Of a DNA stretch of 64,000 nt, positions 1-64,000 are shown one piece after another. The translations under genes were made by a program, and so were the position numbers. Position 1 is the first letter of the stretch. Every line of letters starts with the position of its first letter. A model generated the notes under the pieces. The model did no database searches, was not told the origin of the DNA, and worked only from the letters and a program-made list of their open reading frames with translations. Source of the DNA: Kondoa malvinella (taxonomy: Eukaryota; Basidiomycota; Agaricostilbomycetes; Agaricostilbales; Kondoaceae); contig BCIM01000014.1 in NCBI GenBank assembly GCA_039545315.1, forward strand, positions 409,841-473,840, written 5' to 3'.

Positions 1-1002
1 CGGTTTCGCTCCTCCCAAAGCAGCAATGATGGGTTCTCCTTCTATCCGATCATCCGTCGCATCACCTTATGGACTCGTTGCCGCTGCTGGACTTTCATCA
101 CCACCACCACAACAGCATCTAGAAGAAAACAGTCCGTTTGAAGATCCACAATGGGCAAACAAATTGTTTACTGTTAATCGGACTTTTGAACCTTCTATGC
201 CGGATGAATTGGTCATTTACCCCGGTGACACTGTCAGGATTTTGATGGCTTAGTGAGCATCTCCTTATGTTGAAATCACAAGAAGCTGATTGTTTGGGTT
301 AGCGATGACGGCTGGGTGTTGGGAGAGAATTTGAGCGCTGTTCAGGATGGTGTACCTGTTCGAGGTGTTTTCCCTAGAGACTGGTGAGTATCCGTGTCTC
401 TAATGATCAATTGCAATATTGACTAATGCGGAACTTGCAGCGTCGAAGACTCGGTCGAAGCTCAGCCTCAACAACAGATGCAAATGGATGAAAACGTGCC
501 TCTTCAGCAAGAGTCTACCCTCACTCGCGCGCCTACTCTACCTCCTCTCAATCTAGGCCGCGAATCTCAATCGTTCCAAACTTCCATGGCACCCAACCGC
601 CAATCCATCGCTTCCGTCGCTCCTTCGACCGTTGACCGCCAATCCATGATTGACAACCGGCAATCAACGAGCACCGTACCTACACCAAACAACCGTTCTT
701 CCATTGTCAGCATGCACCAACAACATTTGCAACGTCAATCACGTCAATCCCTCGCTCCTGTTATTGCGATAGAAGAAGAACCCCATACTTCAGAAGGACA
801 CCTAAGCACTTCATCAAGCCTCAATGGCGCTATTGATCGATTCCCCAACACGCCTTCGAGGCAATTAACGCCTGTAGTAGAAAATGACGGCGCTTCGACC
901 AGGAGTTTAAAGAGGACTAGCTCGTTGATGGCTAGCAAAGATCAGGATTTGTTTGCGCAACTAGGTCAAGTCATGCAGGGTGATTTGGACGAAACCAAGT
1001 GA
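1..1002 (+). CDS. SH3-domain protein, C-terminal part (left-truncated)
   Basis: The reading frame is already open at base 2, so the 5' part lies outside the window. Three exons (2-252, 303-383, 441-1002) join in phase. The first two spell an SH3 domain: a conserved hydrophobic start followed by a DELVIYPGDTV-type strand, then DDGWVLGEN and a GVFPRD end motif. This SH3 style is typical of fungal single-pass membrane or polarity proteins with a C-terminal SH3. After it comes a tail of about 180 residues that is Ser/Thr/Gln/Asn-rich, with several NRQS-type repeats, and probably disordered. SH3 domains bind proline-rich partners; the specific role cannot be told from this fragment. The two introns (50 and 57 nt) have GTGAGC/GTGAGT donors. 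Confidence 0.8.
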
Positions 1003-1242
1003 TGAACGGGCTTGATTTGAGTGTAGATCTTCTTTTCTTTTGCTTTCTCTGTTTTCTTGTGATAGTCAATTGCATTATATGTGTCGTTCTTTCATGCTCT
1101 ACTACTCATGGTTGATCATAGAATCGTGGAGATGGCGGGTGACGCGCATTGTCTCTGACGATCTGGCCGAAATTGGATGCATTAAAGCTTGGCTCTCTCT
1201 TGCTCCACAACCGCTCTTTCTACTACTCGTTCAACCGAGTCA

Positions 1243-2587
1243 ATGGCCGCCTTCTTACAGAATGCCAGCAAGACGCACAGGCTCACCGGTCTCGCTGTCA
1301 TCGTATTCGTATTTCTAGTCTTTGGTTACCTAGGCCAAGCAACAGTCAGCCCTGTCTCCTCTTCTGGCTCATCAAGTTCATCAGTATGGAACGCCTTGCA
1401 ACGATCAGGCGTTCGAGGAGGGAAATTCTCGACGCCTTCAACAGCTTGGAAGGTCGAACAAGCAGAGCGGATATATCAAAAGACGGTAGACGATCGTCGT
1501 GGTCTCATCACCAAGCTTGGACCTGTCAAAGACATCCATCCCTTCCCTGGTGTCAGAGTGGATCCTTTACATCGTCTATATAGTCAGTTCAATATGTTAG
1601 ATCCCGCCTTCTGTTGATTGCTCACCGTGAATGATCCAGTGTTGTGGGATTGGTTCCCTGCTTCTTGGCCTTGTCCTCATGAGCTTGAGAGAGTCGGTGT
1701 GATCGGAGACGGCGGGAAATGGGTCTGTGGGGCGGAAAGACTGGTTCAAGTGCCAAACTGCGTCATCTACTCTTTCGGCGTCGAGCAGCAATCTTCCTTC
1801 GAAGCTGCTTTCCTACGTCGGTCTGATAACTGCAAGATATGGGCATATGACTTCTCCGTCACGCAAATTGGCCCTGAAATTCGCAATGATGCTGAATTGG
1901 CACCTCGAGTCAAATTCACTCCCTACCGCTTTGACAATGTGAACGTAGAGAAGACCAAAGACAACCCAGAGACGCACACTCTATCGTACATCATGCGGGA
2001 AAATGGTCATGACTTTATCGATTTGCTCAAGGTCCGTCGACATCCATTTTCTTGAGGCGACATGCTCACGAGCGCATAACAGGTGGACGTGGAAGGATCC
2101 GAGTTTGCCGTGCTTAAGCAGGTGATAGAAGAAGCCCGTGGACGACCTTTACCATTCGCACAGCTTCAACTTGAAATTCAGTAAGTTTTCCCGTCTTCGC
2201 AGCAATACCAATGCCCCGCTAACGCCCATGCAATAGTGCTTGGTACGCGGAAAGCGATCTGTCCTTCAAAGACTACCTGGAGTGGTTTGAGCTGCTAGAA
2301 TCAGCTGGTCTCCGGCCTTTCCGTAGCGAATTGAAGTGCGTTCCTTCTTGCTGCAGTACCTTCAGGTTGCTTATGGCTCTATTAGCTTCCAATCTGCGAT
2401 GACTAGGTATGCTCTGCTGTAAGATGACATGCAATAAATGCTGATGTATTGTTCATAACAGGAAAGTTCCAGATGTTATCGAGATGAGCTTTGTCAACAT
2501 CCGAGCTCCCTCGTATATCACCGCCGACAAAGTGAGCTGCTTGTCTGTCTACCATTCATGCAATGCTGATCACACCTCAAGGTGTAA
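1243..2587 (+). CDS. METTL24-like (Methyltransf_22) type II membrane protein
   Basis: Seven exons (1243-1582, 1640-2031, 2083-2180, 2237-2335, 2386-2406, 2462-2531, 2582-2587) join into a 341-residue protein. Residues about 12-32 form one hydrophobic segment (IVFVFLVFGYLG), giving a type II membrane topology, followed by a Ser-rich stem. The luminal part has a GDGGKWVCG motif, an IYSFGVE strand, DLLKVDVEGSE and a C-terminal NIRAPSY motif. These match the Methyltransf_22 family (animal METTL24 and fungal relatives), an SAM-dependent methyltransferase fold whose substrate is not established. One exon is only 21 nt, and the last exon encodes just Val plus the stop. The start is the first ATG before the membrane segment; an upstream in-frame ATG is absent. 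Confidence 0.75.
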
Positions 2588-2802
2588 CGTTAAAATGCTC
2601 AAACGATGAAGACAAGAAAATTGATCGTCTTGCACTCGCATATACCTGACAGACACTCATAGCAGACATGTACATCACGAGAAGGAGTTCATTCAGGGAA
2701 GCACACATATTGTACACTAGTCAGGATTGTTATCAAAGCATCGGTCGATATGTTTAGGCTACATTCTCGAGACATGCCAGCATCGCTTTACATTGACTAG
2801 AT

Positions 2803-5800
2803 CTACCCTTCATTCCGTGCGAAAAAGTATGTCAGCAGCGCAACTTGCTGGTTCGACAGTCCATCCAGCATCGTAAATAAGCGAGTGTCGTCTTTCAGCA
2901 TCGTGTGCGCTGCACAGATGGCTGAAACAGTTGCATGTCTCACTTCAGTATTCGAGGAGGACATTCCCTGACATATCGGTCAGCCAAATTCAGCTATTCG
3001 TCGAGCTGGACGCACCTTGAGCAGAAGATCTCTTGTCTGAGGTACTTCCTCCTCCAATACTTCAGCTGGTAGGCGAAGGAAGAGATGGCCAGTAGCTTTC
3101 ATCGCAGCTGCAAAAGAAGCAGAAGTGCTATTGCTTGATCCGTGCTGAGTGATGTATTCAAGGAGGCTGCCACGCAGACATATGAGAGAGTATAGCGGGT
3201 CTATACGCTCCAGATAGAGGGCTAAGATTGTCCGCATACCGGCGAGCGCCTGTGAGGAAGGTTACGCGTGATCAGCAGTCATGCCGAGTTTGCATTGTCC
3301 TCCTCACCTCCCGGAAGGGATGCTCCATAGGTAAGTTGAATAGAAGAGAGAAGATGACCATCTCTTGGCCCGAAAGCAGAGCTGTTTGATGAATGACCAT
3401 GTCCTTGAGCAGCGCCAATGTTGCTACTGTCTCCGGTATAGGTGTCTGGGAAGATCTTAAGCAACACCAACTGTAGTAGATACTGCAGCTCACCTGCTGC
3501 CTCAGCGCCTCTGTTGTCGACTGAAATAATGTACTGAATAGCTTGTCTTTCTTCCAGAAGGCTTGGCTATCTTCCGAGTCTGCTGCCACTGGGTGATCCA
3601 CACAAAGCCGCCGTAGCCTGTGTATTGTCAGAGACGGCAATTCGCCATTCGACAGCAATCGAAGTATTTCTTGGAGGTTCCTGATGTCTTCATCCGTTTC
3701 AATTGATATCTCCTCCGGTTGATCTTTAACTGCACAAACCTCAGACCGACTCTAATAGCAAGAAAGTCACGCACACTCTGTACTAGCCAACCACCAAGAA
3801 TGCACACCAAGTTCATCGTCCACCTTTGTCGCCTTCTCTTCAGCCACAGCAGGGCTATCCTCTAGCTCTCCACCTTGTAGCTGTACATTGGCAAATCGAG
3901 ATGCAAGACTCTTCATAGGTGTTTTAGGGTCTTCTTCTACTAATTCTAGTAACCGTGCAGCTGCTTGTTCAGCTTGCTCTGCTTGATCCTGCATAGCTGT
4001 AATCGCAGAAATTTCTAATCAGCATGATACTGAGATGATATTTCCTCGACCTACCCGCTTCCACCATCTGCCCATCAAAACTGGCATCCAATTCCTGTTC
4101 GGAAGAAGTAGAAGGTAACGAGCCTGACCCCAGATGAGAAGTAGCTTTCTTCGCTGTAGGTGTAGTAGGTTCCGTTTTCCTGCTCTGCAGATGCGAACGC
4201 AACTTGCTGTTTGTTACAGGTGGTGATTTCTTTATGGACGAAGCGGCTGTTGGAGGTGATTTCCTAGAAGATGCCGAAGAACTTGATTCTGCTCTGGAAC
4301 GGGAAGGAGTCTTGTTAGGTGTATCAGATGACGTGTTTGTTCGTGAGCGGGTGAAAATAGATTGCCTAGGTGAGGGGGAACCGTTTGCAGTTTTGACGGT
4401 CGAAGCTGATGACATTCGACTATGAGGTGTTCGGGAAGGCGGAGAAGCTGCTTTTGGTGTAGGTAGAGGATCAGGTTTCGGTTCACTCTTCTTTGCTGCG
4501 ATCAGAGCTCTGACGGAGGGTTTTGAAGTAGCTGCTGGTCTAGAAGTACTAGCACTGAGACCATTGGCGCTCTTTTGCAATTGCGCTCGAGCAGAAGGAT
4601 CTAGCCCATCGAGAAGCTGTTGAGCTTCTTTTGGGAATTGAGGCGCGAATATCCAATATGCTGCTCGAGAAGCTTCCCTCACGCCCGGTGTCGAATCCGC
4701 AATACCCTTTTGTAAAATCTTGACAAACAGCGCCAGACCACCGGAGGATTCGATACTGGATTTCGCTTTCGAACCATGAGTGATTAACATGGTCTTTGTA
4801 TGGACAGCAGAAGCAATTCGTGTCGATACGGTTTTCGCTTGTATGCCTTCCCAGAGTAGATTCAGTCCTTTGTATGAATAGGAACAATGTGCAATCAGAG
4901 CACCCATAGCTACTTCTGAAGCTTGAACGACGAGCTTCTTTGTTTGTGCTGCGATTTTGAGGAGGGCGTTCAGGATGGATTCGTAGAATGGGTCGAGATG
5001 AGTTTGGAGGTGTTCAGCTAGTTCGCCTATTAGATTGCAGGTTGCTGTTGCCAGTGTTGTGCGGAGCGTCATCATCTATTGTTAAGATTAGTCGCTGATG
5101 ACGTCCATTGAGAGAGGACTGACAATCTTGAGTACATTTTCCATGACTAGCTTCAATCCAGCAAGGAATGTCTCGCGATATGTAGTATGTGCATCGCTCT
5201 TCAGCATGCCTAAGAGACTAGATGAGCTATGATCCAGCTGATCCCAGATAATCTACCTCTGATGCGGTTGATATACTTGTCTCTAGCTTGCCAATTATGT
5301 TCGGTTTCTTTCCCAGAGAGAGGCTCGACCATAGCAGCAAACTCATTCTCCATATCTTTTGAGGAGCCGATCTATACACATGAAACACAGGCGTGAGCTC
5401 GATCAAGCTGAACCCACTCCCAGGCGCACGTATACAGTCTGAACAGAATCCAAAGGTGTGGCTCCGACCGAAGCGACCGAAGCAACACTCGTGGCACTCG
5501 TCGTCCTGTTCGCTTGCTGCCTTCCTTCCGGCACGCCTAAACCAACTTCTTCCTTCTGATGAGCCAATCTCGCAATCAATTCCTCCGCTCCTCTGATATT
5601 ATTCTTTTGCAGCTCTTTCCTCAAATCAGCTCTTGCAGCCTCTGGGACTTGCCGATCCGTATAAAGCTGCACAGTAACTTCCCTTGCCGATTCTCGAACG
5701 GATGCATCTGAATCTTCCAGACAAGCAAGAAGGAAAGGCAACCATTGTCTAAGTGGTAGTGAAGAGTCGACTTTGCGGATATCGCGGATATAGAAAAGAC

Positions 5801-6363
5801 ATGATTCGCGCGTTCTCGCTTGTTTGGATGAGAAACCTTCTTTGACTAATGCTTCCAATTGTGTGAGCGCTGAGTCTTCAGTGATTGTGAAATTAAGGCA
5901 TGTTTGAGCGGCTTGGAGCAAAGCTTGGCCTGCGAGCGTTCGTGTGCGCTTGTTTGCATCACCGAGTTTATCAATATTGAGTTGGATTAAAGTATTGATA
6001 GCTTTGAGCAAGGACGCGTTGGTTGAGAGCAATGGCCAGAAAGGTAGAAGAGCTTCCAAGGCAGCTGTTGCAGTATGCGCGTTTGAAGAGGACAGGCCAT
6101 CGCGTAAAGTGACGAGCGCTGATGCGAAAGTGTCGCTTTCTAATGGCTGTGTGCGAGAGCGCAGTTCATCGCCCAAAGTATTCACAGCCTCTGCAGTCAT
6201 TGGTATCGAGCAATTGGCAACTTTGGTATCATCCAAGCTTCTTAAGTCGGTCGTCTCTTGCCAACATACCATCTCCTGCTAACGTCAACAGCTTCGCTTT
6301 GAGACCCGTACTTGGAATATCCTCGGAGCATTGGAATATCCTAGGCCGCTGCTGATCATGCAT
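2803..6363 (-). CDS. STU1: CLASP/Stu1 microtubule plus-end protein
   Basis: Ten exons (6270-6363, 5436-6220, 5257-5371, 5124-5209, 4055-5075, 3808-3996, 3494-3729, 3308-3445, 3016-3249, 2803-2967) sum to 3063 nt, a 1020-residue protein. The N-terminal half is alpha-helical HEAT/TOG sequence with the CLASP-N signature (NWQARDKYINRIRG, then SEVAMGALI and REASRAAYWIF). A Ser/Pro/Arg-rich basic linker (about residues 540-690) follows, like the microtubule-binding SR region of CLASPs, then a helical C-terminal domain. CLASPs rescue and stabilise microtubules and act at kinetochores and the spindle midzone. The ATG at 6363 directly abuts the ATG of the divergent ARG8 gene; a stop six bases upstream in frame leaves no earlier start in this exon. 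Confidence 0.88.
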
Positions 6364-8150
6364 CGCTCACTTCTTTCTGCTGCCTCAAAAGCGAGTCATG
6401 CATTTTCTTGATTGCCTCTATCAGCGTCTTATATTCTGCTTGTATGTCACAGAGAGCAGCTCGAAGACCAGTTCGATCGATCCGCCATGCCTCTTCTTCC
6501 CAAGTAAGCTCCCTTGCACAGCAAGAAACCTTATCATCCTCCTGACTCGAAAAGCAGCCAAACACCTCTTACACTTCCCCTTCGCATCCAGATGAACCAG
6601 CACCGGAAGACGTAGCGACTGCCTTAGCTCGACATGCGAAAGTCACTTTAAACACTTATGCTCGACCTTCACTCATCTTACAGAAAGGCAAAGGGTGTAA
6701 AGTATGGGATACGCAAGAACGAGAGTATTTGGATATGACGGCTGGAATTGCTGTTAATGCTTTAGGTCACGCAGATGAGGGCGTAGCGAAAGTTATGGCT
6801 GATCAAGTAGGTCTCTCTTCCTCATCCACCATGAGTTCAGGGATCTAAGCAGGTAGAATAGGCACTCAAATTAGTTCACTGCTCCAACCTCTTTCATAAC
6901 GAGTGGTCAGGCGAACTAGCAGACCTCATAGTCCAACGCACAAAACAACACGGCGGTCTAGGTTTCCCCGATCCTTCTTGTTCTTCCTCTGCAACCACTC
7001 ATTCAACGGAACATTCTTCTGGACTCAAGGTCTTCTTTGCAAATTCCGGTACAGAAGCAAACGAAGGTGCTTTAAAGTTCATACGTAAATTTGGGAAATC
7101 AAAAGGCGTGGAAGGCAAGAATGAGATTGTCTGTTTCACCGACGGCTTTCATGGAAGGTCGATGGGTGCTTTGAGCGCTACCAGTCAAGCTAAATATCAA
7201 GAACCGTTCGCACCGCTTGTGCCGGGCTTCAAGACGGCTAGGTTGAATGATGTAGAAAGCATCGAGGATATCATTACGGAAAAGACTTGTGGTGTTATTG
7301 TTGAACCGATACAGGTCAGCAGATCATCTCTGTATGCGCTTCGGTGCTTACAAGGAAAATGTCTTTGCTAACAGGGAGAAGGAGGCATCATGGAAGCGAA
7401 TGAGCCATTCTTGAAAGCACTGCGGAAGAGATGTACAGACGTCGGCGCTGCTTTAGTATATGACGAGATACAAGTAACCTCTTCTTGATCGATTTCATAT
7501 CCACAGCTGATCTCTAGATAGTGCGGGCTCGGTCGAACAGGCAAACTATGGGCGCATTCACTCTTTCCGACCGACTGCCATCCAGACATTGTCACTATGG
7601 CGAAACCTCTCGCCAATGGTTTGTGCATAGGTGCAATCCTAATGCGGGATGACATAGCAGATGTGATCAAGCTAGGTCAGTCCATCTCTACTCTCGATAT
7701 TGATCTGTTCTCATGCAAGTAGGCGACCACGGAACTACATTCGGGGGACAGCCGCTACAGACACGAACAGCACACCACGTCTTTGGTAGAATAGCAGACT
7801 TCGCCTTCCTCGACCGCGTAGCAGAAGTAGGCGATCAACTACACGCTCGCCTGTCGAAACTACAGAATTACTTTCCAAATCTCATCGCTGGTCCTGTTCG
7901 CGGTCGAGGCATGATCCTAGGCGTGCCATTCAAGGACCATGATCACCCTGGCAAAGTCGCCAAGCTATGTCGCGAGCGAGGGCTGCTGCTGTTGACCTGC
8001 GGAAATGGAACAATGCGTTTCGTTCCGAGCCTTACGATAACGGCTGAAGAGATGAACAAGGGTTGTGACATCTTTGAAAGCGCGCTGACGGTGTTGAGCG
8101 AAGAGGGAGCTGCGAAACAGCCACCTTCAGGGCAAATGATGAGCGACTAG
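6358..8150 (+). CDS. ARG8: Acetylornithine aminotransferase, mitochondrial
   Basis: Seven exons (6358-6394, about 6457-6503, 6555-6806, 6862-7314, 7375-7473, 7522-7675, 7723-8150) give 489 residues. The first ~30 residues are a classic mitochondrial presequence (MHRSLLSAASKA, then RSIRHASSSQ). The rest is a class III PLP aminotransferase: FFANSGTEANEGALK, FHGRSMGALSAT, the VYDEIQCGLGRTGK metal/PLP aspartate motif, the PLP-lysine in MAKPLANG, and GTTFGGQPL. The enzyme converts N-acetylglutamate semialdehyde to N-acetylornithine in the matrix, a step of arginine synthesis. The catalytic part is certain. The first intron is less so: its donor is GTCATG, and its acceptor could be 6456 or 6471, both in frame. 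The gene is divergent from CLASP with no gap between start codons. Confidence 0.93.
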
Positions 8151-8214
8151 AGCAATTTACACCGAATTAATGCAACCAACTATTATTACACGTGTGAACC
8201 CTGATGCTGGGTAT

Positions 8215-10620
8215 CTATGGATTGGTGGGAATGTCCACGGGAGGAGCTGGAGCAGTCAAACGAATCTTGAGGTTCCGGGTAGCTGAAGAGACCGTGTTAG
8301 CAGTAGTTCAAGCAGATGACAGCGCGCTTACGACGCGGAGGCGTAGGGTCTGGCATGAATTCGTCTGTTGCTGGAAGTAGACCGCCGTCGTCCGACTCTA
8401 TACCGTCTTCTAGCACAGCATTCTCATTACGAGTAGTTCGACGCGGGCGTTTAGCAGGTGGTTGATCAACAATCTCATCTTGTGCTGCTGCCGGCTGTGA
8501 CTGTGATGGCCCTTCTGTAGTCGCAGCAGTACCATCAGGCTGGACTTCTTCGCCCGGTCTGATCTTCCTCGGCCTTCCGCGCTTCTTCGCACCTGGTTTG
8601 GGTGGGGCTTTAGGACCAATCGGTTTGGGCTTCTTCGGTGCATTCGGATCCTTTTCCTTCTTCTTGCGGGCCGGTTTCGGATTCTCTGCTTTAACCAGTT
8701 CTTCGTATCGTCGGAAGACCTGTATTTCAACCATACGTGAGTCCCATACCAGACCGGTGTACCAAGTCACCTACAGCATTGTCAGTCCGCTTGCCGTTAA
8801 ACACTTTACTGATGTCTGCCCATCGCGGCCCAAGCTCATTGAACTGCTGCATGATAATCTCGTCCTCCTGTATGCGAACGTCAGCTGCCAAGTAACACAT
8901 CTTATATTGCCTTGACATACCTCCGCAGTCCAATTCTTCTTCCGTACTCTCGGATCCAGCACGTTCGACCATCGTTCTCTGCACTGCTGATCCGTTCGAC
9001 CTCTTACACGCAAGCCAACCTTCTTCCACACAGTTCCACAAGCATCCACCGCAGCCTTGAGCATGTCATCCTCTTCTTTTGACCACTTGCCTCGCTTAAT
9101 ACCAGGTTTGAGGGTTTTCGTCCAACGATTAATGCATTGATTCGAAGTTCGGCCAACATGTCGCGCGACTATCGGTAGATCTAGTGATAAGTACACATTG
9201 TACATCACTGGATGAAACCGACCTGATTGCCAATTCGCACCAAACATCGACATTGCTTCTCTCAATCTATTGTCCTCTTCCGGCTGCCAATCCTTCTTCT
9301 GCAAAGGTTTCTTGCGATATTGCCTAAGACAAGTAGCGACCGAGCGACCGGTACCCAAAGCATCTGCAATCGTGACCCAATCTTTTTCTTCATGGTCTGC
9401 AACGACGGAATGTAGTTTGTTCACTTCATCTTTGGTCCACGTTTTGGTGTTCAGCTTTGGATGTTCCGAATTCAACCAGTGGATTCGGCAGTCGCTTGCA
9501 GTGTGATTGCCCAGCTGTTGATATGTCAGCGACGTGAAAATAGATCATAGGCATATGCTCACTCCTTTGTGACCAGCAACTTGATCCCAATCCATCACAG
9601 CAGACTCTTCATGTAAAGTAAGAGTCTCACGCGCCAAGCTATAACAGAACGTCAGTTGCAAACAGCACGCACACGACTAAACTGACCCGCGGTTGAAAGT
9701 GGCTCGTTCAGCATGTTGCTCGGCATGACTTTTGAGTAGCTTCTTCTCTTCCTTTGTCCCTGTTTGCGTTTGTTTTCCAAATGAGCATACAAGGTATAGA
9801 CCCAAAGCAAACCACTAACAAATGACAGGTCGGATCGCTTTTGCATAACGGGCCAACTTCTGGGTATCGTCCGTGTCAGGCAATTCCTGCTGGACACTTC
9901 AGCTTCACTACCAAGGCAGAGCGAGACGGCGCACCTTGTTGTGATAGTGCTTGAACCAAGGTAAAGTAATGTTTTGTAGGTGTGTACTAACGATTTCAAG
10001 CTGATGAGGCACGTCGATGGCTTCTACAAGGTTCTTGGACAAGATCTGATTCGCAAAGTCAGACCCTGTTGCTGCCCACCTCGAGGAGAACGACTAACGT
10101 GCAGATCATCCGCTCGTTCGTAAGCTACCACAAGCTTACTTCTCGCTGCCAACATTTGCTCCTGATACTCTGCATTGGCTTGTAAGGCAGCTTCAATCTG
10201 TCTCTCCGCATCTTCAAGTTCTTTCAACTTGGCTTGATCGTCAAGTGTCAGAGTCGAGCCAAGACCGGCAGGAGTAGGAGGAGCAGAAGGTTCGCTCGCA
10301 AAGTGATTATCGGCTGCTGTTTCCATAGCCATACGATCAAGGAAGTCGGGCTCAAAGTTGTACGAAGCACTGGCACCAGCTTCTTCGAAGAGACTTGCCA
10401 ACGAAGCATCGGGCTGTTCGCTCATTCCTGATAGCACAGAAGCACCAGTCTCTGGCTGAGATAGCCCTCCAGCTGAAGGGCCCAACAAGGATGTCGACGC
10501 GATTCCTGGCACATTGGGTAGAGATAATCCTGGCGACCGAAGCGCATTGTCATTTCCAGTTGATTGAGGCCCTTCAGCAGAGTAAGGGACTTTGCTTGTA
10601 GATGCTACTGACGATGCCAT
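8215..10620 (-). CDS. Multi-repeat Myb protein, SNAPC4-like
   Basis: Ten exons (10099-10620, 9935-10045, 9820-9886, 9687-9759, 9563-9638, 9223-9514, 8921-9180, 8775-8867, 8332-8719, 8215-8282) total 1950 nt, 649 residues. The N-terminal third is low-complexity. A helical segment comes next, then about four and a half Myb/SANT repeats with spaced tryptophans (VIWTKEEKKLL, DWDQVAGHKG, KTWTKDEVNKL, DWQPEEDNRL, GKWSKEEDDML, NWTAEEDEIIM). The array ends in a Lys/Pro-rich basic tail with AT-hook-like GRPRK. The repeat order and the half repeat resemble SNAPC4, the large DNA-binding subunit of the snRNA-activating complex. CDC5/REB1-like Myb proteins are alternatives but have fewer or different repeats. 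The start at 10620 is the first true ATG. Role in snRNA transcription is inference. Confidence 0.75.
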
Positions 10621-11249
10621 CTTGCACCCACGAGTTGAGATTGCCTTATTGAGGCGATTCCGAGTGATGGGTCGAGGATTATTGTCCAAGGTCCAACCCC
10701 AAGTCTTGAGGCTTGCTGCTCGTGTTCACGAAGCTTCTGGTGTGTCCTTCAGCCTCATGAAGCTTTCGCAAAGAAATCGCTTGGGCGAACCTTCAAGTCG
10801 ATTTTCACCTGGGAACGGATCTCGACCGACTACCTTAACTACTTGCTATGGTCTCCAGAGAGTGTAGACACATCCACTGTACATGTAATATGCTTACCTA
10901 GTGAACCGGACCTTGCAATCTCCCTTAGTGTTCACTTTTATCGGCAGCTGATTTTTAACACTCGTTACGGCAGTTTGCATGCCTAAGCATGACATTTCTG
11001 TCGCTCCAGATTCTATATAGTACTTCACCACCTTCTGGAACGCTCGCGCCGCAGGCAGCCCATTTCCAGACTCATCGCATCCGTTCTCAGCTTTCACTGC
11101 CGGACGTAACATTGACACAGCGTTGCGATGCCACCGTTCTGTCTCTGCTTCATCTCTCTTACCTTCACTCACGAGCGCTGCTCTTCTCGCGCGCTATCAC
11201 CCGAACTTTGGCGCTATCAGTCTCAAATACGTCGAACAGCATTACGGTG
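10621..11249. other. Intergenic, shared 5' region of two divergent genes
   Basis: About 630 bp between the Myb gene and the esterase gene, which are divergent. Open frames here lack homology-like composition or splice logic. I see no RNA gene or repeat; it most likely holds both promoters and 5' UTRs. Confidence 0.5.
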
Positions 11250-12347
11250 ATGACGTCCGCTGTAATTGCAAAGAATGCAAGCACCAGACCAGACGAAGAC
11301 TACTCATATGGTCGGATTCTCATGCTTGGCGATTCCAGTATACCTGCTCTTTGCTAGCGCTGTACCCAACTTATCGCTTTCCAGTCACGCAAGCATCTTG
11401 GCAACCTAATGGAACGGCTCAAGCTCTCGCACAAGAGTATAGCAGGAAGCTGTAGGTTGGTAATTCTATCATCAGCTCAGAGCTGATAGTCAAGTTAGAG
11501 ATGTACAATGCAGAGGTTTCGATGGTTAGCCAATCGCAGATCAATTGCGCGTCTGTGCTGACAGTTAGGACAGGATACTCCAGTATGGTGTTGTCATCCT
11601 GGAGCTACGGATTCTGATAATCTTGCAGCCGAGAATGCATTACAAGTAGCACCGCTGTTCTTCGCCAACCCAACAACACTCGAGCTGGTCATCATCTGGT
11701 TCGGCGTAAGCTTCTCCTTTGCGTCGAGTCTATCATGCTCTTAACAGTATCCCCACTTTCAGGCAAACGATGCTGTTCCTTCTTTCCAAAGTTTCATCCC
11801 CCTCGACCGTTTCCGCAGCAATCTTCATGCACTAGTCAATCTTGTTCCTTCTTCTGTGCCGGTCCTCCTCATGAGCTCTCCTCCGATCGAACCAAAGATG
11901 CTACGCGAAGCAGAGTGGGTTCTTTCTAAAGCCCATCGACATGACTGACGAATTGATCAGAGCCGAATTCTCGATAGAGGTCGGCATCCCAGGAAGACTC
12001 GAAAGTGTTCGCAAGTACGCTGCTGCTGTAGGCGAGGTGGTGGAGGACGTTCAAAAGCAAGGAGGTCGCCAGATCGCCTTCGTCGATATTCACGCTGCTA
12101 TTGAAGGGGCAGTAAAGGGCGACAGGGAAGCCGGGTGCCGCAAGCTAATGACCGATGGTTGTCATCTAAAAGGAGACGGATACAAGGTGAGTCGTCAGCA
12201 GAAGGCACTTGCTTGGACTAAAGTTATGCACAGGTCGTCACGGCGGAGATATTGAAGACGATAGCAGTGTTCTTCCCTCAACTCAAGGCTGATACGCTAC
12301 CATTTCATTTTCCGGCTTGGGAAAGCTTGCCAAAGTACAAAGAATAG
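11250..12347 (+). CDS. IAH1: Isoamyl acetate-hydrolysing esterase family (SGNH/GDSL)
   Basis: Eight exons (11250-11337, 11385-11451, 11499-11524, 11574-11582, 11629-11705, 11763-11914, 11961-12186, 12234-12347) total 759 nt, 252 residues. Once spliced, the SGNH blocks appear in order: block I ILMLGDSITQ with the nucleophilic Ser, the RKLDVQCRGFDGYST strand-turn with the oxyanion Gly, block III WFGANDA with its Asn, and block V DGCHLKGDGY with catalytic Asp and His. This is the IAH1 family, cytosolic esterases that hydrolyse short acetate esters such as isoamyl acetate. One exon is only 9 nt (11574-11582) and is needed to keep the GYST motif in frame. An upstream in-frame extension exists, but the family normally starts close to the GDS block. 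Confidence 0.9.
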
Positions 12348-12821
12348 ACCCGGCTGTATTGATGTTACAGCAACCAAAAGCACACTACAATTTGTATTTG
12401 CCAGGCATCTTTCTCTTGCATTCCTCAAAGCTTCTCGATTCGCTGTTGCACTTTCTTTTCTTCTCTTGTCATCGATCAGCAGGGAGCAGCGATTTACAGT
12501 ATACGCTTGATCTCACAATCGCTATAGAGTGAGAAGATATTGACGGATGTACTTGTGCTTGCGATTCTCCAAGCACTAGGTACCCTGTGGATCCGCTTTC
12601 TTTTTTAGGCTACGCACAAGATCTTGGAAGCCAGATGGAGTAGCGCAGCACTATAGACTTGCCTCGTCTGGCGGCAATCACGATTGTCGAAAGAAGGAAG
12701 GCCGAAAGTCGGATGCTGGGGCTCCTGTCTAGCTTACATAAGCGAGCATCATCCGAGCATCATGCGTCCGCCTCTCGTCTCAAAGGCTCTTGTTCCCATC
12801 CACCTCTACACATACTTTAAC

Positions 12822-13316
12822 ATGGCACAATTCGCAGCAGGAGCAGGCTATGGCTACTCTCAAAGACTTCCGGCCTATCCATCACAGCACGACACTCCCC
12901 TAGGCGAGAACCCAGCTCCGCCTTATAAGAGCAAGCCTACCATGTCTACTAAGATCATGGCCAAGCTCAGTGAGTCACATCTTGCCTCTCGCAAGTTTCC
13001 CCTGCCAATCTTTGCCAGATGGCCAAAGTGCTGAAGAGCGACAAGCACAGATTGATGCCAAAGACGCTGATGTTGTGAGTGTACTTGCTATCATATCTAC
13101 GTATGTGCTGATCGTCTACTTCAGGCGGCTACATTGCGCGAAGTCAGTCCATCTTTATAAGCCGTACGCTTTAAGCTAACAGCGTAACAGTATCGCGTAA
13201 AGCGCCAGCAGAAGCTGGCTGAGCAGCATCCAGACGGTGTGCCAGACCATGTGCACGACTCGAATGGTCAACGAGCTCCATCGAAAGATCAGTCAGGCTA
13301 TTACATTCCAAGCTGA
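12822..13316 (+). CDS. Small uncharacterised protein
   Basis: Four exons (12822-12969, 13019-13074, 13125-13142, 13191-13316) join in phase to 115 residues. The chain is Tyr/Pro/Gln-rich at the N-terminus, then charged and helical (AEERQAQIDAKDADV, YRVKRQQKLAEQH), and ends in SGYYIPS. Introns have standard donors and branch points (for example TGCTGATC in intron 2), and the third exon is 18 nt. I recognise no domain, signal peptide or membrane segment. The ATG at 12822 is chosen because upstream sequence in the frame looks like leader. The correct phasing of four exons is the main evidence that it is a gene. Confidence 0.6.
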
Positions 13317-13440
13317 GAGTCAAAAGCCTGGCATTACTGTACTATAGTCTCGCATATCTCGTTGTATTATGATGCATTGATGTACTTGTACGTGGACATA
13401 CTCCCATACTCCCATGCAGTGTCAGTATTGTCGTAAATGT

Positions 13441-15492
13441 CTATTGCTCCTTCCGCTCCAAGTCAAGCGGTTCAATTTCCGCGGAAGTATCCTGCAGCTT
13501 GATCAGCTCTTTGCTACAACTGCACGACTTGAGACTCACCAGAGCAGAAACGACCGGACTTGCGTTTGGCGTGTTGGCGATCTGAATTTGGAGCGCTTCC
13601 ATCTCCCTTCGCAGCTGAACGAGCTCCTTCTCAAAACGGCGTCCAAAGACCTGTTCGTACACCTTGAATGTCAGCACTACAAAGTGCACATTCGAGCGAA
13701 ACGAACGGTAAGATAGAACGAAGCGCCGTTCCATACTGATATTGCAAAGATCCTGTCAGATTGGATCTCTTCAGCGGTAGAGACAGGCCAAAGAGCAAAA
13801 TCACAAACAAGAGCAAATAAGCGCTCGACCAAGCACAACTCGTGTAGAACCATATCACAGACGGTAACATCGTAATGACCGTATACCTGTATCATTTCGA
13901 CGTCACTTTTGAAGGAAGAGAATACAAGAGGGACGTACACGTATTGCGCACACATGAAGCTCACTTCCCTCTTTTCCTGCGGTATGCGATTGAGCGTTTT
14001 ACCGATCCAACCACGATCATGTTTCAGCAGACTGTAGAGATCCCATACTTCAATCATCGTAAATGACAAAAAGGAGAGGGCGTACTAAGTAAAGCTAGTC
14101 ACGCGACCTTGTTTCTCTATCTTTTCTCTCCTCTTGACAATTACGAAATAGTAATACATGATCTGCCATGATAAATCTGTGTTTCCACCTCCTCTTTTAG
14201 CCTCAACCAGGCAAAAGGAGAAGTAGACGCACAGATAGCTGAACTCGACCAAACAGTTTCCCAGACGTTCAATTTCGGTAAAGCTGCTACGGCTGGGTAA
14301 TCTTCCATGGCGGTCGGGTGGAAGTGCCTGAGCGTGGTAAAGAGAAAGGCGGGATACATGTGTATGAAGAGACTATCGAAGTCCTTGTGCTTAGCTCGGA
14401 TCGAGCGGGGCAGCTAGTTCACTGACCTCGTCACTTTGTCAAGCGAATGAAAGACTAGAGAGTTGCGCCACTATAACGATTCCGCTAGATCAGCTCAGAT
14501 GGGGCATACGCCACGCGAAAGGCTTACTGTAGCCACAGCAGAAGCAAGGGGTCCGTGCGAAAGAGCATAACACGCAGAGAAGAGTATTGTTGAGCTAGGA
14601 AACACCCAGAGGTAGATGAGGGAAAGGATATTGATGACATAGCAAGAGTCGAGGAGGAAGTAGTGCTATGACCCGAACTCAGCACTAAGTCGAATATAAG
14701 AAAGGACACATACAAAGTTCTTGTTCTTGTATGTGTACACTCTGACCGGTAGAAGCCAGAGTGCTTGAATAGTGTATGCCATCGGTCTGCTACCGATTAA
14801 GCTGGATAAACGAGGTAAAGCATAGAGCTCACATCCACTGCGGTCTGAAACCGATCAACAGCGTCGAGATCGCGACGTTCTGGAACCAAGATAAGCAGCA
14901 GAAAAGCACGGTAAGAAAGCCGCACCATGACGCCAAACAAGAAGGACAGCTTATCCCTCAAGCTAACAACTTTGGAATCATTCCACTTTTCCTGAATCTT
15001 GCTCATGCGCTGCAGACTCTTTTCCCTGAACTTCTGCACTTCTCTCTCCACTCGATCCGCCGTAGCTTCCTTCCTTTTCTCCCAATCCATCTGCACAGGC
15101 AAATCTTTAAAGACCAACGTGCGCTTGTTGAGAACGCCAGTGGCTTTGGACTTCCATTCTTTGCTACGTTCTTTTACTTTATCGCTTATGATACCTCTGT
15201 AGTTGTCAATGTGCGTTTGGACAGATACCTGGAGCGTGGGATGCTATTATTGTGACATCACATAGAAACGACGACAGGGACTCACGAGCAGGTCCAAGAG
15301 TGTGAGACCAGCAAATAAATCGTCTGCATAGTCATCCGTCGTGTCTGCTGTGTTGCTTCGACTGATAGAAGGTCGTTTGGCGAAAGACACGCTCGCTTCT
15401 GACGCATTGCTAGAGCTGGGCGGTAAAGGCGAGTCCTGCCGGAGTTGGAGTGGACTATCAGGCTCTGCGGCAGCTGCCATTTGGTCTGCCAT
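13441..15492 (-). CDS. GPC1: Glycerophosphocholine acyltransferase 1
   Basis: Thirteen exons (15286-15492, 14926-15228, 14833-14879, 14714-14786, 14528-14665, 14427-14470, 14233-14372, 14086-14176, 13939-14031, 13809-13886, 13707-13752, 13540-13650, 13441-13491) sum to 1422 nt, 473 residues. The Gpc1 (former DUF2838) hallmarks are present: SLRDKLSFLFGV, an FRPQW loop, HYFLLDSCYVINIL, LFIHMYP followed by TTLRHFHP, GRVTSFTYLL, WNGASFYLTVFGRRFEKEL, and several membrane helices between them. Gpc1 acylates glycerophosphocholine to lysophosphatidylcholine for phosphatidylcholine remodelling at the ER. The C-terminus is a coiled coil after the GRRFEKEL motif. An apparent in-frame TAG near 14086 lies at a splice donor (GTACGC) and is removed. 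Donor of the tenth intron is GTTTGT. Confidence 0.9.
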
Positions 15493-15560
15493 CTGTGGTC
15501 TGGCTGCTTGGTAGCTGTCCAAGAAGGAAAACGTGTCGGGATGTTTGGCATAGAACGACG

Positions 15561-16723
15561 ATGCGACGGACTTTGGCGCGTTTGATCAGCGTAGCAGCAA
15601 GTTCAGCAAGCGCAGAAGCTTCAACGAGCGCGGCCGCTGCTCAAACATTGCCCAACAGCAGGACATTCATCCCAGCCGCTCAACCTCGCTTGCCTTCACC
15701 TTCTGTCAAAGGCAAAGAACGAGCAACAGAAGAGCCTCAGCCCAACATTGAAGAAGAGAGACCTAAAGATTTGCCGCCTTTGCAACGACTCATCTCTTCA
15801 GAATCTGCCAAACCCCCACCTCCATCAGCATCTGAAGCTCTGCTTTCGTTGTCTTTGCCTCCTTCAATCAATGGTTTCGCCCAGAATGACGGTAGTACTA
15901 CAACACTACCGCATGCCAATCATCCCTTTCACACGTACAATTTCGTCAATCTCTTACAAAGCAACGGGTTCAATAAAGGTTCAGCAGAAGCCATCATGCG
16001 TGGCACAAAGTCTCTATTGATGATAGAAGAAAACAGAGCAGCGAATGAATTAGTCGCAAAGGGAGAAATGGACAATGAAGCGTATTTGTTCAGAGCTGCG
16101 TTGGATGAATTGCGCACAGAAGTTCAAGTGCAGGCTAGGAACGATGCTATGGCTTTAAGGAGTCAGACGGGTAGCTTGCAGAGGGATATCGACGCGTTCA
16201 ATCAGAAGTTGAGGGAGGACATGCAGAGTGTCAGGCATGCGTAAGGCCATTTCTTCTATATTGGACATTGGCTGAATAGGGAACAGAATACAAATCGACT
16301 TTAATTCGCATAAAGAAGAAGCTCTGACGGATCAGAAGAATTTGACGCTCAAGATTATTGATCTGGACAACAAGTATACGGTTGCGCTGGCAGACGTAAG
16401 AGCGGAACTAGAAGCGCACAAATGGGAACAGACGAGGAGGATCATCTGTGAGTGCTTTCCGAATGAAGTGAACAATACTAAGATGCAACAGTGATGATTG
16501 GCACTCTGCTGTTTGCCGTTGTGGTGACAAACTCTTTAGATGCGGCGCGTGTCATTCTCACAGGTATCAATGTAGTGCTGATACGTGAGCAACGATGTCA
16601 CAGGCCAACGCACCGCCTCCGATACCACCACCTCAGCCGGCAGTTCCAACAGCAGCAGACCTAGGCATTCAACCAGCAGCATCCTACCTAAGCGGGAAAC
16701 GAGTGGGCGAGGAAGAAGAGTGA
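15561..16723 (+). CDS. MCUR1/CCDC90-like mitochondrial coiled-coil protein
   Basis: Four exons (15561-16240, 16287-16447, 16492-16548, 16590-16723) give 343 residues. An Arg/Ser-rich mitochondrial presequence (MRRTLARLISVAASS) comes first, then a disordered linker and the conserved HTYNFVNLLQSNGF plus AEAIMRGTKSLL block. A long coiled coil leads to one membrane helix near the end (LLFAVVVTNSL). This is the DUF1640 family (yeast Fmp32, animal CCDC90B/MCUR1), inner-membrane proteins linked to respiratory-chain assembly and calcium uptake. The last intron is the weak point: I prefer donor GTGTCA at 16549 and acceptor at 16589, which gives a stop just short of the convergent PYM gene. A different donor would read on into PYM. 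Confidence 0.82.
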
Positions 16724-16741
16724 TGTGTTACAATGCATCAT

Positions 16742-17454
16742 CTACGTATCGTGCTTCCCTTTCAGCGCTCTTTGCTCCGCTTCTACCTGTTCCAGTTCCT
16801 TCTTCAAGTCCGATATCCCTAATTTGGCAGTACTCTCTGCTAGTTCATCCGTTTGTAACCTCGTAATTTCCGCTTCCATTGTAGGTATGCTATCCACTTT
16901 CTCTTGTTGTTCAGGCAGGAGCGTTTCTCCTGCTGCTTGTTTCTCTCGTAAAGCTTCCGCCTGCTGCACTGTTAGCTTGAATCGATTCAACCAAAGATGA
17001 AATACCTGTCTCAATTTCTTATTCAAGCTCTTAACCCTTTTCTCTGGATCCACGTCCTCCTTCACTTCCACTTTAGGTTCCTCCTCAGCATCCCAGTCGT
17101 CCGGTATTTCCTCTTTAAGCACTTTCTTCTTTTTCGGTTTGACTACTACAGGACTCGGTGCAGGTTTCCCAACTACAGCTCCTTTAGGTAATGCTTTCGC
17201 TTCCCATGCTGCGACTTTTGCGTTCTTGTATTTGCCTACATCTTCGGGTGGTGTGAAGCCCGGTCGGACTTTACGTTCTTTCCTCAATCTGAGCAATGGT
17301 CAGTACTAGATAGAAGAAGAGTAGAAGGATGAGGGACATACGTCCCGTCTGCTCGTCGAGATTCTGGAATGACGCGGTCAGCGGAGTTGAACTTGTTGAT
17401 AATGCCAGAAGTGGATGCGTCCCCGCCCATGAGTTGTTTGTGGCTTGGAATCAT
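16742..17454 (-). CDS. PYM1: PYM/WIBG, partner of Y14-Mago
   Basis: Three exons (17342-17454, 17006-17288, 16742-16960) give 204 residues. The N-terminus carries the Mago-Y14 binding block: DRVIPESRRADGT followed, across intron 1, by LRKERKVRPGFTPPEDV. A Lys-rich middle and a coiled coil at the C-terminus (KRVKSLNKKLRQ, then AEALREKQAAGETLLPEQQ) complete the family pattern. PYM removes the exon junction complex from spliced mRNA on ribosomes, which fits a genome this rich in introns. The 45 nt second intron is in frame if retained, but splicing restores the family spacing. The gene ends 18 bp from the convergent neighbour. Confidence 0.85.
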
Positions 17455-18485
17455 ATTTGCAAGGCGAGAAAAAGGATGTTAACGTGCTGGACAAACAGTT
17501 AGAAGATATGCTGGGCGATATTTGTCGGAGGAGATTCGACTACGAGCTGGTCTGATAAGAGCTCTGGTATGTTCCAAGTCCAAGCGAGCAGGCTATAGAT
17601 GCGCTGTATAGAAGCCGAGATCAAGCAAAGTGACGGTTCCTCGTCAACAGAGGGTCCATGCCAAACGTCGAGTGTACATGTTGTGCTGGCCTTCCGTTCT
17701 CCCCGCGCTGTCTGTCCTTGCTGTGTGGTAGCCTATCGTATGCCGTCTCTTGCAACTTGTGATTCGCTGCACTCTGTCCTTGTTTTCGTCTCAAAATCTC
17801 TTGTCACGCACTTTAAGCTTTGCTCAGATTATCGCCTGCCAACGTGAAGCAAAGGCGAATGAGCTTGTCATCTTCACTGCGCTATCAAGAACACTGTGCT
17901 TCCTCAGCGGTCATCTCATCGTTCGAATACGAAGGAAGAAATCCAATCATGCGCACTCGGTGGAGCAACTTGTGACCGCTCTGCAAGCGCGGGTAAGATT
18001 TCTGACAGCCTCAAGCTGCTTCGAAGGGCCCTCGCTGCTTCTCAGAGACTGGCACCGCTCGTATGCTATTATGTCGCCGAACATTGGGCTTTCCGCAAAA
18101 TTATCGCTCGAAGCACGGAGGACTTTCAGATATACACGAAACAACCTGCATGCTGCTCTCGTATACGTGGCTCTCCGTGTGACAAGCCAGCCGATTAAAA
18201 CCATGCAAATCCATCTTGTTTATCGGTCGAGCGTTCGACCAAAGTCCGCTTCAAGCCAAATCCAATGCGCGCAAATATTACCCCTCGTTCTACATGCTCT
18301 CTACAACCTGTAGAAGGGTTCTGTTCGACTCGGAGATTTTTCTGCTTGCTTTTCATCGGTTTCGCAAACCTGCCTTGTCTCCCGCGGCCTTGTCAGAGGC
18401 CGAAGACTTCTGATTTGGCTCAGGGCTGTCCGCGTCGCTTTGAATTCTATAACATTGCTTTCGAAAACCTACAATAAATTTTCAC
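17455..18485. other. About 1 kb without a recognised gene
   Basis: Open frames of up to 187 codons occur on the plus strand, but they have no family motif, no consistent splice signals and a composition unlike neighbouring exons. No tRNA B-box or rRNA-like stretch is visible. It ends at the U6 promoter. Confidence 0.4.
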
Positions 18486-18488
18486 AAG

Positions 18489-18497
18489 GTATATAGT
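18489..18497 (+). promoter_or_regulatory. TATA element of the U6 gene
   Basis: GTATATAG lies about 25-30 bp upstream of the inferred U6 start, the position expected for an RNA polymerase III TATA box. A possible downstream B-box relative (TAGTCGAATCTG, about 18,677) resembles GWTCRANNC only loosely. Confidence 0.6.
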
Positions 18498-18521
18498 TGG
18501 GCAAAACAGCCTTTTTCCTTC

Positions 18522-18544
18522 GTACTCCTCGGAGTTACACACAA

Positions 18545-18576
<32 letters not shown>

Positions 18577-18640
18577 GGCCCCTGCACAAGGATGACACGC
18601 ATGATCAGAGTGGATTACCTTCGGGTAACAATTTTTTTTT
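18522..18640 (+). ncRNA. U6: U6 spliceosomal snRNA
   Basis: The core is unmistakable: AAATTGGAACGATACAGAGA (with the ACAGAGA box that pairs with the 5' splice site), then AGATTAGCATGGCCCCTGC (AGC triad, U4 pairing) and AAGGATGACACGCA. A short 5' stem-loop (GTACTC / GAGTTAC) precedes it. After the conserved core comes a UUCG-capped hairpin (ATTACC-TTCG-GGTAAC) and a T-run at 18632-18640, a pol III terminator. No intron interrupts the conserved core. U6 forms the catalytic centre of the spliceosome. The exact 5' end is inferred from the stem and TATA spacing. Confidence 0.95.
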
Positions 18641-19499
18641 CCTTTTTTTTTTTTCGCTAGAGATGCAGACTACGAATAGTCGAATCTGCTAAAAGGGCTC
18701 AAGGCAGTCGAACCAGCGAAAAGGGACAGCAGAAGACCCTTCCTCGTAGCCGACCAACTTGCAGTCGACCAACGTCGACAACATATACCTGAGGCTCAGT
18801 TCGAGTGTGATACCCTGCTGCTTACCTGCGCCTTGCTTTATATCCTCTACCTCTGAGATACCTCGCATGGCCGCTGTAGGTCTCTCGTAAGTTTGCGATA
18901 TCATACGACTTCGCCTCAGGCCTGACAGACAATTCTTTACAGTCAGGCTACAGGCAATTACGACCAGCTTCAGCGCAGAACAACAACAGACACGCACACA
19001 GCCAACACAGCCAACACGGACGAGAACGCAAATAAGAATAACAGGCGAGATGTTGAAAGAGACGAGAGGATGGCAAGATATTACATTGAGGACCAGTCAA
19101 ATGACCTTCTACGCTGCCTTCAAGAATTGCTCGACGCGACTTCTTTTCTTCTCTATACGCACTGCTCACTCTTCAGAGGACTTTGCTATCCTGCTCCCCA
19201 TGGGACTGTTTCGGTGTCCCTTTTCGAGCATTGCTCTTGGTATTGCCCTGTTTGTCGGTCGGATTCGTCGTTGACATCAAAGCTTCGTTCTGCTCGACGA
19301 AGTGGCTTCTTTTTGGCTGACCCTACTCTGACTCGTGCCAGCTTGCATACGCCTGCGGCAGCTTTCTCTACTGCTCCTGAAGCGCTTCGTGAGTCCTGGC
19401 ACGTTGCGTCTGCAAGAAATAGCTGATCTCGAGTCAGTGCGGACGTGTGACCTCCCAGTCCCTCCGGTTCCCTAGCTTGTATCGCTCTAGCCATCGCTA
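18641..19499. other. Region downstream of U6 with no clear gene
   Basis: Several short open frames overlap in different frames. One could hold the 5' exon of the following gene: a GTGAGT donor near 19,390 and a TAGCTGATC branch point near 19,420 are present. No frame joins cleanly, so I call nothing here. Confidence 0.35.
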
Positions 19500-20423
19500 T
19501 TTGCACCCAGCACTCCTACGCTCTACCTTTACTTTGTGCGGATGGACAAGCCGATGTCCTCAACGTATGTCTACACCCTCTGCGCGCCTGGATGGTCTGA
19601 TCGTATGCTAGGAATCTACTCGTACCAAAGATGACATTCTGAACGCATCGGCAAGAGTTCAAGTTCGCGACCTCGCTTGTGCTACTGTCAATGCTCGGAT
19701 CGCTGGCGGAGATGCTCCTCTCGCTTCAACAAGCGCTAGAGTCATCATTGGTAATGATGATGTGAGCTATGTCCTGTACCAACCATTTACCTGTATTGAC
19801 TTCTTTCTTTAGCAACAACGCGCTCAGGCCGAAACTCAAGATGCTGAGCGGACCTTCAGTACTGCAGACAAAATCAAATTTGTCAGACCTCCTCAACAAC
19901 AAGGAGGTGAGCAATCACGACTCAACAACTCTGGACCAGTCCAAGATGAGGTCTTTGATCCGGAGAGCAACAGAAAGATTGGCGTGACCAATAATTCTGG
20001 ATCGCGCAAAGACAAGGTCTCCAATCCTAACAGCAATAGGAAGATTGGCGTGGCTACTCAACCTGAGCCTGAAGATGTTGTTGACGTCAATTTGGGCGAC
20101 AAGAAGGATATCTGGAATCTAGTCAAGGCGGATCCTATTGCTCGCGTTGGTGTGAGCTCTCTTCCTCTTCTTACATGTCCGCCAGCTGACCATCATTGCA
20201 GCTTCCTACCAACGATGGAAACAGCGAGTCTGCTCGAACTCAGGCCAACATTGAGAAGATCAACAACAACGCCCAGCAGTCTTCTGATAAACCTAAACAA
20301 GATTCAGAAAAAGCTTGCCGTCCTAATGCCCACCAGGCTAAACTCGCTCTGCCTCCCAAACAAAACAACCAGCAACAAGGGGATCCTCAATCTGCTGGTA
20401 CCGCTGGTCTTTGCTTGATTTGA
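19500..20423 (+). CDS. Uncharacterised Asn/Gln-rich protein, 5' end unresolved
   Basis: Four exons are supported: one ending at 19564, then 19612-19761, 19813-20151 and 20202-20423. All three introns are phase 0 with good donors and CTGAY branch points, and all complete exons are multiples of three. The first supported exon encodes a hydrophobic stretch (CIALAIAIC) that could be a signal peptide core followed by LPLLCADGQ. The rest is hydrophilic and Asn/Gln/Asp-rich with an internal repeat ending in SNRKIGV twice. No start codon is in frame in the first exon, so a further 5' exon is missing. No known domain; secretion is only a suggestion. Confidence 0.45.
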
Positions 20424-21334
20424 ATTTGGGTCAACCGAAGGATAGTGGCAATCTGTTTGATTTACCTGGTTTGGCTGCACGCCTGCTGGCGACATTCGCT
20501 TCCGCCCGTCACTACCCACAACATGGCAGACGACAGCACTGACCCCATCCTGAATCAAATTCGCCGTGTTCAGCTGTTCAACAGATCAAGCGATCGAGTA
20601 AAGGTCATCTTCCAGCGAATGCGATTCTTCAGAGTTTAGATTCGCAGACTTTGGACTTGTAGATTGCCTGCTAGACATGATCGTAAAATTGGACATGACC
20701 AAACAGAGTGCTCAGTCTCTGGTAGACACTGGCGACAGGCTAAGCAGGCTAGGCGCTATGAAGCACGATGTTGAGAGTACTAAAGGCCCTGTGACATGTC
20801 ACATTTCACAGGCGACGAGAAATTGTGGCGTCAGTTTCCTGTCGACCGACTCAAGTATTCAATCTCACGCCTTGTCCCATCGCTACTTGTCAAACTGCGC
20901 AGCAGCTCAAGATTCAATCGGAAGGAGATATCATCATGAATTCACAATTGCCATACAATGATGGTCAGCTCGATGAAAGGCCCAATACCGACGTGACTCT
21001 TCGAATTTGGGAAGCCTCTGCAAGGTCGCCAAGTAGTACTTTGCGATCAATGTGCGCATGACACGCTCGCCAGCTTCTTTGAATTAATTACGGAATGGGA
21101 ACGCATTCCCTTTCCCAAGTCACTTGGATGCGATGCGCCCTCCGCCCTCCACTCCCTCCGCCCTCAACTCTTGCGCTTGCAGTCTGACGGATCGGCGACA
21201 GCTCTGATACCTCTCTATGACACCTCTGTCTCCTTTCGAAGCCTGAAGCTCCCTCGTTCAAGCTTGTGTGTATCGCTCCGTCAGGCTACCTCCCTCCCTC
21301 AGCTGTTGCCTCTGATCCAGGCTCGCCTTCCGCC
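20424..21334. other. Spacer upstream of the protease-recombinase gene
   Basis: Just after the previous stop, a different frame continues [14 protein letters not shown], which mirrors VNLGDKKDIWNL of the last gene and suggests a frameshifted relic. At 21092-21109 there is a GGAATG / CATTCC dyad, and pyrimidine-rich CCCTCC units follow at 21136-21165. Nothing else recognised. Confidence 0.4.
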
Positions 21335-24300
21335 ATGTATTCAGTCCTCATAGATGCGACCAACAGTCCTAGGAGGCAAAGGCAGAAGCGCAGCGTTGAT
21401 AGCACGGATGCTCAAAGCCAGGTCGGTTAGCTTACCAATTATCTTAGCCTTGTTGAGACAGTCTGTAGCCCTCCAAAAGGCAAAGACTGGCTAGAGATCA
21501 CTCTCAAACACCCATCGCTCAAGCTCCATCGTCTCCGCATTCGCCCACCAGGCCTGGATCGCGACCACAGAGAGAAGCAGTCGATCTCGATTTCGCTCAT
21601 AGGCCCAGAGAATGTACAAATGCCGGCAATACGTGCTATATCGCGTCACTACTGCAGATGCTTATCCAAAATCCGGTAATCCGAGCGAAAATCAAGTCTT
21701 CCGTTGTCGCTCCTGGAACTCGTGTGGAAAGAAGACTCGTCGCATCCTTGGCATCCTTTATGGACGGCATATCTTCCTTTAGAGACACTGTGCTATGTAT
21801 CAAAGGTATGACAACCAAGCAAGTTCTGATGTGCCGTTAATGAAAGTGGAAGCTAGCTTCCTCAGGAACGTTCAACAACGACAGACAGCAGGATGCCGGC
21901 GAACTCTTCTTTGAAATCTTTGCCCGGCACCTCCAATCAGTAGCAAGTGTATCAACCTTCACCTTGGCAAGATCTAGGCAGTGCACAGCATGTGGCCTCC
22001 AGCGCGAAGGACGTGTATTTCCAGAGCAAATGCTCGACGTTCCGACCAATGGCGAAGGTGTTTTTGCCGGCATCATCGGAGCAGCGTTGGCTTCTACCGT
22101 CACAGATGACACTCCATGTTACAAGTAAGTGATTGCTTGTTGGATCGGCGACTATCTCTCATATCAGGTTGTATAGCCGGCCGGCATGCCAGAGCATGTC
22201 ATTGCGCGAAGAATGCACAATCCCGCAGTCTGGTCCTATCATTTTTCTTGACCTCAAGCGCTTCATTTACACCCTGCGAAACGGCGAGAATGTTGCCGCA
22301 AAGATCTGCGCACCCTTCCACGTAGAAGAGGAGATCATAGTCAATGAGGTAAGCTTGCTCTCTCACGAAGACCAGCCTGTATGGCTGACTGTCCGGTGAA
22401 GAAACGGTATTGTCTGTGTTCTGCTGTGATCCACTTGGGTCCAAGTATGCAAGCTGGGCATTACGTAGCTCTTGTATGGGACTTTGGGCAGGAAGTGGTT
22501 TGGCGCTGCGATGATGCTGTCATTCTGGCTCAGAACACTTGGCAAGGAATCCAGGATGCCTATTTGCTGTGCTACATGGAAGGATCGGTATGTTTCCTCG
22601 ATTGATGGAGTTCACTGTTGATTCCATTGCAACTAGGTGTTTGATCAATCAAGCAGATTGGCACGAGCGGCCACTGCACCACCTCCGACTGCCTCTACAT
22701 ATCCTTCTGTCCGAGACGCCGAACAAAACGTTTCACCTTCTCACACTCCCTTTCAAGTCTCAAATAAACGTCGCAATTTTCCGCTGATTCCGGATGGGAT
22801 TTCGAAGAAGATAGTCACAATCTCCACGTGGCTTGCGGAAGCTCTCCAGATTGATGTCGAACCAGTATCGTCTCTGGACGATACCCTCTCCAGCTTTATC
22901 CTACATCGCATGCGAATACCAGTAGAAGCTGACGTTGAAGAGCTTTACGCTCATTTACGCAAACAAATCGAAGTGACAAGCGTCTCTCTCAGAAGCAACG
23001 ACGAGAAGATCGCATTCACCCTGTCGCTACAAGATACTGTCTTCGCAACGAAAAGAACAGACCGTCATCGCGGCTCTCGCATACTTGGGTCTTCCGGAGT
23101 CTCTCTACCTGACGCTCAATCCGGAACACTTGTACTACTCGAGAAAAGCAGCGCTCGATCTGAAGTTCAGCTCCTTTTACCCAGTAAAGACGCGATAGCA
23201 AAATTAGCTGAATTCGCTAGAGCTACGAGCTGTCCACCGCAATACATGCGCGAGCTGTGCTTAAAAAATGTTCAAGAATTGAGCGAGAACTCTATCGAAT
23301 TGGGGGGCCTGCGATGGCCTGACATAATTAGGTGTGTTGCATCGGGATTGTGAGACGGGCATGGTTGATCTCTTTTATCAGACCACTTTTTGAATGCTCA
23401 AAAGCAAAGCTTGCACTGCCAAAGAAGGACATGCGATCCATTATAGAGCTACTCTTACAACCAACACTCTCTCAAGCCTCAAATCTTTACATTACTCGCC
23501 TCAGAAGCCCACTTCCAGAAGACGTCACCCTATTCCTCGAACCAGATTTCCGTGCGATCGTTGTCCATCAACCAATCCTTGGCAGACATCCTCATCTCTT
23601 CTCATACCAAGAGGTCAGCAAAACAGTGTTGTCCTCACTTTGCGAAAGATTGGCCGCCGACTATCAGCTAGAAAGTGAAGCACTCAGCCTTGGTAAATCT
23701 GCCTGCTTGCCCATCATCCGTGGAATCTTTCGCTCTGATGGACTGCTCAATCTTTCAATACTCGATGTTCAGATCGCGCCCTTGTTGCGTGCCGCCTTCT
23801 CTACGACTCGGGCCGAAGATCAAAGCGGTCTTTTCGATTTCAGCAGCATGCCAGCATTTGACCCATCGGCACAGAAGATTCCAGCTGTACGACTCTACGC
23901 GAGAACCTCAGATGAAGATCGTTCAACCAAGGCAGGCGAGAGCCTTGCTCGGCAGATTCTCGCTTCTGCTCTGCACCCTCCTTCCTGCATCCGTCAAGAT
24001 TTCGCCAATGTCGAGAACTTAGAGACCAGTCACGAACACGCATCAAGTATGCGCCACGCTTTAACGGACCGGCTTGCTTTCACCAAAATGGTCAGAGATC
24101 TACCCGCCGGCTCTGTGATCCTTTTCTCCAATATCGACAGGCTCACAAGACGTCTTTCAGATGTGCCCGTTGTCCAAAAAGCCATCACAGACAAGGGACT
24201 GAAACTATATAGTAGAGGATTCCTGGAAGCGGAGTTTGAAGCAATTAGGCAAGCAGAGAGTGAGGAGTCAGGAGAGGAAGAACCAGATTGGGGTAGATGG

Positions 24301-26021
24301 CTTGTTGAAGGGGAAGAAGCTGCGCCCGGGACCGAGACATGGGTCTTGATCAATACCAATTTGGATTTGGTCAAATTACATCTCAAGAATGCACTGGTGC
24401 TTTCCGAAGAACACGCTTTCTACACCGACTCTTGCCTGATGATGGACCGAATATTGCAACTCAAAGAAGAAGGCCAACGACGGTTCATCTGTCTTTTGGA
24501 AGCCATTCAGTCGTCTATCTTGCAATATCTTTACGCCAACAAGCTCCACAAGATTATTATTGTAGCTAGGACATCTCAAGATAGTCAAAATTCGATCAGG
24601 CGACAGCGGTGTTTTCTTAAGCTCTGGCTACCTCCGGGCTTTGCGGCCGAAGTCATCGAATTACCAGCTCAATCGGCAATTTCCAGCAATGTGGTACATC
24701 AAGCTTTAGACAAGGCTCGATGTGCATCCTCTTTGGTCTTGTTTACATCAGTGGACCGCCTTTGTCGAAGTACCGAATTTCTTGCTCAGCTTTTCACCAC
24801 AGCCAGGAACAGACAGCAGCATCTGATGGGATTCGTTTGGCAAGCTCGAGACTTTCAAGCTTGTCGCACACACGTGCTGAATTGCGGCCCACTCCTCGAG
24901 AGAGAGCTAAAAGCCAGTGCTGCATACTTCAACACGGCTCGGAGCCTTCCTTTGATTGCCCCTATTATCATAAATCAAGAGCACGGAAGAGCTATGCAAC
25001 GGCTGAGCAAAGAAAGGGCCGCTGTAGGAGGAAATTTTGCCAGTGCTTTGCAGAGCTCTAGCTTTCAAGGCAATCTGGACACGGTGATTCCTCAATTATT
25101 GCAGACCGGAAGATCATCCAGCATAGATAGGGACAAGACAGGTGAGCTCTTCGCGCCTGTCGGGGGAGCAATGTGCTGATTAACAACGCAGCGCTCCTCT
25201 GGCAAGACAACTTCAAGTCTAAATTCCCTCTTGTCAAAGACGTCAAAAGCTGTTGGTTTTGGGGCAACTCGGCCTTCGATTGCAAGTGCAGCGTCGAAAC
25301 GCATGATCTAGAGGGCTGCTTTTGCCACTGCGAGATCTGCACCCTCGCCCGAGAACGAAGTTGCCCATCCCATCGCAACGAGGGAAAATGTCCAGTGCTC
25401 TGTCCTTGTCGCTGCAAGAATCACCACACGGGAGCCAACACAAACAATCAGACAGATCAGTCTCCCTCTGGGCATAGCGAGACCGTATCAAGCCAGTCAG
25501 ACGAAGAGCAAGTCATTGAAAGCAAACGGAAGCAAAGGCAGACAAAGACGAAGAGGACAGCACGTAAGTCTGTATACATATTGCCTTCGTCGAGATATTG
25601 ACTTTGTGGTATAGCTGCGCAAGTCAAGAAGACCGTAGCTGAACCAACAAAGGAGACTGTCACCAAGTCAGCAAAGGCGAATGTCGCTAAATCAGCAGTC
25701 GAAAAGAACGCCAAGGAAGTTGAGCTCAAAAAGTGTTCTTGCAAGAAGACCTTTACCGGCGCAGGCTCTCTGTGTGGTACCTGCTACCGCAAGAACGCTG
25801 CAAAACAGAAAACCGGAACAGACGGCAAGAAAAGATGCGAAGCACGGGCCTGCAGTAAAGTCTGCTCGAACAAGAAAGCAAAATACTGCTCAGTCCAATG
25901 CTTGACTACCGAGATGGGCAGAGCAGGCAAAGAAGTCCCGACCTGTAAGGTGACTGGCTGCGAGAAGGTTGTTATGCCTGGTTTGGGAAGGGCATGTGAG
26001 ACACATGTTGTGCGCAAATAG
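21335..26021 (+). CDS. USP deubiquitinase fused to two serine-recombinase-like domains and Cys-rich tails
   Basis: Nine exons (21335-21421, 21469-21805, 21866-22124, 22168-22348, 22402-22587, 22637-23331, 23382-25141, 25192-25563, 25615-26021) total 4284 nt, 1427 residues, every junction in phase. Residues ~80-350 are a ubiquitin-specific protease: Cys box NAGNTCYIASLLQ (Cys85), CTACG finger, IIFLDLKRF, His box AGHYVALVWDF (His308). Further on are two resolvase-like units. The first has LYARTS (Arg756, Ser758) and DRLTRR (Asp834, Arg835, Arg838). The second has VARTSQDSQ (Arg978, Ser980) and DRLCRS (Asp1040, Arg1041, Arg1044). These match R-x-S and D-R-x-x-R of serine recombinases. The end holds a Cys/His cluster (~1185-1245) and another (~1330-1415), probably zinc-binding, parted by Lys-rich linker. 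Gene structure and USP call are firm; recombinase assignment is motif-based inference. A mobile element or a domesticated one is plausible. Confidence 0.8.
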
Positions 26022-27259
26022 TAGTGTGGGCACCTAGTAAGGTATGTTTCTCTCCAAAGGTCAGGTTCGGGTGCTGATGCCTCTGGTCTCCTGCAAGCTG
26101 GGCAAGGGCCGTCTATTCGATTCTGATAGATGTACTCGAGTCTGATCTGGCTTCTTTCTGGGCTGATGTCTGCTGTCTTGTGGTGCTTTCGATGCTTGGG
26201 CTACTTCTCTTCTTCTGTCGATCTGCTGTCTGTTCTGCTTGTCTTCGCGTCTTCTTGCTGTTTCTGTTGTGTTCTGCTGTTAATCTACTCTGATGACGCT
26301 AAGTTTATGATGCTCAGAAAGTCCGATGTGAAAGTCGTTCTCATCTTCCTTCGTCCTCTCCGATCAAGACCTCTGGGCCTATCATTCTTGTCTCAAGAAT
26401 GGCGCTTTATCTTCGTGTCGTCTGCACTGTTGAAGATGCCTTGCGCAACACTAGAGTCACTTGAAGCTGAACATGAAGCTGCTTCGTTCACCTCTCATTG
26501 TCGACAGCGCTCGCAATGTATTGCCGCACAACGAAGGAAGCCTTGCGCCTCCGACTACAAGTGATCCTCTCTTGCTGTACAAGGCTACGTCTCATCCTTG
26601 ATGTTGCTGCAAATCAATCGAGCCAAGACATGCATCTAGCAGCCAATCACAGCCTTCAACCTTCGTGAGTTGGGATTGGCGACAATATCAAACGGTGCTG
26701 CGCTATCGTGTCCCTTGTGCTAGATGGAGCGTGTAGCCAGTCTATCTTCCTCTGCTCGAGTTGAACACAGTCGGCCCGGTCGTGTCCTGGCGCTTTGTTT
26801 GCAGAGACAGACCCGTCTTTCCCAAACGATCACGAGACTCTCGCTAGCACGGCCTCGTGTGCCCAACAGGAATGCAGATACCCTGTCTCACATGTCCATG
26901 CCTCAGGCTCATCTGGCATTCCCCCAAAAAAAAAATAGCATGAAATTCCTTCAAGCGACATGCTGATGCGCACAGTCGCACACACGCTGCCCTCAACACT
27001 GTATCTTGCAATCCAACATATCTTGCTGAAAGACTCCCCCTGGGAACGGTCTGTTTCTTTCCTTTCCTCGTCTCTCTCTTCCTGTCCACCATTCTGTCTG
27101 CTGCTAGCTCAAGTATACAATCTGGCTATCAGTCATTCCTTTCGAAATAACAGGTTCAATCCAACCATTCATCTTGCAAGAGAAGGTGTCCCTAGCTACT
27201 CGCTATAGGATACAGTGTATTACCTTTGGGCTCAGCATTAGGTAGGGCAAGGCAAGATG
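26022..27259. other. About 1.2 kb without a recognised gene
   Basis: Open frames up to 144 codons show no motif or splice logic. An A-run lies near 26,924. I find no terminal inverted repeat that would mark the end of an element including the upstream fusion gene. Confidence 0.35.
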
Positions 27260-28220
27260 GTCATCTCACCCGATGTGTAAGCGCGATTGCCGACGGCGTT
27301 CAAACTGAAGAAAGCTGTGCTCACGCTGCAACCTGTCCCAGTGTCGACCTTACGCTGTCTTCCGACCCGTTCGATGCCGTAGAAAAGAAGCGCAAGATGA
27401 TGACCAGAACAGGCGACAGCACAGAATGCGTGCAAGAGCCGGCCAAGAGAGTCAAGTCAAGCGTTTTATCAATAGGCAGTCCACAGTCGAAACGAAGATT
27501 GTCGCGAGGCGATGAGATGAGCAGCAGACAGAAGGTACGAAGGGCTAGCAATGGTAATAACAGAGGGAAGAACAGAGAAGGGGAACAGCTGAGCTGTGAG
27601 TACCATTTAGAAAGTATCAATGACAAGCTGATATAGCATACAGCTCCCGTAAGAATCCATGCATCTTCGCCTCGCAGACCAACTCGTATCCCATCGAGTC
27701 GCGCTTTCAACCATATCGACCAAAGCGAATCAAGCAGCCAACCCGAACGTTTCCCGGAGAATGCGTTCAAGGACCATCAGCAGACAGACGGCCACGTCAA
27801 TAAGGCTTGTATCCTCTAGCCCTATCGAATGCCCAAACACCGGGAATACCTGCTATATGGCTGCGGCATTGCAAGTACTGGTCAATAATCCCGTCATCCG
27901 GGCATCTGTCTCTGCTCCGGGCGCTTCAACTCTGTCCGACACCGAGACGAATTTGCATTGCTTCAAATCCAAAAAACATGCACGACATGTGGTTTTTCTG
28001 CAAGTGACGAAGACTGCGAACAGTAAGGTGGATTGAGTAGGATGGGTACAGGGGTTCGTTGTCATTTAGTCCGCATACACATCTTGCAAGAAACAATTAG
28101 GCCCCACTGCGCAGCTCTCCTTGCAGCGTACAAGCCAACCATGCTCCTCACGCATGGCGAGGGAGATTGCTCCACAGTTGCACCTTCAATCACTTGTTAC
28201 GTGCCGAAAACGAAGTGAAA
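27260..28220 (+). pseudogene. Degraded paralogue of the USP part
   Basis: A basic N-terminal region (EPAKRVKSS, SKRRLSRGDEMSSRQK) is followed by a good intron (GTGAGT donor at 27598, AAGCTGATATAG acceptor). About 200 bases on comes the Cys box ECPNTGNTCYMAAALQ and VNNPVIRASVSAPG, matching the same segment of the intact gene at 21,335 almost position by position. The frame before the Cys box does not connect to it without a frameshift. After it the alignment jumps from the helix following the Cys box straight to a finger-like KTCTTCG segment, then to GEG and ITCY fragments. So internal parts are deleted, and no His box or recombinase part is found. It is a broken relative, joined to the left inverted repeat. 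Confidence 0.65.
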
Positions 28221-28775
28221 TTTTCAGCTCTCTTTATCTATGGCCAATGCAGTATGGTCGATCTCGCTCGTACAAGAAGGCCTGCTGCTGTGCGAGCCTC
28301 GCACTAACAGTCTCCTGCCTTGGCCTTGTTTCCGATACCTTAGCAGCATCAGACTTGGTGCTTCATCTATCTGTCTGGCCAGCGAATCAAGGCCAAGGCT
28401 ACAGCTTCCCGATGTGTGTGTCTCTCTCTCTCTCTCTCTCTGCTTCCTACAAGCTGCTAAAGCCTGCTGAGAAGATCACGGTTACGGCTGTTACAGTACC
28501 ATCAAGTCGAAGAAAAGTCGCCGATCAGAGGATTTGTTGTGTTGTCGAGCAGCACTCGGTTTGTTCCTTCAAGCTGCAAGTGGGTACGCTGTGCTGTCTC
28601 AGCTCGATGCTACGATGCATCTGCTTTCTCTTGTCAGAGAGTACTACCCACTCATCGGCAATGTGTCTGTTGCTCCCTCTCGATCGCGTAGGAGGTTGCT
28701 GGAGAGAAGGAATGCAGCACAGGTGGAGCAACGACAGCTAGATCAGGAGGAATGCAATATGACAGGCTACTGCTA
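28140..28775 (+). repeat. Left copy of ~640 bp inverted repeat
   Basis: Nearly identical, in reverse orientation, to 32930-33565. The shared stretch runs from CACGCATGGCGAGGGAGATT through a CT microsatellite (TGTGTGTCTCTCTCT) to GCTAGATCAGGAGGAAT. Differences are a few substitutions and the length of the CT run. Looser similarity extends left to about 27,965, with a ~95 bp segment missing from the right copy. It contains the tail of the degraded USP copy and an ORF-like end (LSQLDATMHLLSLVREYY) of unknown family. Confidence 0.85.
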
Positions 28776-28874
28776 CAAATATTGGGTCCCCGCTTGTCTT
28801 GAACAGTCATTTGACTGAGCATACCTGTGGACCCTGCTTATACCATACATCTGCAAGAAGTTACCCTTGTAGAT

Positions 28875-31800
28875 ATGTCGACAACTCCTGGATCAGCTCC
28901 GCCTATTCGGCTTGGGGTGTGTGCCATGGACAGAAAAGCAAGGTGTGCCAGAACTTGAAATCGCATACGCCCGCTGACACAAGTCCGCGCAGGTCAAAGC
29001 CAATGAGAAATATTCTGAGTCGGTAAGATCGTCGTGTCTGCTAGAGTTCCGTCTGACATCTCGACAGACTGCTGGCAACAGGCAAATTCGAAGTTATTGT
29101 TTTCGGTGATAAAGTGATCATCGATGAAGGTACTGTAATCCCGCCAGGCTGTGCAGCTAGAGCTCATATTGTCTGTCTACCGCGAAGATATCGAAAGCTG
29201 GCCGCTTTGCGACTTCCTGATCAGCTTCTTCAGCTCTGGCTTTCCCATGGACAAGGCTATTGCCTACGTGCGTCGCATGCCCCTAAAACCCCTGGTCTAT
29301 CTGAATATTATCAGGTCGCGCTACGCAAACCAGTCTGCATCAATGATCTCGCAATGCAGAAAATATTCTGGGATCGTCGGGTTGTTGCCAGAGTATTGGA
29401 CGCCATCAATGTCCCTACACCGAAGAGAGTCGAAGTAGATCGTGACGGCGGGCCTAAGCTAGACAAGCGAGTTGCCGACCAGCTGGAGCGCGAACTGGGC
29501 ATCAACATCAACAAACCCAGTCCTCCTGTTGAATTCAGCATCAAAGGGGATGAATCTATCGTTGTCAATGGCAAGCAGCTTGAGAAGTCATTCGTCGAGA
29601 AACCAGTCAGCGGGGAAGACCATAACATCTATATCTACTTTTCTGAGCGAAGAGGCGGAGGTGGTCGTAGACTGTTCAGGAAAGTGAGTCAATCGTTCGG
29701 CGTAGCTTCAACCATCGCTCAGTACAATCAGATCGGCAACAAATCCAGCGAGCATGACCCAGAGTTGAAAATGCCCAGAACAGATGGCTCATACGTCTAC
29801 GAGCAGTTTATGGACGGTACGTCTTTAGTCATTAGTATAGCGTGCAGACCTCAACAAGCATCCAGTGGAGAATGCCGAAGATATCAAGATTTATACTCTC
29901 GGACCCAACTTTGTGCATGCAGAAACACGTAAGTCGCCTGTAGTCGATGGTGTGGTCCGACGTACTGCTGAGGGCAAGGAAATTCGATTCATCTGCGAGC
30001 TTACGCCTGAAGAAAGGAAGATGGCAAGTGATATCTCCAGGGCATTCAAGCAGAATATCTGTGGTTTTGACGTCTTACGCGCTAATGGCAAGTCATATGT
30101 GATTGACGTAAACGGCTGGTCGTTTGTGAAGGGGAACGATTTCTACTAGTATGTTTAAACGCTGCTCGAACACCTCAAGCTGATTGTTTGCAGCGAGAAA
30201 TGCGCGGAAATTCTGGCCAAGTTCTGCAACGCTCAACTGCCTAGCATACCTAAGACTCCTTCTGTTCCTGGCACGCCAGCCTCCAAGGACTCCAAATCGT
30301 GGCGACTTCACAGCTCATCTATTGTCTTCCGTCACGCCGACCGGACACCCAAAATGAAGCTGAAGTTCAACTTTAAAGGAGGCGAGCCCGGATGCCAGCC
30401 TTTTATCAATCTGCTGCAAGGCCGCAAAGATGAAATCATCCTTCGGCAAACAGATCAGCTCGAGTACATTTCTGACGCAGCAGATGCAGCTTTGCAGATG
30501 CCAGGCAGCGATCACGAAAAGCTCGAATCGCTCAAGAAGATTCTCAGCAAGAAAGTCGTCTTTACTGGCACAAAAGCTCAGATCAAGCCATCGTTTTCTG
30601 CCGAGGGCGAATGCGAAAAGATTCATATCGTCGTCAAGTGGGGTGGAGAGTACACACACGCGGCTCGCTACCAGAGTCGGGACATAGGCGAGAATATGCG
30701 GAAAGATTTGACTATCATGAACCAGTAGGCAGCTTACTCTACTTTTTTTTATCACGCTAATCGTTTGACAGAAACATTTTGTCCAACGTGCGACTTTACA
30801 GTAGCTCTGAGTAAGGCTTCGCGCCGGTTCACTGTTCCACCTTCTGACCTTTGATACAGACGACGTGTAATAGCAACAGCCGAGACATTTGGCGGGTGCG
30901 CGAATCCCTGCTGGATGTGAATCTGTGCTGACAGTATAATCAGCGCTCTGTTAGATGATCCTTCTCGTCGAACAGAACCAATACAGCATCCACTCATGGT
31001 CCGAAAAGATCTGCTTGATGATTCGAATGCAGCCAAAGAACCTGTGAGTGAGGTATCAGCGAGTCTCAAGTACATGCTGATTTTTTGGTAGATGGATTTG
31101 GTCAAGAAACGCCTTAAGTGGCTCTTCCGACCTGGTGAATACAAACGACCTGAATTCGCTTGGCCAGTGCCAACGGAAGAACCCATGACTGTGAGCTTTG
31201 GCTTACACTTGACACTTCTTGTTGCTCACAGATTACTCTAGGTCGTTGCAGAGACGATGAACTTGATGCGATATCATCGTGAATTAATGGCTAGAAATTG
31301 GACAGCACTGGATGTAGAGAACATCCAAGCACGATGGCACGTCTTTTGGCAGATTACCAAAGGAGAAGTCTTACAGTCTTATCAGGTGCTGCGGCGAATA
31401 CCCTCAGTTGTTCAGAGAGCGATGGGAAAAGCTTGTGAGTCTTTGCAATCTTGCAAAGTCCTGCATTGAGCCATACACAGTTCAATGACTTCTGCGACGT
31501 CGAACCTGAGAAGTTTGATCCTTCGAGAGTGCGCATACAGCGCTGATTAGATGGTACCCGCTGATCATCGACACAGGTCAGCGAACTCTACGACTCTCTG
31601 AAGTACGACGCTTTGCACAAGTGAGTGGTTGCTCATTGATTCCTATCCTGCTAAGACCGAGGTCAGTCGAGTCTTCCTTGAGACCATCTTTTGCGAGCAA
31701 GCAGAAAAGGACAAGCCGATCTCTAGCTCTGCGAGTAGCTCTTCAAGCTCGAACGAGCCTTCTGGCAAGAGCAGTCAGACACCTAAGAAGCTGAAAGAAC

Positions 31801-32769
31801 TCTATCGCCGCGCCAAAGAGCTTTTCGATTACAGTCAGTCGGCTTCTTTCCAAAGCGAACGAAACTGAGATTGCCTATCAGTCGCTCCACAGGAATACGG
31901 TATAGAGCGATACGAGAAACTCGACATCGGACGCCTTACATCTCTCCCTCTGCTCTCACAAATTGTTGATGACCTCAAGAATGCTACCCAGACAGAAGGC
32001 TCAATGAATGTCTACTTCACTAAAGAGTCCCACATGTGAGCTATCCCAACATCTATGTGATTCTCGAGATATATATTAACACATTTACAGTCAAACATTG
32101 GTCAATCTTGTGCTGTTCTCAGAACTCAAGATCGTTATGCCCCGAATCCCTGAGCTTGACTACATGGTACGTGTCTTAGAAGGAATTCTAGCTCTGGATA
32201 CTGAGGTACGATTCAGGCGTACATTAGCTTCGAAGTCTATGAGCGAGTGACTAGCGAAGACAAGCAAGAATTCTCTGTTCGAATCTTCTTGAGTGAAGGC
32301 GCGCATGCATTGCCGCTCGATGTCAGCTTGGACGCGAAGCATGCCTTGCAAGTACAGCCCAGGCGGTGAGTGGTCTGTGTCTATCATAGTCTATCGGCTG
32401 ATCTCGCGCAGACTTTTGACGAATCACATCCCAATGCCGGAAGTCATTGCGACCTTGTCTCGCCATATGCTCCATTCGGAAATCTTGAAGAAATCCACTA
32501 CAGCATACGAAGGTCTGTTGCCCATTCTTCCTATTGAAGGCGACGTGCTCTACCTTGGCAAGAAGGACGAATTCCAACAACTCCGCCATTTCCTCTCCTC
32601 GAGTGCCAAATCGCGACCGCACTCTGTCACATCAGCTAGCGATCGCGACGAAATGCCACCTGTCAGTATCAGCGCGACACCGAGCGAAACAGGGGATAAA
32701 GAGGACGTCCCATCACCTAATGCTGTAGAGCAGAAATTGGCGGACATGTTTGGTAGAAGTGCCTCGTAG
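28875..32769 (+). CDS. VIP1: Inositol hexakisphosphate/diphosphoinositol kinase Vip1 (PPIP5K)
   Basis: Twenty-one exons from 28875 to 32769 sum to 2931 nt, 976 residues. The N-terminal ATP-grasp kinase shows [58 protein letters not shown], and [20 protein letters not shown]. The C-terminal histidine acid phosphatase-like domain starts at [11 protein letters not shown] and includes [28 protein letters not shown] and YIAPQEYGI. Vip1 makes 1-diphosphoinositol polyphosphates, which signal phosphate status and polarity. The intron at 31337-31385 begins with GC rather than GT: only a GC donor joins ARW to CCGEYP in frame. Exon borders (first few): 28875-28942, 28993-29022, 29068-29129, 29188-29267, 29315-29683. 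The gene is complete although it lies between inverted repeats; its start is only 100 bp from the left repeat. Confidence 0.93.
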
Positions 32770-32929
32770 TGTTGCTAAGGTATTCAATTAGAGGTTCAAG
32801 AGCTATAGATATGTCAAAGTATTGCATCCATCTCAACCCTGCATCGAAGAGCCTCGACAGGTAGCCGACTCAGACCAAGCGAGAAAGTGTTGTCATCGTG
32901 TCATTTGCGTGCAGCAGACTGTCGTGCTA

Positions 32930-33565
32930 GCAGTGTCCTATCATATCACATTCCTCCTGATCTAGCTGTCGTTGCTCCACCTGTGCTGCATTCCTTCTCT
33001 CCAGCAACCTCCTACGCGATCGAGAGGGAGCAACAGACACATTGCCGATGAGTGGGTAGTACTCTCTGACAAGAGAAAGCAGATGCATGGTAGCATCGAG
33101 CTGAGACAGCACAGCGTACCACTTGCAGCTTGAAGGAACAAACCAAGTGCTGCTCGACAACACAACAAATCCTCTGATCGGCGACTTTTCTTCGACTTGA
33201 TGGTACTGTAACAGCCGTAACCGTGATCTTCTCAGCAGGCTTTAGCAGCTTGTAGGAAGCAGAGAGAGAGAGAGAGAGAGACACACACATCGGGAAGCTG
33301 TAGCCTTGGCCTTGATTCGCTGGCCAGACAGATAGATGAAGCACCAAGTCTGATGCTGCTAAGGTATCGGAAACAAGGCCAAGGCAGGAGACTGTTAGTG
33401 CGAGGCTCGCACAGCAGCAGGCCTTCTTGTACGAGCGAGATCGACCATACTGCATTGGCCATAGATAAAGAGAGCTGAAAATTTCACTTCGTTTTCGGCA
33501 CGTAACAAGTGATTGAAGGTGCAACTGTGGAGCAATCTCCCTCGCCATGCGTGATGAGCATTGCG
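32930..33565 (-). repeat. Right copy of ~640 bp inverted repeat
   Basis: Reverse-complement partner of 28140-28775. On the minus strand similarity continues upstream through a segment reading MHDMWFSASDEDW in frame (compare the KTCTTCG segment of the left copy) to about 33,630, then stops beside a U6-derived fragment. The two copies bracket the VIP1 gene. Confidence 0.85.
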
Positions 33566-33654
33566 TTGTCGTGTGCACTGCGAGGAGAGCTGCCCAGTCT
33601 TCGTCACTTGCAGAAAACCACATATCGTGCATGTTCTTTGAAGCTGGAGCAACC

Positions 33655-33702
33655 AAAAAATTATTACCCGAAGGTAATCCACTCTGATCATGCGTGTCAT
33701 CC
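33655..33702 (-). pseudogene. U6 snRNA 3'-end fragment
   Basis: On the minus strand this 48 nt piece matches the last part of the U6 gene (18591-18638), from GGATGACACGCATGATCAG through the UUCG hairpin to the T-run, with one visible substitution (GTAAC to GTAAT). It lacks the U6 5' half and core, and is joined through about 20 bases to the repeat at 32930-33630. Such a 5'-truncated U6 fused head-on to another sequence is what LINE-type reverse transcriptases make by template switching. Confidence 0.85.
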
Positions 33703-34189
33703 GGAATGGTTGGTGTTGCGTTATTCGAGCTGTGCGAAAGCTTACCGGCATCTTTCAAGCCTCGGCTTAAGCTTGCTGATTTAGCAGCCCGTATGTCTAA
33801 CAGTCGATGCCTTGTCTTGCCAGAAGTAGACTTTCGAGCGTACAGAGAAGCCAAAAGGAGCAATCAAAAACAAATCAGACAAGCGCGCAGAATATCTCTC
33901 AATAGAAAGATGTAGTAGGCTGCACCAAAGAAAAGACTTGTGACACCAAAAGGGTTCGTATGACATGAAAACAAGACTCCATTGCGCCCGAGAGCAGATC
34001 GAATGACAAGACCAGACAGCTAGGAGAACAGCGCGCTCTGGCCGCTCGCGTGTCGTCGTGAGACTGCTCTTGCGAAAATGCCGCAAATGCCTCAAATGCC
34101 TCAAATGGTGATATAGCGCAGAGCTGGCGCTTGTCTTGCGCACTACAATCGCCTTCTTCAACTCTTCACATCGCTCAAACACTCGCAAA
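33703..34189. other. Spacer upstream of the copper transporter
   Basis: No gene recognised. A short tandem array of the 9-mer ATGCCTCAA (with one ATGCCGCAA) occurs at about 34078-34105, close to the CTR start and probably in its leader. Confidence 0.5.
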
Positions 34190-35084
34190 ATGGAACACGG
34201 AAGCATGGACATGGGAGGTTCGACTGGACCAGCTTGCAAAGTACGCCTTTCAAAGAGTACATCTTGTAGCGCCAGCACTGATTCTGGTGTAGATCTCCAT
34301 GCTGTGGAAGTACGTAATCGTGCAGATTGAGTGAAGCGACCTGACGGTCATTCAGCTGGAACACGGTCGACTCTTGCTTCCTCGCGGAGACTTGGCATGT
34401 TCGCAGTAAAGGTATGCGATTCGCCGTTGCGGTGATATCTAGCTAATATTTGTGTAGGCACTTTCGCCATCAGCGTACTTGGTGTCTTTGCATTAGCATT
34501 CGCTATCGAAGGCGTTCGAAGACTAGTATGTCACATCTCTTCATCTCATTACGTCGTTAACACATCTCAGCACCGAGACTTTGACCGTCGCATCATTGCA
34601 CAGCGTCTCGCGAATGCGGCTGCTTCAGATGATATCCCTGTATTGAAGAAGAACCCTAACGTAGCTGGTATCTAGTAAGTCTTCGCTTCTCCCGTCTCTA
34701 GGCACACGCTGATTGTGCTCAGTAACCCATCTGGAATGGTTTCTTGGGGTCAACAAGTCGTTCGCGGCGCTCTGTACGGCACTCAATTCACCGCTGCTTT
34801 CCGTAAGCCAGCTGCAGCCTTGCTGTTATTACCCTTGCTTATCGTGAATGCAGTGCTCATGTTGCTCGGCATGTACTTTAACGGCTACAGTACGTCTGTT
34901 GATGTTCTGGTCCATCGTCGCTGAAGTCTTCTTCAGTTCTCTTTGCTATCTTTTTGGGCGGAACTGCAGGCTACATCACTTTCGGGCGTGATACTGTGCA
35001 AATGGACGTCAAGGGTGACTCGGGCTGCTGTTGGTATGCCTTCTGTCTTCGCCAACCATTTGTGTCTGACATTTCTGCAGTTGA
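34190..35084 (+). CDS. CTR-family copper transporter
   Basis: Nine exons (34190-34240, 34293-34309, 34356-34411, 34458-34525, 34571-34674, 34723-34802, 34854-34889, 34937-35033, 35081-35084) sum to 513 nt, 170 residues. Features in order: a Met/His N-terminus (MEHGSMDMGG), CKISMLWNWNTVDSCFLAETW at the first helix, a first membrane span ending in EGVRRL, a loop, then the second span with the MxxxM/GxxxG-type core of Ctr proteins (LMLLGMYFNGY), a third span with GGTAGYITFG, and a Cys-Cys-Cys C-terminus. CTR trimers import Cu(I) at the plasma membrane or vacuole. Exon 2 is 17 nt and the last exon is 4 nt, supplying only one base of Cys plus TGA. Confidence 0.92.
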
Positions 35085-35179
35085 TGCGTCTTGGGGAATT
35101 GGGTTTGTTGTGTATCATCTTTCAGTATACCATGCATTGCAATTACATCACGATACGAAATCTGTTCAATGACTCTATT

Positions 35180-37229
35180 TCACAAAGTATCCACAAGCAC
35201 TCTCTTCAGCTCCTCCTTTGCCTGCCCAAGACTCATTCCTTCACCAGTCCGAGCATTGAGCGTTAACCAATCTCGACCTTCAATCCGCTTGAGCGTGACG
35301 AAAGCAGGACAGATTTCGGTCAAGATCGCGAGGGCTTCTTTGGCTTCTGTAGCTGATAGAGAGATCTTTGATGATTTCGCTACGTTGACGCATACTTCGT
35401 CAAGAGGGACTGCGCGTCTGTACCGAGACGCAGCTGTTACAGATGAGCTAGGTGAAGGTGGTGCGACCGGTGCGAATAGCCTGGACACCTCGTCAGCCTA
35501 GAAAGAATAACAGGTATGGTCGACTGACATGTAAACGGCGTCGGCGACATTAGGCATCCGACTGAGCATGCTCTTGCGCTTGAAAGCAGCCATACGTTGC
35601 CTTTCGCGCTCGGCAGCAGCACTGTTGGCTTTGAGCGACTTGCGAGTAGGCGACAGCATGCCCAGATTCGGTACACGAGCGACGTCTTGACCATCTATTG
35701 TGCTACCGGTGTTTTGCGCTTGCTCTTTCGCTTTGATCTGAATATGATGTCAGCGAGATGTCATTTACGGGCAAACTGACTGACCCTCTCCATTAAACTG
35801 CTAGCTCTCGCTTTGGCAGTCGGCTTGCGAATTGGTACCAAGCCATTATCGCTTTCCAATTTGACTGGACTGCTTCCGCTCGCTATACCGTTCAAGGAGT
35901 GTATGCTTGAGTTGTGCCCGCTGACCAGCTGCGGAAGGACTGCTTTGGGTATTTCCGGTAGTGCGCAAAGGTCAAAGTCGAGATGCAATGTGGGCTCTGC
36001 TTTCCTCCGAGATTGTGAAGGTGGTGTAGCCGGTCGATGGTTGACTTGAGCTCTTTCCATCGACTGCAGGATCGACTAAATAGGATATCAGCATGCCTTA
36101 CCTAGTAAAGGATGGTGAGATTAACCTCATGATGCTGAACAACACAGTTGCCCAATCTCAACCTGATCTCATTCTTCCTCTCCTCCGCACCTTGACTCCA
36201 CAGTGCAACCACACTCATCCCTTCCCTCTTGCCTGCGATCTTACTCGAACTGTTCTGTTTTCTGCTGGAGGGCGAATTCTGAATGGCCAAACTCCTCTCA
36301 CTCGCTTCACTATTCCGCTTCAGATCCAATTCAATCCCAATACCCCAGCCCTTCACTCTCTTGCCACTGGTTTTCGATAGCTCGACTGTTTTCGTCACCA
36401 AGAAACCAAGAGAAGAAGCAGGTGCAGCAGTCGAAGGCGACTCAAGGAACGGATCATCCAAACCCGGCTTGATCGTATCCGCGGCGTTCCATAACCACAG
36501 CAGTTGCGCAAATTCCGTCTGACCGAACCTTCTACCTGACCCACGCTCGACCATGGATCGAAGTTGATTGTACGTAGCGAGATTCTCGAGCCTGATTCGA
36601 TGTGTTTTTCTGAAATCGGAAGATGAATCAGAAACTGCTGATGCTATTCGACCACCTTTTCCTTCTGTTGTCAAATGGAGCATGAGGGCGCGTTCAAAAG
36701 CTGTATGTAGGTTCAAAAGGATTTGATAGGATTCAGGTAGAGGGGCGTTGAGTGCATTTAGATTGTATTGACGAGATGAGAGTGAGCTTTTCGATATTGG
36801 GGATGCTTTTATTGGAGTCTTGAAAGGAGATTTGGCGGGTTCGATTTCGAGGTCTGAATCTGACAAGGCATTGCACGAGGTCGAGGGAATTTGCAAAGTA
36901 TCCTTAGATCGGGAAGGGCGTAAAGTAGGTGAAGCAAGTAATGAAGACTGCTGCTTTGACAAGGCGCCATAGGCTTCGTCTATTCGTAATTCGTCCGGTG
37001 CACCGAGCAGTTCTGGGCCAGGAGCATATTTGAGCTTTTTAGGCGAGACGCTCTCATCTGGCGTTCGGTACACTCGACCAGCGAAGTGAAGCTTGATCTT
37101 TGGACTGCTAGAAGGGCTTTCGAAAGCTGCTCCATCGCTAGATGCCTTCCTCCGTTTCGGGCTGCGAGAAGTTGGCGAAGTCGGCGAGGAAGGCACTCGC
37201 CTAACTCTGCTTGGAGGAGGCGTGTTCAT
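35180..37229 (-). CDS. CDT1: DNA replication licensing factor Cdt1
   Basis: Four exons (36126-37229, 35785-36075, 35529-35737, 35180-35480) give 634 residues. After a disordered Ser/Pro/Lys-rich N-terminus with many SP/TP sites, the Cdt1 winged-helix (geminin-binding) fold appears: LPESYQILLNLHTAFERAL, then LATYNQLRSMVE, GRRFGQTEFAQLLWLWNAA, and GWGIGIELDL. The C-terminal MCM-binding winged helix follows SLMERIKAK, MPNVADAVYMLFAP and AILTEICPAF. Cdt1 loads MCM2-7 at origins with ORC and Cdc6. An upstream in-frame ATG at 37457 would add 76 residues containing a hydrophobic stretch unlike Cdt1, so I prefer 37229. The third intron is placed so that VYMLF is restored. Confidence 0.85.
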
Positions 37230-37636
37230 GATGGATGCAGCGAATGAAGAGATTGGCAGAGCGGTTTCAACAGGTTCAAGGCAAGACGCGTCAAATTGAT
37301 CGAGCGGAGACGCGTCGATAACCGATAAAATTCCAAGGACAAGGGCAAGCAACTGTAGAGACAGGATTGGTGAACCGAAGAGGCTAGTCTGGACAAGCAA
37401 GCCGAGTCCTTTTGGCGACCTTAACTTAGTCTTAAGTGTTAAGGATCGTGACGGCATTAATATCCATTGCAGATCTTTCTCTCTTTGCCCGCTCTTATAC
37501 GGTCGGCCAGATACCCAAAGGATGCAAGCAGCAACAGCGCATTGATACCCAGAACTCGAGCCTGCTATATCTTGTTGCTATTCCCACACACACGGACAAA
37601 GACTTCGGCCTTTCCTAGCTTTCATCTCGAGGTAGA

Positions 37637-40600
37637 ATGACAGACTCGCACCATGAGAAGCTACACCACCATCATTCAGAACCATGGTCAGCTGACAGGC
37701 CAATTCCATTCACGCAAAAGATAGATCTGCGCAAACGAGAGGAAGGCAAGCAGACACAGCAAGCAGAGAAAGGTCAACAAGAGACTTATGATCCTATCAC
37801 CCAGTCGAACGTCTCTATAAAAGACCTGGACAAGGATGATCTACGTGAGCAAGCCTTTCTTGGGCCAAACGCACCAGCCTGAACTCTTAAACAGACCGGG
37901 CATTTCAGAACCTTGATCGTATACTACCCTATGCCTCACTCGGTCAGAAAGAGCAAGAGGAGCAACCGAACGACCAGGATCGTCAAGGTGCCAATGCCTT
38001 TACTGATTTCCCAAAAGAAAAAAGTACAAACCTGCTCTTCCATCCTCTGCCCAAGCTCGACGAGCGACGCTGGCTCACCATACAGCAAACTCTCTTTTCC
38101 AAATGTGCAATCATCCTGGTAGCCTTCAGCATGGCCTTGCAGCTCATTCCAAGTCTTTGGTTTCGAATGCCATTGATGTTCGTCTCGCTCTATGTGGTGA
38201 CTTATTACTTTGCCTCGCAAGCCAAGGACGCCTTAGAGGGACTCCAAGTAGATCAAGAACGTCAAAGAGGTACACAAGCCACGCAAGCTTCTATACCTGA
38301 AAGCACCGAATGGCTTAACCAAGTTCTCGGTACCGTTTGGCCGTTACTCGACCCTGAAATCTTGGCACCAGGAAAAGACTTACTAGAAGACGTTATGCAA
38401 GCCAATGTGCCCAAACTCATTTCATTAGTCAAAGTAGTCGATTTCCACCAAGGCTTGATACCTGCTAGAGTATTGTCTATGATGATCCTTCCCGAGCCGC
38501 AAGAGAACGATCAAGACTTGCATCCTGAAGAAGAGGAGGAAGACGATAAGGTGGGCAAGAGGGTTCATGTGTGTGTGACTGTCTCTTCTTGATCAATTGG
38601 ATCTGAGGTGACACGTCTCGCACAGAGAATGCAAGATCGCCTACCGAGCGACTGATCATCGACTAGGACCGCAAGCGCGGAATGCAAAGCTTATGTTGGA
38701 ATTTGCGATTGGGTCGAGGAGTTTGGCTGTCAAGCGAGTTCCTATATTCGTTGAGTAGGGTTTTCCGTTCAATGTCTGATCATGGTCACTGATTGACTGT
38801 TGAAAGAGTAAAAGGCATGGTCGCGACTGTCCGACTGGCAATACAAATGACGCCCAAACCACCATTCGTCAAAAACGTTACTTTCTCGCTCATGGGCCTA
38901 CCGTATCATTCCATTTCTGCTGTTCCTCTGCATGAACTACTACCAAATGTCGTCTCTTTGCCTTTAATTGGTGGTTTCGTACAAAAGTCAATTGATGTCG
39001 CCATGGCCGAATATGTCGCTCCGAGATCAATGACCTTTGATGTCGGCGAGCTGATTTCCGGCGATGGCCGTAAGTTGACCTTTATCTCTTTCAGACGTAG
39101 CTAAACGCTGGTTGCAGTCAAAAAGCAGACGGAAGCCTTTGGTGTTCTGGTTATCACAATACACTCTGCTACGGATTTAGAGAAGACCGACACTTTTAGC
39201 GATTCAGACCCTTACATCCTCATTCAGTATTCGCGTTTGGGTAGACCGCTTTACTCGACCCGGGTCATTCAGGACGAGCTCCATCCTCGCTTTGAAGAAA
39301 CAGCTTACATCCTCGTCACTTCCCACGCCATACAAGCAGACGAAAGCATCTCTGCTGAATTATGGGACAGTGATCGCTTGACCAATGACGACGTGCTCGG
39401 TCGGACAGAAATGAATGTTCGGGAACTAGTACGGAAGAGGGGCGAATTACAAGAACGACAGGATGATCTGAAAGGCTTTCGATCTGAATCTTCAAGATCG
39501 GGCAAATTGAATTGGTCCATCGTGTACCATCCGCTCAAGAAGTTGGACGACAGGCAAAGGACAGACGGGTCGGATCCTCGAATACCTGATGAACTACGCG
39601 AGAAGAGCGAGTTACTTGATGATGCTGCTAAAGCGGAAAGCGAAGGGAAGAATTTATCCCCGGTCATGCGTGTCCCTCCCAATCCCGACTATGTCAGCGG
39701 CGTGGTCAGTGACCAGCGCATTGCCATCAATGAAGGCTGATAAATACTGTAGCTCTCGGTCACTGTTGGGCAAATCGTTGATCTGGCAATTCGCGACAAA
39801 GGAAGCCCTTTGCTTGCGCTGAAGAACCGCAAATCAAACGTCGGTGAGCTACTAGCGCTACCTGTGTCATGCATGTCCCAACTCAAACCGGTCCCGAAGG
39901 TAACGAGAATCAGACGAGCGAGCAGACTGAAGAAGAAGCAGAAGATGCGCCATCTTCATACGTTAAGGTAAGCTGGATAGGTACACCCACGGTGTATTTC
40001 ATGACGCCCTGCCAGATCGCTTTCAACGATACTTGGGTATACAAGACCAGAATCAAGGCGTATACCAACAATGTATGTTCGCCTAAGTCGCAATTGTTCA
40101 TCTGTCTGATATGCCCGGGCAGCCTTTCTTCAGTGCTGGTACCGAGCGTTTCGTACCCGATTATACCAAAGCTACAGTCTGTCCCGCACCGAATCCTTGA
40201 CATGAGCTAATCTGCTTATTCAGGTTATGGTAGTAGTTTACGCCAAGCTACCTGCGGAAAACGATGCTATACTCGGTGTTGTACATATCAAGGTCAGTGA
40301 GCTGTTATTTTTGCCTCCCCGACAGCTGATCGCCTCTCGCTAGATTGCCGATGCTCTTTCGAAGGCGTCCTGCGTTCGCAATGTAAGTCGATAGATAGTC
40401 GTGTTCATCTGAAGCTGAAAAGATCATAGTGGTATCCTCTAGCTGGAGGTTCGCATGTCAAAAACACAGGGTACGGCTACGTCACTGACACATTTATAGG
40501 TATCGGTCACGGCTCAATTCGCATATCCCTTCTCTTCCGCTCTGTCGAGATGCATCTGCCGAGGAATCAACTAGCATTTCACAATGTTGGAACAGCTCGC

Positions 40601-41910
40601 GTCCTTTCCGATCTCAAAGTCTGCGACTTTCAGAACGGTCGAACCGCGGCAGACTTCAAGGACTTGCGAGTCCGATTGAGAACGCTCATCAACCGCATAA
40701 CATTGAAGAGCAAGAGCAAAGGTCACGCATCAGATGAAAGCGTGACTTGGGAGCTAGACGTGCCAGACCCACCTTTGCGGCTACCATTCAAGCGCAGAAA
40801 TGCGTAAGGCTGTTCCTATGTTGATCCATCGCTGCTGATACGTCGCGCATCAGCTCTGCTATTGTGATATACTTCCGCAGCTCGAGTAAAATACCTGGTA
40901 GACGCAAAAGCTTGTTTGTTGCAACACAATGGTTGCGCGACATGGAAGATGACAAAGTGAGATCGTCTTGCTTGATCTGGATACCTATTTCTGAATATAC
41001 TCGTCAGGTCACTCGTCTGAGGCTGCCAGTATGGGAATCAGAAGACCTTGACCGGATAACGCAGAATTATCTACCGCCAGACATCGATTCGGACAAGTTT
41101 GGAAACGAGATCAAACAAGTTGCGACTTTGGAAATTGCACTCTCATTCCGTGCGTTATGTATTGCTGTTGTATGTTGCCAAACTGACACGTCACTCCATC
41201 TTCATCAGACAGCGGGCTAGATGAAGTACATCGGACTTCTGTAGCTACTGATTCTGCTACTTCAGGCATCATGTCGGCTTGGGATACAGCTGTAAACGCT
41301 GTACGTAGATCTCTTTCATTACTGTTGCACCTAGCTGAAGTGAAGCGCAGGGTGTGCGACCACTACACAGGGATACCAAAACACGGGACGACGAATATCC
41401 ATCGTCGTCGGATAGCGATGACAATGGCTATTCGCATGAGCACGGAGACCATGATGATCACCTGCACCACTCCGATAACTATTGCTCAGACTCAGAAGAC
41501 GATCAAGCAGGCGATGGTTCTGGCAACTTGAAAAGTCCAGGAGATGGCGATAGCGGCAAAGTCCAAGGTCAAACGAAGAGAGAAGCGATGCACAACCGCA
41601 GACAAGGAGCTGCACAGTACAAAGTGAGCGCAAGTCATGGCAGTTGGCATCTAGCTTAACGTCGCGAACCTTAGACTTTCCGGACCGGGCAATGGCTGTC
41701 GTCAAATGTAATGAAGAAGGCACGCTCGATCAAGAACAAAATGCACATGAGCAGCGAGAGGACGTATGTGACTCTGTCATCGCAAGATAATCTGTAGCTG
41801 AATTGTCGCTTAGGGCTGATCTGATGGAATCAGAGGTAGGTCCTCGAGATAAAAGCTGGATTGATACTGAAGTTGCGGACCAGGCAAAAACACGGCGCAA
41901 CGAAGTCTGA
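37637..41910 (+). CDS. Tricalbin-like SMP/C2 protein (Mug190-like)
   Basis: Eighteen exons from 37637 to 41910 sum to 3408 nt, 1135 residues, all junctions in phase. An acidic N-terminus leads to a hydrophobic hairpin (KCAIILVAFSMALQLIP, then MPLMFVSLYVVTYYF), which would anchor it in the ER. An SMP lipid-transfer domain follows (STEWLNQVLGTVWPLLDPEI to VAPRSMTFDVGELI). After that are C2 domains: the first at GVLVITIHSATDLEKTD, with aspartates for calcium at SDSDPYI and DSDRL; others at VLSVTVGQIVDLAI and around WYPLAGGIGHGSIRISLLF. The C-terminus is acidic and His/Asp-rich. Such proteins tether ER to plasma membrane and move lipids; S. pombe Mug190 has this order. Exons are as short as 19 nt. 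Confidence 0.85.
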
Positions 41911-42449
41911 ATGGAGTTGAGTAACGGCATCGTCATCTAGAAGCGCTCGACATCGCAATCACACTATCGCTCTTACACCACAAAGTCTACATGTCTGTTG
42001 GTCCCTTCTGCCTTGAGACAACGTACTGATGCTTCTATATAGGAGCATTCGTCTCGTCGATATTGCAACATCATCGCAAGCAGCAGACCACTGCATGTAA
42101 GTCACAGTCCATCAGCAAGTCTTGCGCTCATAGTACGCCCCTTGTCTGTCTCAAGATATCACAGAAGAATTGTAGTCACTTAGGACTAGTAGCTACCTCG
42201 ATGGCTACTTCGGGCAATGAATGTGACCATGGGCTTCTTAGCCAACGATGACGAGCAAGCTTCATATCTTGGCGATGATCTGAGCATACCGAGAGACAGT
42301 CTGCTGGATTATACCCCGTATAGCCTCGAGAGATACCGTTGCTTTGGCGCATCTGCTGGTCAGGCCAACTGCGGACGCAACTGCGCACCAATTTCCCGCC
42401 AACTCCGCAAGTGTATGATCAGCGCACTATCAATACCAGCAATCAAGCA
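41911..42449. other. Intergenic, no gene seen
   Basis: Only short shadow frames. A TATATAG sequence at about 42035 is a possible core promoter element for the downstream gene, though far from its ATG. Confidence 0.4.
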
Positions 42450-43813
42450 ATGTCAAAAGCAAGGCTGATAGGCATAGTCGTGCTCGTCCTCAGTTCTATC
42501 CTGTTCTTCTCACTTTACACGAATCATCCGAATGGCACCTCGCTCAAGACGTCTGCCTTGGCTTACTCAAGCTACTTCAGCAAAGGAGGAAGGCAGCAGC
42601 ATCACTGCGATCCTTACTGGCTACTGGGCTCACTTGAACTGAAACATAATCATGCTGCTTGGCGCCCGTTTCCACTCGCTCTGCATGGCAACATGAACAG
42701 GAAATGTGAGCCTGCCGACTGGTGAGGATGACCCTGTCTATCCACGCGTCTGACAGCTCACTCTGTCACTCAGGATGTCTGCTATTCGAGACAACGAGGA
42801 GAAAGCTTCCATTTTCCAAGGCAAGACTATAGTCAGCTTAGGAGACAGTATAGACCGATTCGCTACACGAGACCTGTGTGCCTCCCTATCTCTCAATGCG
42901 ACGCCAATAGCATGGCACGATCCTGCTACACCTGTCATCCCCGCACACTTCATTGAAGAAGAACCAGTAGATCCAGGCCACTCAACTCATAACCCTATCG
43001 CTAGACCTATGCGCTGTCACATACCTCACCTCGACCTCGACTTTATCTCTGTCTTTCATTTCGGCCTGTTGACATATCAAGAACTGAAAGAAGACGGCAA
43101 CATGATCGCCTATGCAAAGCATTTTCATCCTCCAGCAGACACCACAGCTCGGATGGATCATATCGTCATACCGCTAATGCAGAACCTGGGGCGCAAAATC
43201 GACCTCTTTCACTTCTCCAGCTATCTTTGGGACGCAGATCACATAAGCAGACAACAAGGGCGCGTCAATAAGAAGCTTGGTCTGAAACATCATCCCTATC
43301 ACCCGACCGTCAGTCATGAGGCAATAGAATTATACGCCGGCAGGTTGTACAGCTGCATACTCGAGCTCAGCAAACGGATTGATCCAGTTGTGCCAATGAT
43401 ATGGCGCACGTGAGTCTATTCGGAACAAAAAGAACTCGGTTGAACCCTCTACAGGCCTCATTACAAAGTCAGCAACGAGACAGACCGCGTTGTATCAGAA
43501 TATGCAGTTGCAGTTGCACGACGAAGCGCTTCAGTCATCCGACAATTGTCAGGCCAACTATGGATACAGTCGCTCGATCAGAGCCATGCGCACGATGATA
43601 CACAAGCGCCTTTGTATGGAAGATTGAGGGCATCTGGGTTTGGAGAGGTCATTCATGGTTTTGAGCACCTAGTGAGTGTGACCGCGTGTAGTAAGTCATC
43701 GAACGCGCTGATCCAACCCGTAGTCAAAAGAAGGCATTCACCCAGGAACATCGACTTCGGAAGTGTATGGGAACATACTGTTGGAAGAGTGGGTCATGTC
43801 TGCTCAACGGTGA
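42450..43813 (+). CDS. PC-esterase/SGNH-like type II membrane protein
   Basis: Four exons (42450-42721, 42774-43409, 43455-43671, 43724-43813) give 404 residues. A short cytoplasmic end precedes one membrane helix (IGIVVLVLSSILFFSLY). The luminal part contains IVSLGDSIDRFATRDLC, which holds the SGNH nucleophile block GDS, and near the end EGIHPGTSTSEVYGN, which fits the C-terminal D/E-x-x-H block. Between them are CHIPHLDLDF and LFHFSSYLWD. The pattern recalls PC-esterase (TBL/CAS1-type) enzymes that add or remove O-acetyl groups on surface glycans in the Golgi; the actual substrate is unknown. The usual catalytic Asp before xxH is Glu here (EGIH), if the reading of exon 4 is right. Confidence 0.7.
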
Positions 43814-43983
43814 CCATCTTTGACTCTTTTCCAGGTTGGCAAGATCACTCGGCATGCAGTGATCTGAGGCATAATAGGGGAGAGCTAGTGCGGTACACCC
43901 GAGGACAGCATATCCCTTCATCAATCTCTGGCTTGAGATATACCAATACATAGATATACAAATACAATAGACTTGCTTACAGA

Positions 43984-46900
43984 TTATGCAGCCACAGATG
44001 CTTCGGCTAAACGCCCATCGCGTAGCTCAGCCAGTCTTTCCTTCATGCGAGGGATTTCCAGTAACTTTGCCTCTAGCGCTATACTTGTGCTTAGCGAAAC
44101 TGGCAAGTACATAAAGCAGAGCACTAACCTTGCTTCTCTTCCTGCAGCGCCAGCCGCTTCTCTGGATCGAGCGGCAAGAAAGCATATTTCCCTTGTCCAT
44201 CATACTGGAGGATATGGGTGTGATATTGCCAAAGACTGGGTCGATGCGAGACGGCTTTAATCGTCAATCAGCAACGAAGATGGTCCGAGCAGCAGAGCTT
44301 ACTCATCAAGGTTATGCCAAGCGAGATAGCGTGTTTGTACATAATAGCTTCGACTTCCTACATCGACGGCTCAGCGATGAATGAGTAGATTGGTCTGCAG
44401 GTACTCACAAGGGTCACAGCACTGGTGCACTCGTCAAGGATAGCATACTTAGGAGAGTGATAAAACAGTCGAGCCATGGCAATCCTTTGCTTGTCTCCGC
44501 CTGTCGTTCCGTTTGAGCAAAATACATGCCGGCTCAGCGATCTTACCTGACAAGGCATCTCTCCACTCTTTCTGCACATCCCAGCCGCCTTGAGCTTCCA
44601 CCAGACCAGCAAGATGCACGACAGCAAGGATCTTGAGTAGGTCCTGATCCGTCACTCCGCCTGTAGACCGTATCGTAAAGTCAGCTCTCCATCGAGCCAC
44701 AGCACAATAGGCGTACGTTGTATCATCTCTGCTCTAGTATGAGGGTAGATGACCTGATCCCGCAGTGTTCCGATACATAGATAAGGCCGCTGAGGGATAT
44801 AGCAGAACTCTGTGGCTGGAGGCTTCTTGACGAGGCCTCCGTAGACAGGCCAAAGCCCGCCGAGGATACGGAACATGCTGTCGAATGGTCAGCAACGCCT
44901 TTCCAATGTAGGAACTGGCATACGAAGACTTTCCGCAGCCGTTCGGACCAACTACCAGCAGATGGTCGCCTTGTTTGATGTGAAAGTTCATTGAAGGGAT
45001 CAAAATGTCGCCATTGGGCGAAACGATTGGAACATTCTCAAAGACGATGCTGTCATCTTCACTTTTCAGAACTTGACCTCGGCCTTGCAGGACTGGGCGC
45101 TAGATGAGCTTTGCATTACAGCGAATCATGCGGAGCTCACCTCTAGCATGCTCTTCCGCTCCGGCGTTGACGAGCTTTTTCTGGAAACGACCAGCTTTGA
45201 TATCATCCATCGTATCGAGCAGTTCTGTAACTCGAAGCGTAAAGCCAGCGAGTTCAGAAAGTTCTTTGTAGCTCATCATGACTCTGCCGAAAGCGTCACT
45301 TGAGGATAGCAGTAGACGTCGGTTGGTCACAAAGCCTGTACCCGCCATGTTCATTAAGACCGACCGCAGTGCACTGGTGAAACAGAGACGTACCTTCTGT
45401 CCTGTTACCAAAGTCTGCTTCTAAGAGGCCGGATGTGGATTTAAAGAAGACTGGGATGGCGCAAATGCAAAGCTGTAGAAGCGTCGGCTTTTGCGACCAC
45501 AATTGTGGACAACAGCAGCACAACTCACACCTAAACTACCCCACTGTGCACTTTCGTATCAATACCGACACTGTTGTTATGATGTTCAGAGACGTACGAG
45601 CCACTTGATGATCCCATCCTGTCAACACAAAACCAAATCAGTCGCCGAAGAGAGAGATTTCGTCAAGCACTGACCTCTACCATTCCATGGGCCAACCTCA
45701 ACCGATAAACTCGGTTAACATGCTTGATCAAACCAAAATACGCGCGTTCAATAATGTTTTTCTCATTCTCTTGACCCGAATAGAAAGCAACTGTACGATC
45801 TCAATCTTCTGTACCGAATCCCGGAATAAGGGAGATAAAACGCACTCTCTTCGTTATTCTCTATTAACCGAGAATGAGCAAACCGGAACTCTCCTTCTAG
45901 ACGTTGTTCTTCCGCTGCATATCGTCCAAAGGCAGGTGTGAGGTATCGTACTGTGCTTCCAACATCAACCATCATCCCCGTAAGGAAATAGATGAGAAGG
46001 ACGCACGTAAGGCAGCACTACCCTGAACTACTACCGTCAAGGCGAGTAAACCTTCCGCACCGACGTTGCGAGATAGTTGGTAGTTGTATAAAATGACATC
46101 TAGGACTGGTTTGGCTAGATTCCCGCTGTACGCACCCGGAAATCTGCTATCAGCTAATGGTGAAACAGGGTTCTGACACGCACTAAATCTCAGCGAGGGA
46201 ATTGGAGAATTTCGTCACGTCCACGCCTATGAGTTGATCGGCGTTCTTGATCCGGTCACTGCACATCCGAAATCGAGGTTAGCTTTCATGAAGCAGGGCA
46301 GATAATCAGCGTACTCTAGGTTCGCAAGAGAGTAGAAAGTCCGGTCGGAGAGGTATTCAGTGTGGATATGAGATGTAAGTCTGGTGCGGTAGGCGATGGC
46401 TAATTTCGATTGCATGTAGGATAGCATTGAATTGGTGTCTGTGCGAGAAGTCACCACATTGATCACAATAGTGAATACAGGGAATCACGCACAAGTAGCT
46501 GGTACAGCCACAGCGAGCCATGTCGCTATTCGTAAGAGGAAGAGTTTCCCTTGACCTCTTACCAAGGCAGAAACGATCTTCCCGTCTAAATTTGCGACAT
46601 AGAGGGAAAGCAAGGTACGAAAGACGAGAAAGAAGGAATGCAGGAAGAGTAGACTGGCTTCTTTTCTGCGAAATTTCGTTTATGCTTAATACGTCAGGCG
46701 TTATGACGGAACGAGACGAACGATTTGATATCAGGGATCACGATCTGACGGATCCGAGCGAGTCTCGCCCAGAAGACTGCGTCGACGTCTACGCGTGGTC
46801 CTCTCCTTCTACCTCGAGCAGGTTTGCTTTGACCGAGAGTGAGCTATTCACGTGATAAGACGCACGACAAAGGATAGCACTTACGACACGGGCTCTGTCC

Positions 46901-47066
46901 TAGCTTTAGGTGTGAGACCTTTGTACGTGCTTATGGCCACGTAGAAGGAGAGGAAGAGCATAGTGACTCCATTGAAGCGTTTCCGATTCTTGAGGTAGAC
47001 GCTCAGAATTCGCTCTGATGAGCTTCTCAGCTGCCTGATGGCGTGCGTTCTGCTCTTGACGTCCAT
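43984..47066 (-). CDS. Peroxisomal ABCD half-transporter (Pxa-type)
   Basis: Many short exons run from the ATG at 47066 to a TAA at 43984. In order I can read: N-terminal helix ([18 protein letters not shown]), the ABCD block [17 protein letters not shown], membrane-domain pieces ([47 protein letters not shown]), and the EEI-like loop [10 protein letters not shown]. The nucleotide-binding domain follows: Walker [12 protein letters not shown]-loop [19 protein letters not shown], signature region ending [17 protein letters not shown], and Walker [12 protein letters not shown]. The C-terminus is the [12 protein letters not shown] plus coiled coil typical of ABCD. These transporters import fatty acyl-CoA into peroxisomes, usually as Pxa1/Pxa2 heterodimers; which subunit this is I cannot say. 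Not every exon border was resolved. Confidence 0.85.
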
Positions 47067-47133
47067 CTGGTCTTCTCCGTGCTGCCCTCCCCTTTCAGCC
47101 TGTCATTGCCCAGCTGGTCGACAGGAAACAACG
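47067..47133. promoter_or_regulatory. 67 bp divergent intergenic region
   Basis: Only 67 bp separate the ATG of the ABCD transporter (minus) from that of the epimerase (plus). It is pyrimidine-rich on the plus strand. Promoter elements of both genes must lie here or inside the opposite gene. Confidence 0.6.
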
Positions 47134-48219
47134 ATGAGCGAACTCGAAGCACTTATAGCGCCTTCAATACTCGCTTCAGACTTTGGTCAAATATCACAAG
47201 AATGTACTCGTATGGTCAAAGGTGAAGGGGCAGACTGGTTGCATCTAGGTTCGCCCATCAATCTCCCGCTCTTCCGCTTTGTTTGCTTATTCGCCTGCTG
47301 GTAGATGTCATGGATGGCCATTTCGTACCAGCTATCACTTTTGGGCATCAGGTTGTTGGCGTCGTGCGAAAAGCCTTGCCTGACACGTATCTTGACTGTC
47401 ATATGATGGTGTCGGACCCGAAACAAGTGAGTTGCTGTTCTCTTTTCTCTATATCTTTTACTTGCTCTCGCGTACTTGTCTGCCGATCTCTGCTTGCCTT
47501 TCTCTATCATTGGCTTGAGTAGCTTGTCTTGTGGCCTTCAAGACCTGTCGCTTCCTATCGGTTTTGTCGCATCAGTCTCCCTCGCTACGGAATTTGGTAC
47601 AATCGCATATTCAAAGCATATGCTAAAGTCCCATGCAGTGGGTAGATCAAATAGCCGAAGCAGGCGGTTCATCCTACACTTTCCACCTCGAAGCTCTATC
47701 CTCAACACCTTACGACGCCCTATCCCTAATCGAACACATTCACTCCAAGAACATGAAAGCTGCTTGCGCAATCTCACCAGATACACCTTCTTCAGCTGTT
47801 TCGAATCAAGTGGGTAATAAAGTCGATATGATTCTGGTCATGACTGTCCATCCTGGAAAAGGTGGTCAGAAATTTATCGAAGGCTGTGTGGAAAAGGTCC
47901 GTTCCCTGTGCTGCTCAGCACCTGTAATGATGTTGAACTTTTGGCAATGAACAGGTCAAGGATCTGAGAGAACGTTTTCCCGGTAAACACGTTCAAGTAG
48001 ATGGAGGAGTAGGACCAAGCAATGCTGGAATATGCGCACACGCAGGTCAGTGCTTCCTTGCTGCTCGACCTAGATCGCTCAACATTGTGTCCCATGGTGA
48101 CAGGCGCTAATGTCATTGTTTCCGGGACGGCTGTGTTTGGCGCAAAGGACCCGAGGGAAGCTATGGAAGGAATGAGGAAGCAGATTGACGAGGCGAAAGC
48201 TAGCTGGCCGAAAGCGTGA
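47134..48219 (+). CDS. RPE1: Ribulose-phosphate 3-epimerase
   Basis: Five exons (47134-47248, 47305-47426, 47639-47896, 47955-48045, 48104-48219) give 233 residues. Family motifs are complete: IAPSILASDFG, the metal-binding HLDVMDGHFVPAITFG, LDCHMMVSDP, VMTVHPGKGGQKFI, VQVDGGVGPSN and ANVIVSGTAVFG. The TIM-barrel enzyme interconverts ribulose 5-phosphate and xylulose 5-phosphate in the non-oxidative pentose phosphate pathway, in the cytosol. The second intron is 212 nt, about four times the local norm. The presumed catalytic Asp pair is in DVMD and DGG. Confidence 0.95.
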
Positions 48220-48433
48220 ATGCGCACAAAGAAAGGAACAAGTCATTCTGTGCAATGGAGGAACCAGGTAAAAGCCATGTAAAGAACAATGCACTACAAT
48301 CTAGACAGCAATTCTCCCATGAGGGTATAATCTAGTATACACCAAAACCAATGAGCCATCAATCCGAATAGCTAGAATTGTTTTGTAAATCAGCCAATTG
48401 ACTAAACCGTATAGTCCCCCGCATCATCGTAAT
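48220..48433. other. Convergent 3' intergenic region
   Basis: A/T-rich spacer between the ends of RPE1 and the arrestin gene; no gene seen. Confidence 0.5.
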
Positions 48434-50033
48434 TCAGACTTTTGCAGTCACATCAGGCTGTGCAGAGCTAAGAGCATGCCTTTCCTGCTCGGAGCGCGGT
48501 CTTGGCCAATCTTGCGCTTCCTTCATCAACAGCTCTGTTGAAATAGCACATAGGTGATCTCGGGCCAGAAACCATGATTTTGCCTCCAGGTCATCAGTCT
48601 GCGGCATCTCTTCATTTCGACTTGTATCTTTCTCTGAATACTCTGGCATGAGAATATTCGCTGGCATGAGAGTGCACTGTCAAACACATTGATCAGCAAG
48701 ATCGCGTAGGATTCTGATGTACGCGCACGCTGGCAAGCTGAATCGCCTTTGAGAACTTGACTACACGAGCTTTCCTTGATGTAGCAGTCGAGTAAGTGAT
48801 ACTGACGTCGAGGGTGTGCGACAAATGCAATGGCGTTATTGTGCCGGGAAAAGTTGAAGGTCGAAGATGATCATCGTCAGGTAGCTGGTAAACGTGTCAG
48901 CTCAGCAAATCTGTGATTGAAGAGCTGGACCGACTCGATCGTAGTTTGTCAGCGACAGCCTTTCGCCCGCTCTCGCCTTGATGAAGGGCCTCGAAGGATT
49001 GCTAGATTCGGTCTTTATTCGTGCCAGTGGAGGTTCGATAGCACAGCGAGGTGTAGGTGTTTCAGCAGAGAGGACAGAAAAGATGTGCTGTTCAGGACCG
49101 GCTGTGGCCTCCTTTTCATTGTCAAGGGATGTAAATTTATACGATTGCGAGCAGGATAGCTGTATTCGATGAACTAAATCCAAGCGTCAGCCTGGTGTAA
49201 CATCTCGAGACAGCAAACATACTGTAAACATCGTCTGGCGGACTCTCGAGAACCAGGTGTAAACGACTAAGGCCTGAGACTATTCCCTTTCGTCCGAAGA
49301 CCTCTAAGCGATATATCTGCAGGCTGTCAGTCAAGGTTGTCTGTGACCGCGTTATCGACGTGCTCACTCCCAAATCATCGTGGAAACCAGCATGGTCAAA
49401 GTTGAGAGGAGGTGGACTTATGCATTGCCCGTTAGCAGCAAAGAAGCATACCATGCCGTGTTTGACGAGGTTCACTTGTCCTTTGACTTCTGCGATAATG
49501 CTTGCCTGTATGTCGCCGAATTTGGTTCGCTCGTAGCTGCTCCAGGACTTGGATGAGCAGCAATAGATGGGTCACAGCAGATGCTCACGGAGCCGAATCG
49601 GGCTACAGAGGCATACTGTAAACACAATAGGCTAAGGAACACACCGTATGTTGGCTCACAGGAACAGGGAAAGCGAATTCAAAGGTATGGACTCCAGGCT
49701 GGAACGTCTTGGCTTGAATAGACACTGCCTGCTCTTTTTGATAGAGAGTTTCATTGATGCTGAATCGACCGGGTGCATGCAGATGAGCAACGTTCTTCAG
49801 GCGAACGACTATCGAGTCAATTTGCTTAGGCTTGACCAGGTGAAGGCTGATAGTGCCTTGTATGAGCAGATCTCGCTTGAGCTCTACGCCTGGCTCGGTG
49901 GTAGCTGTACGGTATGCATGCTTAATAATAGCTTCTCTAGACGCTGACAGCGAGACTCGCGATGTATGAAATTCACGCCTTGAAAGACTGACAGGACCAG
50001 CTTGCTCGAGGGTGTCTTGTTGAACAGCTGCAT
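48434..50033 (-). CDS. Alpha-arrestin-like protein
   Basis: A multi-exon chain runs from a probable ATG at 50033 (MQLFNKTPSSKLVLSV) to a TGA at 48434. The arrestin N domain reads LIQGTISLHLVKPKQIDSI, VVRLKNVAHLHA, and VHTFEFAFPVP. The following exons give YASVARFGS, SYERTKFGDIQASIIAEVKG, and IYRLEVFGRKGIVSGLSRL. The C-domain end is clear: LHLSHTLDVSITYSTATS, then VVKFSKAIQLASCTLMP. Alpha-arrestins bridge plasma-membrane cargo to Rsp5-type ubiquitin ligases or, as Rim8/PalF, sense pH. I do not see an obvious PPxY motif in the parts read. The start and a few borders are tentative; the overall family call rests on strand order and conserved motif spacing. Confidence 0.7.
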
Positions 50034-50650
50034 TGCCGTGGACTAGTCGCAGATCACGACAAGGACCGAATTGACTCGAACAGGAAAAGAGGCCTCAAAT
50101 GACTCGAATGCTGGCTTCAAGCGTTCTGTATCTACATGTACAGGGGCCGTAGAGTATAGTGCATGCTTTGAAATTCGACATAGGTGGTCGCAATTGGTCA
50201 AGGGCACCGCGGGCACAGGAAAAGCGCATATCAGCGTATAGTCAAGCCTACACTACAGCCGAGATACATCTTTGGCCTGTCCCTTGCCATCTCCGACATT
50301 GCTCTCACTGCTCTAGTCGTCAATTGCAAACACATTGGCTTTGGTCGCCAATAAGACGTGGACGGCAGATTGTACAGCACTACCCCGAAAGAGGGGCAAG
50401 GCTTAGAACCAGCGTGCTGGGATCATGGTCACTTCCCACTTGAATTGGCAAATTACAGCAAAGCCATTCTTCAGACCTCAAAAGGTTCGGTATCAGCCTG
50501 AAGACGAAGCAATCGGTCTTTCGACTCACCAGCGGCAGGCCAGCACACGAACCAAGCTGGTAGATCATCGATTTGCTTGTCTTGCATTCTTGTCCACGTT
50601 AGCTCTGCGAGATCACAAAACCTCCTTCAGCCGAAAACGCAGCACAAGAG
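50034..50650. other. Spacer, no gene seen
   Basis: About 600 bp between the arrestin start and the uS7m stop, both on the minus strand. A spliced extension of uS7m into this region is formally possible (GTGGGC donor just before its stop) but gives no family-like tail. Confidence 0.4.
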
Positions 50651-51286
50651 TCAGCAAGCCCACCTCGCAACGACAGCAGCTTTATGCACCTCATCCTTCC
50701 TCTTGAGCACCTCACTAGTCCCATCCAACACACTCAAGACCTCAATCGCCAACCTCCTACCAAACCTCTTTTCTCCCTTTGCATACTTCATGCTCGCCTT
50801 TTCAATCCACTTGATAGCCACCCTAACCCTTTTCTTCTCTTCCAAAGGTAAAGGTAAAGCAGCTCTTTTCATTCCACCCATTTTCTGCTGAACTATCCTC
50901 ACAACCGGACTAGCTTCACTTATTGCCCGTTTGACCAAAGGTAAAGGATCACTATGCGTCAAGGTAGAGATATGCCGTAGCATGAGACTGAGGTGTAGTT
51001 GCGATCTGAGGAGTTTGCCATCTTTCATGATGAGTCGAGCGAATTGCTGCAACAAAGGATCTTCTATAGGTGGGTATGCTACTTTGGTCTGTAATATAGG
51101 TTCAGGAGCTGCGATAGGCGCTGCTGCCAGGGGAGCTGGTTTAGGATCTTGAGCGCGATAGAGAGCGGATAGTTGGTTTTTGGCTGATTCAAGTGTTCTT
51201 GCTGCCGCTGTGGATGCACAGCGCTGTTGTATGCATGTACACCTTGGCATGCTCTGCCTTATTGGCCGAAGGAGTCTTGCTGCCAT
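50651..51286 (-). CDS. RSM7: Mitochondrial small-subunit ribosomal protein uS7m
   Basis: A single exon encodes about 211 residues. A basic mitochondrial presequence (MAARLLRPIRQSM) and Ala/Pro linker precede the uS7 fold: DPLLQQFARLIMKDGKLLRS, LVKRAISEASPVVRIVQQKM, and FGRRLAIEVLSVLDGTSEVL with HKAAVVAR at the end. uS7 binds the 3' major domain of small-subunit rRNA and contacts the exit-site tRNA. An in-frame ATG at 51385 would extend it by 33 residues; I prefer 51286 because it starts a typical presequence and leaves room for the divergent VPS20 promoter. One of very few intronless genes in the window. Confidence 0.88.
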   Translation of the reverse strand: MAARLLRPIRQSMPRCTCIQQRCASTAAARTLESAKNQLSALYRAQDPKPAPLAAAPIAAPEPILQTKVAYPPIEDPLLQQFARLIMKDGKLLRSQLHLSLMLRHISTLTHSDPLPLVKRAISEASPVVRIVQQKMGGMKRAALPLPLEEKKRVRVAIKWIEKASMKYAKGEKRFGRRLAIEVLSVLDGTSEVLKRKDEVHKAAVVARWAC

Positions 51287-51323
51287 GACTGGCCGTTGGA
51301 ACCAAGCGACGAATTCCAATTTC
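51287..51323. promoter_or_regulatory. 37 bp divergent gap between uS7m and VPS20
   Basis: The start codons of two divergent genes lie only 37 bp apart. If the longer uS7m start at 51385 were used, the genes would overlap. Confidence 0.5.
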
Positions 51324-52267
51324 ATGGGCAACAGCGGAAGTAAAGTCACTTCGCAGGATAAAGCGATATTAGAGTATGCTCTCATAGCCTACGCCTTAAT
51401 TCAGTAACTCAGTAGTGGCACAGTTTGAAATTACAGCGGGACAAGATCAAGCAATACCAACGCAAGGTGAACTCCTCGCAATGCTACTCCGATACATACT
51501 GAGCCTGTAATAGGTACAAGGCGTACTAGATCGCGAACAAGAAATAGCCAGAGATGCACTACGCGAAGGCAACAAATCTCGCGCTCTTACTGCCCTGAGA
51601 AGACGCAAGTATCAAGAATCCCTTTTGACAAAGACCGATTCCCAGCTTGAGACACTACAGAACCTTGTTTGTTCCCTTTTCCTTCTTCTCTCGTCCTTGC
51701 GCGTCCACAGCACCTCGGCGAGCTCCTCCTCCCGTCCGAAATCTCTTGACCATCTGCTCTTCGCCTCATACTGATCGCCGTCTTGCAGGTATCCAACATT
51801 GAATTCGCCCTAGTTGAAAAAGACGTCTACTTCGGTCTTCAACAAGGCAACGCTGTTTTGAAACAACTTCATTCCGAAATGACAATCGAGAACGTCGAGA
51901 AGCTCATGGGCGAAACGAGCGAAGCGATAGCTTATCAGAAGGTCTGTTTCCTTTCTTCTTTCGCATTATAGAGATTGGTAGGCTGATTTTGACGGTGTAG
52001 GAAATCGATGAGATGCTCAGTAGTAGTATGTCGGCTGATGAAGAGGACGCGGTGCAGAGGGAATTGGCGGCCATGCAAGCTGAACAGGTGTGCTTTCTTT
52101 TCTTCCTCTGTGCGAAAGTAAGAACTAATGTTTGGTAGATGCCTGCTGTACCTGAGCAACCTGTTCAATTACCGAATGTACCGGATACGCCTATTGTTGC
52201 TGGAGAGGAGGCAGAGGTGCAAGAAGAGAGAAGACCGGAAAGGCAGAGACAGGCTTTGGCTGCCTGA
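51324..52267 (+). CDS. VPS20: ESCRT-III subunit Vps20/CHMP6
   Basis: Six exons (51324-51373, 51424-51466, 51514-51666, 51789-51941, 52001-52087, 52139-52267) give 204 residues. The N-terminus MGNSGSKVTSQDKAIL fits N-myristoylation, as in CHMP6. The Snf7 fold follows: LKLQRDKIKQYQRKVQGVLDRE, KSRALTALRRRKYQESLL, and the acidic C-terminal helices EIDEMLSS and EEDAVQRELAAM. Vps20 links ESCRT-II to Snf7 filaments on endosomes during multivesicular body sorting. The C-terminus is Pro/Val-rich (PAVPEQPVQLPNVPDTP), as expected for a MIT-interacting tail. Introns 1-2 are about 50 nt; the third is 122 nt. Confidence 0.9.
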
Positions 52268-52670
52268 AGCGTTGCATGGATGTATTTGTCGCTTGTATTG
52301 TGTATATCCGTATTGTTTGTTGTTGAGAATAGCTGCGCAGGCAGGCAGACTCGACCACCGAGACCACCAAGACCGAACAAGAGTGAGACAGGCAGGAAAT
52401 AACAGGGAATAGTTTCATGAACGACTTTGCCCGCAGACCGATTCGTTTCCGCAAGCGACGTAACCATTGAAAGATATCCGATGCAATAGAATCATTTAGT
52501 GCGGGTATGTTATGCCGTATATCTATCTAAGCAAAACATCAGTCTGCTCAGAGTGAAGTTTGGCCTGACAAACTGAATACAAGTATACACAAGGAGATGA
52601 CGATCTTGATCTTGCTACCGAGAGATGAGAGAGCAGCAATACAGAGAGCGATACTGAAGTAGGCAAAGCT

Positions 52671-53132
52671 TCACCCAGCGAACTTGACAGACTTCTTCTG
52701 TGGTTTCTTTGACGCATCTGACGTTGGCGCTTTCGATATTGCTTTCGCCTTCTGCGCAGGCTTCCTGTTATTCGCTAGCTTCTCCTTGGCCGCTTCCTGT
52801 TCCCTACACATCAGACACTGGGCATCAGCGACTTGACGAAAAACTGACGAGGGGACTCTTTTTCTGCGACAATTTCGCAGTAGCTGCATCCATCTTGGAC
52901 GCCTGAATACACCAATCAATATTCTGGATACCCAATGACAGCATCGACAACTGACTTTGCGAGTCTTGGCCTGCTCTTTTTGCATTCTGCTATTTCGCTT
53001 CACGCCCTCTTCTTGCGCTGCCTCTTGTGCCAAAGCGAGGATATCTTGCTGTTGTTCTACATATTTCCCTTTCGGCTGAGCTGGCTTGTCTGCTTTGACG
53101 GCCTTCTGCTTGGTTTTCGGAGCTTTTGGCAT
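52671..53132 (-). CDS. Small Lys-rich uncharacterised protein
   Basis: An ATG at 53132 opens MPKAPKTKQKAVKADK, and a Lys/Ala/Gln-rich helical sequence follows. The end reads SKKPQKKSVKFAG before a TGA at 52671. One long frame is open throughout, but good splice signals (GTCAGT donor at about 52955 with TTCAG acceptor; GTCAGT at about 52852) suggest two introns; the second would be very short (31 nt) to keep the frame. The protein is strongly basic and likely nuclear or nucleolar, but no domain is recognised. Confidence 0.5.
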   Translation of the reverse strand: MPKAPKTKQKAVKADKPAQPKGKYVEQQQDILALAQEAAQEEGVKRNSRMQKEQAKTRKVSCRCCHWVSRILIGVFRRPRWMQLLRNCRRKRVPSSVFRQVADAQCLMCREQEAAKEKLANNRKPAQKAKAISKAPTSDASKKPQKKSVKFAG

Positions 53133-53365
53133 GGCTGCAATGTCTCGAGGTCAAGCTATCGATTATGCGTAAGATGGTTGGTCAACACGGTAGCTCGATG
53201 ACTCGAATGAAGAGCAAGACAGTTGCTTGTCAGCTCTGATATCGCCAGGGAGAAGAATGGGCGATGCAAACTCGCCCTATGCTTCACGCTCTCTTTCTTC
53301 ATCTCAACGAGCATCTTCGCTAACAGAGCTGGTCTCTTTTCTGTCTCTCTTTCATCTGTATCATC

Positions 53366-54133
53366 ATGGCACCTTCTCGCTCAAGGTCTCAATCTAGCAA
53401 TCGGGCAGGCCCTCCGGCATATTCTAGATCTCGTAGCGACTCGCAACCTCCTTCTTACGACGGAAAGCCTCGTCGACCGGAAGCTGCCCGTACGCGCGAC
53501 TATGAGCAACCCAATTGGCGAGAGGGAATGAACTACGCCACTCAAAAAGCGGTCGAGAAGTTTTCTTCCGATAAGGAGAAAGGCAATGGTCCTCTTCAAC
53601 GATACGATAGAGCAGTCGATGCTTGGGCAGCAGTCGGAGAAGTCAATCCCTCACTCCAATTCGTTCGCAGTAAGTAACTCGACTTACATATCAAAGCCTT
53701 TGGAACTGATTTTCGGCGGTGCAGTGCTTGGAGTCACTAATCTGATGATGCTTATCTGGTCTGTGATGTATGGTGATGTTGCTAAAGCTGTTAAGCTGTC
53801 TGCAAAAGTTCGCGACGAGCAAGGTCAGCTTGATCCCGGGAACAAGATTGCGAAGGCTTTACGTCGCCGTATGTCCCTTTTCGCCTACCTGTCTCAGAGT
53901 CTGACTGTACCTCAGGATACTTCTTCATCGAGATTGCAAGTCAGCATTCCCGCACAGTGGAGCAAACTGATTATGGTTTCCAGATTTCTATTGCCCCTCC
54001 ACTCAAATTTCTTCGGATAGCTTGGATGGTCATCAACTACGTGCGTGACACGTGCTGCTGCTGCGGACAAGATGAGGATAGTCGAGGCTATTACGCAGAC
54101 CGATATCAGCGAGAGATGGAAGACAAGCTTTGA
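53366..54133 (+). CDS. Uncharacterised membrane-associated protein
   Basis: Three exons (53366-53669, 53725-53868, 53916-54133) give 221 residues. The N-terminus is Ser/Arg-rich (SRSRSQSSNR, SRSRSDSQPPSY). The middle has WREGMNYATQKAVEKFS, then a hydrophobic segment LGVTNLMMLIWSVMYGD. The C-terminal part has a second hydrophobic stretch (LKFLRIAWMVINY) followed by a CCCC cluster suited to palmitoylation and a charged tail. A 48 nt segment inside exon 3 (GCAAGT to TTTCCAG) could be a GC-AG intron, but the frame stays open through it. No known family recognised. Confidence 0.55.
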
Positions 54134-54282
54134 GTATTGGGAAATGCATCGCTTTCTTGCTGCGTCTGCTATGGACTAGCTACACTGTATACATAGATGC
54201 GACATCCAGGTCCCTCAGCTTGTTAGAGCAAAGCGTCATCGAGTTGTCTTCTTCCCGCACGAGCACGCGCATAACGAAGAAA

Positions 54283-55105
54283 ATGAGTTGGCAAGGTGCG
54301 ACAGTCCTCCTTCACAGACGTTGACCAGATCTGACGCTCTCTATCCCAATCCTATTCCTTCCCCTTTGTTCTCGCTACGTTGTCAATTTCAATCTTCGTA
54401 ATCTTTGCTTTGAACTCGTCTCTACGTCTTACGCGTGAGCAGAGTACGTTGATAACAACATGGTCGGCACGGTGAGCAGAACACTCCCGCTTCAGCTTAT
54501 GTGCTGTTGGTAAAGGTTGCTGGTTCATAGGGCAAGATCACTCGAGGTGCCATCCTAGGCCTTGACGGTGGAGGAAGCGTCTGGGCAAAGTCCTCAGATC
54601 TCAACGTACGTCTTTACATTGCACATTAGCTATTCAAGCTTATTGCTTGAATTGGATGCACAGATCACCGACCAAGAAGTCAAAGCGCTCGTTGGCAGCT
54701 TAGCAGACCCTTCACAGCTGTTTGGAAGCGGTATTCATCTCAATGGCACGAAATACATGACTATACAAGCGGATGGTGACCAGATCATCGGAAAGAAGGG
54801 GGTGCGTCGGTTCTCTCGCGCTTTGAGTTTTGGCTCATATGCTGGTGCCCAACTCACAGCCTAAAGGGTTGTGCTGCTACAAGTCGGACAAGGCTCTGCT
54901 CCTGGGCGAGTATGAAGGTCGGTGATACTTAGCTTTGCATTGTCAAATGCTGAAGACAGTGGATTCATCGACAGGCGCACAACCAGGCGACGCAAACAAG
55001 GTCGTTGGCGAACTGGCTGACTATTTGAAGTCTGTCGGATGTGAGTGCGCAGCTGCCGCTTCAGACGAGATCTGATGCAGGCCCCTGGGTGTACTCACAG
55101 ATTAA
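54283..55105 (+). CDS. PFY1: Profilin
   Basis: Seven exons (54283-54295, 54443-54471, 54531-54605, 54664-54801, 54860-54917, 54975-55040, 55101-55105) sum to 384 nt, 127 residues, the usual profilin length. Motifs: the MSWQEYVDNNMVGTG start of the poly-proline site, GAILGLDGGSVWAKS, the actin-binding YMTIQADGDQIIGKKGPKG, and GELADYLKSVGY at the end. Profilin exchanges nucleotide on G-actin and feeds formins. The first exon is 13 nt and its intron 147 nt. The last exon is only 5 nt (two bases of Tyr plus TAA); it restores the near-universal GY C-terminus. Confidence 0.95.
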
Positions 55106-55508
55106 GCAAGATCGGAATAGATGAAGGGTTTTGAGCACATTCTGCATTTGTTTGATACATCTAGAATGGATTGCATGCTCTCCACGTATCAGCTTAGCCT
55201 TTTAACATGCCTTCGACTGGCTGTGGAACAATAAGCCCGACTTAATTATGTCTTAAGTCTTCTTGACCTGGATTACAACTCTCTTTCCGATACCAAGCCA
55301 CTTACCAAACTTAAGCGCGCTTGGCTTCAGCTGACTGCTGCGCAGGACGATATCACGAAGCACACATATACCACTCTGCACACAAATTACCCCCTTCTGA
55401 ACCGCTTGACGCGTGTTGGCACTCAACGACACTTTATCGAACGTTGGAGCTCCCTATCTCGCATCAAAGACTGCTTCTCTACACGCTCTTCTGCGCTACT
55501 ATCGCCAA

Positions 55509-56398
55509 ATGACTTCAATCGCGTCGCTGGCCGATGACCCTTTCGCTGCTACTGCCCCTCCCACTTCCCGAATGTCAGCCTCAGCCATTCGTCGCCATGA
55601 ACGCAAATCTCTACCAAGTCCACCAACAAGCGACATAGAAATGGATGGACACCCAGTCACGCCGCCCAGTCAGCTTGGTGGTGGTCGACGACGGAATCCT
55701 GATATGATTGAATGCGAAAGGAGAACACCTTCACCCAAAAACGCGGGTAGAATAAGTTATTTGAAAGCTGGTATGCACGAGGATGATGACGAGGAGGATG
55801 ACCCGTTTGCTGCGCCCAAGAAGAATTCCAGGTTATATCAGGGCAAGGGAGTTAAAAAGCCTGATGGTCATGTTATGACATATGTCTTGTCAGTCACGGA
55901 ATGGTGTTCATTCAGCTTGTGCTAACCCACGTATTCCTTGCTATGACAGCCGAGGGAAGAAAGTCAAGCTCAACCAACCTCTGCCAGCGTCATCCGAATC
56001 GGACTCTGAAGAACTAGCGACGGCTGGTCCGCGCTTCCTCTTCCCGCAACATGCGCCCGAGTCACCCGTAGCGGCTTGCGTTAGTCCAAGAAAACCCGCT
56101 ACACCACCTAAAGTCAATCCAGCCATTCCACCTACTCCTCAAAGTAACATTGTATGTCTTCCTTCTCGTCTGACTGTCTCAGGCTGATTTATAGAGCCAG
56201 CGTCGTGGAAACAAGCGGCTCTTCGGACAGGGACCTTCCGAAGGTATTCACGTACTCAAGGATGAATCAGACGACGAACCAGAGATGTCCACCAACAAGC
56301 GCACACGACATCATGTACACGAATCGATGGACTTTGCTCGGAGGGTTGGAGGAAGCTCTCATGCAGGTCAAGGGAGAGTATTGTTTGGTTCTGATTGA
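55509..56398 (+). CDS. Uncharacterised, probably nuclear, SP/TP-rich protein
   Basis: Three exons (55509-55888, 55950-56151, 56195-56398) give 261 residues. The sequence is disordered and rich in proline-directed sites (LPSPPTS, VTPPSQ, TPSPKN, SPRKPATPPK), suggesting CDK or MAPK substrates. Acidic runs (HEDDDEEDDPF, SSESDSEE) and a basic patch (NKRTRHHVHES) occur. DDPFA appears twice as a short repeat near the N-terminus and after the first acidic run. The last residues RVLFGSD might be a linear motif. No structured domain was recognised; the gene call rests on codon-level phasing of three exons. Confidence 0.6.
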
Positions 56399-56801
56399 CT
56401 CATCGGAGGAGGAAGAAGGGGGATTGTTGAAGAAAGTGTATAGGGCATGAAAGCAAGCATTGGGTTAAGATTGTCGTCTAGATATATTCATACATTCGTA
56501 TCAATGCATGTTGCACTCATTTTGGTCTCAGTGTCGATTCGCAGATACTTGCGCTCTTACTACTGCTTCGGTGATTGCGGTCGATATCTTGCTCTGCTCA
56601 GATTCGCTGTGCTTTGTTGCACCCGTCCGTGCAATAGCTTTGTCAACAGCAGCAACTCCTCGATTACTCCCTCAGCGTTCGCCTGACGAAACAACTGACG
56701 TCGAGTTGTCCATCAGTCTCTGCTCGCTGAGCTTCTTCGCGCTGGCTGCATCAAAGATCACACGTCTCCTTCCCCTTCTCCTCATCCGCGCTGTTCCTTT
56801 C

Positions 56802-58253
56802 ATGTCCCAAAAGGCCTCTGAATCTCCGTTTACAAAAGTGCCCGCTTGCTGTTCGTCTTCCTCTCTCTCTCTCTCTTTGCGGTCCAGCGCATCTGATGAA
56901 TGTACAGACGGACATCGAGGAGCTTCCCATGATTACCCCGAGAACACTATAGCTAGTTTCAGGCAGGCGATTGCAGATGGAAGCGAGGGTCTGGAGAGCG
57001 ATGGTCAGTCTCATTCACCCGTTGAACAGGATGCATGCCAATGTCCAAACAGTGCATATATCGAAGGATGGCGTGGGTCTAATGCTGCATGATGCATCGT
57101 ATGTGAAGTTTTGGACTTGGTCAGGACGAGTACGTACTGACGAGAGATCATCGATCAAGGCTGGATCGAGTAACAAATGGATCAGGCAAGCTACTCGCAG
57201 ACCTAGTGATGACACGGTGCTAATGTGCGAAAGTCTCTGCAGGCATCATAGAAGACCAGCTTTATCACAATGGAATGGATGCACTGCGCACGATCAAGAC
57301 CCCCTCGCAACCTATAGCTACATTTGATCAGACAGTGCGTCCAGCTCTTTCTAGCCCGTATGTGGCTTGACGAAGTAATGGACACACAGCTGGAATTACT
57401 CAGTCAATCAGAATGCGACCACGTCAAGCTCATCCTCGATCTGAAGCCAGACAATGACCCAGAACTACTCTTCACGCTCATCCAAAAGTCTTTGATGGCC
57501 ATACCTGATTGGCAGAAAGGCTTAGCGCCGAGAGTAGTGCTAGGATTATGGTAAGTTTTCGTCTGCGTCCAGGAATGCGAGCTGATTATTAGCAAAGGCA
57601 TCCGAAGTTCATTGAACCTGCTAAAAGACTCTTACCTGAGTGTAGACGAATCCACATCAGCTTTGGTTGTACCTTGGCAGAACAATATTTCTGGGCCGAT
57701 TGTGAAGGTCAGCGGAACTTCAGCCGTCAGAGTCATCTGATGGGTTACAATTTTGCTGACAGGTTTCTTGATCCACTTTACTACTCTATACTCGTCCGTT
57801 GGGCAAGCTTTCCGAGAACAGTGTAAAAGAGACGGGAAAGAGCTTTATACTTGGACTGTCAATGGTCGGAGTGAAATGATAGAGGCCACGAAGGTGTGTT
57901 TCGCTAGCCCATCTAGAGACATGCTGAGAGCGTGGTCAGTGGGGAGTCGATGCTATATTGACTGATAAGCCGGCGGATTTGCTCAAATTGCGAGCAGACA
58001 TTAAAGGTCCCTGACGTCCGCACCATGAATGGAAATCGGCTAATACCCTTACAGCCGACTGGCAAGCGGTCAGCAAAGAGCCTGCACCATCTCTGCTGTC
58101 TCTCAGCTCCATCATTTCTTGGTCACTGCCGAATAAAGCTCTTACTGCCATGTCTTTACGAAGACTGGCTATCAGAGTGAGGCTGATCTGCTGTTGAGCA
58201 GAGCAAATACTAATTTACTGTATCAGGCTGGACCGTTGCCTGATCCTAAATGA
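56802..58253 (+). CDS. Glycerophosphodiester phosphodiesterase
   Basis: Eleven exons (56802-56850, 56908-57003, 57053-57098, 57160-57205, 57260-57334, 57390-57550, 57598-57707, 57763-57893, 57940-58006, 58055-58176, 58227-58253) sum to 930 nt, 309 residues. The GDPD catalytic start is GHRGASHDYPENTIASF, with the second metal/acid-base block HISKDGVGLMLHD and then DRVTNGSGKL. LRTIKTPSQPIATFDQTLELL, VKLILDLKPDND, and YTWTVNGR with WGVDAILTDKP complete the TIM barrel. It hydrolyses glycerophosphodiesters to glycerol 3-phosphate and an alcohol. The fungal-type C-terminal tail (RAGPLPDPK) is reached by splicing from a GTCCCT donor; without it the protein would stop at 58014. Confidence 0.88.
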
Positions 58254-58713
58254 CGGCTCAACGAGAGGGGAAGATAGCCGATCAGAGGCTGGTGCAGGAA
58301 GCTTGTGAGTAGCTAGCCCCATTTATGCTCATCAGTGCACTGACTTGCCAACAGACCAAAGCCTGGATGCGATCGCTTGAAATCAACAGTCACGTAATCA
58401 GCCTGTCACCCGTTTCCCGCTTTCTTGCTCAGTAATGCAAGCATCCAAGCGGGTTCCTTAAGTCACGTCGTTGGCACAGCATGTACGTTAACAAGTCACA
58501 ATACCGACAAAAGATACCTTGCCTTTCAAAGTACTGACAGTGTCTATAGCTGTTCCTGAATCTGTTGAGTACGTTGCGGTAGTTCTGCTCGCCAGTCTTT
58601 GCTAATGTTGTGCAGACGTATTCTCCCAGAGTCTATCCAGTAAGTACTTGGCTGCGCAATGTACTCAAGTACAAATTGACCGCTCTGATAGTCCTACTGG
58701 TGACAAGGCTTGA
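58254..58713 (+). CDS. Possible small multi-exon gene, start unresolved
   Basis: A chain of short exons with good splice signals stays open in one frame: about 58254-58314, 58356-58398, 58436-58490, 58551-58570, 58617-58640 and 58691-58713, ending KAxx-TGA (HPTGDKA). Residues read include LPKPGCDRLKSTV, NASIQAGSLSHVVGTAS and VPESVERILPESIHPTGDKA. No in-frame ATG was found at the left, so the start may lie within the GDPD 3' exons or an exon is missing. No family recognised. Confidence 0.3.
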
Positions 58714-59123
58714 GAAGGAATTAAGTACATGTCTTGGGTGAACGAAAGCGTGCTTGTATTTGAACGAGTGGTGCTGCAATACTGTCTACATCTCTATGTC
58801 GCTGGGTACAACTATTTGTTACACTATGCGTTATGCTCCTGCTCACCCGAGGCATCGTCAGCTGAATATCTAAAACAGGTGAAAGCTGCTGCACGTACCT
58901 AATAAACTGCTCTGATTAGCGCGGAATTGCCACGTATCAAACTGCGATTAGATCACGAGTGTTCTCTGCTGCGCTTGAATATTCCACCTCGACAGCTATC
59001 TAAGCCCAAGTTCCATGCCTTGCTCAGACTGTTAAAGGTCGTAGCTAGACGTTGAAGCGGACCCACATCTGCCTTCCTTACTCAGACGTTGAATAGATGC
59101 AGCTGTACGAAGCACGACCTACA
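58714..59123. other. Convergent spacer, no gene seen
   Basis: About 400 bp with only short open frames, between plus-strand genes on the left and the minus-strand NYN gene. Confidence 0.4.
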
Positions 59124-62100
59124 TCATTTGACAGACAGGATAGGCCTTTGAGATTCCACCAATGCAAGGAATTCCAGCTGTGCTGTATATGTACCAAACA
59201 AGCCGGGCAGATGCACTCTTCGGAACCGCGATGTGAGTCCATACTCCGGTGTCGAAGACTTGGCATGAGGAGCTTGTTCTTTTCGTAGGATATGGCGGTC
59301 ACAAAGAGATTCTAGCGCGCGATAATAATTGGTATGGCCGACGAAGAACGGGAACTTGGGCAGCAGAGTCCCTAGAATATGGCTTCCGGCAAAATCAGGG
59401 TGTCGTGAATTGATTCCCACAGTGCTCGCTTACGATAAAGCATACAGTTCGAAAAGCTGCCAGCCAAATGCTATGTCCGATAATTGGAGCACAAGTACAA
59501 TGACCTGTTCTGGTACTGTCAATCGTTGGTGACATACAATCTCGAAGATGTTCATGTTGGCAGAGTAATATTTTGCAAGGTGTGGGAGAGCGACAGGCCT
59601 TGGCAGATCTGGTGGTACCACGAAGAGTTCGAGGCGAAGAAGGGGATCTGCCTTTACCAAGCTAGCCCAGACTCGTTGCTCTTCCAGACGCCCTTGAAGG
59701 TAGTCTTGCCTCAATACGAATGCACTGGGTAAGTGTGGAAGCGCAGCGAGGAGGTTTGTGTCCCGAGCAGATCGGAGACGTAGTAGTTTCAGAGGCCTTG
59801 GAAATTGGGGTACCTCGCCGGGCATGCACTGTGATAGGCTTGGCCGAAGAAGTCCAGAGTGAAGAGCCGCCAGCATTTTCTCTGGCATCCGCGCCCATTC
59901 GTGTGTTTGCTGGCCGAATTGAGTCGCTTGCGTCGCCTCATTGACTTCGAGCAAAAGATGGGATAATCGGCTTTCTTGGCCAGAGGCTAACAGTTGCATC
60001 ACGCGCGGTATAACAGCATCTGTACCACATCACATCGAATTCCAAAGAGCAGAATGAAGCGCATACCTCGCCAATTTGGCGGACACCAAGAAATATGCGG
60101 AAGACCTGCTCGTACTAGTCGCACAATTTGGTTCTGGTGATTGCTTGCGGGCCTGGCTAAGACGGCGCGAATATCTTTCTGCTGTGGGAGTTTGGAATCG
60201 GCATTGGCACTGATTGGCAGAGGCTCGGGCGGCATGACAACAAGTGCAGGTTCATGTACACTTTTCATTGGAGGTGTTGTGCCTTGAAGTGAGTCTATAC
60301 GAGTCATCAGCAAGCATACAAAGTACTTAAAAAGAAGCCATACTTGTGTCTGTCACAATGGCTGTCGATGGAGCGCCCGAGCGCTGTTCCCCCAGCTTGT
60401 GGCCCAGAAGATTCAGTTGCGCATGATGATGCCAGAACAGCGCAGGCAGGTGCACAGAGTAATACTTGGCATTGACAAGGAAGGCCGGCTGAGTAGCGCT
60501 CTTCTTCCCCAATATTTGGCCCGGCCAGACCGCTTTGTGTAAAATCTCTTTGCGAACCAGAATAGTGAGCATTTCAAGTATATCTGCATGGCCAGATTTC
60601 CATGCAAAGTGTGGAATGAGCAGTTCGGTGATCTCCCTATTCACTTGTAAATATCGTTCGGCAGTTTTTGTATTTGACTCACTTGATATTGGACAGCAGA
60701 ATCACATCCGTCTTTGCCTTGGACACGATAGTCTGGCAGACCAGCAGCAAAAATTGTAAAGGAGCTGACAGCCTGCTTCCGGATACCGCTTCGTAATTCC
60801 GGATGGTCGGATCATAGTATCGCGGGAGGTGAGGTAATCGAAGAGGCCGGCTTGGTTTAGGGATGATAACAAGCAGCGGATTGACCCAGACTCGTGATTC
60901 GAGTTGTTCCGAGTTGACAGACGATAAAGTAGTTTCTTCTCGCCAAAGATCGCAATTGAAAGATGGAGAAGTGACAGGGACTTCCGCGACTGATGGAGAA
61001 CTACTTTCCGGTACAATCGTATGTCGCAATCGCGCTGGAGCCGGACAGATGCCATCAGTGATACTCCAGGCTTTTAGCAGAAACTAGACGCTCACGGTAG
61101 TAGGCTGGTAGATGCGGCAACGTGAAAGGGCGATCTGTTGGCAGTACTTCCGTGTCAGGGCTGGAAGAGGTAGGCTCTTCTCTGGCCCGGGCCAATGGTA
61201 CTGACAGAAGCATGCCGGACTCGACAAAATTTTGCAGGTGTACTGACACCTTCCACTTCTTTAGCTTGACGCCGTTCTTGATTCTCTGGCTCTCGAGATG
61301 TGCAAGAAGTTCCGACAGTAAAGTCGCGTCGTTATTGTTCAAGAATCCCAGCGCATGAGGCCGCACGTGCTCTTTACTCGTATCAGCTCCTGACCGGACC
61401 GTATCTGGCGAGACTGACTATCGATGTCCTTGCCGGAAGTCACGGTCCATGGTAGCGATCGTCTAATCTGGGGTATGACATCGCTCTTCGCTATAACATT
61501 GACTTTGAGGTTCGTCTGGCCATCTAAAGTTTCCGCAATGTCTTTGACTCCCTTGGTCTTGGTAAATGGTTGCGCTTTCGATGCTGTCTGGGTCTCTGGT
61601 GCGACTGCTTGCGACTTGGCTACTGCGGCTGACTTGCTGTTGGCGGGAGCGGCGGTCAAGATCTTCTTTAAAGGCGGAACTGCGGTCTTTGGAGCCTCTC
61701 TTGACGAAGACTTGCTGGCTACATCCACAGTGGTTGGCTTCTTCCCGGAAGACAACACATTCTTTACGATCTCTTCGATCACGGACAGAGTATTGTTTGC
61801 TATACCTGAATGGCCAATCTAGTCAAGGCGATCAGACCTGTAAAGGCATTCTTACCTTTAAGCTGGGCCGTGTCCTGGCTCGTCTGAACATTGACCATGG
61901 ATCCAGAGTTGTTACTCAGACGCGATCCTACAAGCAACTGCGACCAGCCAACGCTTTGATCCACGGGACCCGACGAGCTCCCGCCGACAACCACTATGTT
62001 CACACCATGGTTTTGCAAGCGTCCCAGAGTATTAGTGAAGTCTTTATCTGAGCTGATAAGCACCACTCGTACGGCACCAGTTTGATTGCTAGCCCAATGC

Positions 62101-62845
62101 GTCATCTAAGGCTCGTCAGCCTTGCGCAATATACTAGACAAATACTTACAGATCCAATAATGTGGTGGTCGACGGCTTCTTTCTTCCCCCCTGCGCTAGA
62201 GTTCATCGTAAGCTCGAGTCTCGGTATGCAAAGCCCACGTACAGAGGTGAATCGATGAGCTCTATCCCATGCGCAAAGGCTTCCGTCCGAAAAGCGATGT
62301 TGACGTTCGAGGTATTGGCATAGACACGAAAGGTTTCGAGGTATCCATCCCTGAGCAATATCTGCTCCCAATGAGTCAGCCGTACAGCCTCTGGCGGGAG
62401 TTACTGCCTGACATCCAGTAGATTGCGCCTGAAATTGGCCAGCTCTGAAGAGGATACCGAGCGATTTTCGTAGCTGAACAGGTGAACGGAATCAAGATCT
62501 AGCTGCAAAGGCGTAGTACAAGGGAGCGTACTCCCAGAAGATGCCTGTCTTGTAGTAGGGCTCTACATTGGATGCTCGTGCAGCTTGCGTCTGTGTTCGC
62601 AAATCGATTTGAGGCTTTGATGCTGGTATATCCTTGCTGTATGAGGGTATACCAAGAAAGGCTCGCAAGCGAGAACGCCAGCCTAGCCCATTGCTCATGT
62701 AGCGCGTGATGGTCACGTCGCTGTTCTAAACAACAGAAACATTTGACGAGGGAGTACTTTGAGCAGCTCTGCAGGCTACACAGCAGCACATGGGTCTAAC
62801 ACTTGGCAGTTGATGCAAGATTCGAGGTTGCTGGCGGTTCGACAT
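59124..62845 (-). CDS. NYN-domain protein with repeated LPHLxxYY modules (MARF1-like layout)
   Basis: The probable ATG is at 62845 (MSNRQQPRILHQLP) and the stop at 59124, with many introns. The N-terminal half reads a NYN (PIN-like) RNase domain: LDLDSVHLF with the first acidic residue, ETFRVYANTSNVNIAF, ELIDSPL, KKEAVDHHIIG, and VRVVLISSDKDFTNTLGRL followed by HGVNIVVVGG. The acidic residues in DLDS, EAVDHH and SDKDF would bind metal. A Lys/Ser/Ala-rich linker follows, then a long C-terminal region with repeated winged-helix-like modules, each carrying RP..LPHL..YY (near 61,100, 60,820 and 59,570) plus two related HLP-type copies. MARF1 and LabA relatives pair NYN with repeat RNA-binding modules. 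Exon borders are only partly resolved; function is inference. Confidence 0.65.
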
Positions 62846-62893
62846 GTTAAACACACGTTGCAATGCACGAGCGGAAACTTGTAGCCGCAGCAC

Positions 62894-64000
62894 CTACGCT
62901 CGCTTCTCCAACTGCATCTGCGAGAACTGTCCTGGGCCGAACTCGCGTGGGCCGAGAGCATTGTCCAGAACTTCCATGAGAGCCAATGTCTGCGAAGTCA
63001 AATCAGCAGAGCTCTCGCAGCCAGCACAAGGCATACCCTTTCCTCCTCCCAGGCAGAGCATACGACTTGTACACCAACAGGGAGACCAGCCATCTTCTTG
63101 GCATCGTAGATGCCCTTTGCTTGACTGTAGACAGCCTTGTGTAGAATCTTGGCACCTTTAGTCTGTTCCTTGCCCCATCGTCTGGTGAGAGTATCCTCGA
63201 TGGGGTCGACTTTCGTTACTGGCACGACACCGGCTGACGAGTCGACAAGATTCCAGAGGATAGTCTCGATAGCGAGGAAGGCGAGCTGTATAGAACTCAA
63301 TAAAGGCAAGCGATAGAGTGGTATGACGCACATTCCATCCAGAGCCAACAGGAATAGCAGGCACAGCTTGCACTGGCGTTATCATTCCATCTGTCCGCGA
63401 GAAAGACTGTCAGTGCTCAAGTCGCCGCGGGCTTCAAGTTCGCGAACCAAGGGCCAATTCGTCCCACAGTAACTCCTTGAGTCTTTTAGCATACGCATCC
63501 CTGCGATAATATCAGCTAAGTTCTTTCGACACTTGCCGGGGCTTACCTCTCAGCTTGAGCCTTCAACAATCCTTTCACCGGCTTGCGACCAGCTCGGATC
63601 AGGATACGAGCAGTAGTAGGATCGACCCATGACAATAATCTGGAAATGCCGCCTAGCAAAGTAGGGCCCAACCAGCCTTGGAGTCTCTGCAGGAAAAGGA
63701 ACCTACCGCCGAAATCAGCGGGATTCTATCGATGCCGTTCGTAGCTCACCCTTCGACTGGATCGACTTCAATATGCGACATCAACCCTTCGAACGCATCC
63801 GAGCTAGACATAGCGACGAAAAGCTCGAGTGATTTGGTAATATCAGGAATCTTGACTTCGACGCATTCGTGACCTGCTTCTTGCAGTGCTTTGATACTCA
63901 TGTCTACCGCTCTTTGGCATGCAGGAGAGACGGGTAGGACTAGTACCGTCAGTTTTTAGCTTGTCCCGACAATAGATGACCGACATTCATCTGTTCTATA
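62894..64000 (-). CDS. Amidase-signature enzyme, C-terminal part (right-truncated)
   Basis: The stop is at 62894 and the gene runs off the right edge on the minus strand, so the N-terminal part with the catalytic Ser-Ser-Lys triad is outside. The visible part fits the C-terminal half of amidase-signature enzymes of the fungal acetamidase/FAAH type: VSPACQRAVDMSIKALQEAG, HECVEVKIPDI, LAFLAIETILWNLVDSSAGV, VTKVDPIEDTLTRRWGKEQT, and AGLPVGVQVVCSAWEEERV. These enzymes hydrolyse amide bonds of small or fatty acyl amides. At least three introns are present. The end lies 49 bp from the start of the NYN gene on the same strand. Confidence 0.85.

Follow-up and report, generated by a model that had tools for sequence, protein, structure and literature searches.

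The small serine recombinases of the resolvase/invertase type (gamma-delta, Tn3, Sin, Gin) and the large serine integrases (TP901-1, Bxb1) have a common catalytic core, which is described by the Pfam Resolvase profile PF00239 and carries R8, S10, D67, R68 and R71 in gamma-delta numbering; helix E builds the dimers of the classical enzymes. Among other DNA-moving enzymes, transposase_11 is of the DDE type. Serine recombinases are also found in the fungus Saccharomyces kluyveri, now Lachancea kluyveri. The accessible part of that report describes these as IS607-family enzymes of prokaryotic origin in six copies of 237-254 aa, with an N-terminal DNA-binding domain, with reported selection (dN/dS 0.19) and with catalytic residues lost from some copies (PMC2715888). 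Serine recombinases occur in eukaryotic settings too in the Fanzor2/IS607-like elements of eukaryotes and giant viruses (PMC3627910) and, as far as the accessible portions of these two sources extend, those of eukaryotes are described as IS607-type and mostly in mobile elements (PMC2715888, PMC3627910). Proteases, in turn, are borne by several transposases, namely Ginger1 (OTU or Ulp1), Mutator (Ulp1) and a T. vaginalis protein that combines transposase_11 with peptidase C19, according to the sections available of a further report (PMC2836005).

The gene described here lies in a window of 64,000 nucleotides (the whole stretch analysed) from Kondoa malvinella, and is predicted to encode a ubiquitin-specific protease (USP) domain with two putative serine recombinase cores, D1 and D2, C-terminal to it (Table 1). 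With the small recombinases and large integrases it has in common the core along PF00239 positions 2-98, including the five residues named above; it differs from them in its USP fusion, in having two cores per chain and in being an intron-bearing nuclear gene, and neither helix E nor a DNA-binding domain was recognised in it. With the S. kluyveri enzymes it shares residence in a fungal genome, but neither fusion nor tandem arrangement is mentioned for those in the accessible text (PMC2715888). Ginger1, Mutator and the T. vaginalis protein show the same theme of a DNA-moving enzyme joined to a ubiquitin/SUMO protease, the C19 class being shared once in the part of the source available; Ginger1, however, is DDE-type, mostly multi-copy, with terminal repeats and a C-terminal protease, whereas here there are serine cores, one copy found and an N-terminal USP (PMC2836005). 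The Fanzor2/IS607-like elements are Fanzor-linked, with no protease mentioned in the portion available, whereas here the TnpB/Fanzor-type profile PF07282 found no match (PMC3627910). USP12/USP46-type deubiquitinases have the same Cys and His boxes in the same order, but similarity to them is low (best E 1.8e-6 in the PDB set) and the recombinase cores are an addition of the present protein.

Table 1. Features of the predicted gene; positions are those of the window.
Feature	Position	Strand	Basis
Whole predicted gene	21335..26021	+	nine exons, in-frame splice model, 1427 aa
Exons 1-5	21335-21421, 21469-21805, 21866-22124, 22168-22348, 22402-22587	+	
Exons 6-9	22637-23331, 23382-25141, 25192-25563, 25615-26021	+	
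USP/UCH domain, residues 79-346, exons 2-5	21616..22575	+	PF00443 E 3.2e-15; aligns with USP46/USP12
USP catalytic Cys85	21634..21636	+	NTCY box, aligned with USP46/12
USP catalytic His308	22459..22461	+	GHYVAL box, aligned with GHYITIV/GHYIAIV
Candidate third USP catalytic residue Asp326 (CDD)	22513..22515	+	D325-D326 align with USP46 FDD
Exon 6, about residues 351-582	22637..23331	+	no recognised domain; no Pfam match at E 1
Intron 6, predicted junction carrying the USP-recombinase fusion	23332..23381	+	GTGTGT...CAG, 50 nt
Serine recombinase core D1 (firm), residues 753-859	23893..24213	+	PF00239 E 1.2e-6 alone; local profiles
D1 motif R756-T-S758 (R8/S10 equivalents)	23902..23910	+	R, S in 61/61 relatives
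D1 R812 (R45 equivalent)	24070..24072	+	R in 61/61 relatives
D1 motif D834-R835-L-T-R838 (D67/R68/R71 equivalents)	24136..24150	+	D, R, R in 61/61 relatives
Serine recombinase core D2 (probable), residues 974-1063	24556..24825	+	PF00239 23.3 bits (at cut-off); alignment-based model; Foldseek
D2 motif R978-T-S980	24568..24576	+	alignment with relatives
D2 motif D1040-R1041-L-C-R1044	24754..24768	+	alignment with relatives
Exons 8-9, Cys/His-rich and Lys-rich tail, about residues 1170-1427	25192..26021	+	sequence

The spliced frame is free of stops over its 1427 residues, and each of the eight introns in the model is GT-AG and 43-60 nt long; the residue numbers of an earlier, sequence-only reading of this frame proved correct when re-derived from the splice model. 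The model frame has the best codon score in six of the nine exons. Over D1 and D2 it still scores best among the three forward frames, with values (0.004 and -0.000) below those of all ten training ORFs (0.032-0.142).

At the N-terminal end the PF00443 match is full-length (profile 4-254 of 254), with Cys85 lying in ECTNAGNTCY and His308 in AGHYVAL. The complete Cys and His boxes claimed by the sequence-only reading are thus both there. Asp326 (D325/D326) is the candidate third catalytic residue. These alignments support the presence of all the USP catalytic residues, and ubiquitin cleavage is predicted.

For the C-terminal part, PF00239 matched the whole protein as two domains (E 4.7e-11), which cover only positions 2-98 of the 145 in the profile and end at 98 (D1) and 96 (D2). 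D1 alone scored 29.1 bits, and D2 alone (E 7.6e-5) scored exactly the cut-off of 23.3 bits; in the species' own genome, these were the only two places among the PF00239 matches listed. A local profile built from 38 recombinases gave 33.9 bits for the excised D1 and 11.9 bits for the excised D2, the best of 2000 shuffles per core reaching 8.6 and 7.7, while a second profile, from 63 sequences, scored them at 29.3 and 13.9 with no shuffle above 9.4, so that both excised cores outscored all 4000 shuffles. On the full protein, however, the 38-recombinase profile gave the D2 stretch only 5.5 bits, below the best shuffle. When exon 7 was shuffled, two units of the form R-x-S (40-90 residues) D-R-x-x-R arose in 7 of 20000 shuffles and at least one unit in 832 of 20000.

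The best matches of D1 in the set were about 31-40% identical over 60-114 residues, its top local ones being an IMG/VR contig (L291) and several Psychrobacter genomes (~31% over 74-114 residues); those of D2 were not significant. BLASTP aligned only 15 residues of D1 with D2, and the two were not sisters in a tree with 61 relatives (89 columns, without support values), in which they lay 5.1 substitutions per site apart. An IMG/VR scan with exon 7 residues ~722-1122, in a collection where few fungal sequences are expected, gave no relative. One phage record and two plasmid records matched serine integrase/recombinase genes weakly (E 0.02-0.6), in collections expected to be so poor in fungal sequences that scarcity of relatives there says little. 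The best hit of the protein in NCBIfam, at E 0.11, was not significant.

Both cores keep R8, S10, D67, R68 and R71, which are invariant in all 61 relatives; the R45 position is Arg in D1 and Ser (S1017) in D2. The Arg-x-Ser and Asp-Arg-x-x-Arg residues named in the sequence-only reading are present in each core, with its Ser-to-Asp spacings of 76 and 60. D1 matches eight of nine family-invariant columns against 17 of 102 other well-filled columns (Fisher p 1.9e-5) and D2 six of eight against 21 of 109 (p 1.9e-3); outside helix E, D1 has kept all family-invariant active-site residues except one Gln. By these alignments, the active-site residues of both cores are preferentially retained. Of the two recombinase signatures proposed by that reading, then, D1 can be assigned firmly, on its sequence, as a serine-recombinase-type catalytic core; D2, at the PF00239 cut-off, is probably another.

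An alignment-based model of D2 reached block-mean pLDDT values of 73-85 over residues 965-1064, and against the PDB its first three Foldseek matches were serine recombinases, topped by 3g13 and Sin, with gamma-delta and Bxb1 within the first nine rows; ranks 4, 5 and 7 were glycosyltransferases. Among the best 14 viral rows, nine were named and all nine were integrases, recombinases or resolvases. This outcome does not contradict the fold expected earlier, although the alignment of recombinase relatives from which the model was built biases it towards that fold. Modelled without an alignment, residues 740-1110 reached a mean pLDDT of 43, and Foldseek found nothing for this model at E 0.001; its top rows consisted mostly of receptor or periplasmic-binding folds, recombinase 3g13 appearing only at rank 13, and such folds also led the best 50 VIA rows listed, where no recombinase appeared. 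Save for the beta-alpha order predicted in D2, the alignment-free model is uninformative.

The helix E region lies outside both PF00239 matches, and most of it has pLDDT values under 50 in the model of D2; candidate helix E positions for the cores were placed by one MAFFT alignment. No Pfam match at E 1 to a DNA-binding domain (HTH, or the recombinase/zinc domain of large integrases) was found in the 1427 residues, UCH being the sole match N-terminal to D1, although a short divergent DNA-binding domain could escape such a search. Exon 6 found no relative in IMG/VR, again a collection expected to be poor in fungal sequences. The Cys/His-rich tail is possibly metal-binding; it has no significant relative in its own genome. 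Over this tail DUF3807 scored 18.5 bits (E 0.0026), short of its cut-off of 25, and the match was judged compositional.

We propose, with confidence that is evenly balanced, that this is a single-copy domesticated host gene in which a USP has been joined to two captured recombinase cores and a Cys-rich tail, yielding a DNA-directed deubiquitinase. A recombinase gene that goes back in the end to bacteria or a mobile element would have fused to the USP and then been domesticated; the protein would probably be nuclear, its cores and possibly its tail gripping DNA while the USP strips chromatin or repair proteins at that place of their ubiquitin. D1 may still nick DNA, because the invariant active-site residues outside helix E are kept but for that one Gln, and D2 is more likely a helper, since it is without R45. 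Recombination through a classical four-subunit synapse is unlikely, as neither helix E nor a DNA-binding domain is recognisable; a dimer-like pairing of D1 with D2 is possible. We counted in support of domestication the ubiquitin/SUMO-type proteases joined to transposases elsewhere, as described in the available sections of PMC2836005, and against it the 5.5 bits of D2 in the full protein, the glycosyltransferase rows, the near-zero codon scores of D1 and D2, and the alignment-free model.

The sequence-only reading had suggested a new or domesticated transposase; we favour the domesticated half of this and find little for the mobile one. A mobile-element transposase that relocates the gene encoding it, while its USP protects the protein or guides repair, is improbable, even though serine recombinases do move DNA and eukaryotic transposons carry deubiquitinase-type domains, in the part of the source at hand (PMC2836005). 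Next to the gene lie a 125-nt piece of another gene and a partial USP copy. Its flanks also share a direct repeat of 16 nt, with one mismatch, that was equalled in just 1 of 40 resamples, a value that is borderline even without correction for having tried four measures; the longest matches by the other three were equalled in 4, 5 and 10 of 40. The repeats in the flanks do not clearly exceed chance. As element ends, the direct 16-mer was set aside on that account and an inverted 17-mer (4 of 40) was unremarkable. IS607 elements are without terminal repeats and target duplication, as the accessible text states (PMC6188088). Against mobility stand the one locus found by protein and DNA searches of the 19.1 Mb genome (copy counts being lower bounds), the housekeeping gene families in the wider surroundings, the unrecognised helix E and DNA-binding domain, and PF07282, which had no match in the genome (four candidates scored, six frames, introns ignored) in a search that detects 6 of 14 controls, all of them prokaryotic. 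A new transposase type is therefore not borne out.

The USP and recombinase exons appear to encode one fused protein, a prediction that rests on intron 6. Two adjacent genes wrongly joined, a USP gene ending just past exon 6 and a recombinase-like gene starting near 23431, would be an unlikely alternative: the junction depends on that single predicted 50-nt intron, and unspliced exon 6 runs into a stop 22 nt into it (ending at 23353), with an in-frame ATG at 23431 after 16 codons of exon 7. Only 77 nt separate this stop from the ATG, however, so that a promoter would sit in the first gene or the gap, and intron 6 is similar to the other seven introns both in how long it is and in its signals, and preserves the frame, although neither point is decisive. 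We similarly doubt that the cores are dead and serve the USP as a scaffold or protein-binding surface; the loss of R45 from D2, the unrecognised helix E and the distance of both cores from their relatives (D1 at about 31-40% identity over 60-114 residues, D2 without significant matches) would suit this, but a dead fold would need none of the family-invariant columns that both cores preferentially keep. At the opposite extreme, and a little more doubtful still, the protein might be a functional serine nuclease or recombinase of a eukaryote that carries its own deubiquitinase, with D1 and D2 forming an intramolecular dimer, Ser758 making a covalent cut at a programmed site and the USP deubiquitinating chromatin or repair proteins at the break. 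Chance resemblance to recombinases is extremely improbable: D2 alone is borderline and a generic alpha/beta fold draws many matches, but D1 reaches E 1.2e-6 across all Pfam and no shuffle comes close to its score.

Because the catalytic residues are retained, the gene could be tested directly by point mutation. If the intramolecular-dimer nuclease were true, the nuclear genome would contain a serine recombinase that has been domesticated for a function in its host. Two serine active sites retained beside a deubiquitinase in a host gene would offer a natural test of recombinase domestication. The association of DNA-moving enzymes with ubiquitin proteases, which recurs among DDE transposases, would then include serine chemistry as well.

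The gene under study is predicted to be spliced from nine exons into a stop-free frame of 1427 residues, through eight introns that are all GT-AG and of 43-60 nt, and lies on contig C14 of a genome of 19.09 Mb in 20 contigs. Gene content and the shortness of the introns point to a fungus. It encodes a ubiquitin-specific protease (USP) domain followed by two serine recombinase-like units, D1 and D2; the sequence-only reading was right in this observation, and the spliced translation bears out its residue numbers (Cys85, His308, R756/S758, R978/S980, D834-R838, D1040-R1044) and its Ser-Asp spacings of 76 and 60. By a codon-use score trained on ten ORFs from the window, the model frame was the best of six in exon 7, which holds both units, and in six of the nine exons overall, with near ties in exons 3 and 4 and another frame ahead in exon 8. 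Exon 7 scored 0.042, inside the training range of 0.032-0.142; D1 and D2 scored about zero, under that range, but still best among the three forward frames. The fused USP-recombinase model is the simplest, with a predicted junction at intron 6.

Features of the gene and its surroundings (window positions)
Feature	Position	Residues	Remarks
USP-recombinase gene	21335-26021 (+)	1-1427	
Predicted junction (intron 6)	23332-23381		
D1 (exon 7)		753-859	
D2 (exon 7)		974-1063	
Tandem repeat	25648-25697		about two copies of a 24-nt unit, Lys-rich part of exon 9
Partial USP relative	27836-27994		UCH profile positions 5-47 only; Cys box GNTCYMAAALQ (by eye)
Adjoining ORFs	17732-20415; 28070-28738		no match in scan
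Stray gene fragment, 5′ of gene	20490-20614		125 nt, with 84% identity to 1723318-1723442 on contig C1, within a gene whose translation resembles glycogen synthase
U6 spliceosomal RNA gene	18522-18637		Rfam RF00026, 90 bits
Contig end	64000		exact end of C14 (473840); no telomere-like repeat seen by eye in last 600 bases

The Pfam UCH profile matches residues 79-346 over positions 4-254 of 254 (E 3.2e-15). The Cys and His boxes coincide in alignment with those of the solved USP46 and USP12; D325/D326 fall opposite the FDD of USP46, which would supply the third catalytic residue, an Asp. Comparison with eight UCH loci, drawn from the 35 matches listed, and with the neighbour put the partial copy near 27.8 kb closest to the gene (63% over 38 residues).

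In a search against all Pfam, Resolvase (PF00239) matches the protein in two stretches (whole-protein E 4.7e-11); taken separately, D1 gives E 1.2e-6 and D2 7.6e-5, precisely at the cut-off. These are the sole two places listed for the family in this genome, and in PHROGs exon 7 matches phrog_125, DNA invertase (1.5e-10). From serine recombinases of phages, plasmids, IMG/VR and GTDB genomes we built two local profiles. The first (38 of 252 sequences, kept after filtering at 65% identity and removal of a partial locus) gave excised D1 33.9 bits and D2 11.9, against 8.6 and 7.7 for the best of 2000 shuffles each, the D2 stretch scoring only 5.5 bits in the full protein; the second (63 of 275, 72% filter, three of 278 loci dropped as partial) gave 29.3 and 13.9 (best shuffle 9.4). 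On these Pfam, local-profile and shuffle scores, D1 is beyond reasonable doubt a serine recombinase core and D2 probably is.

We aligned D1 and D2 with 61 of the 63 second-profile sequences (L263 and L265 absent) and give equivalent positions in gamma-delta numbering. Both cores have R8, S10, D67, R68 and R71, none of which varies in the alignment; R45 is R812 in D1, with S1017 instead in D2, and a Gln invariant among the relatives is Q984 in D2, with R762 at that position in D1. D1 matches 8/9 family-invariant columns and 17/102 other well-filled ones, and D2 6/8 and 21/109 (Fisher p 1.9e-5 and 1.9e-3). D1's eight include a Gly that lies past the end of the Pfam match and may agree by accident of alignment. 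Such preferential retention argues against plain decay of the cores, although a single sequence from one genome is too little to show selection.

Modelled with this alignment, D2 had a mean pLDDT of 68, with block means of 73-85 over the first 100 residues and values mostly below 50 past residue 105, where helix E is expected. Foldseek against the PDB ranked serine recombinases 1-3 (3g13 twice, Sin 5c31; E 5e-4 to 4e-3, TM 0.45-0.51 by query length), glycosyltransferases 4, 5 and 7, gamma-delta 6 and 8, and Bxb1 9; against a viral library, nine of the best 14 rows were named, all nine being integrases, recombinases or resolvases. Because the recombinase alignment steers the model, this is consistent with a recombinase fold rather than proof of it. 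Without an alignment the tandem region scored 43 and matched mostly generic alpha/beta folds. The PF00239 matches stop at positions 98 (D1) and 96 (D2) of 145, short of helix E, for which putative candidates come from one MAFFT alignment, around residues 905-930 and 1075-1098. Pfam (E 1) gave the protein no match to HTH, MerR, recombinase or zinc-ribbon families, and its tail, rich in Cys and Lys, has no significant relative in its own genome (best other match E 0.15).

The earlier proposal of a new or domesticated transposase found no support as regards transposition: DNA and protein searches of the genome gave one copy, on four measures of repeats in the flanks 1, 4, 5 and 10 of 40 resamples did as well, and the TnpB/Fanzor-type family PF07282 had no match in six frames of the genome, introns ignored. 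Of the window's 64 ORFs that reach 130 aa, 20 from around the gene were scanned, and nine of these had no match at E 0.01; those above cut-offs were CLASP/TOG, Myb, CCDC90-like, Mago-binding, MUG190-like SMP, C2, ribosomal S7 and GDPD, with PPIP5K2 (27.1 vs 35) and CDT1 (18.1 vs 22.6) under them. By these tests the gene appears to be a resident one, and an old, decayed mobile element is a conceivable alternative.

We favour a resident gene whose product is a deubiquitinase that domesticated recombinase cores direct to DNA. The sequence itself establishes the reading frame, the domains and their key residues; beyond that, USP and recombinase exons would share one transcript, and the protein would act in the nucleus, bind DNA and carry out its chemistry. 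D1 may still cut DNA. A divergent helix E would not in itself exclude activity, since in IS607 transposases, as described in PMC6188088, helix E is wholly unlike that of other serine recombinases and the active Ser is required.

Six serine recombinase copies, two without the catalytic Ser, are described in a Saccharomyces kluyveri report (PMC2715888), and some Fanzor2 elements of eukaryotes and viruses carry such enzymes (PMC3627910). PMC2836005 describes Ginger1 with OTU or Ulp1, Mutator elements with Ulp1, and, in T. vaginalis, a protein in which transposase_11 and peptidase C19 are fused. A fungal domain-architecture survey counts UCH among promiscuous domains, and resolvase comes up once in its main text, for another clan (PMC4102429); the available text of a giant eukaryotic transposon review has a single mention of serine recombinases, which concerns bacteria (PMC6431247). 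Among the papers listed in literature searches, titles and abstract openings revealed no USP-serine recombinase fusion; as this coverage was open-access only, the architecture may be annotated elsewhere. We regard the gene as a new form of a known theme, for which a direct test has good prospects.
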